Assembly (NCBI RefSeq): GCF_021295095.1
Contig: NZ_JAJLQX010000001.1
Coordinates: 265,082 to 329,081 of the forward strand
From: Phocaeicola oris
GTDB lineage: Bacteria; Bacteroidota; Bacteroidia; Bacteroidales; Bacteroidaceae
DNA length: 64,000 bases
Direction of reading: 5' to 3'
The notes below the pieces were generated by a model. The model had not been told where the DNA came from. It made no database searches and was given only the letters and a program-made list of their open reading frames with translations. Shown here piece after piece: positions 1 to 64,000 of the stretch. Every line of letters begins with the position of its first letter. The stretch's first letter is position 1. Both the position numbers and the translations under genes were made by a program.

Positions 1-1
1 T

Positions 2-475
2 CCTAAACTTACTCGTGGAAAATTTGAGTATGACTATGGTGATGAGGTTGGTTATACGCCATTACTTCCTATGTATACATTAGGACATAACTTCCAACCG
101 GCCAACATTCATGCGGGTGGCTTACGTTACCATGGTGCCGGTGTCATTGTTTCACAGTTATTGAAAGATAAACTCATGGAAGCTGTTGATATTAAACAGT
201 TAGAGTCATTCGAAGCCGGTGTTTTGTTTGCTCAGACCGAAGGAATTATTCCTGCTCCTGAATCATGTCATGCTATTGCAGCTACCATTCGTGAGGCAAA
301 AAAATGCAAAGAGACGGGCGAAGACAAGGTTATTCTCTTCAACCTTTCCGGACATGGCTTGATTGATATGACTGCTTACGACCAATTCTTAGCAGGTAAC
401 TTGCAGAATTATGAGTTGAGTGATGCTGAAATTTCTAAAGATTTGGAAAATGTAATTCCATTACAACCTAAATAA
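2..475 (+). CDS. TrpB-like PLP-dependent enzyme (TrpB2 type), 3' part only
   Basis: The reading frame is open from base 2 and ends at 473-475, giving the last 157 residues of a tryptophan synthase beta chain-like protein. Recognisable C-terminal TrpB2 features are the YTLGH segment, the LRYHGAGVIVSQL block, QTEGIIPAPESCHA and the NLSGHGLIDM block that precedes the end. The PLP lysine and the rest of the barrel lie upstream of the window. TrpB2 enzymes make tryptophan from indole and serine, usually without a TrpA partner. The family is clear; whether this copy acts in tryptophan synthesis or indole salvage cannot be judged from the fragment. A hairpin about 20 bases after the stop probably ends the transcript. 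Confidence 0.9.
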   Translation, partial: PKLTRGKFEYDYGDEVGYTPLLPMYTLGHNFQPANIHAGGLRYHGAGVIVSQLLKDKLMEAVDIKQLESFEAGVLFAQTEGIIPAPESCHAIAATIREAKKCKETGEDKVILFNLSGHGLIDMTAYDQFLAGNLQNYELSDAEISKDLENVIPLQPK

Positions 476-492
476 ACGATGTTATTTTAATA

Positions 493-526
493 AAGAGGCT
501 TCCTTTCAAAGGGAGCTTCTTTTGTT
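493..526 (+). terminator. Rho-independent terminator after the TrpB2 gene
   Basis: AGAGGCTTCC (494-503) can pair with GGGAGCTTCT (511-520), counting two G-U pairs, around a 7-base loop. A T-rich tail follows. Confidence 0.65.
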
Positions 527-559
527 TTCTATTGATAAGATGTCATTCATAAACAAAGT

Positions 560-691
560 CGCTCAACTGATGCATATCAATCGTTCAACTCATCCGCATG
601 AATCGTTCAACTCATCCGCATGAATCGTTCAACTCATCCGCATGAATCGTTCAACTCATCCGCATGAATTACTCAACTCATACGTATCACT
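560..691. repeat. 22-bp tandem array R1 (six units)
   Basis: Six contiguous 22-bp units at 560-581, 582-603, 604-625, 626-647, 648-669 and 670-691. Units 2 to 5 are identical and carry the core TTCAACTCATCCGCATGAAT. The first unit is diverged and the last ends in ATACGTATCACT. The array lies between two convergent genes (TrpB2 and the rhodanese-thioredoxin gene). There are no unique spacers, so it is not a CRISPR. It belongs to the same family as R2 to R6. Confidence 0.95.
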
Positions 692-761
692 TTTTCAATT
701 TATAAAGAAAAAAAGATAGGTAGATCCGTATGACCTACCTATCTGATATATATGACAAAGT

Positions 762-1607
762 TTACTTTAGCTCATCATCGATTCTCTTTACCAAATCGGC
801 AAATTCTTCGGGCTTATAAAGACGGGTGCGCATCATAATCTTTCCTTCTTTATTAATCAAAACATTACGTGTAATGCCCGACTCTCGTACAGCATATTTT
901 GCATAGATTTCGGCTCCAGGGTCTAATCCAAGCGGATACGTCACACCGGTTTGCTCAGCAAACTTCTTCACTGTCTCAATTGGTTCGTCACGGTCGATGC
1001 CTATTAAAACAAAATTCGGATCATCCTTGTATTGCTGCCAAATTTCACTTTCTATATGCGGCATCTCTTTTCGGCATACACCACACCAACTGGCTGTAAA
1101 CTGTAACATAACCACTTTTCCACGGAGCTTACTCAGTGTAACTTGTTTCCCATCGACCAGTGTAATGGTAAAGTCTGGCGCTTCGTCACCATCGAAAACA
1201 ATGTAACCGTTCTTATCCGACTTTTCCAAGGAGTCCTCTCCCATAGACTTTTTCCATGTTTTAATTCCACCGCCCAAATTAATCATCCTATAACCGGCTT
1301 CAGTTAACAGAGTAGCTGCTTTGGCACTGCGTATACCTCCCAAGCAATATACTGCAACCGGCTTATCTGTCGTTAACAATTCTTTTGCTTGATCGAGGAA
1401 ATCAGTTGCTTTCATATCAATATTCATCGCGTTTCTAATATGACCGGCTACATATTCGCTATCAGTTCGCACATCCAGCAACTGAATGGTATCGGAATCA
1501 ATAATCTTAGCAAATTCTTCTGCGCTGACGGTTGCAAACTTTTCCTGACTACATGCCGAAATAACAATACCGGCACTTATTAAAAGGAGAGAAAGAATCT
1601 TTTTCAT
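762..1607 (-). CDS. Rhodanese + TlpA-like thioredoxin fusion lipoprotein
   Basis: A 281-residue protein starting at the ATG at 1605-1607, one base after the stop of the upstream gene. This start gives a lipoprotein signal (MKKILSLLLISAGIVISAC), which an upstream in-frame start would bury. The first half is a rhodanese domain with active-site loop CLGGIRS; the second half is a TlpA/AhpC-TSA thioredoxin fold with the redox motif CGVC in ASWCGVCRKEMP. The family acts in the periplasm on disulfides or reactive sulfur. The rhodanese part may hand persulfide sulfur to the thioredoxin part, but that is inference. It is the last gene of a four-gene minus-strand operon. Confidence 0.9.
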   Translation of the reverse strand: MKKILSLLLISAGIVISACSQEKFATVSAEEFAKIIDSDTIQLLDVRTDSEYVAGHIRNAMNIDMKATDFLDQAKELLTTDKPVAVYCLGGIRSAKAATLLTEAGYRMINLGGGIKTWKKSMGEDSLEKSDKNGYIVFDGDEAPDFTITLVDGKQVTLSKLRGKVVMLQFTASWCGVCRKEMPHIESEIWQQYKDDPNFVLIGIDRDEPIETVKKFAEQTGVTYPLGLDPGAEIYAKYAVRESGITRNVLINKEGKIMMRTRLYKPEEFADLVKRIDDELK

Positions 1608-1608
1608 A

Positions 1609-3021
1609 TTACTTTTTTTGCCCAAAATGATTATAATCAACTGCTTGGCGAGTATTACGAATACTCATTGGCGGAAACCAAATATCATCGGCAGTAATAC
1701 CACATTCCTTTATAGCCTGAATAGCATACTCACACTTTCCAAAATTAGCGTCCACATTGTTCGTTCCAAAAGTGAACTTCAAACCACGCTCTTTAGCTTT
1801 CTTAATAATAGCTATACTGGGTATCTTATATCGCGGACTGATTTCCAATGCGATATGATATTTTTCTAATACATCAAGTACTTTGTTTACACGTTTGTCT
1901 GTCCAATACTTATCATAATCAGCCTGCATGTCATCAGGAATATATGTAGCATTGGCATAAATATCGACAGGCTCATTGGTTAAAATTTTCACAATCTGAT
2001 CAACGATGAGATCCATATATTGTTCCATATTTAAACCTTCACGCTTCACTTCTTCCGGATGATAAATACGGGATATACGGTTTTTATGATCGACAATGGT
2101 CATGGCGTCAGTAAACAAATAGTCGAACAAGCCTAATGCTTCCTTAGAAAAGACAGTTGACCAGCGGCGTCCTTCACCCTGCGCGCCACGCAAGAACGGC
2201 ATATCTTTAACTTCATTAAAATAATCGTATGCTTCGGCATCGTTAGCAAGCATACGTCCTACTCCACCTTCGCCAAGATTTGGAGCAACACCGTAATTAA
2301 TGCCATAATTCATAGACATAGCGTGCGCCATCTCCTTAGTCAGTCCACCTTTCAAATGAACATGGTAATCAATAACCGGGAAATTCTGCTGTTGCAACTT
2401 AATAATCTCATCGTTCTGCTCATCAATAACAGGCATGGTATCGTTAGGATTAACTGCAGTCTTATCTAACGGAGTGATAGTTAAATCGCTAAACTTAACA
2501 TCGCCCTTCTGTCCTATCAGCACAATTGGTCCTTTACTTAATATTTTATTTGCATTCTCCGGGATACGATATGGATTCTCAGGCTCTGTATAACAAACCA
2601 CATCCATTCCATTGATACTCACTTCAATGTTCTTTCCACGAACAGCAATTTGAAAATCAAAAGGCTGACCATCGGTAGCTAAAGAACGGTACAGGTTACG
2701 AACCGTTGATAAACTTCCTGTCTTACGAGTTCCATCTATTGGTCCGTTATGAAAAAGAACTTCGTATCCTTGGTGGAATCGAAGGGAAGCTACACCTTCC
2801 GCGTCGGCAATTGCCTTACCTTTTAAAATAAAATTCTGATACTCTCCTTTGGCAGTCAGTTGCTGACCGGCTACCAAATCAAATTCTGAACTTTCAACAG
2901 CTTTGTTATTCACATCGCTGAACTGAAGGGCTTGTTCTTCACCCACTTTCTGTCCGCAAGCCGCGAACAAGAATGTCATTATGGCAACAAGTGCCATGTT
3001 TAATAATGTAATTTTCTTCAT
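1609..3021 (-). CDS. Lipoprotein with DUF1080-like and PHP/amidohydrolase-like domains
   Basis: A 470-residue protein with an SPII signal (FLFAAC). Residues about 35-190 look like the DUF1080 (3-keto-disaccharide hydrolase type) beta-sandwich. Residues about 215-465 begin with VIDYHVHLKGGLT, an HxH metal-binding start typical of PHP or TIM-barrel metal hydrolases, and contain a later ALEISPRYKIPS segment. It probably acts at the outer membrane or in the periplasm on a sugar or phosphoester, but the substrate is unknown. It starts 5 bases after the small gene upstream and ends one base before the rhodanese-thioredoxin gene, so the genes are probably co-transcribed. The DUF1080 call is fairly sure; the catalytic role of the second domain is inferred. 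Confidence 0.75.
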   Translation of the reverse strand: MKKITLLNMALVAIMTFLFAACGQKVGEEQALQFSDVNNKAVESSEFDLVAGQQLTAKGEYQNFILKGKAIADAEGVASLRFHQGYEVLFHNGPIDGTRKTGSLSTVRNLYRSLATDGQPFDFQIAVRGKNIEVSINGMDVVCYTEPENPYRIPENANKILSKGPIVLIGQKGDVKFSDLTITPLDKTAVNPNDTMPVIDEQNDEIIKLQQQNFPVIDYHVHLKGGLTKEMAHAMSMNYGINYGVAPNLGEGGVGRMLANDAEAYDYFNEVKDMPFLRGAQGEGRRWSTVFSKEALGLFDYLFTDAMTIVDHKNRISRIYHPEEVKREGLNMEQYMDLIVDQIVKILTNEPVDIYANATYIPDDMQADYDKYWTDKRVNKVLDVLEKYHIALEISPRYKIPSIAIIKKAKERGLKFTFGTNNVDANFGKCEYAIQAIKECGITADDIWFPPMSIRNTRQAVDYNHFGQKK

Positions 3022-3026
3022 AATAT

Positions 3027-3419
3027 TTAATTCATCCAGTTGACTACATAATGTAATTGCAAGTATTGGCGTCCGGGTTTAACATATCCTTGTTCCATCA
3101 CATTTTTCCTGATTGTAAATACTTCCAGACGCTTTTTCAAATAACTCTCCACTTTCATTGTCTGTTTTTTACAGTAACTCAGTACTTCAACTTTACCGAA
3201 CGGAGACACTTCAGCATATACTTTCACGTTCCGTGTTATAGCATGGAAAGGGAGTTCTCGTCCTCTGGTATAATCCACCCAAAGAATGGCTGTTGCCTTA
3301 CAAGTATCGCATTCCTCATCAAGTCCCTTATCATAAAGATTCCCTTTAAGGAAAATAGATAAAGGAAAGAAAGACAATAGGATAACAACAATAATTATTA
3401 ATGTAATGTGCTTCTTCAT
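3027..3419 (-). CDS. Unrecognised small membrane-anchored protein
   Basis: A 130-residue protein with one N-terminal membrane segment (about residues 5-25), a CDTC pair near residues 38-41 and a mixed alpha/beta remainder with segments such as KVYAEVSPFGKVEVLSYC. I do not recognise a family. The C-terminal part, with a rise of basic residues and the ending LQLHYVVNW, has the feel of a TonB-C-like beta/alpha fold, but this is weak. It is the second gene of the operon, 15 bases after the DUF308 gene and 5 bases before the DUF1080/PHP gene. The CxxC may be redox active or bind metal, in keeping with the downstream thioredoxin. Confidence 0.7.
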   Translation of the reverse strand: MKKHITLIIIVVILLSFFPLSIFLKGNLYDKGLDEECDTCKATAILWVDYTRGRELPFHAITRNVKVYAEVSPFGKVEVLSYCKKQTMKVESYLKKRLEVFTIRKNVMEQGYVKPGRQYLQLHYVVNWMN

Positions 3420-3434
3420 TGTTTAGATGCTATA

Positions 3435-4061
3435 TTATATCTTTTGTTCTTGGTCTGTAGAATTTTCAATTGACTTTGTTCTTTCGAATGCAGACTCTGC
3501 GTCAGTCACATCCTCTGCTTCCACATCAACAATCGTTTTCTCAGCTTGTTCTATAAATTTACGAAATCGAATAATTCGTATTATATCGGTAATAGCGTAA
3601 ATAATAGCACTCATACCCAATATTATAATAGGTACAGTTCGGGCTGTAAACGGATTAGCCAAAACCAAAACACCTGCAAATAGAATTAATATAGAAAAGA
3701 AATAGTATGCGCCCGATACCTTTGTCAGATTCTTTATGGCAACAAGTCGAGATATTTGATGGATACCGGCAAGAACAAGTACTGCACCCAAGACATACAT
3801 TAATATATTAGCGAAGAACCCCGGCATAACCATCAGCCAGAGTCCGAAAAAAGCACTTCCGATGCCTGACAATGGAAAAGGCAAACCTTGTTTCTGCCTA
3901 TTTATATAATATGAAAAGATAGTAAACATCCCTGGGATAAAAAACAAAGCTCCTATTAATATAATAAGATAGATGGATATCTCATTAGGAAATAAAATAA
4001 GAAGTATTCCTACGGCCAATGCACAGACGCATCTTATAATAGCATAATTTAGTATCTTCAT
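3435..4061 (-). CDS. DUF308 (HdeD-like) inner-membrane protein
   Basis: A 208-residue protein made almost entirely of hydrophobic segments (about six) arranged in pairs, ending in an acidic cytoplasmic tail rich in Glu and Asp. The pattern, including ALFFIPGMFTIFSYY and the repeated GxxxxxxGxxxLxxP-type helices, matches the DUF308/HdeD family, whose E. coli member is linked to acid resistance. The start at 4059-4061 is the first Met and opens the operon. The intergenic region to the divergent YtxH gene is about 180 bases. Confidence 0.8.
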   Translation of the reverse strand: MKILNYAIIRCVCALAVGILLILFPNEISIYLIILIGALFFIPGMFTIFSYYINRQKQGLPFPLSGIGSAFFGLWLMVMPGFFANILMYVLGAVLVLAGIHQISRLVAIKNLTKVSGAYYFFSILILFAGVLVLANPFTARTVPIIILGMSAIIYAITDIIRIIRFRKFIEQAEKTIVDVEAEDVTDAESAFERTKSIENSTDQEQKI

Positions 4062-4243
4062 TTGATAACGTATTTAAAAGGATAGTGCGAATATATATAT
4101 TTTTCTTAAATTAGATTTGTTTTTGCGTCATAAATATTGCAAATGAAAAGAAGATTTTGTAGTTTTACATTATGAAGCATAAGAGGTTTAGATTCTCTAT
4201 TGTAACAGTTGGATAGTTATTTATAGTTTAAAAAATAAAGATT

Positions 4244-4507
4244 ATGAGAAAAGGTGAATTTCTTTTAGGTATGGCTCTGGGAACGATTGTTGGTGGAGCT
4301 CTCGGTTTCTTATCACAGACAAGAAAAGGTCGGAGATTCAGAAGAGACATGAAGCACAAGCTTGAAGATTTGCAAGATGAGGTATGCGATTATGTACAGC
4401 GTGCAAAAGACAAAGCGACAAACGTTAAAGACGATGTTGTAGAAAAAGTCAACAAGCAGGCTGATGCTATTAAAGAAAAATTGAATACTTCTGAGGATTA
4501 CGATTAA
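4244..4507 (+). CDS. YtxH-like small stress-type membrane protein
   Basis: An 87-residue protein with a Gly-rich N-terminal segment (LLGMALGTIVGGALGFL), then SQTRKGRRFRRD and a charged helical tail of alternating Lys and Asp/Glu (VQRAKDKATNVKDDVVEKV). This is the usual layout of the YtxH domain: one short membrane helix and a coiled, LEA-like cytoplasmic tail. It is divergent from the DUF308 operon and is followed by a strong terminator, so it is probably monocistronic. Confidence 0.8.
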   Translation: MRKGEFLLGMALGTIVGGALGFLSQTRKGRRFRRDMKHKLEDLQDEVCDYVQRAKDKATNVKDDVVEKVNKQADAIKEKLNTSEDYD

Positions 4508-4529
4508 TTAATCCCAAAAAATTAGTTAT

Positions 4530-4559
4530 AAAGCTCAGATTAAAAGGTCTGAGCTTTTT
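4530..4559 (+). terminator. Terminator after the YtxH gene
   Basis: AAAGCTCAGA (4530-4539) pairs perfectly with TCTGAGCTTT (4548-4557) around an 8-base loop, followed by T residues. Confidence 0.9.
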
Positions 4560-4695
4560 CATGTTTTCATAAATATGTCTTCAATGCTGATGGTCAACAA
4601 AGTGTTATCGTGTCCATTTTATTGAAGATATTCTCTTTGATATTTGATAATATAAAATTTTTCTGTAATTTCTTATAAAAAAAAATAGCAAAAAA

Positions 4696-4727
4696 GTTTA
4701 TTTTTATAAATAAAGATCGTATATTTG
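4696..4727 (+). promoter_or_regulatory. Promoter of the candidate small RNA
   Basis: The -7 box TATATTTG at 4720-4727 matches the Bacteroidota consensus TAnnTTTG. A GTTT lies 20 bases upstream, in the place of the -33 TTTG. No open reading frame follows before the terminator at 4827-4865. Confidence 0.7.
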
Positions 4728-4733
4728 TAGCGT

Positions 4734-4865
4734 AGTCAATAGGCTGTGAAGTTTATTGATTATTCTAATCGAAAGATTAGATAAATAGAATAGTTTAGTT
4801 AAGTCTAGTTTAGTTTTTGTGTTGTAATAGAAGTTCTCACGGGCGAGTGTGAACTTCTATTTTTG
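4734..4865 (+). ncRNA. Candidate small RNA of about 130 nt
   Basis: The segment runs from a good TAnnTTTG promoter to a strong intrinsic terminator without a credible ORF. It contains a perfect 6-bp stem CTAATC-GAAA-GATTAG (4765-4780) capped by a GNRA-type tetraloop. An A/T-rich single-stranded stretch with repeated AGTTTAG/AGTCTAG words (about 4791-4814) follows, then the terminator hairpin. I do not recognise it as a known family; a short leader peptide or a trans-acting RNA are both possible. Confidence 0.55.
4827..4865 (+). terminator. Terminator of the candidate small RNA
   Basis: ATAGAAGTTCTCAC (4827-4840) pairs with GTGTGAACTTCTAT (4847-4860) with one mismatch around GGGCGA, followed by TTTT. 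Confidence 0.85.
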
Positions 4866-5029
4866 TATATAAAATACCTGATTGCTCCCATTTTTGGTGT
4901 GCAGACAGAGGCGGTTGATGTCGATTTGTAGGTATTTTTAATACGGATGACGTTTGGCTATGTCTCCAAGTCTTTTCTTTTCTTTTTTATCATGTTGATG
5001 TGGTAAGGTCTCTTTTTGAAACAATTTTT

Positions 5030-5071
5030 ATTGTCACTTTATAAATAAATATTGTAACTTTGTAAATAAAA
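5030..5071 (+). promoter_or_regulatory. Promoter of the ABM gene inside a 21-bp direct repeat
   Basis: The -7 box TAACTTTG lies at 5055-5062, 20 bases before the ATG. It sits in the second of two adjacent 21-bp copies (5030-5050 and 5051-5071) that differ at three positions. The first copy has the degraded box TCACTTTA. Confidence 0.65.
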
Positions 5072-5081
5072 ACAATATAAT

Positions 5082-5534
5082 ATGAGAATATCGTTAAGAA
5101 TGATTTTACTTTCTGTTTTGATAGTATCATCCACCAAAATAGATGCTCAAGAGCCAAATATGGAAAAGACAAAACAAGGCGATTCTCTTCAAAGCGCAGA
5201 GGAAAAAGTTATTACCGTTAATCTTTATTATACAGGGAAGAACGGATCGGCAAGGAAGTTTGTTGAGGAAATGGAAAGCAGTGGGACTGTAACTGCCATA
5301 CGGAATGAATCGGGTAATTTGCGTTATGAGTATTTTATCTCGATTTCCGATCCGGAAACAGTGCTGCTCATTGACAGTTGGAGCAGTCAAGAAGCTATAG
5401 ACATTCATCATACATCGCCTATGATGAAGACGATAGCGACTCTCCGCGAAAAATATGATTTACACATGAAAGTTGAGCGTTATATTAAAGATGAAGGTTT
5501 TCGGGTGAAAGATGATGAGTTTATCCGACATTAA
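5082..5534 (+). CDS. Exported antibiotic-biosynthesis-monooxygenase (ABM) family protein
   Basis: A 150-residue protein with a signal peptide (about residues 1-22, cut after VDA/IDA-like region before QEP). From about residue 42 it carries a ferredoxin-like ABM domain: VITVNLYYTGKNG, a central RYEYFISISDPETVLLIDSW strand pair, and the AIDIHHTSPMM helix with the conserved HxxxP-type end. Relatives include YgiN-like quinol monooxygenases. The periplasmic location and the neighbouring CMD-cupin and VOC genes suggest small-molecule or quinone detoxification, which is inference. Repeat array R2 follows about 35 bases after the stop. Confidence 0.8.
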   Translation: MRISLRMILLSVLIVSSTKIDAQEPNMEKTKQGDSLQSAEEKVITVNLYYTGKNGSARKFVEEMESSGTVTAIRNESGNLRYEYFISISDPETVLLIDSWSSQEAIDIHHTSPMMKTIATLREKYDLHMKVERYIKDEGFRVKDDEFIRH

Positions 5535-5569
5535 GGAGAATGGAATGAGAGAAACGGTTCATCTCTCCA

Positions 5570-5653
5570 AGTGATACGTATGAATCGCTCAACTCATCCG
5601 CATGAATTGCCCAACTCATCCGCATGAACCGGTTAACTCATACGTATCACTTT
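5570..5653. repeat. 22-bp array R2 with perfect 15-bp inverted ends
   Basis: The array opens with AAGTGATACGTATGA (5570-5584) and closes with its exact reverse complement TCATACGTATCACTT (5639-5653). Between them, 22-bp units start at 5587, 5609 and 5631; the first two carry CAACTCATCCGCATGAA. It is the most compact and regular member of the R1-R6 family and lies between two genes on the same strand. Confidence 0.95.
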
Positions 5654-5741
5654 GCCGGATGATGACCGTCTCTTTCGGAAGAGATACTTATCCCCCACCA
5701 ACAGCCTATGGAATAAGAGAATTCGTTAAATAATTAAATAT

Positions 5742-6995
5742 ATGAATAGAATACGTCTTGTGCTCTTACTCTGCTTCTTCATGGCATCGGGTATAATGTA
5801 CGCGCAAAAAACTACAGAACAAAAAATGGAGGTAAATATGTTGAAAGAGAACAATTTTATGAAGAATGATCCTGAATTTGCAGAACGTTTTGACCGTTTT
5901 GCTTTTGGTGAAGTGTACGATCAGACGAAGACACAAATAGACGACCGCGTACGCTATATGTGTTATATGGCAACTTTGCTTGGTTGTCAAGGTGTTGATG
6001 TTTACAAACCTTTATTGCAAGATGCCCTTGATAAGGGAGTGACACCAATTGAAGTAAAAGAAATTATCTATCAGGCAACTGCTTACCTTGGTCTTGGGCG
6101 TGTTTATCCGTTTCTTACAGTCGCTAATCATGTTTTTAAAAAGCGAGGTATAGAATTACCATTGGAACCACAGAGTCAGACCATTATTTCTAACCGTCGT
6201 AAAAAAGGAAACCAAGTGCAAATAGACATCTTCGGCGAGCGGATACGTGAATCGTGGAAGAATGCTCCTGAAGACTCGCGTCACATCAATGAATGGCTTG
6301 CCGATAATTGCTTTGGTGATTACTACACTCGAAAAGGATTGACAATTAAGCAGCGCGAGATGATCACTTTCTGTTATATTGCCGCACAAGGAGGTTGTGA
6401 ATCGCAATTAAAAGCGCATATTATGGGTAACTTCAGTGTTGGTAACGACAAAGATTTTCTTATTGCTGTCATTTCCAATAATATCCCTTTTATTGGTTAT
6501 CCTCGCGCATTAAATGCGCTGAATTGTATTCGTGAGGTTGTAAAACAAACAGAATCATCTGAAGCATCATTAAACATAAGTAAATATAATATTACTAAAG
6601 AACAATTGGTGTTTCCTTTTGGGCAGCCTAACACTGCTTACGCTAAATACTTTATTGGCCATTCATACCTTGCGTCTATTGCTTCAGGTGAAGGTAAGTT
6701 GCCGGTTCATAATGTAACTTTCGAGCCGGGATGCCGGAATAATTGGCACATCCATAAAGGTGGTGGGCAGATTCTAATCTGTGTAGCCGGTAGAGGATGG
6801 TATCAGGAATGGGGAAAACCGGTGCAGGAACTTAAACCGGGCGATACCATCGATATTCCCGCAGGTGTAAAACATTGGCATGGCGCAGCCAAAGACTCAT
6901 GGTTCCAACATATAGCACTTGCCGTACCGGCAGAGAATTCGAGTACCGATTGGCTGGAAGCTGTATCGGATGAAGAATATGGAAAATTGAAGTAG
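5742..6995 (+). CDS. Exported carboxymuconolactone decarboxylase-like protein with C-terminal cupin
   Basis: A 417-residue protein with a signal peptide ending near SGIMYAQ. It has two CMD/AhpD-type helical domains (about residues 45-140, with MATLLGCQG, and 165-275, with CYIAAQGGCESQLKAH) and a C-terminal cupin (about 310-400). The cupin shows the metal motif NNWHIHKGGGQ followed by LKPGDTIDIPAGVKHWHGA. CMD proteins handle peroxide, aromatic ring-cleavage products or lactones. The fused cupin suggests a two-step or self-contained enzyme whose substrate is not known. It is followed by the VOC-family gene 44 bases downstream, probably in the same transcript. Confidence 0.88.
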   Translation: MNRIRLVLLLCFFMASGIMYAQKTTEQKMEVNMLKENNFMKNDPEFAERFDRFAFGEVYDQTKTQIDDRVRYMCYMATLLGCQGVDVYKPLLQDALDKGVTPIEVKEIIYQATAYLGLGRVYPFLTVANHVFKKRGIELPLEPQSQTIISNRRKKGNQVQIDIFGERIRESWKNAPEDSRHINEWLADNCFGDYYTRKGLTIKQREMITFCYIAAQGGCESQLKAHIMGNFSVGNDKDFLIAVISNNIPFIGYPRALNALNCIREVVKQTESSEASLNISKYNITKEQLVFPFGQPNTAYAKYFIGHSYLASIASGEGKLPVHNVTFEPGCRNNWHIHKGGGQILICVAGRGWYQEWGKPVQELKPGDTIDIPAGVKHWHGAAKDSWFQHIALAVPAENSSTDWLEAVSDEEYGKLK

Positions 6996-7039
6996 AAAAA
7001 TAAGTATTAAAATAAATCTTAAACAAAGAAAAGTTGATA

Positions 7040-7423
7040 ATGAAAATTGAGCATTTGGCGATTTGGGCAGACGATATTGAATTATTGCGTAATTTCTACG
7101 TGAAATATTTCGGCATGACTGCTAATGAAGTCTATATCAATGAGAAAAAAGGATTCCGTTCTTATTTCCTCTCCTTTGACGATGAAGACACTCGGTTAGA
7201 AATAATGAGTCAGGGAAAGAAAACGGATTCTTTGCCAAATCAAATGAAAGGGTTAGCACATTTTGCCATATCGTTGGGAAGTGAAGAGAAAGTTCTGGCA
7301 CTGACTAAACAATTGCATAACGATGGGTATTGTATATTGAGCCATCCTCGATATACCGGTGATGGTTATTTTGAATCGGCATTTGCAGATCCGGAAGGTA
7401 ATTATGTGGAACTAACAGTATAA
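7040..7423 (+). CDS. VOC-family (glyoxalase/dioxygenase-like) protein
   Basis: A 127-residue single-domain VOC protein. The start is placed at the ATG at 7040 rather than an in-frame TTG six bases upstream. It shows the usual metal-fold signature: MKIEHLAIWADDIELLRNFY at the start, LEIMSQ in the middle, AHFAISLGS, and the ending FADPEGNYVELTV with the last metal-ligand Glu. The short length and glyoxalase I-like order fit a lactoylglutathione lyase-type or resistance-type enzyme. It follows the CMD-cupin gene, and its last 22 bases overlap the convergent PPTase gene. Confidence 0.85.
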   Translation: MKIEHLAIWADDIELLRNFYVKYFGMTANEVYINEKKGFRSYFLSFDDEDTRLEIMSQGKKTDSLPNQMKGLAHFAISLGSEEKVLALTKQLHNDGYCILSHPRYTGDGYFESAFADPEGNYVELTV

Positions 7424-8058
7424 GTAAAAACAAAATCAGGATATAGAAAATAATGAATTTGGAATATTTGTTTTTCTGTTGACCCCAATTCCTGAGCTTG
7501 AAAGGTTCCATTTTGTCGGAGATCAAAAGGGTAAACGCGCATATTATTTAATAAATCGACATCTATCTCTCCCATTATTTTAAAGATGGTTTCTTTTGCC
7601 GACCAATGAAGCAGCATGGCATATATTTCATTGGAACGAGATGGGATTATTTCTTCCAGTTCTATTGCTTTTGAAACTGTTGATTCCTCATCCGGACGGA
7701 TAAATCGAGAAGAAACACGACGAACCCGATCGTTATATTGTTCAATATCCAAACCGATTTCACTTGTTGGATGAAGTGCCAAAGCTACATATCCTTTTGT
7801 ATGAGAAATACTGATATGCCATTTATTATCAGAGAAATAAGGTTTACCGGAAAGATAATATTCTATCTTTCTTTCTTCATCTTTTAATAACGTTTTCAAC
7901 AGAACACGAACTGCCAGTTTTTCCTGTATTCGTTGTCTGTTATTTGTATAATCGAAATGGGAATGAATTAAAAAAGAACTCAACTCCTCGTTGGATTCGG
8001 TTACTTTCCAAATACCATATAATAACTCTGAATCTTGTTTCTTATATAGAAGAGGCAT
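7402..8058 (-). CDS. 4'-phosphopantetheinyl transferase superfamily protein
   Basis: A 218-residue cytoplasmic protein of the Sfp/AcpS superfamily, which transfers phosphopantetheine from CoA to carrier proteins. The three family motifs are visible: WHISISHTKGYVALAL, the Mg-binding GLDIE, and LLHWSAKETIFK. Length suits the Sfp-like group. It is the last gene of the mutY-ssb-gldE operon, starting 2 bases after the gldE stop, and its 3' end overlaps the convergent VOC gene. Confidence 0.92.
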   Translation of the reverse strand: MPLLYKKQDSELLYGIWKVTESNEELSSFLIHSHFDYTNNRQRIQEKLAVRVLLKTLLKDEERKIEYYLSGKPYFSDNKWHISISHTKGYVALALHPTSEIGLDIEQYNDRVRRVSSRFIRPDEESTVSKAIELEEIIPSRSNEIYAMLLHWSAKETIFKIMGEIDVDLLNNMRVYPFDLRQNGTFQAQELGSTEKQIFQIHYFLYPDFVFTYTVSST

Positions 8059-8060
8059 CT

Positions 8061-9449
8061 TTAATCTTCTTTCTTTTCTGTATTCGACTTCTTTTCCTTG
8101 GCATCGTTATCAGCAGACTCAGTTATAGAATCGACAATAACCTTTACTTGTTTAATTCTTCGAGTGTCCATAGCTAACACTTCAAAATGAAAATTCTTAT
8201 AGTCCATTTTCTCATGCAAGCGAGGAAAATCACCTTTTATTTCAAGCAATAAACCTGCTAACGTATCAGCGTCACCTTCTATATCCTCAAATATATTCGT
8301 ATCACTGTCAAGTACTTTATAAAAATCACTCAGAAGAATTTTTCCTTCAAAGATAAATGTATTGTCGTTCAGCTTTACATAATTACGTTCATCTTCATCA
8401 TATTCATCATTGATTTCACCAACAATCTCTTCTATAATATCTTCCATTGTAACGATGCCGGAAGTTCCGCCAAATTCATCAACAACGATAGCCATGTGTA
8501 CTCTGTTTTGCTGGAATTCACGAAGCAAATCGTCAATCATTTTTGTTTCCGGAACAAAGTATGCCGAACGAACTAAGCTTTGCCAACGAAAATTATCAGG
8601 TTTTTTTAGATGAGGAAGTAAATCTTTAATGTAAAGAATACCTTTTATATTATCAGGCGATTTGGAATAAATAGGAATTCGGGAATATACATTATCAACG
8701 ATGCACTTCAGTACGTCAGGATAAGTAGTATTGATCTCCAAGCCTACCATATCCATTCGAGGAGTCATAATTTCTTTTGCTGTTTCGCCACCGAAGCGAA
8801 TTATGCCTTCCAAAATATTACTCTCGTCGAAAATCTCTTTTTTATCCGTCAGTTCTAAAGCCTGTGATAAGTCATCAACCGATATATTATATTTTTTCTT
8901 GTCGACCACTTTCTTCATAAAGAAAGAAGATCGAACCAGCAGATTAGATAATGGAGAAAATATTTTTTTTAGAATACACAATGTGTGTGCGGCTTTCCTT
9001 GCAAACTTTAACGGATATTGGGCGGAATATATTTTAGGTATGATTTCGCCGAACAATAATAACAGAAAAGTCAGGATAATAGTAACAACAACAAATTGTA
9101 GAATCACTGAATTTCCCCACGAAATAATATTAGCGAAGAAATAGTTCAGCAACATAATGATTGTTACGTTCACAAAATCATTGGCTATCAAAATGGTTGC
9201 TAATAAGTGTTCGGAATCATTTAATAAAGATTTAATACGTTTATCAACCATATTTTCCTGCTTGTCCACTTCATTTAAATCACTTGGGGAGAGAGAAAAG
9301 AACGCTATTTCAGATGCAGAGACAAAAGCAGAGCATCCTAAAAGTATCACAGCTAATAAAAGTGCTACAATAGCACCAAAACTCGGTGCCATTACCGTAA
9401 CACCATTGAATAGAGATTGTATCTCTGATATGAACGAATCAGAATCCAA
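8061..9449 (-). CDS. gldE: GldE-like CNNM/CBS/CorC-domain membrane protein
   Basis: A 462-residue protein with an N-terminal DUF21 (CNNM) membrane domain of about four helices (residues 20-190, with LLGCSAFVSASEIAFFSLSP), two CBS motifs (about 215-335, with MTPRMDMVGLE and VDEFGGTSGIVTMEDIIEEIVGEI) and a C-terminal transporter-associated CorC_HlyC domain (about 350-445). This matches GldE of Bacteroidota, known from gliding species but also present in non-motile ones, where it may act in ion (Mg or Co) efflux or protein export. It lies between ssb and the PPTase gene, the common Bacteroidales order. Confidence 0.88.
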   Translation of the reverse strand: MDSDSFISEIQSLFNGVTVMAPSFGAIVALLLAVILLGCSAFVSASEIAFFSLSPSDLNEVDKQENMVDKRIKSLLNDSEHLLATILIANDFVNVTIIMLLNYFFANIISWGNSVILQFVVVTIILTFLLLLFGEIIPKIYSAQYPLKFARKAAHTLCILKKIFSPLSNLLVRSSFFMKKVVDKKKYNISVDDLSQALELTDKKEIFDESNILEGIIRFGGETAKEIMTPRMDMVGLEINTTYPDVLKCIVDNVYSRIPIYSKSPDNIKGILYIKDLLPHLKKPDNFRWQSLVRSAYFVPETKMIDDLLREFQQNRVHMAIVVDEFGGTSGIVTMEDIIEEIVGEINDEYDEDERNYVKLNDNTFIFEGKILLSDFYKVLDSDTNIFEDIEGDADTLAGLLLEIKGDFPRLHEKMDYKNFHFEVLAMDTRRIKQVKVIVDSITESADNDAKEKKSNTEKKED

Positions 9450-9477
9450 AGAGATCAGATTTAGTTAGACTTCTTTT

Positions 9478-9918
9478 TTAGAAAGGCAAATTATTTGAAT
9501 CTGATGATTCCTGTGCCATATTCGTATTTTCCAATGGCTGTGAGACTTCGTTAGCCGTTGTAGTAGTTTGTTGACGTTGACTACTTCTGTTGGAAAGCAT
9601 TTCCATATTATCAACATAAATCTCTACACGAGTGCGATGAACACCATTCTGATCGTCATATTGACGGCTTCGTATCTTGCCTTCAATATATAACAAATCA
9701 CCTTTATGAACATATTTTTCAGCAACCTGAGCCAAACCTCGCCATAAAACAATATTATGCCATTCTGTACGATCAGGAACTTGTGTGCCATTTGCTAAAG
9801 TATAGCCACGTTCGGTAGTAGCCAAAGGAAAACTCGCTACAGCTTGATTACTATCATAATATCTTATGTCCGGATCTTTCCCGACATTACCAATTAATTG
9901 AACTTTATTTAAGGACAT
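9478..9918 (-). CDS. ssb: Single-stranded DNA-binding protein
   Basis: A 146-residue SSB with an OB fold over about residues 1-105 (MSLNKVQLIGNVGKDPDIRY, then FPLATTERGY and the TEWHNIVLWRGLAQVAEKYVHKGD block). A Ser/Thr/Asn/Gln-rich linker and the short partner-binding tail ending NNLPF follow. The tail is less acidic than the usual DDDIPF. It lies 22 bases downstream of mutY and 28 bases upstream of gldE, consistent with one DNA-repair-headed operon. Confidence 0.96.
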   Translation of the reverse strand: MSLNKVQLIGNVGKDPDIRYYDSNQAVASFPLATTERGYTLANGTQVPDRTEWHNIVLWRGLAQVAEKYVHKGDLLYIEGKIRSRQYDDQNGVHRTRVEIYVDNMEMLSNRSSQRQQTTTTANEVSQPLENTNMAQESSDSNNLPF

Positions 9919-9940
9919 AATTAAAAACTTACTTTGTTTG

Positions 9941-10987
9941 CTACAAAGTTAGCGAAAGAAACTGATTTATCAAGCGAGATACCGCAAATTTATGTATATC
10001 ATTAATCTTTATTTTATGATAATTCTTAAAAGATTCTGAATCTTCAGGCAAATTTACTTCATAAAAATTAGCATATATTATCCGATGCGAAAGTACGTGC
10101 TTCACTCCTTTCTGAACCAATTTGAATACTGGCTTGTCGTTTGAGGAAATCATATTATGTAACTGAGGCAAAGAATAAAACTCTTCCTCCGAAACTGCTC
10201 GATCGGTTTCTATCATAGGAAACTCATATAAATTTTTCCATATATCATCTGCAATCCGTTTGTGAATGACGGTTTCTTCTCCCATCCGGACAAAGATGTA
10301 ATTATAATATCTGTTACTTGTTTTTGTTTTATGTTGCTTCACGGGAAGGGTTTCAACTAACCCTTTCTTATATGCTATACAACAGTCAATTAGAGGACAA
10401 AACATACAATTTGGGTTGTTCTTTGTGCATTGTAAAGCTCCAAATTCCATAATAGCTTGATTATGAAGTGCAGGGCGGTTCTTATCTAATAACATTTTTG
10501 CCGCTTCGGAAATCATTCTTTTCCCCTCTCCGGAATCAATAGGTCTGTCAATACCCAGCCAGCGAGACAGAACACGATATACATTTCCGTCAACGACTGC
10601 GTATGGCATATCGTAAGCAAAAGAACAAATGGCAGCAGCTGTATATTCGCCAACACCTCTTAAATTTAAAACATCTTCCAATGTTTTCGGAAACTCTCCT
10701 ATTTCTGCTATTTGTTTAGCTGCCATATGTATATTTCGAGCTCGTGAATAATAACCTAATCCTTGCCAACATTTTAAAACTTCATCTTCCTCAGCTTCTG
10801 CTAATTTAAACACATTAGGGAAACGACTGACAAAACGTTGATAATAATCAAGTCCCTGTTCTACACGGGTTTGTTGGAGAATAATTTCTGATACCCAAAT
10901 TAAAAAAGGGTCTTTTGTTTTTCTCCAAGGTAAATCACGTTTATGCTCCTCGTACCAATTAATTATAGTGTTACTAAAATCATTCAT
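9941..10987 (-). CDS. mutY: A/G-specific adenine glycosylase
   Basis: A 348-residue MutY, which removes adenine mispaired with 8-oxoguanine. Seen in the sequence are LQQTRVEQGLDYYQRF with the catalytic-region Gln/Glu, the helix-hairpin-helix LRGVGEYTAAAICSFAY with the catalytic Asp in VVDGNVYRVLSRW, the iron-sulfur motif C-x6-C-x2-C-x5-C (CTKNNPNCMFCPLIDCC), and a NUDIX-like 8-oxoG recognition domain from about residue 225. It is the first gene of the minus-strand operon, with a TAnnTTTG box just upstream. Confidence 0.96.
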   Translation of the reverse strand: MNDFSNTIINWYEEHKRDLPWRKTKDPFLIWVSEIILQQTRVEQGLDYYQRFVSRFPNVFKLAEAEEDEVLKCWQGLGYYSRARNIHMAAKQIAEIGEFPKTLEDVLNLRGVGEYTAAAICSFAYDMPYAVVDGNVYRVLSRWLGIDRPIDSGEGKRMISEAAKMLLDKNRPALHNQAIMEFGALQCTKNNPNCMFCPLIDCCIAYKKGLVETLPVKQHKTKTSNRYYNYIFVRMGEETVIHKRIADDIWKNLYEFPMIETDRAVSEEEFYSLPQLHNMISSNDKPVFKLVQKGVKHVLSHRIIYANFYEVNLPEDSESFKNYHKIKINDIHKFAVSRLINQFLSLTL

Positions 10988-11022
10988 AATCCATTTATTA
11001 AAAGAAATACTTAATTCTGAAG

Positions 11023-11030
11023 CAAAATTA
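11023..11030 (-). promoter_or_regulatory. Promoter -7 box of the mutY operon
   Basis: CAAAATTA on the plus strand is TAATTTTG on the minus strand, a match to TAnnTTTG, 36 bases before the mutY ATG. Confidence 0.6.
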
Positions 11031-11080
11031 GAAGATAAATACTTAGCAACTAATTTTTTAAGAAATTATTTTGTGAAATA

Positions 11081-11112
11081 TTTCGTTTCAAAATGGAAAA
11101 GTACTATATTTG
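11081..11112 (+). promoter_or_regulatory. Promoter of the HU gene
   Basis: The -7 box TATATTTG at 11105-11112 is preceded by TTTC at 11081-11084 with a 20-base spacer. The 5' leader is then about 55 bases. Confidence 0.65.
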
Positions 11113-11171
11113 CAGTCCAATTTAGCGAATTATGTAATAAACATTTGTATAACAGTATAATTTAGGCAAAA

Positions 11172-11447
11172 ATGACTAAAGCAGATATCGTTAATGAAAT
11201 TGCAGAAAAGACAGGAATGTCTAAGCCAGAAGTATTAAATGTGGTTGAAGCATTTATGGTAAGTGTGAAAAACTCTCTCACAAATGGAGAGAATGTCTAT
11301 CTCCGCGGCTTCGGCAGTTTCATAGTTAAAACACGTGCACAGAAGACAGCACGTAACATCTCGAAGAACACTACGATTATTGTTCCGGAGCATAAAATTC
11401 CAGCCTTCAAACCAGCTAAGACTTTCACTATTTCAGTAAAGAAATAA
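11172..11447 (+). CDS. HU-family DNA-binding protein
   Basis: A 91-residue histone-like protein. It has the helical N-terminus TKADIVNEIAEKTGMSKPEVL, the GENVYLRGFGSFIVKTRAQKTARNI beta-arm entry and the C-terminal IPAFKPAKTF, all standard for HU/IHF. It bends and compacts DNA. It is followed after about 35 bases by a 29-residue basic ORF and then a strong hairpin, so the two small genes form one transcript. Confidence 0.96.
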   Translation: MTKADIVNEIAEKTGMSKPEVLNVVEAFMVSVKNSLTNGENVYLRGFGSFIVKTRAQKTARNISKNTTIIVPEHKIPAFKPAKTFTISVKK

Positions 11448-11483
11448 GGAAAAATATTATTAACAATTTAAACTTTTAGAGCT

Positions 11484-11573
11484 ATGCCAAGCGGAAAAAA
11501 GAAAAAAAGACATAAAATGTCTACTCATAAACGGAAAAAAAGATTACGTAAAAACAGACATAAAAGCAAATAA
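11484..11573 (+). CDS. 29-residue basic protein of the AURKAIP1/COX24 (mS38/bS22-like) type
   Basis: An ORF of 29 codons plus stop beginning MPSGKKKKRHKMSTHKRKK and continuing RLRKNRHKSK. More than half the residues are Lys or Arg. The KMSTHKRKKRLRKNRHK core matches the AURKAIP1/COX24 C-terminal domain, whose members include mitochondrial mS38 and the mycobacterial small ribosomal protein bS22. Its place between HU and RNase G, and the sharp change of codon content at both ends, support translation. A role on the small ribosomal subunit is inferred from the family. It is easily missed by gene finders because of its size. Confidence 0.85.
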   Translation: MPSGKKKKRHKMSTHKRKKRLRKNRHKSK

Positions 11574-11602
11574 ATAGATTTGTTGTCTGTTATTGACACA
11601 GA

Positions 11603-11662
11603 AATAAAGAACAAACCACAAAAAGTAGAATATATAAATACTTAGTAGGTTTGTTCTTTATT
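11603..11662. terminator. Long perfect hairpin between the small basic protein gene and RNase G
   Basis: AATAAAGAACAAACC (11603-11617) is the exact reverse complement of 11648-11662. An inner AAGTA/TACTT pair can extend the structure. The T-rich 3' arm fits a terminator for the HU transcript. The structure ends only 32 bases before the RNase G start, and a TAGGTTTG box (11646-11653) lies in its 3' arm, so it could also act on rng. Confidence 0.75.
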
Positions 11663-11694
11663 TAGGAAAGAAAAGTGATTAAAAAAACATTGAT

Positions 11695-13269
11695 GTGACA
11701 AGCGAATTAGTAATTGATGTACAACCCAAGGATATTTCTATCGCTCTTACCGAAGATAAGCAGTTGGTGGAATTCCAAAAAGAAGGAAGGAGTGCTTCTT
11801 TTAATGTGGGAGATATGTATTTCGGGAAAGTTAAGAAGATTATGCCCGGATTAAATGCCTGTTTCGTAGATGTCGGTTTTGAAAAAGACGCTTTTCTTCA
11901 CTATTTAGACCTCGGTTCTCAATTTTATTCTTTTCAAAAGTATTTGAAGCAAGTTTTAAGCGATCGCAAAAAACTTTATCCTATTACAAAAGCTACAATG
12001 ATGCCAGATATCGACAAAAATGGTACGGTATCGGATGTTTTAAAGCAAGGGCAAGAAATCATTGTACAAATTGTAAAAGAACCTATATCAACAAAGGGAC
12101 CACGACTAACATGTGACTTGTCGTTTGCAGGACGTTTTCTTGTCCTCATACCGTTTAATGATAAGGTATCTGTTTCTCAAAAAATTAAATCAAACGAAGA
12201 ACGCGCCCGTCTGAAACAATTGATACAAAGCATCAAACCTAAAAACTTTGGAGTGATTGTACGAACTGTTGCGGAAGGAAAACGCGTTGCGGAACTCGAC
12301 GCTGAGCTGAAACTATTGCTTCAAAGATGGGAAAGTATGATCACAAAGGTACAAAAGTCAAGTAAACTGCCTGCATTGGTCTATGAAGAGACAAGCAGAA
12401 CAGTTGGTATGCTTCGCGATTTGTTTAATCCTTCTTATGAAGCCATTTATGTAAACGATAATACCGTTTTACAAGAGATTAAGGATTATGTCAAATTCAT
12501 TGCCCCTGAACGGGAAAGCATTGTAAAATTGTATACAGGTCAGTTACCCATCTTCGATAATTATGGAATAACCAAACAGTTGAAAGCTTCGTTTGGGAAA
12601 ATTGTAACGTATAAAAGTGGTGCGTATCTTATTATTGAGCATACAGAAGCACTGCATGTGGTTGATGTAAATAGCGGTAACCGTTCGAAATCGACCAATG
12701 GACAGGAAGAGAATGCCATTGACGTAAATTTAGGTGCCGCAGATGAATTGGCACGACAACTCAGACTCCGTGATATGGGAGGAATCATTGTCGTTGACTT
12801 TATTGATATGAACTTGGCTGAAAACCGTCAGAAGCTTTATGAAAGAATGTGTAAAGACATGCAAAAAGATAGAGCAAAACATAATATATTGCCACTCAGC
12901 AAGTTCGGTTTGATGCAGATTACCCGTCAACGAGTACGTCCTGCTATGGATGTTACCACTGACGAACTTTGTCCTACATGTTTTGGTAAAGGTCATATTA
13001 AATCATCTATTTTGTTTACGGATACATTAGAGAATAAACTTGATTACTTGGTTAATAAGCTGAAGATTAAGAAATTCACACTGTACATTCACCCCTATGT
13101 TGCCGCTTATGTCAACAAGGGAGTCATGTCCTTAAAGAGGAAATGGCAAATGAAATACGGATTTGGCATTAAGATAATTCCAGATCAGAGTTTAGCTTTT
13201 CTCCAGTATAAGTTCACGGATGAACATGGAGAAGAGATCGACATGAAAGAAGAAATGGAAATTAAATAA
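11695..13269 (+). CDS. rng: Ribonuclease G (RNase E/G family)
   Basis: A 524-residue RNase E/G catalytic protein. The start is GTG at 11695 (protein TSELVIDVQ...), because the overlapping ATG at 11693 is followed at once by a stop. Visible parts are the S1 domain (about residues 40-135, GDMYFGKVKKIMPGLNACFVDVG), the DNase I-like core with the metal-binding HVVDVNSGNR and IIVVDFIDM, and the zinc-link CPTCFGKGH. RNase G trims 16S rRNA 5' ends and degrades mRNA. It stands downstream of HU and the ribosomal-type small protein, and is closed by a strong terminator. Confidence 0.94.
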   Translation: MTSELVIDVQPKDISIALTEDKQLVEFQKEGRSASFNVGDMYFGKVKKIMPGLNACFVDVGFEKDAFLHYLDLGSQFYSFQKYLKQVLSDRKKLYPITKATMMPDIDKNGTVSDVLKQGQEIIVQIVKEPISTKGPRLTCDLSFAGRFLVLIPFNDKVSVSQKIKSNEERARLKQLIQSIKPKNFGVIVRTVAEGKRVAELDAELKLLLQRWESMITKVQKSSKLPALVYEETSRTVGMLRDLFNPSYEAIYVNDNTVLQEIKDYVKFIAPERESIVKLYTGQLPIFDNYGITKQLKASFGKIVTYKSGAYLIIEHTEALHVVDVNSGNRSKSTNGQEENAIDVNLGAADELARQLRLRDMGGIIVVDFIDMNLAENRQKLYERMCKDMQKDRAKHNILPLSKFGLMQITRQRVRPAMDVTTDELCPTCFGKGHIKSSILFTDTLENKLDYLVNKLKIKKFTLYIHPYVAAYVNKGVMSLKRKWQMKYGFGIKIIPDQSLAFLQYKFTDEHGEEIDMKEEMEIK

Positions 13270-13310
13270 AATAAGAGGATGTGTCAAAATGAGCACATCC
13301 TCTTATTTTT
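13269..13310 (+). terminator. Terminator after RNase G
   Basis: A perfect stem of about 14 bp joins AATAAGAGGATGTG with CACATCCTCTTATT, with a loop of about 10 bases, followed by T residues. Confidence 0.93.
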
Positions 13311-13474
13311 ATGTACCAAAGATCTATTTATATTATTGTATATCGAAATGGTATAAGATGAATTGGGGGTAAATCTTCATAAGCAATCAAATTACATAAG
13401 CTATTGGAAGCTATGAGATGATGAATCTATGAGCCTATCTATATTGATTAAATTTATCATCAAGATGAACCGAC

Positions 13475-13602
13475 AAAGTGATACGCATGAACCGTCCAAC
13501 TCATACGGATGACTTTAACAACTCATGCGGATGAATTAACTAACTCATCAGCATCACTTACTCAACTCATCAGCATCACTTCAATCGCTCATACGTAACA
13601 AA
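13475..13602. repeat. 22-bp array R3 (degenerate)
   Basis: It opens with AAAGTGATACGCATGAA (13475-13491). Units follow at 13493, 13515, 13537, 13559 and 13581 with the 22-bp period intact. The unit ends drift from GGATGAAT to CAGCATCACT, and the last unit is decayed. The rest of the 585-base gap between rng and the next gene shows a terminator and two promoter boxes but no ORF. Confidence 0.92.
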
Positions 13603-13702
13603 TGTTGTTATTGTATGTTTGCTCAAACAACAACCATTACGATCCCTAAAATTTAACTATAAAAAAACATCTAATGACATTATCTTCAGAATTTTTATTT
13701 CG

Positions 13703-13710
13703 TACCTTTG
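13703..13710 (+). promoter_or_regulatory. Promoter -7 box upstream of the outer-membrane protein gene
   Basis: TACCTTTG matches TAnnTTTG. A second box, TACATTTG, lies at 13778-13785, closer to the chosen ATG at 13855. Confidence 0.5.
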
Positions 13711-13854
13711 CCGGGCTGTAAGCCTAAATTCATTATCTTCTACGCAACATAAAGGTAAATGAATGTGGGAATATGGCTACATTTGCGACAGCCGATTGTT
13801 GCCACAAAACTTAATTGGAAAGATTTATTATGTTGCGAAATTAAAAATAACAAA

Positions 13855-14433
13855 ATGAAAAGATATTTGTTTCTCATAGTTTGTATTTTCTGTTCATCCA
13901 TGACTTTCTCTCACACAATAGGCTTTAACGAAAAGCGCATAAAACCAGCCAACAATATCTTCAAACTCAGTTATGGCCCGGGTGTGTTATTATCAACTTT
14001 CTATGACTACGGCGAAATATACAATAACGCCACCATGATTGAACTCTCTTTGGATTACGAACATGTATGGAATAACGGTTTCGGCTTTGGTATCAATGCT
14101 TTACAAAATCACTGTAACAAAGGTGACTTCAATGTCTTCTATATCGGCCCAAGCTTTGTTTATAATTATACCACGAACAAAGGTATTCGTCTTGATACCA
14201 CTTGTGGCGTCGGTTATGCCGCCAATGATTTTGATTATCGCAAGTCGCGAAACGGTGTCGGTGTGTTTGTCTCTTTCAGCCTTGATTATATGTTTACCAA
14301 ACACTTTGGCTTTGGAGTCGAAATTCGTGACATGGTTACTTCTTATAAGAAGCCGAAAGAATTTAAGAGATTTAAAGGTCGTTATGCCATCGATTGGGCA
14401 AGTGTCTCATTAGGTGCACGTTATTATTTCTAA
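13855..14433 (+). CDS. Exported beta-barrel outer-membrane protein, function unknown
   Basis: A 192-residue protein. The ATG at 13855 is chosen over one 96 bases upstream because it gives a clean signal peptide (MKRYLFLIVCIFCSSMTFSH) and because a promoter box lies between the two. The mature part consists of alternating aromatic and polar strands (FGFGINALQ, FNVFYIGPSFVYNY, GVGVFVSFSLDYMF, HFGFGVEIRDM) and ends in SLGARYYF with a terminal Phe, the usual signal for Bam insertion. It resembles the small OmpW/OmpX-like barrels of Bacteroidota; the ligand is unknown. Confidence 0.75.
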   Translation: MKRYLFLIVCIFCSSMTFSHTIGFNEKRIKPANNIFKLSYGPGVLLSTFYDYGEIYNNATMIELSLDYEHVWNNGFGFGINALQNHCNKGDFNVFYIGPSFVYNYTTNKGIRLDTTCGVGYAANDFDYRKSRNGVGVFVSFSLDYMFTKHFGFGVEIRDMVTSYKKPKEFKRFKGRYAIDWASVSLGARYYF

Positions 14434-14492
14434 ACTTGTACAAAAAAGAATTCTTTCTGTTAAAAGCATCCATTTGTTTTCAAAAAAGAATA

Positions 14493-14500
14493 TAACTTTG
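14493..14500 (+). promoter_or_regulatory. Promoter -7 box of the flavodoxin gene
   Basis: TAACTTTG lies 31 bases before the ATG. TTTG at 14473-14476 is a possible -33 box, but with a short 16-base spacer. Confidence 0.55.
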
Positions 14501-14531
14501 CAGATGGTAAAACAATAAAACAAATAAAATT

Positions 14532-15089
14532 ATGAAACGATTTTTATTTATTACGCTCGCGCTCTTCACCTTAAGTTTAGGTGTAAGCGCTCAAACAAAT
14601 GAAGGAGGTAAGAAAATGAAGACATTAGTCGCATACTTCTCTGCTACCGGAACAACGGAGAAAGTTGCAAAAGATTTGGCAGACGTTATAAAAGGTGACC
14701 TGTTCAAAATAGAACCGGCCAAACCATATACCACAGCTGATTTGAACTGGAACGATAAAGAATCGCGCAGCACAGTAGAGATGGCAGACAAATCATCTCG
14801 TCCGGCTATAGCTAACAAAGTTCAGAATATGGCTGACTACGACATCGTATTCATAGGATTCCCTATCTGGTGGTACACGAACCCAACTATTATCAATACA
14901 TTTATGGAAAGTTATGATTTTACAGGCAAGACGGTAGTTCCTTTCGCCACTTCCGGGGGAAGTAACACCAAGAAAGCTGAAGCCGATATGAAAAAGCTCT
15001 ACCCAAATGTCCATTTCCGTCAAGGCAAGTTGTTGAACGACGCTGACAGAAACACGTTGATTAACTGGACTTCATGGCTGAATAAATAA
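14532..15089 (+). CDS. Exported flavodoxin-like protein
   Basis: A 185-residue protein with a signal peptide ending GVSAQ, then a flavodoxin fold. It has KTLVAYFSATGTTEKVAKDLA as the FMN phosphate loop, DYDIVFIGFPIWWYTNPTIINTFM with the flavin-stacking Trp/Tyr, and VVPFATSGGSNTKKAE. The family uses FMN to move electrons. An exported flavodoxin implies a periplasmic or lipid-linked redox role, which is unusual outside the Bacteroidota. It has its own promoter and terminator. Confidence 0.9.
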   Translation: MKRFLFITLALFTLSLGVSAQTNEGGKKMKTLVAYFSATGTTEKVAKDLADVIKGDLFKIEPAKPYTTADLNWNDKESRSTVEMADKSSRPAIANKVQNMADYDIVFIGFPIWWYTNPTIINTFMESYDFTGKTVVPFATSGGSNTKKAEADMKKLYPNVHFRQGKLLNDADRNTLINWTSWLNK

Positions 15090-15109
15090 ATTTTAGTTTT
15101 TGAGGAAGA

Positions 15110-15139
15110 AGCGGGTCTATTGCTGATCCGCTTTTTTTA
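15110..15139 (+). terminator. Terminator after the flavodoxin gene
   Basis: AGCGGGTC pairs with GATCCGCT (one G-T pair) across a short loop, followed by a run of seven T. Confidence 0.8.
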
Positions 15140-15237
15140 TTTTACAATTTCATAAGCAAATATGCTATTTTCTTCATAAAAAATAAAAAAATAAAGCTAA
15201 ATATCATTACTTCCTGTCAACTTAACCATTATGACAT

Positions 15238-15245
15238 TATATTTG
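15238..15245 (+). promoter_or_regulatory. Promoter -7 box of the 15.3-kb exported-protein gene
   Basis: TATATTTG lies 16 bases before the ATG at 15262. Confidence 0.6.
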
Positions 15246-15261
15246 TCGGAAAATTAAAAAT

Positions 15262-15984
15262 ATGAGAGTTAAACATTGGACTTTGTTTTTATTATATGTT
15301 CTTTGCTGCATTTCTATGGCAAACGCGCAAACAAGACAAACAACAAGAACCGGTACAAAAAAGCAAACTTTCAGTGCTGATGACTCTCTAAGGATAAGAC
15401 GTCAGAAAGATAAAGAAGAAATAAAGTTAAACCAAGAAGCTGTTAACGCTATTATCTTTAATTATATGGATGATGCTCCTACCATTCTTGATGCCCCAAA
15501 ACTTGATCAGCACAAAAAGAATTTGGAGTTTCGTGAAGATGCTGTGAAAGATATGGTATTTATAAAGGAACAGAAAAGCAGAAAAAGAGTTACCATGCAA
15601 CTGAATCCGAACAGTCACTCAAGTATATACGATGTAAGTGAGAATGATATCCGCAATCGTCCGGTAGCTCCTTTTACAAAGGACGATGGAACAATGCAAG
15701 CAGGTATCGGCGTCCGCCATACCTTTGACGCTCAAAAGTTGCTTACGGAAAATTTAACGAAACGCGGACGAACCCTTCGCCATAACCGAAAATACGCCAA
15801 TGCCTGGAAGCATTATCGTGACGATATTCCGGAAAAAGGAGATTCCATAAAGAAAGATTCTACCATTATGCTGCAAACAATGTATGACATGGCAGACCGT
15901 CTTTATCCTCTGAAAAAAGATTCTCTTTCGAGCCAAACGAAAATAGCATTAAAGCACAAAGTAGATTCCCTGAAAATTAAATAA
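15262..15984 (+). CDS. Exported basic protein of unknown function
   Basis: A 240-residue protein with a signal peptide ending near MANAQ. The mature part is rich in Lys, Arg, Asp and Gln, with no membrane segments and no catalytic motif I can name. Blocks such as FTKDDGTMQAGIGVRHTFDAQKLL and LRHNRKYANAWKHYRDDIP look conserved in character. It may belong to a Bacteroidales-restricted domain-of-unknown-function family, but I cannot assign one with certainty. It ends 25 bases before the convergent cbiK stop and has its own promoter box. Confidence 0.75.
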   Translation: MRVKHWTLFLLYVLCCISMANAQTRQTTRTGTKKQTFSADDSLRIRRQKDKEEIKLNQEAVNAIIFNYMDDAPTILDAPKLDQHKKNLEFREDAVKDMVFIKEQKSRKRVTMQLNPNSHSSIYDVSENDIRNRPVAPFTKDDGTMQAGIGVRHTFDAQKLLTENLTKRGRTLRHNRKYANAWKHYRDDIPEKGDSIKKDSTIMLQTMYDMADRLYPLKKDSLSSQTKIALKHKVDSLKIK

Positions 15985-16009
15985 ATAACTTATATCTTCG
16001 TATTCACCT

Positions 16010-16927
16010 TTACTTGCTATAAATAGCTTTTTTGGTCATTATGTCCATCGTTGCATGATTCATGGCAAAGCGTATATGATTGATAAATATATCTTGTACC
16101 TCCGGAATCTGACCAAGACCTTCAATGTGGAGCTGTACCTTGAAGCCTTCTTTCTCAAGCATCTCTTTCCATTCTATCGAAATATCGTTTTGAGCATGAT
16201 CACCTGCAACGAACATAAACGGAACAAGGGTAATCACCTTTGCTTTTGCAGCTTTCAACTGAGACAACATAGTCTGAAAAGTAGGATATCCTTCAATAGT
16301 TCCTACATGATAATTAGAATGTCCTTCAGCTTTCAACATATAGTCTATCTCACTGTAAATAGCAGTCGACGGATTCGTGGTTCCGTGTCCGACCAGTACC
16401 ACATGTTCATGCTTTTTTGTATCGGCAGGAACACGCCGTGTAAGAATAGAAACCACTTCCTGCGCATCCTTTACATCGTAGAGTAGTGGATTCCCCAGCC
16501 GTACCACCTTAAAAAACGGAGCAACACCCGCTATATCTTTCTGTAACGACTCGTTTTCCCATCCGGTAATAATGTTCGTACTCTGCACCAATACGCGAGT
16601 ATAACCTTCAGAACGAAGTTTCAAAAGCATATCGAGTGGAGTCAGTTTCACTATTCCACGAGTTTTCAATCGCTTAATGATAATACGTGACGTATAAGCC
16701 TCGAACATATCCAGATCAGGGAAAGTAACTTGAGCCTTCTTATTAATAGCATCAATAGTAAGTGCACGAGTATCATCGTGTGTAGTCCCGAAGTGCACCA
16801 TCAACAAGGCAACCTTCTCCCCTTTCTCCATATTCTGAAGAAAATTACTTTCTGAATAATCCTCTAAACCCTGCCCATAACATCCAACCGAAATAAGACC
16901 AATGAGAAAAAAAAGTATCTGTTTCAT
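16010..16927 (-). CDS. cbiK: Exported sirohydrochlorin cobaltochelatase
   Basis: A 305-residue CbiK-type class II chelatase that inserts cobalt into sirohydrochlorin in the anaerobic B12 pathway. Seen are KVALLMVHFGTTHDDTR at the start, VVLVGHGTTNPS with the first metal His, and LVPFMFVAGDHAQNDI with the second. Unusually for a biosynthetic enzyme, it has an N-terminal signal with a possible lipobox (MKQILFFLIGLISVGC), so it is likely periplasmic or lipid-anchored. Periplasmic CbiK proteins are known in Desulfovibrio, where cobalt or heme handling has been proposed. It is divergent from the riboswitch-TonB receptor unit and has its own promoter without a riboswitch. Confidence 0.9.
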   Translation of the reverse strand: MKQILFFLIGLISVGCYGQGLEDYSESNFLQNMEKGEKVALLMVHFGTTHDDTRALTIDAINKKAQVTFPDLDMFEAYTSRIIIKRLKTRGIVKLTPLDMLLKLRSEGYTRVLVQSTNIITGWENESLQKDIAGVAPFFKVVRLGNPLLYDVKDAQEVVSILTRRVPADTKKHEHVVLVGHGTTNPSTAIYSEIDYMLKAEGHSNYHVGTIEGYPTFQTMLSQLKAAKAKVITLVPFMFVAGDHAQNDISIEWKEMLEKEGFKVQLHIEGLGQIPEVQDIFINHIRFAMNHATMDIMTKKAIYSK

Positions 16928-16949
16928 GATATCGTTTGTTTATTTTCAG

Positions 16950-16957
16950 CAAAGGTA
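16950..16957 (-). promoter_or_regulatory. Promoter -7 box of cbiK
   Basis: CAAAGGTA on the plus strand reads TACCTTTG on the minus strand, 22 bases before the cbiK ATG. That leaves no room for a riboswitch in the leader. Confidence 0.6.
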
Positions 16958-16999
16958 TATTTTTTTAGAGTAATTCATACAATATATAAAGAAATTGAT

Positions 17000-17007
17000 T
17001 ATTTTTG
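17000..17007 (+). promoter_or_regulatory. Promoter -7 box of the riboswitch-TonB receptor transcript
   Basis: TATTTTTG lies just upstream of the cobalamin aptamer. Confidence 0.7.
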
Positions 17008-17014
17008 CGCTTGG

Positions 17015-17236
17015 AAATCAGGTGAGACAATGACTGACCGGTCGGAGTCTTTAAAAGGGAATTCGGTGAAAGGCCGAAACAGTACCCGCTACTGTAAGAT
17101 CCAGTTCCTTGAAATATAGGAATTTACATTTCTACAATACCACTGTCCGGAAGTAATAACGGATGGGAAGGTGAAGGATCAAGTCAGGAGACCTGCCCGA
17201 TAACCATAATTAACGAAGTTCCCGGGTAAGGAACTT
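17015..17236 (+). promoter_or_regulatory. Cobalamin riboswitch upstream of the TonB receptor
   Basis: Conserved parts seen in order are GGTGAAAGGCCGAAACAGTA, then CCCGCTACTGTAA, the CCACTG segment, GGGAAGGTG, and the B12 box GTCAGGAGACCTGCC (17183-17197). CAGGT (17019-17023) can close P1 with ACCTG (17191-17195). Downstream, AAGTTCC (17216-17222) and GGAACTT (17230-17236) form a hairpin that may be the expression platform. It is not followed by a T run, so control of translation is more likely than termination. Confidence 0.96.
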
Positions 17237-17267
17237 ATTTAATAACTTAAATTACACTTTTCTTTTT

Positions 17268-19616
17268 ATGAAGAAACTGTTTGTTTCTGTCCTGTCAATT
17301 ATGATGGGATTATCTGCAAGTGCGCAGAATGACAAGAAGGAATACACCAATTTCAACGATACGGTGCTTTCCATTAATGAAGTACAGGTAATGGGAAAAG
17401 ACATGTCGAGGTCTAAAGCTTTAAAACTGGATGTACCAAAACGTTATTTACCTATCTCAACAGCCACATTGCCATCCGAGGTTTTAACTAACCGTGATAT
17501 TACGGACATTCAAAGTGCGGTACAATTTATCCCGGGAGTTCGTTTTCAAACCTCTTATGGTGCTTTTCAACAAGTTTCAATCCGCGGATTCGATAAATCA
17601 ATTGTCATGATAGACGGTGTCCGTGATGAACGTTCGGCCATAGACAACTCATATCCTTTCATGGATCTGTCATCAATCGAAAAGATAGAATTGCTGAAGG
17701 GTCCTTCATCCGTACTCTACGGTTCATCATCCGTCGGTGGTGTGCTGAACATCGTTCGTAAAGCTCCTATCGCTAAAAATAACTTCAATGCCCGTATAGC
17801 TTATGGAAGTTGGTACAACAAACAGGCTACAGTAGGATTTGGCGGCAAACTGACCGGACCTGTCAACTATCGTGCCAACATCAACTTCCAAAATACCGAA
17901 GGATGGAGAGACAATAAAATAAATCGTTTGTCCGGCTATTTTGTTTTAGGCGGGAAGATAACCGAAAAGGATGAATTCGATATTCGCTGGTCGGGAAACC
18001 ACGATTTCTACTCAACCGAAATCGGTTTACCCAACATCATGCCGGAAGATATTTATAATGCTTCTACAGGATCTCTTTATTTAAAAAAGAATGACGAGCT
18101 TCCCGGACTTGATAGGAAATGGAGATACAACAGTGAATCGGACTTTATGTACAACCGCTCACAGAATATCTCCGGTCAGTGGAAACATACTTTCAGCGAT
18201 AAAGTGAAGTTGATGGACAAACTCTCGTACAGCTACGATGATATCGATTATTTCGGAACAGAGTCTCTGGATTATCTCACCAGTACCGATCCTATCTATC
18301 CTTATTATTACGAGTCAGGTAATAAACGAACTTATATCAGTCTTGATTCCTTATATTATAGTTATCCATTAAGATTCTCACACATCGCCAAGACATTAAA
18401 CAATCAGTTGGAACTGAACGGTAAGTTCAATACCGGTTCTATAAAACACAATTATTTAGCCGGCTGGTCTATCATCTATCTGGATCGTACCTCATACAGC
18501 GGATACAACTTTGGCAAAAAGGGCGACGATGTAATCGGCCCCGGTCTGACAGGTCATGGTACAACTCACAACCCGCACAGCATCGGTTGGATGGAAACTA
18601 AGTTCAGTAAGGCAACTCCTCAGTACACACTCATGAATGGATTCTATCTATACGACTTAATAGAGTTCAGCAAACAATGGAAAGTCTTGTTGGCAGCTCG
18701 ATACGATTTTTACAACTACAAACGTGCTTCCGGAATCAATACAATTAATGGTGGTCGCAAGCATGAGGCAGTGAATGGCGATGAATATTCTAAGATTAAA
18801 AACCACGCTTTCACTTTCCGTGTCGGCGGTGTTTATCTTCCAATGGAAGAATGGTCAATCTATGCTTCTGTAGGTTCGTATTTCAAACCTATCCGAACAT
18901 TCTATAACGATAATACCATATACGTTGACAGAAACGGTCATCCTTATACACCTACAAAAGGAGAAGAAGTATTCAAGCCGGAAAAAGGTATGCAGGCTGA
19001 ATTGGGTACCAGCTATGAACTGACAAATAAATTGAAAGTTGATTTTAGCATCTTCTATATTAATAAGTATAATATGACTCGCACATTGGCTAATAAAGGT
19101 GAAGTTATCAATGGTGAAACCTTAGATAAGAATGTCATAGGACAAGTTGGCCGTATGGATTCTAAAGGTTTCGATATTGAATTAACTTATAATCCTATCC
19201 CTGGCATGACTTTCATGACCGGTTATGCCTACACTGACGCACAAGTTCGTGAGATGGAAGATAATATTTGGATGAGCAGTGACGCAACAAAGGGCAAGCA
19301 ATATCCTCGTATTCCTAAAAATACTTTCTTTGTATTGGGAGACTATACAGTTCAGAAAGGATTTTTGAGAGGATTTGGAGTCAATTTCGATGTGGACTTC
19401 CAGGATAAGGTTTACCGTAACAGTGCTAACACTACATACTTTGATTCTTTCTGGTTGACTAATCTTGGTTTCAGTTATAAATTCAAGAACGGTATTCGTG
19501 CCGGATTGAATATCAAGAATTTATTCAATGAGAAATACTGCAACCAATCATTAGGAAATCAGTTTGTACCAAGTGCGCCTCGTAATTACATGGCATCTTT
19601 ATCTTACTCATTCTAA
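17268..19616 (+). CDS. TonB-dependent outer-membrane receptor (siderophore-type) under B12 riboswitch
   Basis: A 782-residue receptor with a signal peptide ending GLSASAQ. The plug domain spans about residues 60-165 (FIPGVRFQTSYGAFQQVSIRG, IVMIDGVRDER, then IEKIELLKGPSSVLYGSSSVGGVLNIV). A 22-strand barrel follows and ends in MASLSYSF. The plug resembles ferric-siderophore receptors more than classical BtuB. The riboswitch, the PepSY partner and the adjacent cobalt chelatase suggest uptake of a cobalt complex or a corrinoid. The classical reading, a BtuB-like cobalamin receptor, remains possible. Confidence 0.93.
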   Translation: MKKLFVSVLSIMMGLSASAQNDKKEYTNFNDTVLSINEVQVMGKDMSRSKALKLDVPKRYLPISTATLPSEVLTNRDITDIQSAVQFIPGVRFQTSYGAFQQVSIRGFDKSIVMIDGVRDERSAIDNSYPFMDLSSIEKIELLKGPSSVLYGSSSVGGVLNIVRKAPIAKNNFNARIAYGSWYNKQATVGFGGKLTGPVNYRANINFQNTEGWRDNKINRLSGYFVLGGKITEKDEFDIRWSGNHDFYSTEIGLPNIMPEDIYNASTGSLYLKKNDELPGLDRKWRYNSESDFMYNRSQNISGQWKHTFSDKVKLMDKLSYSYDDIDYFGTESLDYLTSTDPIYPYYYESGNKRTYISLDSLYYSYPLRFSHIAKTLNNQLELNGKFNTGSIKHNYLAGWSIIYLDRTSYSGYNFGKKGDDVIGPGLTGHGTTHNPHSIGWMETKFSKATPQYTLMNGFYLYDLIEFSKQWKVLLAARYDFYNYKRASGINTINGGRKHEAVNGDEYSKIKNHAFTFRVGGVYLPMEEWSIYASVGSYFKPIRTFYNDNTIYVDRNGHPYTPTKGEEVFKPEKGMQAELGTSYELTNKLKVDFSIFYINKYNMTRTLANKGEVINGETLDKNVIGQVGRMDSKGFDIELTYNPIPGMTFMTGYAYTDAQVREMEDNIWMSSDATKGKQYPRIPKNTFFVLGDYTVQKGFLRGFGVNFDVDFQDKVYRNSANTTYFDSFWLTNLGFSYKFKNGIRAGLNIKNLFNEKYCNQSLGNQFVPSAPRNYMASLSYSF

Positions 19617-19815
19617 TTATGAGATCAGCTGTTTCATGTACAAAATTTGATAAAGAAAACTGTAACAAGATACAAACGACCAACTTTATTCCTAAACATG
19701 TAAAGAAAATAATAATAAATGCTCAAAGTGATTATTCAAAAAAATTTAGTGGTTATTGTTCCTATAAAGATTTATTTTCTAATGTATCATGGGATAGTTG
19801 CAAAATTATAATAAA

Positions 19816-20337
19816 ATGAAACATATATTTTTCTTTATAACTATTTTGTTTGTGAACATAGCAGAACTAAATGCACAAATACCTACAAACAGTCAAATTA
19901 TTGAAGTTGCAAATAAAGTTTATGCTAAGCAAAAGTATAAGAACTTCCAAATAAAAAATGGTGATCCTATTATAGAAGAACAAGAAACAATCTACCTTCC
20001 CCCTGAAAAACTGAATAAGATAAGAAAAATTTCTTCTTTTGGAGGAGCAAAAGCCGGCTGCAAATATTATATCGTTAAATATCCATGCGACATGAAAAAG
20101 TACCAAACAGAAAGCCGCTATTGCATGCAAGTCTATATTTGGGCAAATTCTTTACGTGCCTTTTCTGTAAAATTAGGTAATGGCATTATATTTAAAGAAA
20201 ATGTTGGAGGCAACGGGAAACCTGATTGGGAAGAAAAAAGCAGAAATTGTCACATAGAATATAAGGGAGATACCGAACTTCTGAAAAATGCGCCCAATAG
20301 TGCTTTATATGGTAAAAACATACAATGTGCTTTGTAA
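19816..20337 (+). CDS. Unrecognised exported Cys-containing protein in the B12-riboswitch operon
   Basis: A 173-residue protein starting at the ATG at 19816; the in-frame TTG upstream is not needed. It has a signal peptide ending ELNAQ. The mature part holds Cys residues in GAKAGCKYY, KYPCDMKK, RYCMQVY, RNCHIEY and near the end (IQCAL), which could form disulfides or bind a metal. I do not recognise a family. It sits between the riboswitch-controlled receptor and the PepSY gene, so it may be a periplasmic partner. The roughly 200 bases upstream contain an ORF-like stretch that I reject. Confidence 0.7.
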   Translation: MKHIFFFITILFVNIAELNAQIPTNSQIIEVANKVYAKQKYKNFQIKNGDPIIEEQETIYLPPEKLNKIRKISSFGGAKAGCKYYIVKYPCDMKKYQTESRYCMQVYIWANSLRAFSVKLGNGIIFKENVGGNGKPDWEEKSRNCHIEYKGDTELLKNAPNSALYGKNIQCAL

Positions 20338-20367
20338 TGGAGATATGGTTATTGAAATAAATTAATT

Positions 20368-21867
20368 ATGATAAACAGGTTTATATACACCTTACATAAG
20401 ATACTGGGAACAATTCTCAGTATCTTATTCCTGATGTGGTTTCTAACGGGAATTGTGATGATTTATCATCAGTTTCCATCGGCCAATAGGGATGAGAAAA
20501 TGGCAAAGTATGATGCTCTACCAGATTCACTTCCTTCAATCGACAATATAGCTCAACGACTAACGAATAAAAAGCCCAAAAGACTCAGTGTGTATTCATA
20601 CTTAGGAAAAACCTACTTCAGCGCAAGTGAAGAAATAAGTACGCGAAGCAGAAACGGCAATCCGGAAAGACTGATGGCCGACAGTACACAGATAATTCCG
20701 GTGGTAAATGCTGACTATATTAATAAGGTAGCTGCTCTATGGTGTGATGGACCGATAGCAAAAGTAGACACTTTGAATAAGTTGGAGCAATGGATTCCAT
20801 TTGATCGGCTGAAGAAAGACTTTCCAATCTATAAGTTCTACTTCAGTGATAAAGACCGAACACAATTATATATTTCTTCCATTACAGGAGAAGTACTTCA
20901 ACAAACCACTCATGCCGAACGGATATGGGCTTGGATAGGAGCTATTCCCCACTGGGTATACTTCACATGGCTTCGCCATGATGTAGATTTGTGGAAAGAT
21001 GTCATTATCTGGATTTCTATTATAGGCATCTTTATGCTAATAGCTGGATTTTACATTGCTATCCGATCGTTCCGTATATCAGTAAAGCGTGGAAAAGGAT
21101 TAAGCAGCCCATACAAAAAGAAATGGTATCGTTATCACCATATCTACGGAACCATATTTGGCATATTCCTCCTGACATGGATTCTCAGCGGTATGTACTC
21201 ACTCACCGATACACCAAAATGGTTGGGTAAAGAATATAAGGAATATCCCTCACACAAAATAATGAGTCAAGGGGTTCTTCCACTCAATGAATATAAGTTG
21301 GACTACCGAAATGTAATTCATCAGTACACAGGAAAGGTAACTCAAATAACGTGGAGTAGTTTTTACAATATTCCCATCTATCAAATACAATTAAAAGGTG
21401 AAGATAAAATGTTGTATGTTGATGCATCAGAAAATAGTATCGTATCACTTGATATAACAAAAAAGATAGTAACTGATGCCATACAAAAAACACATGGAAA
21501 TGAACCATTCACCATTACTAAAATGACAGAATACGACAATTATTACCTCGACAGAAAAGGCAAACTTGATTTACCTGTATGGAAAGTCAAAGTAGATAAT
21601 GCCGACAATACCGTATATTATATCAATCCCAATACAGGAAATTTCCGTAGTGTAAACAACCATTCACGATGGCATTTCCTACTCTATCAAGGTTTTCACA
21701 GTTTAAGGTATAAAGTTTTTATAGGTCACAATACTTTATGGACAGTAGTGATGTGGGGATTATTACTTGCAGGAGCCTTTGTATCACTTACCGGTCTGGT
21801 ATTAGGTATTAAATATATTATCCGCTTATTCAAAAAACCAAACAAGCTCAACAACACAAACAATTAA
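20368..21867 (+). CDS. PepSY-associated transmembrane protein (PiuB-like)
   Basis: A 499-residue inner-membrane protein with four main membrane helices: residues about 10-32 (LGTILSILFLMWFLTGIVMIY), 210-235, 250-272 (HHIYGTIFGIFLLTWILSG) and 455-485. Large periplasmic parts containing PepSY-like repeats lie between them. Histidines near helix ends (LHKILG, YHHIYG, GFHSLRYK, IGHNTLW) could ligate heme, as in ferric-reductase-like relatives. The family often accompanies TonB receptors for metal chelates. Here it lies in the B12-riboswitch operon, so reductive release of cobalt from an imported complex is a reasonable guess. Confidence 0.85.
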   Translation: MINRFIYTLHKILGTILSILFLMWFLTGIVMIYHQFPSANRDEKMAKYDALPDSLPSIDNIAQRLTNKKPKRLSVYSYLGKTYFSASEEISTRSRNGNPERLMADSTQIIPVVNADYINKVAALWCDGPIAKVDTLNKLEQWIPFDRLKKDFPIYKFYFSDKDRTQLYISSITGEVLQQTTHAERIWAWIGAIPHWVYFTWLRHDVDLWKDVIIWISIIGIFMLIAGFYIAIRSFRISVKRGKGLSSPYKKKWYRYHHIYGTIFGIFLLTWILSGMYSLTDTPKWLGKEYKEYPSHKIMSQGVLPLNEYKLDYRNVIHQYTGKVTQITWSSFYNIPIYQIQLKGEDKMLYVDASENSIVSLDITKKIVTDAIQKTHGNEPFTITKMTEYDNYYLDRKGKLDLPVWKVKVDNADNTVYYINPNTGNFRSVNNHSRWHFLLYQGFHSLRYKVFIGHNTLWTVVMWGLLLAGAFVSLTGLVLGIKYIIRLFKKPNKLNNTNN

Positions 21868-21934
21868 CACAATTAATTAATTCAATTTATGGAAAATGAA
21901 TAATGGAGAGAGCATAAGCAATCTTCATTATTCA

Positions 21935-21965
21935 TTTGATTTTAAAAACAGAAGCGTTAAATTTG
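21935..21965 (+). promoter_or_regulatory. Separate promoter for the corrin-ring synthesis genes
   Basis: The -33 TTTG at 21935-21938, a 19-base spacer and the -7 box TAAATTTG at 21958-21965 fit the Bacteroidota consensus fully. It lies between two candidate starts of cobJ-cobH and thereby supports the downstream ATG at 21983. It gives transcription that bypasses the riboswitch at 17 kb. Confidence 0.75.
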
Positions 21966-21982
21966 CACTAAAATTGAAGATT

Positions 21983-23392
21983 ATGAGTACAAAGAGAATA
22001 ACAGTGGTTGGCATAGGACCAGGAAGTTCTGAAGATATTACTCCTGCCGCAATGAACGCCCTGAAAGAAGCTGATATCATCATTGGCTACAAATATTATT
22101 TCCAATTTATCAATCCATTTCTGTCCCAGCAGACAGAGTGTATAGATACAGGAATGAAACGAGAGAAAGACCGTGTTCAACAAGCTTTTGAACTTGCGGA
22201 ACAAGGCAAAAAAATAGTAGTAATCAGCTCTGGTGATGCTGGGATTTATGGTATGACTCCACTGGTCTACGAAATGAAACGTGAGCGAAACAGTGAAGTT
22301 GAGGTAGTTTCCTATCCGGGAATTAGTGCGTTTCAAAAGGCAGCTTCTATTTTAGGTGCTCCTATAGGACACGATTTTTGTATCATCTCTTTATCCGATC
22401 TGATGACTCCATGGGAAATTATTGAAAAACGTATTTTAGCTGCATCCATAGGAGACTTTGTTACAGCTGTATATAACCCTAAAAGCAATGAACGTTACTG
22501 GCAGCTCTACCGTCTGAAGGAAATCTTTCTCAGCGAAGGACGCTCTGAAAATACACCTGTTGGATATGTTCGTCAAGCAGGCAGAAAGGAACAGACAACC
22601 ACTATCACTACCTTAGGGAAATTCAATCCGGAAGAAGTGGATATGTTCACTATTGTTATCATCGGGAACTCTCAGTCATATACTTGGAATAATCGCTTTA
22701 TTACTCCTCGAGGATATTATCGTGAAGACCAAAATAAGGAAATAAAGATTGGACAAAGCATTATGATCAATAGTTTCCGTACCATTGAGAAGGAGCTGAA
22801 GAATAAAGATATTCCTCTTGATCGTAAATGGCCGTTACTACATGCCATTCATACTACAGCCGACTTTAATATGGAAGATATTCTTTATACCGATAAACAT
22901 GCTGTAGAAATCCTTTATAATAAAATTATCAATAGAGAATTGAAATATATTATTTCAGATGTAAATATGGTAGTCAGTGGCATTCGTAAAGGTGCTTTGA
23001 GCCGCCTAAATATTCAAGCTCTTTGTTACTTAGATGATTCTCGTGTAGCAGATATGGCTCAAAATGAGAATATAACTCGCACACAAGCTGGAATCCGATT
23101 AGCTGTAACCGATCATCCTGATGCTCTTTTTGTCTTTGGAAATGCTCCTACAGCCCTTATAGAGTTATGCCATTTGATTCGAAAACGGAAAGCCTGCCCC
23201 GTTGGAATTATTGCAGCGCCTGTAGGATTCGTTCATGTAAAAGAATCCAAATACATGGTAAAACCATTCACCGAGATTCCGAAAATTATTGTAGAAGGCC
23301 GGAAAGGAGGTAGTAATCTGGCCGCCACATTAGTAAATTCCATTCTTACCTTCAATGATGCAGAAGCCCTGCTTCCTGGAAGAGATTTATAG
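21983..23392 (+). CDS. Fused precorrin-3B C17-methyltransferase and precorrin-8X methylmutase (CobJ-CobH / CbiH-CbiC)
   Basis: A 469-residue bifunctional enzyme. Residues about 1-240 are a SAM-dependent tetrapyrrole methylase (ITVVGIGPGSSEDITPAAM, VVISSGDAGIYGM, VVSYPGISAFQ) of the CobJ/CbiH ring-contraction type. Residues about 255-465 are the CobH/CbiC methylmutase (HAIHTTADFNMEDILY with the catalytic His region, SDVNMVVSGIRK, and APVGFVHVKESK). The start at 21983 follows directly on a consensus promoter. It is the first of four tightly packed ORFs for corrin ring synthesis. Confidence 0.93.
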   Translation: MSTKRITVVGIGPGSSEDITPAAMNALKEADIIIGYKYYFQFINPFLSQQTECIDTGMKREKDRVQQAFELAEQGKKIVVISSGDAGIYGMTPLVYEMKRERNSEVEVVSYPGISAFQKAASILGAPIGHDFCIISLSDLMTPWEIIEKRILAASIGDFVTAVYNPKSNERYWQLYRLKEIFLSEGRSENTPVGYVRQAGRKEQTTTITTLGKFNPEEVDMFTIVIIGNSQSYTWNNRFITPRGYYREDQNKEIKIGQSIMINSFRTIEKELKNKDIPLDRKWPLLHAIHTTADFNMEDILYTDKHAVEILYNKIINRELKYIISDVNMVVSGIRKGALSRLNIQALCYLDDSRVADMAQNENITRTQAGIRLAVTDHPDALFVFGNAPTALIELCHLIRKRKACPVGIIAAPVGFVHVKESKYMVKPFTEIPKIIVEGRKGGSNLAATLVNSILTFNDAEALLPGRDL

Positions 23393-23402
23393 TGAATAAA
23401 AT

Positions 23403-24614
23403 ATGAAATATATTGTAATAGGAATTAACGACTCATACTCTCCTTATTTCTCTCCTGATATACTTGAAGAAATCAGTAAAGGAAAGGTGTTCTCCGGAGG
23501 GAAACGACATCACGAGATAGTAAAGGCTCTTCTCCCAAAGGATATAGAATGGATTGATATTACCATTCCTCTGGAGGAGGTTTTTTATCAATATAATAAG
23601 TTAGATGCCAAAGGAATAGAACGAATCATTGTATTTGCATCGGGCGATCCGCTATTCTTTGGCTTCGCCAATACGATTAAACGTAAAGAGCCAAATGCAA
23701 TTATCAAAGTTTATCCTACCTTCAACTCCCTACAAACACTGGCACACCGATTAATAATGCAATATCACGATATGCGAATCGTCTCTCTTACCGGTCGCCC
23801 ATGGACAGAATTAGATAAGGCACTCATAGAACGTTCTCCTAAAATAGGCATTCTAACCGATAAGGAACATACTCCAGCAATGATAGCACAACGGATGATA
23901 AAATTCGGTTATACCACTTACCAGATGCATATCGGTGAACATCTGGGAAATTCAGAGATGGAACGAATCACCTCATGTACTATATGGGAGGCTTCCAAAC
24001 ATGCTTTTGATAATCCGAACTGTTTAATTATAGAAACTCCCAAAGAACTATTAACAGTACGACAATATGGTATTCCCGATCAAAGTTTTGAACTATTAAA
24101 TGGTAGAGAAAAGATGATTACTAAAATGCCTATCCGTCTACTCACTCTACAGGCGTTAGAATTGAATAGGCATCATGTCTTGTGGGATATAGGATTTTGT
24201 ACGGGATCCGTCTCCATAGAAGCCCGTCTGCAATTCCCTGATGTAACAGTTGTCTCTTTCGAGATTCGAGAAGAAGGAAAAAAATTGATGTATGAAAACA
24301 GCCGTAAGTTCGGTACTCCTGGCATTACAACCCTTATCGGTGATTTTCTGACAATTGATATTTCCGATCTTCCCAAACCCGATGCAGTCTTTATTGGAGG
24401 ACATGGTGGCCGATTGAAAGAGATGATGGCAAAGGTGATGACTGTCCTTCAACCTGGTGGATGTATCGTAATGAACTCCGTACCAAACAAATCAAATAGC
24501 GAAGAACTGTTTAAAGAAACAATAAAAGAATTAAGACTGCACATGGAACCTGTAACTCACATTACATTAAACGATTATAACCCGATAGATATTTTAAAAG
24601 CAACAAATAAATGA
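23403..24614 (+). CDS. cobL: Precorrin-6Y C5,15-methyltransferase (CobL; CbiE-CbiT fusion)
   Basis: A 403-residue two-domain protein. The N-terminal half is a CbiE tetrapyrrole methylase (IIVFASGDPLFFGFANTI). The C-terminal half, from about residue 225, is the CbiT decarboxylating methyltransferase with its Rossmann SAM site (HHVLWDIGFCTGSVSIEARLQFP, then DAVFIGGHGGRLKEM and LQPGGCIVMNSV). It methylates C5 and C15 and decarboxylates the acetate side chain. It starts 10 bases after cobJ-cobH and overlaps the next ORF by 4 bases (ATGA). Confidence 0.94.
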   Translation: MKYIVIGINDSYSPYFSPDILEEISKGKVFSGGKRHHEIVKALLPKDIEWIDITIPLEEVFYQYNKLDAKGIERIIVFASGDPLFFGFANTIKRKEPNAIIKVYPTFNSLQTLAHRLIMQYHDMRIVSLTGRPWTELDKALIERSPKIGILTDKEHTPAMIAQRMIKFGYTTYQMHIGEHLGNSEMERITSCTIWEASKHAFDNPNCLIIETPKELLTVRQYGIPDQSFELLNGREKMITKMPIRLLTLQALELNRHHVLWDIGFCTGSVSIEARLQFPDVTVVSFEIREEGKKLMYENSRKFGTPGITTLIGDFLTIDISDLPKPDAVFIGGHGGRLKEMMAKVMTVLQPGGCIVMNSVPNKSNSEELFKETIKELRLHMEPVTHITLNDYNPIDILKATNK

Positions 24615-26407
24615 AAGCAGCTGTCATATTGATTTCTGAAGCAGGTTATGAAACTGCTCAATCTATTCATAAGGAATATAAATTCCCTGTATACTCACTT
24701 CATAAGGAACAGAAAACGATTTATATAAATAATATAGATGAACTGTTAAAAGTAGAATTCCACCACTTTGAGGCATTCATCTTCATTGGAGCAATGGGTA
24801 TTTGTGTCCGTAGCATAGCTTCTTATATAGAAGATAAACATACCGATCCGGCTATACTCTGTATCGACTGTAATGGTCAGTCGGTTATCAGTGTTCTATC
24901 CGGTCACATAGGTGGAGCCAACGAGCTGGCCAAACAAGTTGCCGCAACTATTGGTGCTACTCCGGTCATTACAACCCAAAGCGATAAATTAGGATTATGG
25001 GCACTCGATACACTGGCTAAACGTTTCAACTGGTATGTGAATAAACAGCAAATGAATAAGGAGATATCCCTCTTTACTTCCGGAAAATCAACTGCTCTTC
25101 TATTATCCATCCGCGATAAAGGAACAGAATGGATGGAAGCTAATCATCCTGCAAACGTAAAGGTATTTTATCACTACGAAGACATTCAACAAAATGACTA
25201 TTCTCTGCTACTCATCGTCTCTCCTTTTACTCCGAGAAATATACATATTCCATACCTTATATATGCCCCTAAATGTTTGCATATTGGCATAGGATTAGCA
25301 CATCAGGCAGAACCAGTTGAAGAAATTTTAAAAGAGATGGAATCTACTTTGAATGAACATGGAATTTCGAAAGATACCATTCTTGATTTCTCCACAATTA
25401 ATGAGAAAAAAGATGAACCGGCAGTAAAGAGATTACAGCAAACTTATCCAATTCTTTTCTACGCTGCGAAAGAACTGAAAGAAGTGAATGTTCCTAACCC
25501 GAGTTCCACCGTAAAAAAGTATATGAATACTTATAGTGTAAGTGAAGCATCTGCTATTTTATCTGCTGACAATAAAAAACTTATTATAAATAAAACTAAA
25601 GGGAAGAAATGGACTTTAGCTGCCTCTATTGATTACAAATTCCTTCGTCAAGGACATATTGAAATAATAGGTGCAGGACCGGGAGATCCTGATCTTATCT
25701 CTGTTCGTGGAAGAAAAATGCTGGAGAAAGCTGATCTTATCCTCTATGCTGGCAGTTTGGTTCCACGTGAGTTAACAGAGTGTGCCAAATTAGGAGCAAC
25801 CGTTAAAAGCTCCGCTTCACTTGACTTAGAGGAGCAAATTGATTTAATGAAAAAATTTTATGATAAAGGTAAACTTGTAGTTCGTCTGCATACCGGAGAT
25901 CCCTGTCTCTACGGAGCCATTCAGGAACAAATGAATTTCTTCGACAAGTATCACATGAATTATCATATCACTCCCGGAATATCTGCCTTTCAAGCTGCTG
26001 CTGCAGAACTGCGTTCACAGTTCACCATTCCTCGCAAGGTACAAACCATCATCCTCACCCGTGGAGAAGGACGTACTCTAATGCCTGAGAAAGAAAAACT
26101 ACATCTATTGGCTCGTTCACAAAGTACCATGTGCATTTATCTGAGTGCTGATATTGTAGAAAAAGTACAAGCAGAATTACTTCAAGAATATCCTGAGACT
26201 ACTCCTGTAGCTGCCTGCTATCGACTAACTTGGAAAGAACAACGTATCTATAGAGGTCAATTAAAAGATCTGAATCATCTATTGAGAGACAACAATCTTA
26301 CACTTGATACATTAATCGTGGTGGGTGATGCTATAGACAATCGTCAAGGCTTGTCGGAACTATACTCATCCCACTTCACTCATTTATTCAGAAAGGCAAA
26401 AGAATGA
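24611..26407 (+). CDS. Fused cobalt-precorrin-5A hydrolase (CbiG) and precorrin-4 C11-methyltransferase (CbiF/CobM)
   Basis: A 598-residue bifunctional enzyme. The first part (about residues 1-340) is CbiG: FIGAMGICVRSIA, then VISVLSGHIGGANELAK and the GIGLAHQA region of its C-terminal domain. The second part (about 348-590) is CbiF/CobM: IEIIGAGPGDPDLISVRGRKML, LHTGDPCLYGAIQEQM and YHITPGISAFQAAAAEL. CbiG opens the delta-lactone after ring contraction, a step found only in the anaerobic pathway. It overlaps both neighbours by 4 bases, which suggests translational coupling. Confidence 0.94.
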   Translation: MKAAVILISEAGYETAQSIHKEYKFPVYSLHKEQKTIYINNIDELLKVEFHHFEAFIFIGAMGICVRSIASYIEDKHTDPAILCIDCNGQSVISVLSGHIGGANELAKQVAATIGATPVITTQSDKLGLWALDTLAKRFNWYVNKQQMNKEISLFTSGKSTALLLSIRDKGTEWMEANHPANVKVFYHYEDIQQNDYSLLLIVSPFTPRNIHIPYLIYAPKCLHIGIGLAHQAEPVEEILKEMESTLNEHGISKDTILDFSTINEKKDEPAVKRLQQTYPILFYAAKELKEVNVPNPSSTVKKYMNTYSVSEASAILSADNKKLIINKTKGKKWTLAASIDYKFLRQGHIEIIGAGPGDPDLISVRGRKMLEKADLILYAGSLVPRELTECAKLGATVKSSASLDLEEQIDLMKKFYDKGKLVVRLHTGDPCLYGAIQEQMNFFDKYHMNYHITPGISAFQAAAAELRSQFTIPRKVQTIILTRGEGRTLMPEKEKLHLLARSQSTMCIYLSADIVEKVQAELLQEYPETTPVAACYRLTWKEQRIYRGQLKDLNHLLRDNNLTLDTLIVVGDAIDNRQGLSELYSSHFTHLFRKAKE

Positions 26408-28233
26408 TTCTGGTATTCGGAGGAACTACAGAGGGACGCAAGGCCGTTAAAGAGCTGGAAGAAAGTGGAAAACCATTCTATTATTCCACCAAAGGTAATG
26501 AGCAGGAAATTACCTTAAAAAATGGAATTCGTCTTGAAGGAGCTCTTCTGAAAGAAGATATGCTGAACTTTTGTAAAAAGAAAAACATTCGACTGCTTAT
26601 TGATGCAGCTCATCCGTTTGCTACACATCTTCACCAAACAGTAGCCGAAGTAGCGGAAATTCTTCATCTGCCGGCTATTCGCTTTGAGCGAATATTTCCT
26701 TCACAGCATACAAATCACATAACTTGGTGTGCTGATTATGCCGATGCCATCAACAAGATTAATGTACCGGTACTGCTTGCTACTACGGGAGTACAGAGTA
26801 TTAGCCAACTAAAGCCTCTGGAAGAGAAAGGTGTAAAAATATACTACCGCATTCTGGAACGGGATAGTTCTATTAAATTAGCCCGTCAGCAAGGAGTCAA
26901 AGAATCTATGCTTTGCTATTATCATCAAGGAGAGAACGAACTAAATATTTTTCGTCAAATTCATCCTGACGCTATTCTACTGAAAGATAGCGGAGAAACG
27001 GGAGGCTTCAATGAAAAGATTCGTGCAGCCGAGGAATTGAATCTTCAAATCTTTGCTATCTCCCGACCAACTACACCTAAAATTTTCACCCGTGTCAACG
27101 GAGAACACGGACTCCGACGAATGGTAGAGAAACTCCTACCGGACTTCTACACTTTACATAGCGGGCTCACTACCGGAAGTTATGCTACAGCTGCTGCAGT
27201 AGCAGCAACCCAACAATTGTTACAACGCAAAGGAAATGGTTATATTCTATCGGACACTATCCCTGAGAATACCGTCCCAATTATATTACCCAATGGGGAA
27301 ACAATCTATGTTCCTGTAACTTATGGTAAAAACAATAAAGCAACCGTGATTAAAGATAGTGGAGATGATCCCGATGTTACCAATGGGGTGGAAATCATTG
27401 CAGAGGTTTCTTATCTGACAGACAATCAACCTAACGAACTTATTCGTATTAAAGGTGGTGAAGGCATCGGGCACATCACACTTCCCGGATTTGACTATCC
27501 TGTTGGTGAGGCTGCAATAAACAAAGTGCCACGGCAAATGATACAGAAGAATATTATAAGTCAGTTATATCCCGAAAAACCTCTTTTAGTCACCATCTCC
27601 ATCCCTAAAGGTAAAGAATTAGCAAAACGAACCTTTAATCCTCGTTTAGGCATCACCGACGGTATATCTGTCGTAGGCGTATCGGGTATTATCAAACCAT
27701 TCTCCAAAGAAGGATTTCTGAATTCTATACGCAAATGCATGGATGTAGCGAAAGCTACAGGATGCGACCGCATCGTCATCAACTCAGGTGCCAAAAGTGA
27801 AGGATTTGTTAAAGCCTACTATCCCGAACTACCAGCTCAAGTATTCGTGGAATATGGCAACTTTATTGGTGAAACTATTAAGTTAGCTCAAGAGATGCAT
27901 ATCCCGAATGTTACACTGGGTATCATGATGGGGAAAGCTGTTAAATTAGCAGAAGGAAATCTTGATACACATAGTAAGAAAGTGACGATGAACAAGGAAT
28001 TCATCAAACAAATGGCGCGTGAAGCCGGTTGTGATGAATCTATCATCAATGAAATAGACACTATTAACTTGGCCCGCGAGCTTTGGGAAAAGATTCCTGC
28101 CAATAAGATAGAAGATTTTTGCGAAACCATCATCCATCACTGCCATAACTGTTGTGATCCGCTTCTTCCGGACGGAAAACTCTCCATTTTGATTATTGGC
28201 GAAAAGGGTGATATACATGCCACCGTTAGCTGA
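26404..28233 (+). CDS. Fused precorrin-6A reductase (CbiJ/CobK) and cobalt-precorrin-5B C1-methyltransferase (CbiD)
   Basis: A 609-residue bifunctional enzyme. Residues about 1-245 are the NAD(P)H-dependent CbiJ/CobK reductase (MILVFGGTTEGRKAVKELE, IDAAHPFATHLHQ, ILLKDSGETGGFNEKI). Residues about 253-605 are CbiD (LHSGLTTGSYATAAAVAATQ, IRIKGGEGIGHITLPG, GISVVGVSGIIKPFS, NVTLGIMMGKAVKLAEG). CbiD is diagnostic for the early-cobalt, anaerobic route. It is the last gene of the operon; the convergent btuD stop is the very next base. Confidence 0.94.
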   Translation: MILVFGGTTEGRKAVKELEESGKPFYYSTKGNEQEITLKNGIRLEGALLKEDMLNFCKKKNIRLLIDAAHPFATHLHQTVAEVAEILHLPAIRFERIFPSQHTNHITWCADYADAINKINVPVLLATTGVQSISQLKPLEEKGVKIYYRILERDSSIKLARQQGVKESMLCYYHQGENELNIFRQIHPDAILLKDSGETGGFNEKIRAAEELNLQIFAISRPTTPKIFTRVNGEHGLRRMVEKLLPDFYTLHSGLTTGSYATAAAVAATQQLLQRKGNGYILSDTIPENTVPIILPNGETIYVPVTYGKNNKATVIKDSGDDPDVTNGVEIIAEVSYLTDNQPNELIRIKGGEGIGHITLPGFDYPVGEAAINKVPRQMIQKNIISQLYPEKPLLVTISIPKGKELAKRTFNPRLGITDGISVVGVSGIIKPFSKEGFLNSIRKCMDVAKATGCDRIVINSGAKSEGFVKAYYPELPAQVFVEYGNFIGETIKLAQEMHIPNVTLGIMMGKAVKLAEGNLDTHSKKVTMNKEFIKQMAREAGCDESIINEIDTINLARELWEKIPANKIEDFCETIIHHCHNCCDPLLPDGKLSILIIGEKGDIHATVS

Positions 28234-29028
28234 CTATACTTCTTTCAGGATATGAATGGAAAGATCTTCTTTATTGAACACGATGCCATTCTTTTCAATA
28301 TAATGACTCAACACTCCATTCTGAGCCAAATCCCGAGGAGTACCGGTACTTAATCCGTTATACTTATCCATCATCCATACTTTATCAGCTATCTGTAAAG
28401 CAAGCTCCAAATCATGAGTAGAGAAAAAAATGGTCTTATCCATCTCTCTACTCAACCGTTGCATCAGTTGCATCATCTCCACCTTACTGGGAAAATCCAG
28501 AAAAGCAGTCGGTTCATCTAAGAATATCACAGGAGTCTGTTGTGCCAAAGCTTTAGCTATCATCACCTTCTGACGTTCTCCATCGCTTAGTGTCTGAATC
28601 ATTCGATGCGTTAAATGCAGAATGCCCACCATCGCCATCGATTCATCTACAATGGTATAATCCTCCTTTGTAAGATTTCCCCAAAAACCGGTATATGGGC
28701 TACGTCCCAAACCTATTAACTCACGAACAGACATATTCTGGATATGAACCCTGCCAGTCAATACTACACCTATCAACTTTGACAATTGTTTGTCCGAGTA
28801 AGTCATTATCTCTTTATCATTGAGGAATATCTTCCCACCCAACTTAGGTTGAAAGACCGAAAGCGTACGCAGTAAAGTGGATTTACCTACTCCATTCGCG
28901 CCAAGCAAACAAGTAAGCTCTCCGCTTCGAATCGAAGCATTGATATGTGAGGCAACTACTTTTACATCAGCTTTCTTTCCTATATATCCTATGCTCAAAT
29001 TCTGCAGACGGATGGTTTCTTTACTCAT
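28234..29028 (-). CDS. btuD: ABC transporter ATPase for cobalamin or metal chelate (BtuD/FecE-type)
   Basis: A 264-residue ATPase with Walker A GANGVGKST, signature LSDGERQKVMIAKAL, Walker B VIFLDEPTAFLD and the switch His in FFSTHDLEL. An AGGAGG at 29035-29040 touches the ATG at 29034 but stands 6 bases from the ATG at 29028, so the latter is chosen. The FepC/BtuD type couples ATP hydrolysis to substrate-binding-protein-dependent uptake. It overlaps the permease gene and follows btuF and btuC in one riboswitch-headed transcript. Confidence 0.9.
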   Translation of the reverse strand: MSKETIRLQNLSIGYIGKKADVKVVASHINASIRSGELTCLLGANGVGKSTLLRTLSVFQPKLGGKIFLNDKEIMTYSDKQLSKLIGVVLTGRVHIQNMSVRELIGLGRSPYTGFWGNLTKEDYTIVDESMAMVGILHLTHRMIQTLSDGERQKVMIAKALAQQTPVIFLDEPTAFLDFPSKVEMMQLMQRLSREMDKTIFFSTHDLELALQIADKVWMMDKYNGLSTGTPRDLAQNGVLSHYIEKNGIVFNKEDLSIHILKEV

Positions 29029-30058
29029 GGACATCCTCCTTCCTTCTTCTGAACAATACAGACGCGATGATTGGCGCGCCTACCAGTGCCGTTACCGAAT
29101 TTACCGGAAGTGCTCCCTCAAATCCGGGCATACGGGCTATTAAATTACATATAAGTGCTAAAGCCGAACCTGTGAGCATTGTGCCGGGCATTAGAATACG
29201 ATGATCGGAAGTATGGAAAATAGCTCTACATAGATGAGAAACTGCCAGGCCTATAAACATAATAGGACCACAATAGGCGGTAACAATAGCCACCAGTATA
29301 CCCGAACAGGTAATGACCTGCATTCGCGCCTTTTTGATATTCAATCCCAGATTACGGGCATAACCATCACCTAAAAGCAACAAATTCATGGTTTTTACTA
29401 AAAGCATGGACAACGGTAGAAGAATACACATCAATGCTACAAACAGAAACATCTGATCGCCTGATACCCGTGCGAAACTACCTAAGCCCCAAACTACATA
29501 AGCTTTCACATCTTCCTCGGGACTAAAGAATTTCAATACACCGATAATAGCGGAAGCCAAGTATCCTATCATAACGCCTATAATAAGCAAAGTGACATTC
29601 CCTTTTACTTTTTGTGAAACATAAACAATAAGCACCATCACGGCCAATGCCCCAATAATAGCAGCTACAGACATAGCTGCGTCACCAAAATAACCCAGAC
29701 GGCTCAGAGCTACCTTACCAATAGCTCCTGACATAAGCACCACGAAAGCAACACCTAAACTGGCTCCGCTACTGATTCCCAACACCGACGGACCGGCCAA
29801 CGGATTACGAAATACCGTTTGCATCTGAAGTCCACTCACTGCTAATCCCGCTCCTGCTACCATTGCAGTCAACGCTTGTGGAAGACGCGATTTCCATATA
29901 ATATTCTGCCATATCTCAGACTCATTTCCTTCATTAAAAAGAATCTTCACAATATCTTTCACAGGAATATGTACCGAACCTATGAACAGGTTAATCATAA
30001 AGAATAACAGGATCAGTACCAACAACAGCAATATCATGGGAATCGACTTACGTATCAT
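29021..30058 (-). CDS. btuC: FecCD/BtuC-type ABC permease
   Basis: A 345-residue permease with about ten membrane helices. It has the family landmarks RLPQALTAMVAGAGLAVSGLQMQTVFRNPLAGPSVLGISSGAS near the start and VAYCGPIMFIGLAVSHLCR-like and GALPVNSVTALVGAPI segments near the end. It forms the channel for a vitamin B12 or siderophore importer. It overlaps btuF by 4 bases (ATGA) and btuD by 8. The riboswitch upstream of btuF argues for corrinoid uptake. Confidence 0.92.
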   Translation of the reverse strand: MIRKSIPMILLLLVLILLFFMINLFIGSVHIPVKDIVKILFNEGNESEIWQNIIWKSRLPQALTAMVAGAGLAVSGLQMQTVFRNPLAGPSVLGISSGASLGVAFVVLMSGAIGKVALSRLGYFGDAAMSVAAIIGALAVMVLIVYVSQKVKGNVTLLIIGVMIGYLASAIIGVLKFFSPEEDVKAYVVWGLGSFARVSGDQMFLFVALMCILLPLSMLLVKTMNLLLLGDGYARNLGLNIKKARMQVITCSGILVAIVTAYCGPIMFIGLAVSHLCRAIFHTSDHRILMPGTMLTGSALALICNLIARMPGFEGALPVNSVTALVGAPIIASVLFRRRKEDVHE

Positions 30059-31215
30059 TTCAGTAAAGTATAGAACGTAGGTTTATAATTCTCAGGCATC
30101 AATTCGGAATGAAATATATAAGTTAAATCTGCAAGCAGTACATCCGGTTCCACAGGAGTAATCTCGTAATATGGAGTTTGCTGCATGTTACAATAAATCA
30201 CTTGTTTCTCCTTGAATGCCTTGAAATCGGCATTCCGCTCATTGCTCTTTTTCAGAATCTCATAACTAAAATCACCTTTAAAGCTGTTTAAAATACGCCA
30301 ATAATCGGCATTTGCAGCCATACTGTACATCTTCTCAAAATCTATATTCACGCCCCCGCTACTGGGATTATCTTTCATCACATAATCAGCCCCGGCATCT
30401 TCGAACATTCGTGCCAAATAACTCTTTCCTCCCACTGCATACCAATTACCTCCATGCATCTCTCCGCTGAACACCAACGGACGATGTTTCACTTTCGCCA
30501 CTTTCTCTTTCAGGTCATTATAACGTTGTGCTATCCCGTTAAACACACTATTTGCTTCTGTCTCCTTACCTATAAACATACCTATGAACTTTATCCATTC
30601 GGCTTGTCCAAGTGGATCCAGTTCCTTATATCCTAAATGCGGAATCATTGTAATACCCGTCTCTTTAATAACTTCGTAGCCCCCTCGCTTAAACGGTGAG
30701 ATAAAAATAACATCAGGATTGGCTGCCATAATTACCTCAGAATCAAAATTACCTTCCATTCCTATTTTTACTATCTTTCCTTCTTTCACACGGGACAAGA
30801 TATCTTTATTATAGAGATTCTTCGTTCCTGTGATACCTGTCACAAAATCGTGTGCATTCAGTGCTGTAAAGTTCGACAACTGCAAAGCTGTCATGCATAT
30901 ACATTGCTTGATGGGTACATTCACCCGTATGTATTGATCTGGAATATCTGTTTCTTTCGCTTTCTGTGGAACTAAAGCGAAATGGTAATCAAGACTCTCT
31001 TCATCTTGAGGATCGTGTATATCCACCAGTCGCACGCCATTCTCTATGTACTTCACTTTAAAACCTTTAGCGTAATAGGGATGAATATGCAACGAATCTT
31101 TCATAATGCCGGGCGTTACCGACTCCGTAGTTTTTTGTTCTTTCTGCTTTGAGCTGCATGCGCCCATTATGACGGCAAGTATCAAGACCGTTCCAAAAAA
31201 TAATGCTTTTTTCAT
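30055..31215 (-). CDS. btuF: Substrate-binding lipoprotein of the cobalamin ABC importer (BtuF-like)
   Basis: A 386-residue protein; the ATG at 31213-31215 gives an SPII signal (ALFFGTVLILAVIMGAC), while the longer ORF start would place the leader inside the protein. The two-lobed class III binding fold shows IVKIGMEGNFDSEVIMAANPDVIFIS, VIKETGITMIPHLGYKELDPLGQAEWIKFIG and the second-lobe PLVFSGEMHGGNWYAVGGKSYLARMFEDAGADYV. It binds a corrinoid or metal chelate in the periplasm and hands it to BtuCD. It is the first gene of the operon behind the second B12 riboswitch. Confidence 0.9.
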   Translation of the reverse strand: MKKALFFGTVLILAVIMGACSSKQKEQKTTESVTPGIMKDSLHIHPYYAKGFKVKYIENGVRLVDIHDPQDEESLDYHFALVPQKAKETDIPDQYIRVNVPIKQCICMTALQLSNFTALNAHDFVTGITGTKNLYNKDILSRVKEGKIVKIGMEGNFDSEVIMAANPDVIFISPFKRGGYEVIKETGITMIPHLGYKELDPLGQAEWIKFIGMFIGKETEANSVFNGIAQRYNDLKEKVAKVKHRPLVFSGEMHGGNWYAVGGKSYLARMFEDAGADYVMKDNPSSGGVNIDFEKMYSMAANADYWRILNSFKGDFSYEILKKSNERNADFKAFKEKQVIYCNMQQTPYYEITPVEPDVLLADLTYIFHSELMPENYKPTFYTLLK

Positions 31216-31260
31216 TGAATATAAATTTATTCTCCACACCCGGAAGTTTGATTCCATTAC

Positions 31261-31410
31261 GATTCGGCAGGTCTTCTGACTCACTCCTTAACCCAACGCC
31301 TTCCCGTCTGAACTAACAGTGGCTGTAGTATGGATCTTTTCAGAGCTTACAGCAGCGGGTACTGCTCAGGATTCTCACCTGATTCCCTTTTAATTAGTTT
31401 TAAACCAAAT
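31261..31410 (-). promoter_or_regulatory. Cobalamin riboswitch upstream of btuFCD
   Basis: On the minus strand: AAAAGGGAATCAGGTGAGAA, the conserved GCAGTACCCGCTGCTGTAAG, a CCACTG element, GACGGGAAGG, and the B12 box GAGTCAGAAGACCTGCC. The aptamer ends about 45 bases before the btuF ATG, and no terminator hairpin is seen, so it may act on translation. Confidence 0.96.
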
Positions 31411-31417
31411 CAAGGTA

Positions 31418-31425
31418 CAAAAATA
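31418..31425 (-). promoter_or_regulatory. Promoter -7 box of the btuF riboswitch transcript
   Basis: CAAAAATA on the plus strand reads TATTTTTG on the minus strand. It is placed like the box in front of the first riboswitch. Confidence 0.7.
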
Positions 31426-31565
31426 CACACTTCTTATAGCAAAACAAAATTCTCACTACAAATTCTAAATAAAGAAACGGAACTTTTTGATGGAAGATAG
31501 GCTATTTATTGCGCATTTTCATGGTTCAGACTATCATGGCTCCTGCTATTACAGAGATCCGAGAA

Positions 31566-31713
31566 AAGTAATACGTATGAGTTTTCAAAATCATCAGAAG
31601 TTTTGAGCAACTCATACGTATCAATCAAACGATTCATGCGCATCACTTTGTCAATTCATGCGCATCACTTTATCGGTTTATGCGTATCACTTTGTCGGTT
31701 TATGCGTATCACT
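31566..31713. repeat. 22-bp array R4
   Basis: It opens with an inverted-type unit AAGTAATACGTATGAG (about 31566-31581). After a decayed stretch, five exact-length units follow at 31604, 31626, 31648, 31670 and 31692, most ending in GCATCACT or GTATCACT. It lies downstream of the minus-strand cupin gene, yet the units keep the same orientation as in the other arrays. The remaining bases between the riboswitch promoter and the array show nothing coding. Confidence 0.92.
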
Positions 31714-31753
31714 TTTATCATTCTTCAAAACGACTTTTTAAAGTAACACTTAT

Positions 31754-32092
31754 CTATTTAATTGATGTCGTCCGACTAATCATGGTGATAAGCATTTTAA
31801 AATTCATATCGGCACGGACACTGTGAATGCGTCCTGAAGGAATCATGAACAACTCTCCGGCCTTTACCACATGCTCTACATTATCGAGCGTCATAACCAT
31901 TTCACCATCGGTAACTTGAACGAGTGCGTCAAAAGGAGCCGAATGAGGACTCAACTGTTGACCTCTCGCAATAGCAAACAGGGTTATACTTCCACTTTCG
32001 TTGTGAAGAAGCTCCATACTTACAATGCCTCCATCCTGATACGCCACTACTTCATTAGGATTAATGGCCTTTCCCTTAACAAAATTTGTCAT
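31754..32092 (-). CDS. Small single-domain cupin
   Basis: A 112-residue cupin. The metal site appears as QQLSPHSAPFDALVQVTDGE (His and Glu-region of motif 1) and the second motif as VKAGELFMIPSGRIHSVRA. Proteins of this type bind a small molecule or metal; no substrate can be named. It has its own promoter box upstream and is followed by array R4. Confidence 0.85.
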   Translation of the reverse strand: MTNFVKGKAINPNEVVAYQDGGIVSMELLHNESGSITLFAIARGQQLSPHSAPFDALVQVTDGEMVMTLDNVEHVVKAGELFMIPSGRIHSVRADMNFKMLITMISRTTSIK

Positions 32093-32142
32093 AACAATAT
32101 TCCTTTATCAGTAAATTCTTTTAATTTTTAATTCAGCTACTG

Positions 32143-32150
32143 CAAAATTA
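32143..32150 (-). promoter_or_regulatory. Promoter -7 box of the small cupin gene
   Basis: CAAAATTA on the plus strand reads TAATTTTG on the minus strand, about 50 bases before the ATG. Confidence 0.5.
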
Positions 32151-32233
32151 AAGAAGCCACCAATTAAAAGATGGGCACAATTGTTACCGGTGAGATATAA
32201 AATTCTTTAAAAAGAAACTTTTCTGAACAAGTA

Positions 32234-33643
32234 TTACCATGTATAGTTTAATCCGAAGCTAAGGAGTTCGGTCAACTGAAAGTAACTATGATTCTTTGTC
32301 ACACCATCATCATATCTCGGATTAATAAATAGCTTGGTAGACAAATATTTATTTACCTTAAAGTCGAAAGTATTCTCCCAGTTGGCAATGATTTTCTTAT
32401 ATGTAGTAAAATATTCCAAAACGGAAGTCCAAGTAATATTCTTCGAGATATTCCATGTCAGATTACCTGTAATTTTAGAACCGAACATATGAGCAGTGAT
32501 ATGCCCCGTCTCCACATTAAACTTCGTCACGTCATTGATATGATCATTATTAATATATATAAAGGTATAAGCCAAAGGAGAAGTCAGGACAGACAACGTA
32601 TAATTCTTTTCCTGTCGCTTATAATCCATACCAAGAGTTATATCAAGTTCTAAAGGAGAAAGGAAATTAGAAATCATATTATCAGTATTCGTTGAGTAGC
32701 TGGCAAAGAACTGCGACTTCACTTCAGCAGCTAATGTATAATACCAGTGTTTCCATGCCTGAACACCAAGTTTACTTGTTATACGAAGCAAGTCTTGATT
32801 CGTCTTATAGCTATGCACCGTATCAGAAGGAGCTGTAATAAATCCGAGTTTAGCCTCGAACTTATTATCCCATTGCACTTTCTGCCTATCATTATAGTTC
32901 GCCTCCAAAACAATACCGGATAAGAGAGATACCGTACTCTCACCACCTTTATACCAGTTATCGGAAATATAATGTTGAGAGAGCTGCGTATATCCGTTTC
33001 CTTTCTTAGTCCAAAAGTTTGGACGAAGCACAACAAGCCCCTCATCCGAGGTCACATTGGTCACTTCCTTGGCAGGTTCCACATAATCAGTAACCGCTTC
33101 CTCACGAGGAGCAGTAACCACATGTGTTGCGCCCAACGGTTTGGCATCGGCCAGATAAGCCTCATTGCCGAGGACATTATTAGGCTGTTCCAAGTAGTAT
33201 GTAAGCAATATCTTATTCACCCACTTATCTACCGCCTTTTTCCTTTCCATATCAGGGAGCTGATAAAGTTCGGCCGATTTGTGAACACAACTATACAGAC
33301 TGTCGGCAGCTGTATTCTCAGGATAAATAGACTCCGGTTTCTTCCAATTGATAACATAGGCTTGTTCAGCTACACTATTATAATAAGTAGGCGGAACAAA
33401 AAGCTTGTAGAAATCAGGATCAGGCTTTAGCTTCGGCATCACCACCGTAGGATCTTCCCACAAACGTGCCCATGCACGATACGATGCAGCCAAATTATTT
33501 AATGAATCGGAAAAAGCCTTAGGTACATTAATAGTCTGAGTGACAGGAATAGCTTTTATATTAGAAGGAATAATTATGTCCTGAGCAGACAACGAAGAAC
33601 ATAATATTAAAAGAAATGCAAAGATAAATAAATGTTTCTTCAT
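32234..33643 (-). CDS. DUF3078 exported, probably beta-barrel, protein
   Basis: A 469-residue protein with a signal peptide ending SSLSAQ. The N-terminal half is helical with WARLWEDPTVV and YVINWKKPESIYP. From about residue 210 the sequence turns into beta strands starting with RPNFWTKKGNGYTQLSQHYISDNWYKGG, the hallmark of DUF3078, and ends in LLSFGLNYTW with an aromatic last residue. It is likely an outer-membrane protein of unknown role. It is divergent from pyrG with a promoter box at 33674-33681. Confidence 0.85.
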   Translation of the reverse strand: MKKHLFIFAFLLILCSSLSAQDIIIPSNIKAIPVTQTINVPKAFSDSLNNLAASYRAWARLWEDPTVVMPKLKPDPDFYKLFVPPTYYNSVAEQAYVINWKKPESIYPENTAADSLYSCVHKSAELYQLPDMERKKAVDKWVNKILLTYYLEQPNNVLGNEAYLADAKPLGATHVVTAPREEAVTDYVEPAKEVTNVTSDEGLVVLRPNFWTKKGNGYTQLSQHYISDNWYKGGESTVSLLSGIVLEANYNDRQKVQWDNKFEAKLGFITAPSDTVHSYKTNQDLLRITSKLGVQAWKHWYYTLAAEVKSQFFASYSTNTDNMISNFLSPLELDITLGMDYKRQEKNYTLSVLTSPLAYTFIYINNDHINDVTKFNVETGHITAHMFGSKITGNLTWNISKNITWTSVLEYFTTYKKIIANWENTFDFKVNKYLSTKLFINPRYDDGVTKNHSYFQLTELLSFGLNYTW

Positions 33644-33673
33644 AAAATCGTTTAGTCGTTAAATAATATTTCA

Positions 33674-33681
33674 CAAAAGTA
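33674..33681 (-). promoter_or_regulatory. Promoter -7 box of the DUF3078 gene
   Basis: CAAAAGTA on the plus strand reads TACTTTTG on the minus strand, 30 bases before the ATG. Confidence 0.6.
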
Positions 33682-33776
33682 TATCATTTTTTCTACAATT
33701 ACATTATTTACACGGAAAATTCTATTATCTGATTCAATTTTTAGTATTTATATCCCTTTAAACCAAAAAGATTTTA

Positions 33777-33784
33777 TAATTTTG
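33777..33784 (+). promoter_or_regulatory. Promoter -7 box of pyrG
   Basis: TAATTTTG lies 37 bases before the ATG at 33822. Confidence 0.65.
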
Positions 33785-33821
33785 TGACTTATAATAATTG
33801 ATAAAAAACAAAATAAATATC

Positions 33822-35429
33822 ATGCAAGGAGAAACAAGATATATCTTCGTAACCGGTGGTGTGGCCTCTTCATTAGGAAAAGGTATAATTTCTTCATCCA
33901 TCGGCAAGTTATTGCAAGCCAGAGGCTATAATATTACCATCCAAAAATTTGATCCCTATATTAATATTGATCCGGGAACACTGAATCCATACGAACATGG
34001 TGAATGTTATGTTACCATAGACGGACATGAAGCCGATTTGGATTTAGGTCATTACGAACGTTTTACGGGTATTCAAACCACTAAAGCAAATAATATTACT
34101 ACAGGTCGTATTTACAAAAGCGTAATTGATAAAGAACGCCATGGCGATTATTTGGGAAAAACAATTCAAGTTATTCCTCACATCACCGATGAAATTAAAC
34201 GTTGCGTCAAACTATTGGGTACAAAGAAAAACTTCGACTTTGTTATTACAGAAATCGGCGGTACAGTAGGTGATATTGAATCTCTTCCTTATCTGGAGAG
34301 TATTCGTCAGTTAAAATGGGAAATGGGGAAAAACGCACTCTGTGTCCATTTAACTTATGTTCCTTATCTGGCTGCAGCTAAAGAGTTGAAAACAAAACCG
34401 ACCCAGCACTCTGTAAAACAATTACAGGCAGCCGGTATTCAACCTGATATTCTTGTTCTTCGTACAGAGCACGACTTAAACACAAGTATCCGCAAAAAGG
34501 TAGCGCAATTCTGTAATGTAGAAGAGAAAGCTGTTGTCCAATCACTTGATCAGCCGACTATCTATGAAGTTCCCCTGAGAATGCAAGAACAAGAGTTAGA
34601 CGCAACTATCCTCAAAAAGATGGGATTACCGGTAGGCCCTACTCCTAACCTCGGCCCATGGAGAGAGTTCCTGGACAGACGTCATAAAGCAAAAGAGGTA
34701 GTGAAGATTGGTTTGGTAGGCAAATATGATTTACAGGATGCTTATAAGTCTATCCTTGAGTCTATCTCCCAAGCTGCTACTTATAACGATCATAAAGCCA
34801 ATGTTGAGTTCATTAATAGTGAATACCTGACAGACGAGAACGTTGAAGAGAAATTGGGTGGTAAAGATGGAATCATTATTTGTCCGGGATTTGGTCAGCG
34901 TGGCATAGACGGAAAGTTTGTGGCTGCTAAGTTCGGACGTACTCACGATATTCCCACATTCGGCATCTGCCTTGGCATGCAATGTATGGCTATCGAGTTC
35001 GCACGTGATGTACTCGGTCTACAGGATGCCAACAGTAGAGAGATGGATCAGAAAACGCAGCATAATGTGATTGATATCATGGAAGAACAAAAATCCATTA
35101 CCAATATGGGTGGTACCATGCGACTCGGAGCTTATGATTGTCGTCTGAAAAAAGGTTCAAAGGTTCATGAAATCTATGGAAAGGATCATATTCAAGAACG
35201 ACACCGCCACCGTTACGAATTCAATAACGAATATAAAGAAGTCTATGAAAAAGCCGGAATGAAGTGTGTTGGTATCAATCCGGATTCCGACTTAGTAGAA
35301 ATCATTGAGATTCCTAAACTTCGCTGGTACATTGGAACACAGTTTCATCCGGAGTATAGCAGTACAGTTCTGAATCCGCATCCTCTGTTCCTTTCATTTA
35401 TCAAAGCAGCAATCACTAAAAAGAAATAA
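33822..35429 (+). CDS. pyrG: CTP synthase
   Basis: A 535-residue CTP synthase; the ATG at 33822 is used rather than an upstream TTG. The synthetase domain shows TRYIFVTGGVASSLGKGI and the GTVGDIESLPYLE region; the class I glutaminase domain shows FGICLGMQ with the nucleophile Cys and QFHPEYSS with the catalytic His/Glu. It converts UTP to CTP with glutamine and ATP. It is followed by yidC after 18 bases, forming a three-gene unit with the S9 peptidase. Confidence 0.97.
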   Translation: MQGETRYIFVTGGVASSLGKGIISSSIGKLLQARGYNITIQKFDPYINIDPGTLNPYEHGECYVTIDGHEADLDLGHYERFTGIQTTKANNITTGRIYKSVIDKERHGDYLGKTIQVIPHITDEIKRCVKLLGTKKNFDFVITEIGGTVGDIESLPYLESIRQLKWEMGKNALCVHLTYVPYLAAAKELKTKPTQHSVKQLQAAGIQPDILVLRTEHDLNTSIRKKVAQFCNVEEKAVVQSLDQPTIYEVPLRMQEQELDATILKKMGLPVGPTPNLGPWREFLDRRHKAKEVVKIGLVGKYDLQDAYKSILESISQAATYNDHKANVEFINSEYLTDENVEEKLGGKDGIIICPGFGQRGIDGKFVAAKFGRTHDIPTFGICLGMQCMAIEFARDVLGLQDANSREMDQKTQHNVIDIMEEQKSITNMGGTMRLGAYDCRLKKGSKVHEIYGKDHIQERHRHRYEFNNEYKEVYEKAGMKCVGINPDSDLVEIIEIPKLRWYIGTQFHPEYSSTVLNPHPLFLSFIKAAITKKK

Positions 35430-35447
35430 TATAATAAGATTTGAAGA

Positions 35448-37337
35448 ATGGATAAAAACACATTAGTGGGATTCGTGTTGATTGGAACGGTATTAATAGG
35501 TTTCTCTATTTATAACCGCCCAAGTAAAGAAGACTTGGAACAAGCACACCACTATCAGGATTCTATACAAGCTATTCAAAAGGAACAGTCTAACAAAGTC
35601 GACGTTGAAGTACAAAAAGATTCTATCTCGTATACACAAATCGTAGCTGATTCTACATCTGCTTTCTATAGCTCACTAAAAGGAACAGAACAAGAGATCT
35701 CTTTGGAGAATAATTTAATACAATTAAAACTTTCGAATAAAGGTGGTACACCGCAAGAAGCAATCCTAAAAAGCTATAAAGACCAAAATGGTCAGCCTCT
35801 GGTTGTCTTCGACAAGAAAGATATTCAGATGGATTTTTCTATTGACGGAAAGAATGAAAACATTCTGACTAACAATCTTTATTTCACTCCGACTAACGTA
35901 ACCGATAGTACGGTTACCATGCGACTGCAAATAAATGGAGGTGGAACACTCGACTTTAATTATAAATTGCTAAAGGACAGTTATGTGCTTAACTTCTCCA
36001 TTCAGGCTAACAACATGCAGAACTTCTTCCCTTCGGCATCTAAATCAATCAACCTGAATTGGCATCAGAAAATACGTCATCAAGAGAAAGGATATAGCTT
36101 TGAACAACGTTACACTGCTCTTACATACAAACGTAGCGGACATGATTCCAATAAATTAAGCGAAGGTCGTGATGCAAATAAAGAAATAGAAGACGCACTC
36201 GACTGGATTGCATTCAAGGGACAATTCTTTTCAACTATCTGGATCGCTCATCAAGACTTTAACAATACGATACTGAATTCAAAGGTGTTGGCAGAGAACA
36301 GTGGCTATATGAAAGAATATAATGCTAATATGACCACTTCTTTTGATCCGACAGGTAAGGAACCGACAAACATGCAAATGTACATCGGTCCGAACCGCTT
36401 CAACACCTTAAAAGCAACCAATAAAATTTGTGCAGCTGCCTCTCCTAAAAGTCTGGAGCTACAAGATTTAGTATATTTAGGATGGCCGATTGTACGATTA
36501 ATCAATCGTTACTTCACTATTCCTTTGTTCGACTGGTTGTCGGGCTGGGGACTGTCAATGGGTATAGTCCTATTGCTCATGACCTTCATTGTCAAAAGCA
36601 TTGTTTACCCGGCTACATATAAATCATATATGTCATCAGCCAAGATGCGTGCATTAAAACCTTACATGGACAAAATTAACGAGAAATATCCAAACAAGGA
36701 CGATGCTTTAAAGAAACAGCAGGAAATGATGAGCTTATATAGTCAATATGGCGTAAGTCCTATGGGGGGCTGTCTGCCCATGCTTGTCCAAATGCCTGTT
36801 TTCATGGCCTTATTCTTCTTTGTTCCTAACGCTATTGAACTACGACAACAGAGTTTCTTATGGGCAAGCGATTTGTCAGCATACGATGATGTCATCAACT
36901 GGGGAACAAATCTACCTATTATTGGCAATCACCTGAGTTTGTTCTGTGTATTGTTCTCTGCATCCAGCTTACTGAATACTTATATCTCTATGAAGATGCA
37001 AGACCCAATGGGACAACAGCAACAGATGCCTGCCATGAAGTGGATGATGTACCTAATGCCGCTTATGTTCTTCTTCATCTTCAATACTTACTCTTCCGGT
37101 TTAAATTATTATTATTTCATTTCCGGCTTGATTAGTATTATTACAATGGTCATTTTACGTAAGACAACTGATGAGAAGAAGCTGCTCGCTAAGCTGGAGA
37201 CTAACAAGGTTAAGATTCAAGCCGATCGGACAGCGAAAGGTTCTCGAGGTGGAATGATGGCTAAACTGGAAGCACTGAAAAAAGAGCAAGAACGTATTGA
37301 AGCTGAACGTCAGAAAACATTAAAGAATAAACATTAA
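35448..37337 (+). CDS. yidC: Membrane protein insertase
   Basis: A 629-residue YidC. It has an N-terminal helix (LVGFVLIGTVLIGFSIYN), a large periplasmic beta domain (about residues 60-350), then the conserved core of five helices from about 355, including LPMLVQMPVFMALFFFVPNAIELR with the SPMGGC loop and the FNTYSSGLNYYYFISGLISI segment, and a basic tail. It inserts inner-membrane proteins with or without Sec. Between pyrG and an S9 peptidase gene, as commonly seen in Bacteroidales. Confidence 0.97.
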   Translation: MDKNTLVGFVLIGTVLIGFSIYNRPSKEDLEQAHHYQDSIQAIQKEQSNKVDVEVQKDSISYTQIVADSTSAFYSSLKGTEQEISLENNLIQLKLSNKGGTPQEAILKSYKDQNGQPLVVFDKKDIQMDFSIDGKNENILTNNLYFTPTNVTDSTVTMRLQINGGGTLDFNYKLLKDSYVLNFSIQANNMQNFFPSASKSINLNWHQKIRHQEKGYSFEQRYTALTYKRSGHDSNKLSEGRDANKEIEDALDWIAFKGQFFSTIWIAHQDFNNTILNSKVLAENSGYMKEYNANMTTSFDPTGKEPTNMQMYIGPNRFNTLKATNKICAAASPKSLELQDLVYLGWPIVRLINRYFTIPLFDWLSGWGLSMGIVLLLMTFIVKSIVYPATYKSYMSSAKMRALKPYMDKINEKYPNKDDALKKQQEMMSLYSQYGVSPMGGCLPMLVQMPVFMALFFFVPNAIELRQQSFLWASDLSAYDDVINWGTNLPIIGNHLSLFCVLFSASSLLNTYISMKMQDPMGQQQQMPAMKWMMYLMPLMFFFIFNTYSSGLNYYYFISGLISIITMVILRKTTDEKKLLAKLETNKVKIQADRTAKGSRGGMMAKLEALKKEQERIEAERQKTLKNKH

Positions 37338-37347
37338 TACTCTACTT

Positions 37348-39465
37348 ATGAATAAAACATACTTAATCTTAATGGCAGCTGCACTAATGATGACTTCTTG
37401 CAAAAAGGAAGAAAAGCAAACAGAAGAACAAGCCCCTTTCATTGGTAAGCAAGAGGTTACCATAAAAGATGGAAGAATGACTCCCGAAGTACTCTGGGCT
37501 ATGGGACGTATCGGCAGTAGCTCTGTATCTCCTGATGGCAAAAAGGTTGCCTATACAGTAGCTTATTACAGTGTTACAGAAAACAAAAGCCACCGCGTCA
37601 TATATACCATGAACGCAGATGGAACAGAGAACAAGATACTCACTAAAACTTCGTTCAACGAAGGTGATCCGCAATGGATCAATAATGGAGAACAAATAGC
37701 TTTCCTCTGCAACGAAGACGGAAGCAATCAACTTTGGGTAATGAACACCGATGGATCTAATCGGCATAAGGTATCATCGTACAAAGGTGATATAGAAGGA
37801 TTCAGTTTCTCTCCGGATGGAACAAAAGTACTCTTCATTGCTCAAATAAATAATGGGAAAAGCACAGCAGAACGTTATCCCGACTTACCTAAAGCTACAG
37901 GTATGGTCATAGACGATTTAAACTACAAACATTGGGATGAATATGTGCTAACCATTCCACACCCTTTTGTGGCTGATTTTACGGATGGTAAAGTAGGCGA
38001 AGCTACTGATATTCTTCAAGGCGAACCATACGAAAGTCCGATGAAACCGTTCGGTGGTATTGAACAGTTGGCTTGGAGCCCGTATTCTAATTTCATCGCC
38101 TATACTTGCCGGAAGAAGGAAGGATTGGCATACGCGCAGTCTACCGATTCTGATATTTATCTGTACGACTTGAACACTAAACAAACTACTAATGTTTGTA
38201 AGATTGAAGGTGATACTGACCAGAATATGGGTTATGACACGAATCCGAAATTTAGTCCTGACGGACAGTGGTTGGCATGGCAAAGTATGCAACGTGATGG
38301 TTATGAAAGCGACCGAAACCGCTTGTGCGTATATAATCTGATGAGCCATAGAAAGAACTATGTAACAGAAAGTTTTGAAAGTAATGTGGACGATTATGTG
38401 TGGAATAATGACTGCAAGAGCTTTTATTTTATAGGTGTATGGCATGGGACTACCATGGTATACAGTGCTAACTTCGACGGTGATGTGAAAAAGATTACCA
38501 ATGGTAACTTCGACTATGGATCGGTTGCTTTGTTAGGTGATCAAATTCTTTGTAAGCGTCACTCTATCAGTGCTGCAGACGAACTTTACGCTATCAATCC
38601 TACAGATGGAACAGCTACTCAGTTAACCCACGAAAACGATGCAATCTTCAAACAGCTCACACTTGGAAAAGTAGAGGAACGCTGGACAAAAACTACCGAT
38701 GGTGAGGACATGCTGTCATGGGTAATATATCCATCGAACTTTGATCCCAATAAAAAGTACCCTACTCTGCTCTTCTGCGAAGGCGGTCCCCAAAGTCCGG
38801 TAAGCCAATTCTGGAGCTACCGGTGGAACTTCCAGATTATGGCAGCCAATAATTATATTATCATCGCTCCAAATCGTCGTGGCCTTCCCGGTTTCGGAAT
38901 GAAATGGCTTGAAGAAATCAGTGGTGATTACGCAGGGCAGTGCATGAAAGATTATCTTTCTGCTATTGATGATATTGCTAAGGAACCTTATGTCGATGCC
39001 GAACATTTAGGTTGTGTCGGTGCCAGCTTTGGTGGTTATTCCGTTTACTGGCTGGCCGGTAATCACAATAAGCGTTTCAAAGCCTTTATTGCTCACGATG
39101 GTATTTTTAATGTTGAGCAACAATACCTTGAAACAGAGGAACTCTGGTTCACCAAATGGGATTTAGGTGGTCCGTACTGGGAGAAGAACAACCCTATTGC
39201 ACAGCGCAGTATAGCAACTTCTCCTCACCGTTACATTGATAATTGGGATACTCCTATACTTTGTATCCATGGTGATAAAGACTATCGAATCCTATCCTCT
39301 CAGGGGCAATCAGCATTCCAGGCTGCTCTGCTGAAAGGTATTCCTGCCGAATTGTTACTCTATCTGGATGAAAACCACTGGGTATTGAAACCACAAAACG
39401 GAATTCTATGGCAGCGAACTTTCTTCGCTTGGCTTGACAAATGGTTAAAACCACAAAACAAATAA
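37348..39465 (+). CDS. S9-family prolyl oligopeptidase-like lipoprotein
   Basis: A 705-residue protein with an SPII signal (MTSCKKEE). A beta-propeller of WD40/TolB-like blades spans about residues 40-430 (SVSPDGKKVAY, FSFSPDGTKVLF, FSPDGQWLAWQS). The C-terminal alpha/beta hydrolase has the nucleophile elbow GASFGGYS, the Asp in IHGDKDYRI and the His in ENHWVL. It is likely a periplasmic or outer-membrane dipeptidyl or oligopeptidase feeding on peptides. It is the last gene of the pyrG-yidC unit and is followed by a strong terminator. Confidence 0.93.
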   Translation: MNKTYLILMAAALMMTSCKKEEKQTEEQAPFIGKQEVTIKDGRMTPEVLWAMGRIGSSSVSPDGKKVAYTVAYYSVTENKSHRVIYTMNADGTENKILTKTSFNEGDPQWINNGEQIAFLCNEDGSNQLWVMNTDGSNRHKVSSYKGDIEGFSFSPDGTKVLFIAQINNGKSTAERYPDLPKATGMVIDDLNYKHWDEYVLTIPHPFVADFTDGKVGEATDILQGEPYESPMKPFGGIEQLAWSPYSNFIAYTCRKKEGLAYAQSTDSDIYLYDLNTKQTTNVCKIEGDTDQNMGYDTNPKFSPDGQWLAWQSMQRDGYESDRNRLCVYNLMSHRKNYVTESFESNVDDYVWNNDCKSFYFIGVWHGTTMVYSANFDGDVKKITNGNFDYGSVALLGDQILCKRHSISAADELYAINPTDGTATQLTHENDAIFKQLTLGKVEERWTKTTDGEDMLSWVIYPSNFDPNKKYPTLLFCEGGPQSPVSQFWSYRWNFQIMAANNYIIIAPNRRGLPGFGMKWLEEISGDYAGQCMKDYLSAIDDIAKEPYVDAEHLGCVGASFGGYSVYWLAGNHNKRFKAFIAHDGIFNVEQQYLETEELWFTKWDLGGPYWEKNNPIAQRSIATSPHRYIDNWDTPILCIHGDKDYRILSSQGQSAFQAALLKGIPAELLLYLDENHWVLKPQNGILWQRTFFAWLDKWLKPQNK

Positions 39466-39472
39466 ACTTCAT

Positions 39473-39509
39473 AAAACACCGTTCACCTTTTGAAGAACGG
39501 TGTTTTTTT
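39473..39509 (+). terminator. Terminator after the S9 peptidase gene
   Basis: AAAACACCGTTC (39473-39484) pairs perfectly with GAACGGTGTTTT (39495-39506), followed by T residues. Confidence 0.95.
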
Positions 39510-39687
39510 ATTTCCTATTGGAATAAGTATGCCTTTTATAACTCAGCCTGACCTTTTGCCTTTCCTACAACATCAATAGAAAGGTTATGTTAAACCTCAT
39601 TCTTGAGCAGAAGCGTCCTTACAATGCGTTTAAACATTGTTTTTGTATTCTTGTCAGATGTATTAAATTGGTCATAAGGATGACCGG

Positions 39688-39797
39688 AAAAAGTGATACG
39701 TATAAACCGTCTAACTCATACGCATGAATCGATCAACTCATACGCATGACCGAGGAAAGTGATACGCATGAATTGATCAACTCATACGCATCACTTT
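39688..39797. repeat. 22-bp array R5 (composite)
   Basis: It opens with AAAGTGATACGTATAAA. Two units with CAACTCATACGCATGA-type cores follow, then a second opening unit (39756-39770) and a short closed module ending CATACGCATCACTTT (39797). It thus looks like two arrays joined end to end. It lies between two plus-strand genes; the flanking bases (39510-39687 and 39798-40003) show no ORF. Confidence 0.9.
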
Positions 39798-40003
39798 GCA
39801 TAAACTTCTAATGAACTCGGAAGCTCAATGCGTATCTCCTCGATTAAAGATAAAAGCACATTAAAATAAAGTACTTGATAAGCACATTCAATGATATATC
39901 CTAATTCTACAGAGTTACTATTTGAACATAAAGAAAGAGGAAAAGAACTTGCGAAAGAAAGAAAAATCTATCATCTTTGCGATATGAACGCAAAAATACA
40001 TTT

Positions 40004-42241
40004 ATGAGGAAGATTCACTTTATTTTCATTTTAATCATCCATATACTGGCATTTAACCAACCGATCACTTCACAAGAAAAAGCTCATGAACGCCCTAAAG
40101 TAGGTGTTGTTCTCAGTGGTGGAGGCGCTAAAGGCATGGCTCATATCAGTGCGCTGAAAATCATTGAAGAAGCCGGAGTTCCTATTGATTATATCGTAGG
40201 AACAAGCATGGGATCTATCATCGGCGGCCTCTATTCCATCGGTTATACACCTGCTCAAATGGACAGTATGGTACACAAACAAGACTGGACTTTCCTTCTC
40301 ACTGATAAGATAGTATCTACAGAACAGAATATCACACAGAAAGAAAATAAAGAAACGTATCTTCTCTCCGTTCCTATTCACAAAGACATGAAAAAGGAAA
40401 TATTAAGTGGACTCATTCGTGGTGAGAATTTGGCCAATCTCTTTAGCGAACTCACTATCGGTTACCACGACTCTATCGATTTCAATACCTTAAAGACTCC
40501 GTTTGCCTGTGTTTCAGAGGATATAGTAAGTGGTAAGCCTTACGTGTTTCATAATGGTATACTAACCGAAGCGATGCGGTCGAGTATGGCTATTCCGGCC
40601 GTTTTTACTCCAGTCCGTAAAGACAGTATGGTATTAGTTGACGGTGGTGCCGTCAATAACTATCCTGTAGATGTGGCTAAAGCCATGGGAGCTGACTATA
40701 TTATTGGTATAGATGTACAGAGTGATAAACGGAATGCCAATGAACTAACCAGTGCAAAAGATATTATTTTTCAACTTGTCAACATGATGGGGAGTGACCT
40801 CTATAAAGAAAACCTAAAGAATACAGATGTCTATATCAAGGTGAATGTAGAAGGATATAGTTCTGCCAGTTTCACTCCTGACGCTATTGATTCACTTATT
40901 CGTCGTGGCGAGGAAGCCGCGACAGCTCAATTACCTGCATTACGCAGTTTGAAGAAAATGTTGGGGCTCCCCAACTATTACAAACCAGACAGAGGCAATC
41001 CATATCCCTGCATGCAGAACAAAATAGTAAAGGTAAACAATATCACCATTAACGGAATGGATCAGAACGATGAGAAATGGATAGAGAAACATTTTAACCT
41101 GCAGGAGAACTCAGAAATCAGTATTGACAAAATAAAAGAGATTGCTAATGATATCCGTGCCAATCTAAACTATAAAAGCGCTATCTATCACCTCACACGT
41201 TCGGAAACCAATAAAGGATACGACTTGAGCTTTGACCTTACCAAACAAACAGATGATAAGATTAATGTTGGCTTTCGATTCGATTCAGAAGAAAATGCTT
41301 CCCTTCTTATCAATATGACCGGTCACCTGAAGCGGAAAAGTAAACCGAATATCTTCTCCGCTACCATCCGCTTAGGAAAGCGTATGGGAGCCGACATATC
41401 GTACGCATGGGCTCCATCGCCTATGCGAAAAATTGGCTTACAATACAGTTTCCGTTACAATGATATAAACTTCTATTATAATAATAGGAAGGTATTTAAT
41501 ACTAACTTCCGCTATCATAAAGCAGAGATTGCTTACTCCGATGTATGGCACACTAATTTAGGATTCTCCTTGGGAGTTCGCTATGAACTATACGATTACA
41601 GCAAGTTTCTCTATGAACCGGACTTTTATATGAGTTCCTCCATCAATCTGGACACAGAACATTTCTTTACCTACTTTGCTAAAATTAAATACGATTCCAC
41701 TGATAAGCCTTATTTTCCTTCAAAGGGTATGATAGCAACGGCATCGTATGAGTATATCACCGATAACTTTGCTAAATACTATGATATAGTCGGCCCTTCG
41801 GCTGTACAGGGAAGCATAGAAAGCGTAATACGCATGAGCCATCGATTCGCGACCATACCTTTTATCTATGGAAGGTTTCTTTTTGGAAAGACTATTCCAT
41901 ATTCCAAGATGAATGTGATGGGTGGCGATGTCCCCGGATATATGATGGAAAAAGAACTTCCGTTTGTGGGTGTAAATACCGCCCAACTAATGAATCATTC
42001 GCTGGTGGTAGGTGGCATAAAACTCCGTCAGCGTATCGGTAAGGCACACTACATTACCATGACCAATAACTATGCTCTGAGCAGTAAGAAGATAAAAGAT
42101 CTTTTGAACAGCTATACCGCCTACGGATTCAGTCTGGGCTATGGGATGGATAGTATATTTGGCCCGTTGGAACTATCCTTAAACTACATGAATCACTCCA
42201 GCAAAGTACGTTTCTTTGTCAATCTTGGATTTCGATTCTAA
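40004..42241 (+). CDS. Patatin-like phospholipase with C-terminal beta-barrel
   Basis: A 745-residue protein; the ATG at 40004 gives a signal peptide ending QPITSQ. The patatin domain (about residues 30-300) has VVLSGGGAKGMAHISAL as oxyanion hole, GTSMGSIIGG as the GxSxG nucleophile and DGGAVNNYPVD with the catalytic Asp. A POTRA-like region and a BamA/Omp85-type barrel follow, ending VRFFVNLGFRF. The layout resembles PlpD/FplA-type type Vd autotransporters. It is likely an outer-membrane lipase acting on phospholipids. Its last 4 bases overlap the convergent pullulanase gene. Confidence 0.92.
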   Translation: MRKIHFIFILIIHILAFNQPITSQEKAHERPKVGVVLSGGGAKGMAHISALKIIEEAGVPIDYIVGTSMGSIIGGLYSIGYTPAQMDSMVHKQDWTFLLTDKIVSTEQNITQKENKETYLLSVPIHKDMKKEILSGLIRGENLANLFSELTIGYHDSIDFNTLKTPFACVSEDIVSGKPYVFHNGILTEAMRSSMAIPAVFTPVRKDSMVLVDGGAVNNYPVDVAKAMGADYIIGIDVQSDKRNANELTSAKDIIFQLVNMMGSDLYKENLKNTDVYIKVNVEGYSSASFTPDAIDSLIRRGEEAATAQLPALRSLKKMLGLPNYYKPDRGNPYPCMQNKIVKVNNITINGMDQNDEKWIEKHFNLQENSEISIDKIKEIANDIRANLNYKSAIYHLTRSETNKGYDLSFDLTKQTDDKINVGFRFDSEENASLLINMTGHLKRKSKPNIFSATIRLGKRMGADISYAWAPSPMRKIGLQYSFRYNDINFYYNNRKVFNTNFRYHKAEIAYSDVWHTNLGFSLGVRYELYDYSKFLYEPDFYMSSSINLDTEHFFTYFAKIKYDSTDKPYFPSKGMIATASYEYITDNFAKYYDIVGPSAVQGSIESVIRMSHRFATIPFIYGRFLFGKTIPYSKMNVMGGDVPGYMMEKELPFVGVNTAQLMNHSLVVGGIKLRQRIGKAHYITMTNNYALSSKKIKDLLNSYTAYGFSLGYGMDSIFGPLELSLNYMNHSSKVRFFVNLGFRF

Positions 42242-44229
42242 TCGTGCATGATGAGAGCCGACTGCGCCGGAATAGATACTGTTGAGCCCCACAAAATAGA
42301 AAGCCCCATCGGTTCTACCCGCCCGTCTTTGCATACCACCGTGTATTTCCCGTCAGGTACCTGAACGGTAGCCGGTTCTTTACGACTGTTGAAGAATACA
42401 TAGATAGTATTCCATTCATCACCTCCGGCATGATCTTTTAACTTAAAAGCTATTAAGTCCGGTCCGTCTACATTTATAAACTCCATATACTGACGAACTC
42501 TCTCAGCATTATTCAGACGGAAAGCAACATGTGCTTTCCGTAAAGCTATCAATCCTTTTACATAGTCAAATATATCCTTATGCACCGATTTCAGATTCCA
42601 ATCGATAGCATTGATACTGTCTGGACTATTGTAAGAGTTGTGCACCCCTCTCTTATTACGCATCATCTCATCTCCATTGAAAATGAAAGGAATACCCTGA
42701 GAAGTAAAAATGACTGTCTCGGCCAACTTTTGTAATGCAACCAACTCTGTTTCCGAAGCCGTCGGATTGGTGGTTCTTAATCTGTCAGCCAAACACATAT
42801 CATCATGGCAACTCACATAACTTATCATTTGCGTCGGTTGAATAGCCCAAGCCGACTTACTATAGTTCACCTTATCATAATCTATCTGTGGATGTTGTAT
42901 GGCACCCACCAAACCAAACTTAACGCTCTCCTCATTTCCGGGTTTACCAACCAAGAATGCACCCATCTTATTATCATTCCACGGTCCTCTTAGACCATCT
43001 CGCATTTCATCACCAAAAGCAGATATACGAGACATCTCACTCATATTCTTCTTCATGGCAAGCTTCTTTTCCGGATAAGCAGGAGTACCGGCAGCCCATC
43101 CTTCCCCATAAATAAAGATGGATGGATCAATATCATCCAGTGCCTTGCGAATCTCATTCATCGTCTCTATATCATGAATGCCCATCAAATCGAAACGAAA
43201 ACCATCAATATGATACTCTCGTGCCCAATAACACACCGATTGAATCATGAACTTACGCATCATCGGGTGATCACTGGCAGTTTCATTACCACAACCCGAA
43301 GCATTCGAATATTTCCCTTCTTCGGTCACGCGATAAAAATATCCCGGAGCAGTCCGTTCAAATGCACTGCCCTTTATGTCATAGGTATGATTATATACCA
43401 CATCGAGTACCACACGGATTCCGGCATTGTGCAGAGCCTGAACCATCTGTTTGAATTCTAATATACGAACTTCCGGCTTAAAAGGGTCAGTTGAGTACGA
43501 GCCGTCAGGAACATTATAGTTTACAGGATCATATCCCCAATTATATTGTTCCTTTTCCAGATGTACCTCATCCACCGATGCATAATCTGTCGACGGCAAC
43601 AAATGCACATGAGTAACACCAAGTTCTTTCAGATGATCCAGACCGGAAGTCTCTCCTTGCATAGTCTTTACCCCTTCTTCGGTGAGTGCTATATATTTCC
43701 CTTTATTACGAATACCCGAAATAGTATCAATGGAAAAGTCACGATGATGCATCTCATATACAATAATATCCCCGTAATCATTCAGAACGGGACGCCTATC
43801 TGCGCTCCATCCTTCCGGATCGGTCATCTTCCAATCAATAACAGCCCCTCTCTTTCCATTCACACCCACCGCTTTAGCAAATATGCCCGGAGTATCACCC
43901 ATCCAACGCTTATCTTTCTTCACGTTGAATGTATAAAACTTGCCTTTCAAATCTCCATCGCATTCAGCGTTCCAAACACCATCCTCACCAAGGGTCATAT
44001 CAATTGACCGCAACGCAGAGCCCGAATTAGCAGACTCATATAACAACACACGAACCTCATCTGCTTCAGGCGACCATAGATGGAAATCAGTCTTTGCGGG
44101 AGAATACAACATTTCATTTATCTCTCCTGCAGGAACCGGATAATCCATTACCGAGGTATAAACTTTCTTTTCTTCCTTGCAGCCGGCACCTAACAACATC
44201 ATCATAATCAACGCATATTTTAATTTCAT
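42238..44229 (-). CDS. pulA: Type I pullulanase lipoprotein (GH13)
   Basis: A 663-residue protein with an SPII signal (LLGAGC). A CBM48-like domain covers about residues 45-135 (FHLWSPEADEVRVLLYE). The GH13 barrel follows with the type I pullulanase marker YNWGYDPVNYNVPDGSY, the nucleophile region HIDGFRFDLMGI, the acid IFIYGEGW and VSCHDDMCLADRL. It debranches alpha-1,6 links of pullulan or glycogen-like chains. It is convergent with the patatin gene and lies directly downstream of ruvC. Confidence 0.93.
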   Translation of the reverse strand: MKLKYALIMMMLLGAGCKEEKKVYTSVMDYPVPAGEINEMLYSPAKTDFHLWSPEADEVRVLLYESANSGSALRSIDMTLGEDGVWNAECDGDLKGKFYTFNVKKDKRWMGDTPGIFAKAVGVNGKRGAVIDWKMTDPEGWSADRRPVLNDYGDIIVYEMHHRDFSIDTISGIRNKGKYIALTEEGVKTMQGETSGLDHLKELGVTHVHLLPSTDYASVDEVHLEKEQYNWGYDPVNYNVPDGSYSTDPFKPEVRILEFKQMVQALHNAGIRVVLDVVYNHTYDIKGSAFERTAPGYFYRVTEEGKYSNASGCGNETASDHPMMRKFMIQSVCYWAREYHIDGFRFDLMGIHDIETMNEIRKALDDIDPSIFIYGEGWAAGTPAYPEKKLAMKKNMSEMSRISAFGDEMRDGLRGPWNDNKMGAFLVGKPGNEESVKFGLVGAIQHPQIDYDKVNYSKSAWAIQPTQMISYVSCHDDMCLADRLRTTNPTASETELVALQKLAETVIFTSQGIPFIFNGDEMMRNKRGVHNSYNSPDSINAIDWNLKSVHKDIFDYVKGLIALRKAHVAFRLNNAERVRQYMEFINVDGPDLIAFKLKDHAGGDEWNTIYVFFNSRKEPATVQVPDGKYTVVCKDGRVEPMGLSILWGSTVSIPAQSALIMHD

Positions 44230-44233
44230 ATAA

Positions 44234-44824
44234 TCACATTTTTATATTTTTCTCATCAACTACTTTCCCCGGATTCCGGTCAACAAAATCTTTCCAACTA
44301 TGATATTTCTTTGTTATAACATCAGGTTTACCCATTTCCAAATAATGGCAGTAAGCAGCCCCCAACGCATCGGTCGCATCTAAAAACGGTCCCATCTCAC
44401 TGTCCGGAATATGAAGCATACGTTGCAGCATATCGCCTACTTGCTCTTTACTCGCTCGCCCGTTTCCCGTAATGGCCATCTTAATTTTTAACGGAGCATA
44501 TTCCGTGATAGGAATATCACGACTTAATGCCGCGGCCATCGCCACTCCCTGAGCACGCCCCAGTTTCAACATTGATTGTACGTTCTTCCCATAGAAAGGA
44601 GCCTCAATAGCCAATTCATCCGGCAAAAACGATTCGATAATCCCTATAACCCGCTCAAAAATATGTTTCAGTTTCAAGTAATGGTTCCTGTATTTACGCA
44701 AATCGATAACTCCTAACGATACCACTGTCGGCTTCGTTCCTGTTACTCTCAATACCCCATACCCCATGATATTTGTACCGGGATCAATACCCAAAATAAT
44801 CTTTTCCTTCACTGAATAAATCAC
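44234..44824 (-). CDS. ruvC: Holliday junction resolvase RuvC
   Basis: A 196-residue RuvC. Catalytic acidic residues are visible in [14 protein letters not shown], in [11 protein letters not shown], and in the terminal [14 protein letters not shown] pair. It cleaves Holliday junctions as a dimer with RuvAB. Its start overlaps the DUF4286 stop by 4 bases, so the two are translationally coupled; the pullulanase gene follows after 4 bases. Confidence 0.95.
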
Positions 44825-45126
44825 CTTACTACCTCCATTAATGTATCGAAACCAAGTACCTTATTCTTAAAGACTTTGTTCAGCTCCTGAGTAATGCGGG
44901 GACTATATTGTGTATGGAATTTCTGTAACATACCCAAACTTTCTGCTTCCCACTGCATGGAAAAACATTCACTATCGTGTTCCTTATGTGTCAAGATTCG
45001 TGTTAATCGCGGATTCATCAACATCCCCGTCTTCTCCACCTCCGGAATGAGGTAGGTATCCACCCAAGTTACAAAATTCCTTGCATCGGGTAACTCCACA
45101 TGATATGTAGTATTATATACGATCAT
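44821..45126 (-). CDS. DUF4286 family protein
   Basis: A 101-residue cytoplasmic protein beginning [21 protein letters not shown] and ending LGFDTLMEV, with a central SFSMQWEAE-like strand ([10 protein letters not shown]). The pattern of a ferredoxin-like fold matches the DUF4286 family of Bacteroidota. Its function is unknown. It is coupled to ruvC, and its promoter box lies at 45163-45170. Confidence 0.85.
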
Positions 45127-45162
45127 ATTCCTTTATTTACAATATAAAAATTCTTTCTTTTA

Positions 45163-45170
45163 CAAATTTA
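45163..45170 (-). promoter_or_regulatory. Promoter -7 box of the DUF4286-ruvC unit
   Basis: CAAATTTA on the plus strand reads TAAATTTG on the minus strand. Confidence 0.55.
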
Positions 45171-45370
45171 TAAAACAATTCTCATAACCCTAAAAAATAG
45201 TGATGTAAAATATCTCTAAAGAACATGTCCTTCAGATTGATCATACTGCTGAATAAAGATAAAGCCGATACGCTACCATGAAATAACGAAGACTGATTGA
45301 TTGATATATAAAACAAGAGATATATGCCGTTTATAAGAATCAACCGGAAAAGTCTGTTTGACTATACTAC

Positions 45371-45520
45371 AAAGTGATACATATAAGTCAGTCAACTCAT
45401 CAGCATGAATCAGTCAACTCATCAGCATGAATCAGTCAACTCATCAGCATGAATCGGTCAACTCATCAGCATGAATTTGTCAACTCATACGGATCACTTT
45501 TACAACTCATACGTGTTGAC
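45371..45520. repeat. 22-bp array R6
   Basis: It opens with AAAGTGATACATATAAG (45371). Units follow at 45389, 45411, 45433, 45455 and 45477: the first three are identical (GTCAACTCATCAGCATGAAT core), the fourth differs at one base, and the fifth is a closing form ending ACGGATCACTTT. A further decayed unit follows. It lies downstream of the minus-strand HxlR gene but keeps the common orientation. Bases 45171-45370 show nothing coding. Confidence 0.95.
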
Positions 45521-45552
45521 TTTTGCAACGGTCACCACCGGTAAGCAAAGTG

Positions 45553-45660
45553 CTATGTATCAAGGAGATAAAACATCGGCCATTCAATAGCCCATCCACC
45601 GGTCATTGCGTCAACAGATAAAATATTGCCGGAATGATCCATGCCAACAGCAACCATCAT
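45553..45660 (-). CDS. Possible 35-residue ORF or gene remnant downstream of the HxlR gene
   Basis: An ORF beginning MMVAVGMDHSGNILSVDAMT and ending WPMFYLLDT, located 28 bases after the HxlR stop on the same strand. Its composition looks protein-like (a VGMDxxGNILSVDA-type strand-turn-strand) and is unlike the repeat DNA beside it, but no ribosome binding site or family is evident. It may be a decayed 3' piece of an older gene. Confidence 0.25.
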   Translation of the reverse strand: MMVAVGMDHSGNILSVDAMTGGWAIEWPMFYLLDT

Positions 45661-45688
45661 ATTACCTTACCATTATAATGAAAAAAGC

Positions 45689-46057
45689 TTACTTCAGCAG
45701 AAACTGACGTCTCGATTCAATGATATCATCCATATTATTCGTTGCCCAAGTAAGCAGTTCATCTATCAGTGGCAACAAACTTCTACCTTTCTCTGTAAGT
45801 GAGTATTCCACTCGCGGCGGTATTTCCGGATACGATTCTCTATGTAACAAAGCATCCGCTTCAAGAGTTTTAAGTGTAGCCGTAAGCATCTTTTGCGAAA
45901 TATCGGGAATGTTACGCTGCAACTCTTTAAAACGTAGGCAATCTGATTGTTCCAAAGTGAACAATACCAACATAGACCATTTATCTCCTATCCGTGACAA
46001 AATATTGCGTATAGGACAATGAGGAAATAATCTATCTCTAACTTCAACTCTATTCAT
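45689..46057 (-). CDS. HxlR-family winged-helix regulator
   Basis: A 122-residue MarR/HxlR-type protein with the family pattern HCPIRNILSRIGDKWSMLVLFTL, a recognition-helix region FKELQRNIPDISQKMLTATLKTLEADALLHR and the wing PPRVEYSLTEKGRSLLPL. The N-terminal Cys (HCP) is the usual redox or aldehyde-sensing site in this family. It is divergent from a cupin gene, and matching palindromes lie at its own -7 box and upstream of the cupin promoter, so it probably controls itself and the cupin. Confidence 0.93.
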   Translation of the reverse strand: MNRVEVRDRLFPHCPIRNILSRIGDKWSMLVLFTLEQSDCLRFKELQRNIPDISQKMLTATLKTLEADALLHRESYPEIPPRVEYSLTEKGRSLLPLIDELLTWATNNMDDIIESRRQFLLK

Positions 46058-46070
46058 ATACTTTCTACAA

Positions 46071-46091
46071 TTAGTTTACAAAAGTAACTAA
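46071..46091. promoter_or_regulatory. Putative HxlR operator over the regulator's own promoter
   Basis: TTAGTT at 46071-46076 and AACTAA at 46086-46091 form an inverted repeat. It contains the minus-strand -7 box TACTTTTG (plus-strand CAAAAGTA, 46079-46086). Binding here would block the promoter, consistent with autorepression. Confidence 0.65.
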
Positions 46092-46162
46092 TTATCTTTT
46101 AGAACCAATCATTTTTGTTAAATCATATAAAAGAAATATTTTAAAATGACGATGTAGTCACA

Positions 46163-46184
46163 TTAGTTACTATAAGGTAACTGA
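46163..46184. promoter_or_regulatory. Putative HxlR operator upstream of the cupin gene
   Basis: TTAGTTAC, a 6-base spacer TATAAG and GTAACTGA form a nearly perfect palindrome that shares the TTAGTT half-site with 46071-46091. It lies about 45 bases upstream of the cupin -7 box. Confidence 0.65.
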
Positions 46185-46226
46185 CTTACTTATATGTACC
46201 TACTTGCAATATCTCTATTGGGAAAT

Positions 46227-46234
46227 TATCTTTG
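46227..46234 (+). promoter_or_regulatory. Promoter -7 box of the divergent cupin gene
   Basis: TATCTTTG lies 42 bases before the ATG at 46277. Confidence 0.65.
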
Positions 46235-46276
46235 TATCATCAAAAAAGATAATAACTAACTTAAATAATAAAACAA

Positions 46277-46732
46277 ATGAAAGAAATTAAAACAACAAAG
46301 AACGGTAAGAATTTTACCGCAGTGAATTTAGGTAAATTGAATGAGATTAAGGATTATGAACTTCACATGGGGCCGAGCATGGTTATCCCCGGAAAAGTTT
46401 TTGTCGGGCAATCCCTTGGGACAACAGGCAGTGAGATTTCTTTTCAATCACTCGCGCCCAATCAGGACAGCGGTTTTCTGCACACTCATAAGACACACGA
46501 AGAACTTTACCTTATTGTAAAAGGTGAAGGAGAATATCAAGTAGACGGTGAGATTTTCCCTGTAAGTGAAGGTAGTATTGTGAGGGTAGCGCCAAAAGGA
46601 AAGCGTGCGTTGAAGAATACAGGTAAGGATGAAATGATTATGATGTGTATTCAATACAAGGCTAATACATTTACTGAAGACGATTCACCAGCCGGTGATG
46701 GCGTTATTCTGAACGAACCTTTGAAATGGTAA
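46277..46732 (+). CDS. Cupin-domain protein, likely HxlR target
   Basis: A 151-residue cupin. Metal motif 1 is visible as SGFLHTHKTHEELYLIVKGEGE and motif 2 as FPVSEGSIVRVAPKGKRALKN. Residues 1-45 form an extra N-terminal strand region. It stands divergent from the HxlR regulator, the usual arrangement for a stress- or aldehyde-responsive target gene. The substrate is unknown. A perfect inverted repeat follows at 46758-46780. Confidence 0.88.
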   Translation: MKEIKTTKNGKNFTAVNLGKLNEIKDYELHMGPSMVIPGKVFVGQSLGTTGSEISFQSLAPNQDSGFLHTHKTHEELYLIVKGEGEYQVDGEIFPVSEGSIVRVAPKGKRALKNTGKDEMIMMCIQYKANTFTEDDSPAGDGVILNEPLKW

Positions 46733-46757
46733 TTGATTTAAATTTTTCCTAATACCT

Positions 46758-46780
46758 GATCCGCAACATGCTTTCCACAT
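46758..46780. terminator. Hairpin after the cupin gene (weak terminator)
   Basis: GATCCGCAA (46758-46766) pairs with TTGCGGATC (46772-46780). Only a poor T stretch follows. Confidence 0.45.
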
Positions 46781-46927
46781 ATTGCGGATCGGATTCTTTA
46801 TAAATATTCCATATTCGAAATGTAAATACCTATTTGCATAACAAACCCAACTTTGAAGAAAATAAAAGCATTTCTTTCTTAATTAAAGTAAAATCACTAT
46901 TTTCGTAGAAATTTGATTGAAAAAGGA

Positions 46928-48355
46928 ATGTTTAACGGATTGTTCTCAGCCGACAGTTGGCTTAATCATATCATCACATCATTCAGTGATGTAATATGGA
47001 CATATTTTATCATTATTGTTCTTATCGGGTGCGGACTTTATTTTACATGGAAAACACACTTCGTTCAATTTAGAATGATACGCGAGATGATTCGGCTTCT
47101 TTCCGATGCCGTTGCAGACAACAACGGAAAGAATCATATTTCCTCTTTTCAAGCATTTGCAGTATCTGTTGCCACCCGTGTCGGAACCGGAAATTTAGCC
47201 GGTGTAGCTACAGCGATAGCTATTGGAGACCCAGGGGCTATTTTCTGGATGTGGATTATCGCCTTGATTGGCTCCGCGTCTGCATTTGTAGAATCTACCC
47301 TCGCCCAACTCTTTAAGCGCAACGCGAATGATTCCTATATTGGAGGCCCTGCCTATTATATTTACCACGGGTTGCATAAAAAAGGATTAGCAAACACTTT
47401 TGCAATACTTCTGATTCTGACTTTTGGATTCTCATATAACTCTATTCAAAGTAATACTATCTGCGACGCTATGCAGAAAGCGTTCGGATTTGATCCGATA
47501 CCGGTAGCATTGATTATTACTGCAATGGCCCTTATTATTGTATTTGGCGGAATTCAAAGGATAGCAAAGGTAAGCAGCGTGCTTGTTCCCATCATGGCAA
47601 TAGGATACTTTATTCTTGCCATTATGGTTGTTGCATTAAATATCCATCAAATTCCTCACGTTTTTCAGCTTATCATTGAAAATGCATTCGGAATCGGTCA
47701 GTTTGCAGGAGGAGCTTTAGGAACAACCATCATGATGGGAATAAAACGAGGCTTGTTCAGTAACGAAGCCGGTGAAGGGTCTACTCCTAATGTCGCGGCT
47801 ACAGCCAGTGTCAGCCATCCGGTAAAGCAAGGTTTAATTCAAACTTTGGGAGTGTTTACTGATACTCTTTTAGTTTGTAGCTGCACAGCCTTTATCATAC
47901 TCATCAGTGGGCTGTATGATAGTGGAGTCAATGGCATTGTTTTGACACAAAGCGCATTACAAAACGAAATAGGTTCTACCGGCCCTGTTTTCATCGCCAT
48001 CGCTATTTTCTTTTTTGCATTCAGCAGCATAATAGGAAACTATTACTACGGTGAAGCAAATATCCGATTTATGATAAATAGCAAGAAAGTTCTGACAATT
48101 TACCGACTATGCTCCGGAGGTATATTCGTCCTCTTTGGAGGCTTAGCCAGTCTGGACTTTGTTTGGAACATGGGCGATATATGTATGGCTTGCATTACCC
48201 TATGCAATTTATTCGCCATTATTCAGCTTAGTAAATATGCATTCCGACTCCTTGACGATTACCGCGAGCAAAAAAGAAAAGGCATAAAAGAACCAATATT
48301 TAGAAAACATATATTCCCTGATATAGAAAAAGACATAGAATGTTGGAACGAATAA
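46928..48355 (+). CDS. AGCS-family alanine/glycine:cation symporter
   Basis: A 475-residue membrane protein with about ten or eleven helices. The start is placed at the ATG at 46928 rather than an in-frame TTG 15 bases upstream. Family landmarks are FQAFAVSVATRVGTGNLAGVATAIAIGDPGAIFWMW, then the MGIKRGLFSNEAGEGSTPNVAATA motif and IIGNYYYGEANIRF. It imports small neutral amino acids with Na+ or H+. An oxidoreductase gene follows after 10 bases, probably co-transcribed. Confidence 0.93.
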   Translation: MFNGLFSADSWLNHIITSFSDVIWTYFIIIVLIGCGLYFTWKTHFVQFRMIREMIRLLSDAVADNNGKNHISSFQAFAVSVATRVGTGNLAGVATAIAIGDPGAIFWMWIIALIGSASAFVESTLAQLFKRNANDSYIGGPAYYIYHGLHKKGLANTFAILLILTFGFSYNSIQSNTICDAMQKAFGFDPIPVALIITAMALIIVFGGIQRIAKVSSVLVPIMAIGYFILAIMVVALNIHQIPHVFQLIIENAFGIGQFAGGALGTTIMMGIKRGLFSNEAGEGSTPNVAATASVSHPVKQGLIQTLGVFTDTLLVCSCTAFIILISGLYDSGVNGIVLTQSALQNEIGSTGPVFIAIAIFFFAFSSIIGNYYYGEANIRFMINSKKVLTIYRLCSGGIFVLFGGLASLDFVWNMGDICMACITLCNLFAIIQLSKYAFRLLDDYREQKRKGIKEPIFRKHIFPDIEKDIECWNE

Positions 48356-48365
48356 ATTTAAATAT

Positions 48366-49355
48366 ATGAAAATAGCTATTATAGGAACCGGAAAGATTAT
48401 CCCTACAGCTGTTACTGCCATGCAGCAGGTGCAGGAGATAAAGATTACTGCCATATTCGGTCGTCATAAAGAAAAAGCCGAAGCTGTGGCACAGCAATTC
48501 CATATTAATAATGTATATGACAATTATGAAGAATTGTTGAATAAAGAAGATGTCGACTTTGTATATGTTGCTTTGGTCAACTCGGCTCATTATGAATATT
48601 GTAAAAAGGCACTTCTGAAACATAAAAATGTCATCGTAGAGAAACCTTTCTGTTCTTGTTTGGAAGAGGCAAAAGATTTATCAGAAATTGCTTTGAAAAA
48701 TCACCTCTATCTGATAGAAGCTGTAACCTTATTACACATGCCTAACACACATGCAATAGATGCCGATCTGCCAAAATTGGGGAATATCAAATTGATTAAC
48801 TGCAATTACTCCCAATACTCCAGCAGATATGACAAATACTTGAATAAAATAATAGAACCGGTTTTTGATCCGAAACTGTCAGGCGGAGCATTGATGGATA
48901 TTAATATCTATAATTTAAATTTTGTTCTACATATCTTAGGCAAACCGGATAGTATCCGCTACGACGCAAATATAGGATATAATCAAATAGACACATCAGG
49001 CATTCTCACATTGAAATATAAAAACTGTTACGGTATTTGTGTCGGGGCAAAAGACAGTGCCAGTCCCGGATACTGTACAATTCAGGGGGATAAAGGATGG
49101 CTTAAAGTGAGTGGAGGGCCCAATGAATTTGTCGGCTATACCTTATTTACTAACGGTAAGATGGAAGAAAAAAGAATGAATCTATTCGAAAATAGAATGA
49201 CGCATGAATTCATGGAATTTGTTGAGATGTTTAATAAAAAAGACTATGATACCATGAAACGATTTTTAATGCAATCTTTAATCGAAATGGATATCATTGA
49301 TGAAGCAAGAAAGCAAGTAGGAATACCAATTATAAATTTATCTGGTAAATATTAG
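48366..49355 (+). CDS. Gfo/Idh/MocA-family oxidoreductase
   Basis: A 329-residue NAD(P)-dependent enzyme. The Rossmann start is MKIAIIGTGKIIPTAVTAM, and NVIVEKPFCSCLEEAKDL is the family EKP motif with the catalytic Lys. The C-terminal alpha/beta substrate domain has LSGGALMDINIYNLNFVLHILG. The family oxidises or reduces sugars and related compounds; the substrate here is unknown. It lies 10 bases after the AGCS symporter gene and just before the his genes, which have their own promoter box. Confidence 0.9.
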   Translation: MKIAIIGTGKIIPTAVTAMQQVQEIKITAIFGRHKEKAEAVAQQFHINNVYDNYEELLNKEDVDFVYVALVNSAHYEYCKKALLKHKNVIVEKPFCSCLEEAKDLSEIALKNHLYLIEAVTLLHMPNTHAIDADLPKLGNIKLINCNYSQYSSRYDKYLNKIIEPVFDPKLSGGALMDINIYNLNFVLHILGKPDSIRYDANIGYNQIDTSGILTLKYKNCYGICVGAKDSASPGYCTIQGDKGWLKVSGGPNEFVGYTLFTNGKMEEKRMNLFENRMTHEFMEFVEMFNKKDYDTMKRFLMQSLIEMDIIDEARKQVGIPIINLSGKY

Positions 49356-49376
49356 TACAATTTGCTATATAAATAC

Positions 49377-49384
49377 TACTTTTG
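49377..49384 (+). promoter_or_regulatory. Promoter -7 box of the his genes
   Basis: TACTTTTG lies 21 bases before the hisH ATG. The longer ORF start (a TTG at 49382) falls inside the box, which supports the ATG at 49406. Confidence 0.6.
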
Positions 49385-49405
49385 CAATGCAATTTGGAAT
49401 TTAAA

Positions 49406-49999
49406 ATGAAAGTAGCTATTATCAAATATAATGCCGGAAACGTATATTCAGTTAACCATGCGTTAAAACGATTGGGGATTGAAGCTGAGCTGACTGATGA
49501 CAAAGAAACGTTGTTAAAAGCAGATAAAATTATTTTTCCGGGGCAAGGAGAAGCTTCAACCACAATGAATTATCTAAGAGAGCATCAACTTGACCAACTG
49601 ATTAAAAGTTTAAAACAACCTACTTTGGGTATTTGTATTGGTATGCAACTGCTTTGTGAACATTCGGAAGAAGGTAATACTGACTGCTTGGGCATATTCC
49701 CTACGACAGTGAAGAAATTCATTCCTACAAAAGGAGAAAAAGTGCCTCATATAGGATGGAATACTATTACTGATTTAAAAAGTGATTTATATAAAGATAC
49801 AAGTGATGATGAATTCGTTTATTTTGTTCACAGCTTTTATGTTCCTTTGAATGAATTCACTACTGCAACAACGAATTATGTTCTTCCTTTCAGTGCTTCC
49901 CTTCATAAAGACAATTTCTACGCCACTCAGTTTCATCCCGAAAAGAGTGGGAAGATTGGCGAAAAAATATTACGGAACTTTTTGGATATAAAACTATGA
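49406..49999 (+). CDS. hisH: Imidazole glycerol phosphate synthase, glutaminase subunit
   Basis: A 197-residue class I glutamine amidotransferase. It has KVAIIKYNAGNVYSVNHAL at the start, LGICIGMQLLCEHSEEG with the nucleophile Cys, and TQFHPEKSGKIG with the catalytic His and Glu. It feeds ammonia to HisF to form IGP and AICAR in histidine synthesis. It overlaps hisA by 4 bases. Other his genes (hisG, hisD, hisC, hisB) are not in the window. Confidence 0.96.
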   Translation: MKVAIIKYNAGNVYSVNHALKRLGIEAELTDDKETLLKADKIIFPGQGEASTTMNYLREHQLDQLIKSLKQPTLGICIGMQLLCEHSEEGNTDCLGIFPTTVKKFIPTKGEKVPHIGWNTITDLKSDLYKDTSDDEFVYFVHSFYVPLNEFTTATTNYVLPFSASLHKDNFYATQFHPEKSGKIGEKILRNFLDIKL

Positions 50000-50721
50000 T
50001 TGAGATTATTCCTGCTATTGATATCATTGAAGGAAGATGCGTACGACTTTCTAAAGGAGATTATAATACTAAAAAAATATATAATGAGAATCCACTGGAA
50101 GTAGCAAAAGAATTTGAAACCAATGGCATACGACGCTTACATGTTGTCGACTTGGATGGAGCCGCTTCACAGCATATTATTAATTACAAAGTACTTGATC
50201 TGTTAGCCGGACATACATCACTGACCATTGATTTCGGAGGTGGCATAAAAACCGACGAAGACCTTCAGATAGCATTCGATAATGGGGCTATGATAGTAAC
50301 ATTAGGAAGCGTAGCGGTTAAACAACCTGAATTACTCAAGAAATGGCTGCAGAAATATGGTTCAGAGAAATTAATTCTTGGGGCCGACGTCAAAGATGGA
50401 AACATAGCAATCAATGGTTGGAAAGAAGAAAGTCAAAATAAACTTATGCCATTCCTCGAACATTATACCAAGCAAGGCGTTTCCAATGTACTTTGCACAG
50501 ATATCGAACGCGACGGCATGTTACAAGGACCGGCTATTTCCCTCTATAAAGATATTATAAAAACTTTTCCAAAAATGCATTTGATAGCCAGTGGAGGTGT
50601 TGGCAAAATTGAAGATATCTATCAGCTGGAAGATTCATATATACCGGCTGTCGTATTGGGTAAAGCTCTATATGAAGGGACAATTAAATTAGTAGAACTT
50701 AAACCTTTCATCAATAATTAA
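49996..50721 (+). CDS. hisA: ProFAR isomerase
   Basis: A 241-residue beta/alpha barrel, [22 protein letters not shown] with the catalytic Asp, then [24 protein letters not shown] and [12 protein letters not shown] with the second catalytic Asp. It opens the ribose ring of ProFAR by an Amadori rearrangement. It overlaps hisH by 4 bases and lies 2 bases before hisF. Confidence 0.97.
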
Positions 50722-50723
50722 TC

Positions 50724-51479
50724 ATGATATCAAAAAGAATAATACCTTGCTTAGATATAAAAGCCGGACAAACTGTAAAAGGCACAAATTTTATCAACCT
50801 ACGCAGTGCCGGAGACCCGATAGAACTTGGCCAACTATACAGTGATCAGGGAGCAGATGAATTGGTTTATCTTGATATAACAGCAAGTTTTGAAGGAAGA
50901 AAAACATTTACTGAGTTAGTAAAAAAAGTGGCTGCCAATATCAGCATACCTTTTACTGTTGGTGGTGGTATTCATGAAATTGGCGATGTAGACCGTTTAT
51001 TGAATGCCGGAGCTGATAAGGTATCCATAAATTCTTCTGCTATTAAAAATCCGAATTTAATAAATGATATAGCCAAACATTTCGGATCACAAGTATGTGT
51101 GGTCGCTATTGATGCAAAGAAAAGACCCAATGGCTGGAAATGTTTTCTAAATGGAGGACGAATTGAAACAGACAAAGAATTATTCAGTTGGGCAAAAGAA
51201 GCAAACGACCGGGGAGCAGGAGAAATTCTTTTTACGAGTATGGATCATGATGGCGTTAAAAATGGATTTGCCAATGAACCTTTAGCCAGGTTATCCTCTA
51301 CTCTTTCCATTCCAATAATTGCATCAGGAGGCGCCGGCAAAATGGAACATTTTAAAGATGTATTTATAGAAGGAAAAGCTGACGCTGCGTTGGCTGCCAG
51401 TGTTTTTCACTTTGGAGAAATACAAATTCCAAAATTAAAACAGTATCTTTGCAACGAAGGTATTAATATACGATTATAA
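50724..51479 (+). CDS. hisF: Imidazole glycerol phosphate synthase, cyclase subunit
   Basis: A 251-residue barrel with [19 protein letters not shown] (catalytic Asp in CLD), [24 protein letters not shown] (second Asp) and [12 protein letters not shown]. It forms the heterodimer with HisH and closes the imidazole ring. It is 2 bases after hisA and 7 bases before hisIE. Confidence 0.97.
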
Positions 51480-51486
51480 CGTTATT

Positions 51487-52107
51487 ATGGATAAGTTAAA
51501 GTTAGATTTTGAAAAGATGAACGGACTCATTCCTTCCATTATACAAGATGCTGATACCCAAAAAGTATTGATGCTTGGATACATGAATGAGGAAGCATAT
51601 AAAAAAACGGTAGAAACAAAAAAAGTTACTTTCTACAGTCGTACTCGTAAAGCACTTTGGACAAAAGGAGAAACAAGTGGTAACTTTTTGCATGTAGTAA
51701 GTATTAAAGCCGATTGCGACAATGACACCTTATTAATAGAAGTTCATCCCGATGGGCCTGTATGTCATACCGGCGCAGATACTTGTTGGAATGAAAAAAA
51801 TGAGCAGGATATCCTATTCTTAAAAGAATTGCAAGACTTTATCTCCAAACGTCATGAAGAAATGCCGGAAGATTCTTATACTACCAACTTATTTCAATCG
51901 GGAATAAATAAAATGGCTCAAAAAGTTGGCGAAGAAGCTGTTGAAACTGTTATTGAAGCAACAAATGGTACCAAGGAGCGTTTAATTTACGAAAGTTCGG
52001 ATTTGCTTTACCATTTAATTGTACTTCTCACATCAAAAGGTCTTCGGATAGAAGATCTTGCGAAAGAACTGAAAGATCGGCATAAACCGAATTGGAAAAA
52101 ACATTAA
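51487..52107 (+). CDS. hisIE: Bifunctional phosphoribosyl-AMP cyclohydrolase / phosphoribosyl-ATP pyrophosphatase
   Basis: A 206-residue fusion. The N-terminal HisI cyclohydrolase shows VLMLGYMNEEAYKKTVETKK, KADCDNDTLLIEV and CHTGADTCW as the metal-binding Cys motifs. The C-terminal HisE part shows INKMAQKVGEEAVETVIEA. It performs steps 2 and 3 of histidine synthesis. ftsE follows after 5 bases. Confidence 0.96.
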   Translation: MDKLKLDFEKMNGLIPSIIQDADTQKVLMLGYMNEEAYKKTVETKKVTFYSRTRKALWTKGETSGNFLHVVSIKADCDNDTLLIEVHPDGPVCHTGADTCWNEKNEQDILFLKELQDFISKRHEEMPEDSYTTNLFQSGINKMAQKVGEEAVETVIEATNGTKERLIYESSDLLYHLIVLLTSKGLRIEDLAKELKDRHKPNWKKH

Positions 52108-52112
52108 AAGAT

Positions 52113-52868
52113 ATGGAAAGAAGCGAAGTTTTGATACACTATAAAGATGTTTATATCAACCAACAAGAATTTTGTGTGTTGGAAAATATAGATTTAGAGC
52201 TGAACAAAGGTGAGTTTGTTTATCTCATCGGAAAAGTCGGCTCAGGAAAAACATCTTTACTCAAAACATTCTATGGAGAATTAAGTATCGCTTCAGGTGA
52301 AGCTAATGTTTTAGGCTTCGAGATGAAAAATATTCGCAGAAAAAAGATTCCGACTCTACGTAAAAGGTTAGGCATCGTTTTTCAGGATTTTCAACTCCTT
52401 ACAGACCGAACAGTTCGAGATAACTTAAAATTTGTACTAAAAGCTACCGGCTGGAAAGAAAAAGCAGCTATTGACGATCGAATTGAAGAAGTTTTAAAAC
52501 AAGTAGATATGGAAGGCAAAGGCTATAAAATGCCTAACCAGCTTTCCGGAGGAGAACAACAACGAATAGTCATTGCCAGAGCCATACTAAACAGACCCGA
52601 TATTATCTTAGCTGATGAACCTACCGGCAATTTAGATATAGAAACAAGTTGTAAGATTGTAGAGTTGCTTAAATCCATCAGTTCCAAAGGTTCCGCGGTT
52701 ATTATGAGTACACATAATTTACATCTTGCAAAACGCTATCCGGGAATTGTTTATCGCTGTAAAGATCATCATGTAAAAGAGATAACTAAAGAATTCTTCA
52801 ATGAGCAATCGGAACAAATAGAAGAATTAGTACAGAAAGAAGATACAAAAGGAACAAATCATGCCTAA
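52113..52868 (+). CDS. ftsE: Cell-division ABC ATPase FtsE
   Basis: A 251-residue ATPase; the ATG at 52113 is chosen over a TTG 21 bases upstream that would overlap hisIE. It has Walker A GKVGSGKTS, signature LSGGEQQRIVIARAI, Walker B ILADEPTGNLD and the switch His in MSTHNLHLA. The FtsE type works with FtsX to activate peptidoglycan hydrolases at division; ftsX is not in the window. It ends only a few bases before the lysC promoter. Confidence 0.9.
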   Translation: MERSEVLIHYKDVYINQQEFCVLENIDLELNKGEFVYLIGKVGSGKTSLLKTFYGELSIASGEANVLGFEMKNIRRKKIPTLRKRLGIVFQDFQLLTDRTVRDNLKFVLKATGWKEKAAIDDRIEEVLKQVDMEGKGYKMPNQLSGGEQQRIVIARAILNRPDIILADEPTGNLDIETSCKIVELLKSISSKGSAVIMSTHNLHLAKRYPGIVYRCKDHHVKEITKEFFNEQSEQIEELVQKEDTKGTNHA

Positions 52869-52875
52869 TATTTTA

Positions 52876-52883
52876 TATATTTG
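52876..52883 (+). promoter_or_regulatory. Promoter -7 box of lysC
   Basis: TATATTTG lies 51 bases before the lysC ATG, directly after the ftsE stop. Confidence 0.6.
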
Positions 52884-52933
52884 CAGCCAAGAATTTGTTA
52901 CTTTATTAAATAATATTTTAATACGAGACGAAG

Positions 52934-54256
52934 ATGAAAGTTTTAAAGTTTGGAGGTACATCAGTTGGTTCTGCCCAACGAATAAAGAACGTTGCCAAAT
53001 TGATTACAAATGGAGAACAGAAACTTGTCGTGCTCTCTGCTATGGCAGGAACAACAAATATATTAGTAGAAATATCAGACTATTTATACAAAAAGAATCC
53101 TGATGGAGCAAATGAAGTAATTAATCGGTTGGAAACTCAATACCGAAAACATATCAATGAGCTCTACTCTACCGAAACTTATAAACAGAAAACAAGTGAT
53201 GCCTTAAAAGCACAATTTGAATTCATTCGATCGTACACGAAAGACTTATTCACTCTTTTTGAGGAAAAAGTAATTTTAGCGCAAGGTGAATTGATGTCTA
53301 CATGCATGATGACCAATTATCTACAGGAGCAAGGAGTCAAAGTTGAATTGCTTCCTGCGCTTGAATTCATGCGTACAGATAAAAACGGAGAACCGGACCC
53401 CGTATATATCAAAGAAAAATTAAATGCCCAATTAGACTTACACCCCGGAGCTGATATATATATTACTCAAGGCTTTATCTGCAGAAACGCCTATGGAGAA
53501 ATAGATAACCTGCAACGTGGAGGAAGCGATTACACTGCATCTTTAATAGGAGCAGCTATACATACTGATGAAATTCAAATCTGGACAGATATTGATGGTA
53601 TGCACAATAATGACCCTCGATTCGTTAATCATACAGAGCCTGTTCCACGTTTGCAATTTGAAGAAGCTGCTGAGCTGGCATACTTCGGCGCTAAAATTCT
53701 ACATCCCACTTGCATCCAACCGGCAAAATACGCTAATATCCCTGTCCGATTACTGAATACTATGGATCCCTCTGTTCAGGGAACTTTAATTTCTAATGAT
53801 TTGGTTTCCGACACTATTAAAGCTGTAGCTGCAAAAGATAATATTACAGCTATCAAAATTAAATCGGGTCGTATGCTCCTCGCCTATGGATTCCTTCGTA
53901 AAGTATTCGAGATTTTTGAAAGTTACCAAACTTCCATCGACATGATCTGCACATCTGAGGTTGGCGTATCTGTTACCATTGATAATACAACTCATTTAAA
54001 TGAGATTATTGATGACTTAAAGAAATACGGAACCGTTACTGTCGATAAAAACATGTGCATTATTTGTGTAGTAGGCGATTTAGAATGGAGCAATGTTGGA
54101 TTCGAAGCAAACGCTTTGGACGCAATGCGCGACATTCCGGTGCGTATGATTTCGTTTGGAGGAAGTAACTACAACATCTCTTTTCTGGTAAAAGAAGAAG
54201 ATAAAAAACGTGCGCTCCAATCATTGAGCAATCATCTGTTTAATAATAAAATTTAA
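52934..54256 (+). CDS. lysC: Monofunctional aspartate kinase
   Basis: A 440-residue aspartokinase. The kinase signature MKVLKFGGTSVGSAQRI opens the protein, followed by LVVLSAMAGTTN, RGGSDYTASLIGAA and a C-terminal ACT pair from about residue 295 (IKSGRMLLAYGFLRKVFEIF, then VTVDKNMCIICVVGDL). No homoserine dehydrogenase part is fused. With lysA immediately downstream it serves the diaminopimelate/lysine branch, and the ACT domains suggest lysine feedback. Confidence 0.95.
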   Translation: MKVLKFGGTSVGSAQRIKNVAKLITNGEQKLVVLSAMAGTTNILVEISDYLYKKNPDGANEVINRLETQYRKHINELYSTETYKQKTSDALKAQFEFIRSYTKDLFTLFEEKVILAQGELMSTCMMTNYLQEQGVKVELLPALEFMRTDKNGEPDPVYIKEKLNAQLDLHPGADIYITQGFICRNAYGEIDNLQRGGSDYTASLIGAAIHTDEIQIWTDIDGMHNNDPRFVNHTEPVPRLQFEEAAELAYFGAKILHPTCIQPAKYANIPVRLLNTMDPSVQGTLISNDLVSDTIKAVAAKDNITAIKIKSGRMLLAYGFLRKVFEIFESYQTSIDMICTSEVGVSVTIDNTTHLNEIIDDLKKYGTVTVDKNMCIICVVGDLEWSNVGFEANALDAMRDIPVRMISFGGSNYNISFLVKEEDKKRALQSLSNHLFNNKI

Positions 54257-54301
54257 TATTAAAGACGAGAGGATGCCCACCTTTATTTGGCATTAAATTC
54301 A

Positions 54302-55462
54302 ATGAAAACGTTTTTCCCTATCAACCAATTTCAAAGTTTAAAAACACCTTTTTATTATTATGATACTTCATTACTTCGCGAAACAATAGACTGCATAAAC
54401 AAAGAAGCAAAGAAATATGAGAAGTTTTGCGTTCATTATGCAATTAAATCAAACGCTAACCCTAAAATTCTATCTATCATAAATGAAGGAGGATTAGGCG
54501 CTGATTGTGTTAGCGGGGGTGAAATACGTGCAGCTTTGAATGCCGGTTTCCCAAATGATAAGATTGTTTTTGCCGGAGTTGGCAAAACAGATTGGGAAAT
54601 TGATTTAGGACTTAATAATAACATCTCTTGCTTTAATGTAGAATCTATACCGGAAATAGAAGTAATTAACGATTTAGCGACAGCAAAGAATAAAATCGCG
54701 AATGTAGCTTTTCGAATTAATCCCAATGTTGGAGCACATACTCATGCAAACATCACTACCGGTCTTGCGGAGAATAAATTTGGCATAAGTATGGAAGATG
54801 TCGATAAAGTCATTGATTTGACCTTAGGCATGAAAAACGTGAAGTTTGTAGGATTGCACTTCCATATAGGCTCTCAAATTTTGGATATGAATGATTTTAT
54901 TGCACTCTGCAATAGAATAAATGAACTTCAGGAAAAACTATATGCCAGACAGATTATTGTAAACAGCATCAATGTCGGAGGAGGATTAGGTGTCGATTAC
55001 CAACACCCCGACCGTCAATCCATTCCCGATTTTGCGACGTACTTCGCGACTTATCACAAACATCTGAGACTACGCCCTAAACAAACTCTACATTTTGAAT
55101 TAGGTCGTTCAGTCGTTGCCCAGTGTGGAAGTCTTATAAGTAGAGTCGTATTTGTTAAACAAGGTACCCATAAACAGTTTGTCATACTTGACGCGGGAAT
55201 GACCGATTTAATCCGACCCGCGCTATACCAAGCATATCATAAAATAGAAAATATCACTTCAGAAGAACCAATAGAAACTTATGATGTGGTGGGACCGATT
55301 TGTGAATCTTCCGATGTGTTTGGAAAAGCAATAGATATAAACAAAACACATCGAGGGGATTTAATTGCCATCCGTTCTGCCGGAGCATACGGTGAAATTA
55401 TGGCCTCACAATATAATTGTAGAGAACTGCCTAAAGGATATATGTCAGAAGAACTGATATAA
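54302..55462 (+). CDS. lysA: Diaminopimelate decarboxylase
   Basis: A 386-residue PLP enzyme starting at the ATG at 54302. It shows FCVHYAIKSNANPKIL with the PLP Lys, LHFHIGSQI, INVGGGLGVDY, ELGRSVVAQ and GPICESSDVFGK with the active-site Cys of the second subunit. It makes lysine from meso-diaminopimelate. It lies 45 bases after lysC, probably in the same transcript. Confidence 0.95.
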   Translation: MKTFFPINQFQSLKTPFYYYDTSLLRETIDCINKEAKKYEKFCVHYAIKSNANPKILSIINEGGLGADCVSGGEIRAALNAGFPNDKIVFAGVGKTDWEIDLGLNNNISCFNVESIPEIEVINDLATAKNKIANVAFRINPNVGAHTHANITTGLAENKFGISMEDVDKVIDLTLGMKNVKFVGLHFHIGSQILDMNDFIALCNRINELQEKLYARQIIVNSINVGGGLGVDYQHPDRQSIPDFATYFATYHKHLRLRPKQTLHFELGRSVVAQCGSLISRVVFVKQGTHKQFVILDAGMTDLIRPALYQAYHKIENITSEEPIETYDVVGPICESSDVFGKAIDINKTHRGDLIAIRSAGAYGEIMASQYNCRELPKGYMSEELI

Positions 55463-55477
55463 TAAACCTTCAATACT

Positions 55478-56623
55478 ATGGAATTCACACTTACTGGTTT
55501 CATTTTACCCTTTCTTATCATTTGCTTATTATTCATTCAGCTATATTATTGGCAAAGAATGTTTAATGGCATCCACCTCTTGATAAAAAAACCGTTGAAA
55601 TGTACCAATAATTATCCTCCTATATCGGTTATTCTTGTATCGAAAGATACAGGAATAGCAATAGAAAAAAACCTCATCCCCATCTTAGAACAAGATTATC
55701 CAACATTCGAGGTTATTGTAGTAAATGACCAATCGAATGACGATTACGATAGTACGCTTACTCTGTTAGAATCAAAATATCACAATCTTTATCATACTTT
55801 TATCCCTGAAAGCGCTAAATATATCAGTCATAAGAAATTGGGAATCAGCATGGGAATAAAGGCCAGCCACTATGATTGGTTAGTATTTACGGAAATATAT
55901 TGCAAACCTTCAAGTAACCAATGGCTGAAAAAGTTATCAGATAACTTTACGGATGAAACTGATATAGTATTAGGATATAGCAATTACGAGAAAGCCGATA
56001 GTTGGTTCAATAAGAAAATTACGTATGACAAGCTGATTAACTCCATGCGTTTTTTAAGTATGGCTATTATGGGCATGCCATATATGGGAAATGGCAAGAA
56101 CTTAGCTTACCGAAAATCTCTCTTTATGAAACAAAACGGATTTACCAACCAACTGAAATGGAAACATGACGAAGATGATTTATTTATCAATCAAACCGCA
56201 AAGAAAAAAAATACCGGAGTTGAGGTTAGTCGTGAAAGCATTATACGTATATCCATGCCAACAAAACGAACATGGGAGAATGAAAAGATTAATTATGCGG
56301 CAACCAGCCAATTATTCAAAGGTATAGGTAAATTCATCGTCGGATTTGAAACGCTTACTCGAATCTTATTCTATTTTGTTACTATCTATTCTTTAATTAC
56401 AGGACTCTTATTTCAACAGTGGATGCTTTTAGGAATAGCTTTTTTATGTCTTATCGCGCAACTGATTGTAGAAATAAAAGTAATACATCAAACGGCTGTT
56501 GATTTAGGAGAAAGAGAATTCCGCTTTTTAATACCCCTATTTAATGTAATCCAACCGCTCTGGAACTGGAAGTTCAAGTTGAATAGAGCAAAGCACCATC
56601 AAAATAATTTTCAAAAAATATAA
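55478..56623 (+). CDS. Membrane-anchored family 2-type glycosyltransferase with altered DxD region
   Basis: A 381-residue protein with an N-terminal helix (about residues 3-25), a GT-A domain and two or three helices at about 290-350. The nucleotide-binding part reads ISVILVSKDTGIAIEKNLIPILEQDYP and VIVVNDQSNDDYDSTL. Where a DADC-type DxD metal motif is expected, the sequence reads VFTEIYCKPSS. WKHDEDDLFINQ follows later. It may add sugars to a lipid or protein on the cytoplasmic side. The loss of the Asp pair could mean altered metal use or a non-catalytic role. Confidence 0.8.
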   Translation: MEFTLTGFILPFLIICLLFIQLYYWQRMFNGIHLLIKKPLKCTNNYPPISVILVSKDTGIAIEKNLIPILEQDYPTFEVIVVNDQSNDDYDSTLTLLESKYHNLYHTFIPESAKYISHKKLGISMGIKASHYDWLVFTEIYCKPSSNQWLKKLSDNFTDETDIVLGYSNYEKADSWFNKKITYDKLINSMRFLSMAIMGMPYMGNGKNLAYRKSLFMKQNGFTNQLKWKHDEDDLFINQTAKKKNTGVEVSRESIIRISMPTKRTWENEKINYAATSQLFKGIGKFIVGFETLTRILFYFVTIYSLITGLLFQQWMLLGIAFLCLIAQLIVEIKVIHQTAVDLGEREFRFLIPLFNVIQPLWNWKFKLNRAKHHQNNFQKI

Positions 56624-56625
56624 AG

Positions 56626-57012
56626 ATGAAGATAAATAAAGTGCATCATATCGCTATCATAACTTCCGATTATAAGAAAGCCATACACTTCTATCAAGAC
56701 GTTTTAGGATTAACACTTGAGAAAGAAACATACCGACCTGCACGCCAATCGTACAAAGCCGATTTATATTTAAATGGTGAATATACAATAGAGCTCTTTT
56801 CTTTTCATAACCCACCCAAAAGATTATCATACCCCGAAGCCGTAGGATTACGCCATTTAGCTTTCGAAGTGGATAATATAGAAAATACATTTGAAGAACT
56901 TAACTCTAAAGGCATACGCCCACAAGAAATAAGAATAGACGAACTGACCGGTAAAAAGTTCTTTTTTATCTATGATCCCGATGAATTACCTATAGAATTT
57001 TATGAAAAGTAA
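56626..57012 (+). CDS. VOC-family protein, YaeR/SMU.1112c type
   Basis: A 128-residue VOC protein beginning KINKVHHIAIITSDYKKAIHFYQDVLGL, with metal His and Glu candidates in the first strand, IELFSF, LRHLAFEVDNI and the ending FIYDPDELPIEFYE. It is close in layout to the YaeR group of glyoxalase-like proteins with unknown substrate. It starts 2 bases after the glycosyltransferase stop, so the pair is probably co-transcribed. Confidence 0.88.
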   Translation: MKINKVHHIAIITSDYKKAIHFYQDVLGLTLEKETYRPARQSYKADLYLNGEYTIELFSFHNPPKRLSYPEAVGLRHLAFEVDNIENTFEELNSKGIRPQEIRIDELTGKKFFFIYDPDELPIEFYEK

Positions 57013-57046
57013 ACATTAAACATGCAACTTTCCATTTTATTTGAAC

Positions 57047-57054
57047 TAACTTTG
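57047..57054 (+). promoter_or_regulatory. Promoter -7 box of the riboflavin synthase gene
   Basis: TAACTTTG lies 25 bases before the ATG. No FMN riboswitch is seen in the short leader. Confidence 0.6.
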
Positions 57055-57079
57055 TACTAAACCAAAATATAAAATAATT

Positions 57080-57688
57080 ATGTTCTCAGGAATTGTAGAA
57101 GCAACAGCAAAAGTCGTGAAGATAATAAAAGATCAAGAGAATATTCATTTCACTTTTACTTGTCCTTTTGCGGATATGTTAAAAATAGATCAAAGCATAT
57201 CTCATAACGGAGTATGCTTAACTGTCGTAAGTTTAGATAAATCATCAAAAACTTATGTTGTTACTGCCATGAAAGAAACGCTCGACCGTTCAAACTTAGG
57301 GCTCTTAAAAGAGGGTGATGAAGTAAACGTTGAACGCAGCATGCAGCTAAACGGACGACTTGACGGGCATATCGTTCAAGGACATGTGGATGAAACCGCA
57401 GAATGTACAGATATTAAAGACGCGCAAGGCAGTTATTATTTCACTTTCAAATATCCTTTTAATAAAGAAATGGCTCAGCGCGGATATTTTACCGTCGACA
57501 AAGGATCGGTTACTGTTAACGGTGTCAGCTTAACTGTTTGCGACCCTACAGACAATTCTTTTCAGGTTGCTATCATACCCTATACCTTTGAAAATACTAA
57601 TTTCCATTCCATCAAAATAGGATCAAAAGTAAATATTGAATTTGATATTTTAGGAAAATACTTAGCCGGACTAAATCAGTTCAAATAA
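57080..57688 (+). CDS. ribE: Riboflavin synthase alpha subunit
   Basis: A 202-residue protein formed of two similar lumazine-binding halves: MFSGIVEATAKVVKI with HNGVCLTVVSLD, and GHIVQGHVDETAE with VNGVSLTVCDPT. It makes riboflavin from two molecules of dimethylribityl-lumazine as a trimer. It is monocistronic here, between a VOC gene and array R7. Confidence 0.95.
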   Translation: MFSGIVEATAKVVKIIKDQENIHFTFTCPFADMLKIDQSISHNGVCLTVVSLDKSSKTYVVTAMKETLDRSNLGLLKEGDEVNVERSMQLNGRLDGHIVQGHVDETAECTDIKDAQGSYYFTFKYPFNKEMAQRGYFTVDKGSVTVNGVSLTVCDPTDNSFQVAIIPYTFENTNFHSIKIGSKVNIEFDILGKYLAGLNQFK

Positions 57689-57843
57689 CTCTGCGCTTTC
57701 TTTATTTAATCAGATTCAATCCTTCACTCACACTGCTAATTCAATCGACTGAGCAAGATGGGTGAAGGATAATATTGATTGCTTCTTTCAACAACCTTTA
57801 TTACTTCTATTTTCTGCTTGATAAATCCTTAAAGTCACAAGCG

Positions 57844-57967
57844 AATTTAGGTGTATCACGCACGTGAACCACATGTACCACGCACGTGAACCACATGCAC
57901 CACGCACGTGAACCACATGTACCACGCACGTGAACCATGTGAACCACGTACGTGAACAACCTAAATT
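57844..57967. repeat. 22-bp array R7, CACGTG variant
   Basis: Five cores stand exactly 22 bp apart: CACGTG at 57861, 57883, 57905 and 57927, and TACGTG at 57949. The intervening text is ACCACATGTACCACG-like. The array is bounded by AATTTAGGT (57844-57852) and its exact inverse ACCTAAATT (57959-57967). It shares no sequence with R1-R6 beyond a palindromic core but has the same period and a similar place between genes. The preceding gap after ribE shows only an imperfect hairpin (TCCTTCAC/GTGAAGGA). Confidence 0.93.
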
Positions 57968-58072
57968 ATTTAGAAAAACAAGGATACGATATCGTTCATC
58001 ATCAAGTTGATAAGTATCATATTAGTAATCTTTATTTTACTTCCACAAATTGTATTTGAAAAGCTTTTATAT

Positions 58073-58080
58073 TATCTTTG
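58073..58080 (+). promoter_or_regulatory. Promoter -7 box of the beta-galactosidase gene
   Basis: TATCTTTG lies 28 bases before the ATG at 58109 and downstream of a longer ORF start, which supports the shorter protein. Confidence 0.65.
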
Positions 58081-58108
58081 TGCAGATTTTAATTATATAT
58101 ATCATATT

Positions 58109-61100
58109 ATGAAAAAACAAATTGCAACCGGACTGTTTGTTTTGACAGCTCTAACTATGAACGCGCAGTCGAACGAATGGCAAAACCCTGAAGTGAACGC
58201 AGTTAATCGCTATCCTATGCATGTTAATTACTTTGCATACGAAAACGCAAAAGCTGCCGATCAAGGAGTAAAAGAGAATTCCGCTAATTTCATGACATTG
58301 AATGGTACATGGAATTTCAATTGGGTAAAGAATGCAGACCAACGTCCTCTTGATTTCTGGAAAACAGATTTCAATGATAAAGGATGGGACAAAATGAAAG
58401 TCCCTGCGGTATGGGAATTGAACGGTTACGGTGACCCTATTTATGTTAATGTCGGGTTTATTTGGCGTAACTTCTTCAAACCTGATCCACCAAAAATTCC
58501 AACAGAAAACAATCACGTCGGATCATATCGTAAAACTATCGTTGTTCCTGCTTCATGGAAAGGAAAAGATATCATTGCTCATTTTGGTTCTGTAACTTCA
58601 AACATGTATCTTTGGGTGAACGGAAAGTATGTCGGGTACAGTGAAGACAGCAAATTGGAAACAGAATTTGATTTGACCTCTTACTTAAAGCCGGGACAGA
58701 AAAACTTAATTGCTTTTCAAGTATTCCGCTGGTGCGATGGTTCTTATTTGGAAGATCAAGATTTTTTCCGTTATAGCGGTGTAGCTCGCGACTGTTACTT
58801 ATATGCCCGTAACAAGAAACGTATTGAAGATATACGTGTTACTCCCGATTTGGACTCCCGGTATAAAAATGGAACTTTACATATTCAATTAAGTTTAAAA
58901 GGTTCCGGTACTGTTGATTTAAAGCTGTCGGACGCGATGGGAAAAGAAGTCGCGAGTACTTCAACTAAATCAAATACAGCATCTATAAGTTTAGACAATG
59001 TCAATAAATGGTCGGCCGAAACTCCTTATTTATATACATTGACAGCTTCTTTACAGGGAACAGATGAAGTAATTCCTATCAAAGTTGGCTTCCGTAAAGT
59101 AGAACTTGTTAAAGATCAGATACTTGTTAATGGTATGCCGGTACTCTTCAAAGGAGCCGACCGCCACGAAATGGATCCGGATGGCGGATACGTGATGTCT
59201 AAGCAACGTATGATTCAGGATATGCAATTATTCAAAAGCTTCAATCTAAACGGCGTTCGTACCTGCCATTATCCGGACGATAACTTCTGGTACGATTTAT
59301 GCGACCAATACGGACTTTATATGGTAGCTGAAGCTAATATTGAATCACACGGAATGGGTTACGGCGAGAAAACTTTAGCAAAAAATCCTTCATACGCTAA
59401 AGCACACATGGAACGTAATCAACGAAATATTCAACGTAACTTTAATCATCCGGCAATTATATTTTGGTCGTTAGGAAATGAAGCCGGCGACGGACCAAAC
59501 TTTGAGGCTTGTTATAAATGGATAAAGAAAGAAGATCCAAGTCGTGCGTGCCAATATGAGCAGGCTCGCGAAAAAGATCATACCGATGTGTTCTGTCCTA
59601 TGTATTATAATTATGAAAGAACAGAAGCATACGGAAAAGCAACTGATAAGAAAAAGCCTTTAATACAGTGCGAATATGCTCATGCCATGGGTAACTCGGA
59701 AGGCGGATTCAAAGAGTATTGGGATTTATTCCGTAAATATGACAACTTACAGGGTGGTTTCATTTGGGATTTTGTTGACCAGTCCTGCCGTTGGAAAGGA
59801 AAAGACAGTGTAACTATTTATGGCTATGCCGGCGACTTTAACAAATTCGAATATGGCGATCAAAATTTCTGTGATAACGGATTAGTTAGCCCTGACCGGG
59901 TTCCGAATCCTCACATGTATGAAGTTGGATATTATTATCAGAATATCTGGACTACTCCGGCAGACATGGAGAAAGGTCAGATTAATATTTATAATGAAAA
60001 CTTCTTCCGTGATCTTTCTGCTTATTACATGGAATGGACATTGTTACACAATGGTGAAGCTGTTAGAAGCGGACGCGTTGATAATTTGAATGTTGGTCCC
60101 CACGAAACAAAGACTTATACGATTGATTATGGCACAACTTGTAAGCATTGTGAATGGCTGCTGAATGTTTCCTATAAATTGAAGAATCGAGAAGGTTTAC
60201 TCGCCGCAGGACACGAAGTGGCAAAAGATCAGTTAACCATTAATCCATATTCTGCTAAGGAATTAGTAATCAAAAATAAGCAGAATACCAATATAGACGT
60301 TGAAAATCCTGTTTTAAAGGACAATGATGAAACCTATTTAATTGTTAACGGAGATAACTTTACAGTAGAATTTGATCGTCGTAACGGATATATGATTCGC
60401 TATGCCGCTAATGGATTAGAAATGATAAAAGATGGAGCTGCGCTGACTCCTAATTTCTGGAGAGCTCCAACAGACAATGATATGGGAGCCAACTTACAAA
60501 AGAAGTTCAGTGCATGGAAGAATCCGGGAACTAAACTAACCTCTTTCAAATCGAAGATGGAAAATGGCTTAGTTATTGTTGACGCAGAATATGACATGCC
60601 GAACGTTTCCGCGAAATTGGCATTAAATTATACCATTAATAATGCCGGTCAAATTAAAGTCACACAGAAAATGACAGCAGACAAAACGGCAAAAGTATCT
60701 GATTTCTTCCGTTTCGGTATGCAACTGGTTATGCCAAAGAGCTTTGAAACCATTGAATATTATGGACGCGGACCTGTTGAGAATTACAGTGACCGAAATC
60801 ATGTTACAGATTTAGGCATATACAGACAAAGTGTTGACGAACAATTCTATCCTTACATTCGTCCGCAGGAGAATGGTAATAAAACAGATATCCGCTGGTG
60901 GAAGCAATTGGCAAGTGGTGGCAATGGATTACAAATCGTGGCAGATGCTCCATTTTCAGCTTCTGCATTGCATTATACTATTGAATCATTGGATGATGGA
61001 TTAGAAAAACATAATTCTCATTCAGAAGAAGTTAAGCAAGCAAATCTGACTAATTTACTGATTGATAAAGTTCAAATGGGGTTAGGATGTGTAACAAGCT

Positions 61101-61198
61101 GGGGAGCATTACCATTAGATAAATACATGCTTCATTATGGAGATTATGAATTCACATTCATGCTCTCTCCGGTAGAACACGCTATTGATATTAAATAA
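58109..61198 (+). CDS. GH2 beta-galactosidase, exported
   Basis: A 1029-residue LacZ-type enzyme. The ATG at 58109 gives a signal peptide ending TMNAQ, which an upstream start would mask. In order: jelly-roll sugar-binding domain (about 45-220), immunoglobulin-like domain, TIM barrel with acid/base IFWSLGNEAGDGPNF and nucleophile PLIQCEYAHAMGNSEGGF, then further beta domains and the large C-terminal DUF4981/small-chain-type domain with ENYSDRN. It releases terminal beta-galactose in the periplasm, as in glycan-degrading Bacteroidales. No SusCD pair is adjacent. Confidence 0.94.
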   Translation: MKKQIATGLFVLTALTMNAQSNEWQNPEVNAVNRYPMHVNYFAYENAKAADQGVKENSANFMTLNGTWNFNWVKNADQRPLDFWKTDFNDKGWDKMKVPAVWELNGYGDPIYVNVGFIWRNFFKPDPPKIPTENNHVGSYRKTIVVPASWKGKDIIAHFGSVTSNMYLWVNGKYVGYSEDSKLETEFDLTSYLKPGQKNLIAFQVFRWCDGSYLEDQDFFRYSGVARDCYLYARNKKRIEDIRVTPDLDSRYKNGTLHIQLSLKGSGTVDLKLSDAMGKEVASTSTKSNTASISLDNVNKWSAETPYLYTLTASLQGTDEVIPIKVGFRKVELVKDQILVNGMPVLFKGADRHEMDPDGGYVMSKQRMIQDMQLFKSFNLNGVRTCHYPDDNFWYDLCDQYGLYMVAEANIESHGMGYGEKTLAKNPSYAKAHMERNQRNIQRNFNHPAIIFWSLGNEAGDGPNFEACYKWIKKEDPSRACQYEQAREKDHTDVFCPMYYNYERTEAYGKATDKKKPLIQCEYAHAMGNSEGGFKEYWDLFRKYDNLQGGFIWDFVDQSCRWKGKDSVTIYGYAGDFNKFEYGDQNFCDNGLVSPDRVPNPHMYEVGYYYQNIWTTPADMEKGQINIYNENFFRDLSAYYMEWTLLHNGEAVRSGRVDNLNVGPHETKTYTIDYGTTCKHCEWLLNVSYKLKNREGLLAAGHEVAKDQLTINPYSAKELVIKNKQNTNIDVENPVLKDNDETYLIVNGDNFTVEFDRRNGYMIRYAANGLEMIKDGAALTPNFWRAPTDNDMGANLQKKFSAWKNPGTKLTSFKSKMENGLVIVDAEYDMPNVSAKLALNYTINNAGQIKVTQKMTADKTAKVSDFFRFGMQLVMPKSFETIEYYGRGPVENYSDRNHVTDLGIYRQSVDEQFYPYIRPQENGNKTDIRWWKQLASGGNGLQIVADAPFSASALHYTIESLDDGLEKHNSHSEEVKQANLTNLLIDKVQMGLGCVTSWGALPLDKYMLHYGDYEFTFMLSPVEHAIDIK

Positions 61199-61220
61199 AT
61201 CTGTCAACATACAAAAAGAG

Positions 61221-61257
61221 AGGTTGTGTCATTTCAATTATGGCACAACCTTTTTTT
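61221..61257 (+). terminator. Terminator after the beta-galactosidase gene (left copy of a twin)
   Basis: AGGTTGTG (61221-61228) pairs with CACAACCT, followed by a run of T. The stem sequence GAGAGGTTGTGTC and GGCACAACC recur at 62918-62957. Confidence 0.9.
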
Positions 61258-61316
61258 ATGCGCAAGGCCCCGACTTTCCTATAAATTCAAGATAGAAGCG
61301 ATCTGCGTACCGCAAA

Positions 61317-61324
61317 TAATTTTG
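61317..61324 (+). promoter_or_regulatory. Possible promoter -7 box of the fimbrillin island
   Basis: TAATTTTG stands at the start of the GC-rich leader that precedes the 45-residue ORF and the fimbrillin gene. Confidence 0.45.
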
Positions 61325-61329
61325 TGTTT

Positions 61330-61664
61330 TCTTTGCCATGTTAAAAAAACGTTATATCTTGTACCCGAAATTATAAAACCAATACGCTATGCGGTCACAA
61401 GGCGCACATACCACCTTTGTCACACCATTCGTTGCTTCGCGGCACGAAACCGCTATGGCGTTTTACCCTCCCCGTTAACATCATTTAACAAAACGAGATT
61501 TCCGACCGCTTATCCGGTGCCGGATATATGGTCTGCACGTGCGATCGGCGTTGCGGCACGCAATTACGTGTCGCGGTTATCTGCCTTGGGCTTCGGGGCA
61601 TCTGTTTCCATGCCGAACGACTTAAGTATTAAATAAATATATAAATCCATTAAAATTTAAACGT
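61330..61664 (+). other. GC-rich leader of the fimbrillin island, possible short ORFs
   Basis: About 330 bases with a base composition much richer in G and C than the surrounding DNA. Short ORFs are present, for example 61389-61478 (29 residues, MRSQGAHTTFVTPFV...) and a longer frame ending at 61636 with SRLSALGFGASVSMPNDLS. None has a clear start signal or known family. The stretch may be an untranslated structured leader or a decayed gene. Confidence 0.35.
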
Positions 61665-61802
61665 ATGAATGAAAATCAAGACAAATTACCGGCGCGGGAA
61701 CAGTATACCGCGCCCCAAATCGGAATCATCAACATGGAGCCGGAACAGAACATCCTCAGCGGCAGCGGCACCGTTCCCGACATGCCGGGCGAATCATGGT
61801 AA
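61665..61802 (+). CDS. 45-residue small protein upstream of fimbrillin
   Basis: An ORF beginning MNENQDKLPAREQYTAPQIG and ending SGTVPDMPGESW, closed by TAA at 61800-61802. It has no signal peptide, is acidic and Pro/Gly-rich, and shows a central IINMEPEQNILSGSG segment. The GC-rich third positions match the fimbrillin gene 85 bases downstream, and the start follows an AAATTTAAACGT stretch like other leader regions here. I do not recognise a family; a role tied to the fimbrillin is inferred from position alone. Confidence 0.6.
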   Translation: MNENQDKLPAREQYTAPQIGIINMEPEQNILSGSGTVPDMPGESW

Positions 61803-61887
61803 AAGAGCCATGAGCATTGAACCGTTAAACAATTAAACATCCAAACGATTAGACAATCGAACAGTTGAACATTTAAAATTACGTGTT

Positions 61888-62871
61888 ATGAATTATAAAT
61901 TATTACTTATCCTCGCTGCCGTGTCGCTTATCTTTGTCGGCTGCGCCAAGGACGAACTGACAGAACAGCCGCAACCACGTGTGATGCGCTTTACCGCCAC
62001 CGTGGAAGAACCTGCCGACACCCGTGCCACATTGGAAGAGACCGATGCCGGAGCCATCCGTTTCAAATGGAAAACCACTGACATCATACAAATGGCATTC
62101 GTGCAAGGAACTACAAAGAAAAACGCCAACGCTGCCGTTACTTCGGTAAGCGAGGACGGGCGCACCGCCCAATTTAGCGTGAAAGTACCCGACAAAATCA
62201 CCGGCGACTTTATCCTCTACGCTTACCGTAGCAGCCGATATGATTCTTATACCGGAGGCAGCGAACTGCTTGCCACCGACCCTACCATTGCCGTGCTGCC
62301 TATGATGCCTTCGACTTATACTGCGACCTTATATGGACAATCCATGCCGATATCGGTTTGGTGTAAAAAAGACATCACGTACAGCGGGGGCGTCCTGCCC
62401 GATGTATCGCTTGCCTTCCAACACTTGGGGGCGATGATGACCGTGAAAGTGAAAAACAGCACCGGTGTCGAAGTGAATGATATATTCAGAATTAGGTTAA
62501 AAGGCACAAAATATTGGGTGTGGAACTATGCAGGAAATGGAATGGCGCAGTTCAATATGGCTATCGGCAGCTATGTAACCGGTGAAGAGATGAAGAATAT
62601 CGCCTTAGAAATTAGTACGAATATGACTTGGTATGGCGGTATCGCCGCAGGAGCCGAAAAAACCTACTACACGTGGTTTGTACCCGGAGCATATACCGAG
62701 GGCAATGCCATCGCTTTGGAGGCTATAGACAGTTCATGGAACGATATTGGTACCACCGGTCCTTCGGGCAGCAAAAATCAAATCGATTTCCAACCCGGCA
62801 ATAACTACCGCGTAGCTATTGAAATAACCGGTACCAGCCCTAACTATAAACTCAATTTTGTGCCGTGGTAA
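61888..62871 (+). CDS. Fimbrillin-family (FimA/Mfa-like) lipoprotein
   Basis: A 327-residue protein with an SPII signal (SLIFVGC), then the CAKDELTEQPQ linker and MRFTATVEEPADTRAT, the start typical of Bacteroidota fimbrillins, where the Arg is a possible trimming site for an Arg-specific protease. Two beta-sandwich halves follow (AFQHLGAMMTVKVKNSTG and the closing FQPGNNYRVAIEITGTSPNYKL). Such proteins form type V pili by strand exchange or serve as anchor or tip subunits. Its DNA is GC-richer than the neighbours, suggesting horizontal transfer. No other pilus genes are adjacent. Confidence 0.88.
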   Translation: MNYKLLLILAAVSLIFVGCAKDELTEQPQPRVMRFTATVEEPADTRATLEETDAGAIRFKWKTTDIIQMAFVQGTTKKNANAAVTSVSEDGRTAQFSVKVPDKITGDFILYAYRSSRYDSYTGGSELLATDPTIAVLPMMPSTYTATLYGQSMPISVWCKKDITYSGGVLPDVSLAFQHLGAMMTVKVKNSTGVEVNDIFRIRLKGTKYWVWNYAGNGMAQFNMAIGSYVTGEEMKNIALEISTNMTWYGGIAAGAEKTYYTWFVPGAYTEGNAIALEAIDSSWNDIGTTGPSGSKNQIDFQPGNNYRVAIEITGTSPNYKLNFVPW

Positions 62872-62917
62872 GTAGGAAGCCGGTCAGAGTGATCTGACAA
62901 ATGCAATAAATACAAAG

Positions 62918-62957
62918 AAAGAGAGGTTGTGTCGAAACGCTGGCACAACCTCTCTTT
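62918..62957. terminator. Bidirectional terminator (right copy of the twin)
   Basis: AAAGAGAGGTTGTG (62918-62931) and CACAACCTCTCTTT (62944-62957) form a perfect 14-bp stem. It can serve both the fimbrillin gene and the convergent EEP gene. Confidence 0.92.
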
Positions 62958-62978
62958 ACTTTTTATCTAATATTGAAA

Positions 62979-63827
62979 CTAAAATTCCAAATCAGCCCAA
63001 TGCGGATTATGATCAGATATAAAGCCTTTGGAATCCTCTCGAGGAATTCCGGCTTTAACAACATGAATAGAAGGAGTAACAAAAATAAAATCAATCTTTT
63101 CACGCTCGGCTATAGGAACACGTCCGTAATCATGAAATGTATAATTTACACCTTCCTTTGAATTTGCTATCTTATACGCGTCTTCCAAAACAAATTCATT
63201 TGTAGTAATTGTTTTATAAGCTTCACTTTGGTCATTAACATTAAAATCACCTGTCAAAACAGCCGGCTTATCACCAACAATTTCTTTAATCTTCCTGATG
63301 ATTAATAATGCGCTCTGTCTACGAGCCTCTGTTCCAATATGATCGAAATGAGTATTAACAGCCATAAATATTTTACCTGAACGTTTATCTTTCAGCTTTG
63401 CCCAAGTAGCAATGCGAACACAAGCAGCATCCCATCCCTTTTTACCTACACTATCTGGATTTTCAGATAACCAGAAAGTATTAGAGTCTAATAACTCAAA
63501 TCTATCTTTCTTAAAAAAAACAGCACTATATTCGCCACCTTCTTTGCCATCATCACGTCCAACACCAACAGCTTGGAAACCAGAAAGCCTTTCTTCCATA
63601 TCGACCAATTGATTATGAAGAACCTCTTGTGCGCCAAAGACATCAATATTCATATCTTTAATCCACTGACAAGCTCTGTCACGACGATATTGCCAACTAT
63701 TTAAACTATCGTACGGAGTATCTAAACGAATATTGAAAGTAGCCCATCTGACATCAACTTTTTGGTTCCTCTTCGTACAACCTACAAAAGAGAATAGTAG
63801 AAATAATAAATATAAAACCTTTTTCAT
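62979..63827 (-). CDS. Endonuclease/exonuclease/phosphatase (EEP) family lipoprotein
   Basis: A 282-residue protein; the ATG at 63825-63827 gives an SPII signal (LFLLFSFVGC). EEP motifs are seen in order: RWATFNIRL, DVFGAQEVLHNQ with the metal Glu, FMAVNTHFDHIG, VLTGDFNVNDQS and FISDHNPHWADLEF. The superfamily includes DNases, inositol phosphatases and sphingomyelinases; this surface lipoprotein form is more likely a phosphodiesterase or phosphatase than a repair enzyme. It lies downstream of the rRNA operon on the same strand. Confidence 0.92.
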   Translation of the reverse strand: MKKVLYLLFLLFSFVGCTKRNQKVDVRWATFNIRLDTPYDSLNSWQYRRDRACQWIKDMNIDVFGAQEVLHNQLVDMEERLSGFQAVGVGRDDGKEGGEYSAVFFKKDRFELLDSNTFWLSENPDSVGKKGWDAACVRIATWAKLKDKRSGKIFMAVNTHFDHIGTEARRQSALLIIRKIKEIVGDKPAVLTGDFNVNDQSEAYKTITTNEFVLEDAYKIANSKEGVNYTFHDYGRVPIAEREKIDFIFVTPSIHVVKAGIPREDSKGFISDHNPHWADLEF

Positions 63828-63873
63828 AATAGAAGTATTTAATAAAATTATGTAAACATCATTCATTCACCAT

Positions 63874-63912
63874 AAAAAAAGAGGAGTCTTTCCTGTTCAA
63901 GGAAGACTCCTC
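63874..63912 (-). terminator. Terminator of the rRNA operon
   Basis: On the minus strand GAGGAGTCTTCC pairs with GGAAAGACTCCTC around a short loop, followed by seven T. Confidence 0.93.
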
Positions 63913-63913
63913 A

Positions 63914-64000
<87 letters not shown>

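Follow-up and report, generated by a model that had tools for sequence, protein, structure and literature searches.

REP/BIME sequences and REPINs with their RAYT are species-specific palindromic intergenic repeats that reach high copy numbers and have the gene for the cognate protein beside a copy. Sequence-specific nucleoid proteins with scattered sites include IHF, Noc and MatP with its matS sites, and in mycobacteriophage L5 the stoperators are single asymmetric sites oriented with transcription. HU-HIG proteins, reportedly given that name by Burroughs and colleagues in 2017, have to our knowledge no established targets. In Porphyromonas gingivalis, the BrickBuilt MITE is made of 23-nt bricks, has 19 copies in ATCC 33277 and carries leader and tail ends that resemble IS5-family ISPg elements (PMC4596501). 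The PINSR repeat of Prevotella intermedia and Prevotella nigrescens is 188 bp long, has 177–184 copies and is described as being without terminal inverted repeats (PMC4755523). The P. gingivalis HU protein PG0121 binds a 77-bp inverted-repeat DNA and prefers loops and bulges (PMC3969353). Here, we describe intergenic arrays of palindromes with a 22-bp period in Phocaeicola oris and weigh what reads or spreads them.

The window, a stretch of 64,000 nucleotides on contig NZ_JAJLQX010000001.1 (assembly GCF_021295095.1), contains the arrays listed in Table 1. In R2, AAGTGATACGTATGA at 5570-5584 is followed by two CAACTCATCCGCATGAA units and closed by a perfect 15-bp inverse at 5639-5653, just as a preliminary description of this DNA had it, and R1 and R3-R6 were likewise found in place with the period of R2 in more or less decayed form. 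That the centres face one side of the helix holds approximately, given that 22 bp slightly exceeds two turns of B-DNA (about 21 bp). The ends of family A, read off the sequence rather than taken from a formal scan, are AAGTGAT/ATCACTT. R2 has terminal inverted repeats of 15 bp, as MITEs do, yet each of these ends is half a unit of the lattice. The window contains a seventh array, absent from the preliminary description, which belongs to a second family, B, and lies upstream of a beta-galactosidase-like gene. The window also holds two cobalamin riboswitches (Rfam RF00174, 17003-17214 and 31249-31424), a partial 5S rRNA gene (63914-64000) and a classical HU gene (11172-11444) whose preceding 140 bp contain no array.

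Table 1. Palindromic arrays in the window (positions counted from its first nucleotide).
Feature	Position	Strand	Description
R1	560..692	.	family-A array with six cores spaced by 22 bp
R2	5570..5653	.	family-A array with four cores spaced by 22 bp and ends perfectly inverted over 15 bp
R3	13474..13602	.	family-A array, five cores and a decayed end
R4	31566..31715	.	family-A array, decayed
R5	39688..39797	.	family-A array
R6	45371..45520	.	family-A array
family-B array	57852..57957	.	period of 22 bp with the core CACGCACGTG; outer edges formed by the inverted ends AATTTAGGT/ACCTAAATT

A pattern search of the whole genome (2,975,682 bases), which the preliminary description had called for, found the AACTCATNNGNATSA unit 248 + 303 = 551 times, against 1 + 0 matches for the reversed-pattern control, so the objection that the arrays might be confined to this window falls away. 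To sample arrays, we took the window and a further 39 stretches of 20 kb each, together 844 kb (844,000 bases) or 28% of the genome, and found 53 family-A arrays with at least two cores. Neighbouring cores no more than 120 bp apart were spaced at exactly 22 bp in 151 of 167 pairs and at a multiple of 22 bp in 162, and only three of the 70 arrays of any family in this sample had their midpoint inside a predicted ORF. Among relatives, the other 200 of 201 genomes of the taxonomic family gave at most seven matches each, and a two-unit family-A match occurred in none of 20 same-genus genomes. The opening-plus-unit pattern of family A had no match in the genome collection, where records of the own genome were possibly excluded. 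Within the set tested, family A is restricted to this species.

The period is shared by other words. Tandem Repeats Finder, run on the 844-kb sample, returned further palindromic cores, again at 22 bp: CACGYRCGTG (family B), GTTTCAC-N4-GTGAAAC (family C) and TCTCAATTGAGA (family D). A pattern census of the same sample, limited to arrays with two units or more, counted 51 for A, 6 for B, 18 for C (one of them really a B array), 1 for D and 0 for E, and none of the A–E words formed arrays in 382,824 bases of the relative G201. Scattered C arrays sit between A half-units and in phase with them: 42 of 45 A–C core pairs lie a multiple of 22 apart, and the three A–B pairs lie 20 modulo 22 apart. Words B, C and D were known as scattered arrays before HU-HIG genes were searched.

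Beyond this species, a generic word-free pattern (TCA-N6-TGA three times at 22-bp spacing) was found in at least 106 stretches of a collection of 84,980 species genomes. The titled matches among those listed (n = 80) comprised 74 from Bacteroidales (one named only to the class Bacteroidia), one from Chryseobacterium and five from other phyla; among the matches listed, generic 22-bp arrays thus occur mainly in Bacteroidales, and their words differ from species to species. A strict pattern for scattered arrays hit 10 of 392 Bacteroidales genomes in an even sample, with its reversed control hitting four, and the counts were 184 in the own genome, 29 in G032, 16 in G013, six in G493, three in G619 and one in each of five genomes. 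Some of these arrays lie in larger repeats. A dispersed element of G032, present about 40 times (loci L269-L296), consists of a four-unit array with conserved flanks on both sides; its middle linkers lie in either orientation (by eye) and, in L274, L280 and L294, a Lin1244_N gene comes after it. In Prevotella micans (L117 and L166), the arrays lie mid-way in a roughly palindromic repeat of about 250 bp. Lin1244_N (PF14297) was rejected as a partner: it adjoins the G032 elements, but the own genome lacks it.

Phages carry the arrays as well. In IMG/VR, the generic pattern occurred in 45 stretches, 25 of which have a HU-HIG gene with an array in its 140 bp upstream; a stricter script placed 21 arrays before a HU-HIG gene, eight before a primase and 16 elsewhere. 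A phage contig, L211, has a HU-HIG gene with A-like words upstream. The phage arrays ahead of primase-like genes lie 6-17 bp before them (L303, L305, L316, L318, L325, L326, L336 and L338), and where scanned these genes encode Zn_ribbon_DnaG with DUF6371.

Because phage arrays stood before HU-HIG genes, we searched the own genome for the Pfam HU-HIG family (PF18291), which includes proteins of the HU/IHF superfamily whose C-terminal part is a probable winged helix (HU-wHTH). Five full-length matches exceeded the curated cut-off (E-values 2.4e-31 to 1.6e-27), next to three HU-like matches and one below the cut-off, and a broader profile added no sixth full-length HU-HIG. Each of the four HU-wHTH genes found in the genome carries a palindromic array ahead of its start codon, and the four words differ: B at L345 (C11), C at L347 (C6), D at L344 (C13) and a new word, E, at L343 (C16). 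The best self-match of the region upstream of L344, L345 and L347 is at a shift of 22, and in none of 1,000 shuffles was the score at that shift reached; L343 has its best shift at 23 and a palindrome of 13 bp. The fifth HU-HIG protein, which is without the wHTH, has no array upstream.

We extended this to 23 genomes, 16 of them picked because they bear arrays, which have between 1 and 41 HU-HIG matches each and 346 in all. Of these matches, 130 were examined (30 loci returned and 100 picked by frame length), and together with the five own genes they gave an upstream-period test over 24 genomes in which 134 of 135 genes were scored, L430 being left out. The test uses a direct-shift score (shifts 12-40), which replaced a strict outer-arm lattice score that missed many visible arrays. 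The best shift is exactly 22 at 71 of 84 genes with a wHTH versus 7 of 50 without, a class boundary that is rough because two of the 84 proteins have only 156 and 159 residues; within 21–23 the counts are 79 of 84 versus 13 of 50. Split by protein length instead, with 185 residues as the lower bound of the long class, a best shift of exactly 22 is seen at 71 of 82 long versus 7 of 52 short proteins, and a shuffle p ≤ 0.01 for the period at 72 of 82 versus 7 of 52. Spacings between dyad centres peak at 11, 22, 33, 44 and 55 in the long-protein class only. In seven genus members without family-A pairs, their array-free status being judged on that pair alone, the best shift is 22 at 19 of 23 HU-wHTH genes. 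In G013, the HU-wHTH genes L374 and L438 share a TTTTTAATGCGTCAGCCCTGA stretch upstream, and a palindromic array is visible at L438, although the period score overlooked it. A PDB profile search assigned positions of about 28-124 to HU/IHF and gave weak matches to winged-helix chains (E about 0.004) for positions of about 133-199, which together with an alignment point to a putative C-terminal winged helix in the array-bearing class.

The position of these arrays relative to the promoter is regular. A TANNTTTG box lies within 75 bp before 55 of the 71 upstream arrays, versus 4.9 expected by shuffling, and mostly 8-30 bp before the array. In Bacteroides, TAnnTTTG is the -7 element given for the primary sigma factor (PMC7366714), and since the box stands just before the array, the array probably begins near the transcription start.

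By association, then, an array lies just downstream of the promoter at most HU-wHTH genes examined, and in several genomes, including the own one, the same word is also scattered over intergenic sites. We consider it fairly probable that the arrays are lattices of half-sites recognised by HU-wHTH proteins, each paralogue having its own palindromic word. Half-sites would lie about 11 bp apart in alternating orientation, which gives one palindrome every 22 bp. Judging from the fold families, the HU part would dimerise and bend the DNA and the winged helices would read the two halves of a core, with neighbouring dimers stacking every 22 bp along one face of the helix and bending it in phase. On the array at its own promoter, over the first transcribed bases, an HU-wHTH protein would act as a repressor of its own gene (autoregulation). 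At scattered, promoter-distant sites it would anchor or bend the chromosome rather than switch genes. Some observations are unexplained by this mechanism: the phage HU-HIG proteins L321 and L334 have arrays upstream though they are without a wHTH, and the wHTH is not singled out by the words. Word similarity tracks wHTH similarity weakly, and HU similarity is at least as good a predictor (partial correlations of 0.079 versus 0.097); covariation of word and protein was dropped as support, being weak and mostly due to orthologues. Also counting against the reading are the phage arrays that precede a primase gene, the best shift of 22 at 7 of 50 genes without a wHTH, the departure of L343 from the period of 22, and the reversed-control hits of the strict pattern in four genomes.

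The link between scattered arrays and particular genes comes from word matching, in which 40 scattered arrays of 16 genomes were compared with 83 HU-HIG upstream regions; L123, L124, L128 and L197 were excluded as having a HU-HIG gene in their own locus. In 21 of 40 tests, versus about 1.6 expected from the number of own genes (summed by hand), the region that matched best was one from the array's own genome, and 20 of the 21 score above 21, the remaining one (L116, G638) being weak with a score of 13. In the own genome, the match was to L345 for 3/3 B arrays, to L347 for 3/3 C arrays and to L344 for the single D array (1/1). The B array at 57852-57957, for example, best matches the region upstream of the HU-wHTH gene at G000 C11:131352-131945. 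Elsewhere, same-genome matches were obtained for Parabacteroides STD2_99 (4/4), RUG12482 (3/4), Prevotella micans (2/2), P. veroralis (1/3), Parabacteroides PH5-46 (1/2), P. faecalis (1/1) and G652 (1/1). They were missing for 19 of the 40 arrays, from genomes whose HU-HIG genes were only partly fetched (1 to 11 genes were used per genome, none for G619), including G013 (0/3), G032, G493 and G648 (0/2 each) and G644, G649 and G619 (0/1 each).

Family A, the largest of the families, stands apart in this respect. Neither of the two own family-A arrays compared (0/2) matched an own HU-wHTH promoter well, and PF18291 and the broader profile revealed no partner gene among the HU genes of the 95%-complete assembly. 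A classical HU gene (L350, L499) was considered and rejected, since the A array lies some 800 bp ahead of it, which is too far. That R1-R6 are HU-wHTH sites is suggested by analogy of architecture and by the in-phase nesting with family C. The cooperative protein binding proposed in the preliminary description hence gains strong circumstantial support from the arrays before HU-wHTH genes and from the word matches, but for family A itself the partner is still missing.

The scattered arrays have a different setting from those at HU-wHTH genes. In the own genome, promoter boxes lie beside scattered arrays on 4 of 140 sides versus 7.1 expected, and the four include the C array before its cognate gene, so an operator function cannot simply be transferred to the scattered arrays. 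No gene family recurred in more than four of the 125 flanking ORFs scanned out of 172 (the 47 longest were left out), with HU-HIG being one of the families found four times. We infer that the scattered copies may have an architectural role; selfish spread is the main rival and would be compatible with such a role.

In the selfish account, the arrays are repeats of the MITE/REPIN type moved by an unidentified transposase, and HU-wHTH genes are where they originated or are tolerated. We regard this as a real possibility, although one that we would rather doubt than adopt. The own intergenic gap is longer than the syntenic G201 gap at seven of nine array sites, and together with the few promoter boxes this makes it look as if the scattered copies had been added to space that is poor in promoters. 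The conserved flanks of the roughly 40 G032 copies, the 250 bp or so common to the Prevotella micans copies and the position of the family-C arrays, of which about 15 of 17 were judged by eye to be nested in A arms, point the same way. Against it, Y1/RAYT transposases had no match in the own genome (G000) or in G032, G493, G635, G639, G642, G644, G645 and G648. An origin from RAYT/REP was rejected on similar grounds, as the own genome is without Y1_Tnp and Y1/RAYT genes, present in 18 of 40 genomes, do not follow the arrays. No target-site duplication was seen at sites too diverged to judge (relatives share 73% DNA identity overall). Selfish spread alone also leaves unexplained why 22-bp arrays stand at 71 of 84 HU-wHTH promoters, and at 19 of 23 in the seven genus members without family-A pairs.

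Another account has HU-wHTH proteins reading shape, as cruciform or bent DNA, rather than a word, with the words being homogenised by template switching at palindromes. PG0121, a classical HU, provides a precedent, and the two orientations of the G032 middle linkers and the weak correlation of word and protein would fit. However, scattered words match the cognate promoter and not those of other paralogues in the same genome (B with L345, C with L347, D with L344), and arrays are far commoner in the class with a wHTH than in that without, which makes shape reading unlikely.

The large RNA hairpin that the preliminary description offered as its second option, acting as a terminator, attenuator or mRNA stabiliser, is very improbable. 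The arrays at HU-wHTH genes follow a promoter and are hence probably transcribed, and convergent gene pairs are somewhat over-represented around arrays in the own genome (22/66 versus 44/236, p = 0.017). The wider set shows no such excess (16/77 versus 39/212, in a count that left out eight of 106 loci: L122, L149, L155, L162, L177 and L178 by title, L200 and L208 by look), and arrays occur in all gene orientations. Among 32 arrays between co-directional genes, mismatches of the G-U type have no strand preference (14 versus 10 units, 7 versus 7 arrays). Rfam gave three matches in the window, none of them at an array, and none in 14 array loci, and the 22-bp phase is held although the words differ, as it is in DNA lattices. 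A last account, in which palindromes that arose by chance were neutrally duplicated in tandem, could cite orthologous arrays of sister species that differ by exactly one 22-bp unit (L125/L136, L114/L191), but is scarcely credible, given that unrelated words share the period, the palindromy, the inverted ends and one gene context.

Recognition of the arrays by HU-wHTH proteins can be extended, as a tentative and rather speculative proposal, to a multi-channel DNA address code of Bacteroidales, in which each of many HU-wHTH paralogues would read its own word in a phased lattice of about 22 bp, keep its dose through an operator array at its own promoter and organise the chromosome through anchor arrays elsewhere, with words rewritten by lineages and phages taking part with HU-HIG and an array. 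The anchors would number tens to hundreds, be promoter-free and occur where a word has spread. Should every HU-HIG protein recognise the array that precedes its gene, sequence alone would suffice to predict hundreds of protein-to-word pairs. What this expanded family of nucleoid proteins does in dominant gut bacteria could then be tested directly, species-specific palindromic repeats in Bacteroidales would be explained without a transposase, and a natural set of phased DNA-binding modules would be at hand.

The literature that we searched contains no report of the 22-bp arrays, of a HU-HIG target or of their pairing. To judge by that literature, the pairing of HU-HIG with arrays is new; HU-HIG proteins and palindromic repeats were already known separately. 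Within that literature the statement that no described Bacteroidota element has this layout also holds, with BrickBuilt and PINSR as the nearest published intergenic repeats of Bacteroidota. Like BrickBuilt, the arrays are intergenic tandem arrays of short bricks with inverted ends in Bacteroidales, but family A has a period of 22 bp and ends unlike the printed BrickBuilt TIRs (PMC4596501). The array at the HU-wHTH promoter of L343, with its 23-bp period, shares the period of the BrickBuilt bricks, so a kinship is conceivable. PINSR is likewise a lineage-specific intergenic repeat but, compared by its description only, has no 22-bp lattice described (PMC4755523). The nearest HU precedent is PG0121 with its 77-bp inverted repeat (PMC3969353).

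Among the systems of other bacteria and phages, REP/RAYT is similar in that the arrays are palindromic, intergenic and present in many copies, with a candidate cognate gene by one copy. However, the candidate here is a HU-wHTH DNA-binding protein and not a Y1 transposase, several palindromes form a strict 22-bp lattice, and the family-A ends, read by eye, carry neither the GTAG nor the CGTC tag. The L5 stoperators share with the arrays an operator and scattered copies for one protein, whereas the arrays are palindromic lattices. If the proposal holds, the working mode would resemble that of IHF, MatP-matS and Noc, a nucleoid protein reading many scattered sites, but with many paralogues per genome, each having its own multi-site word and that word at its own promoter.
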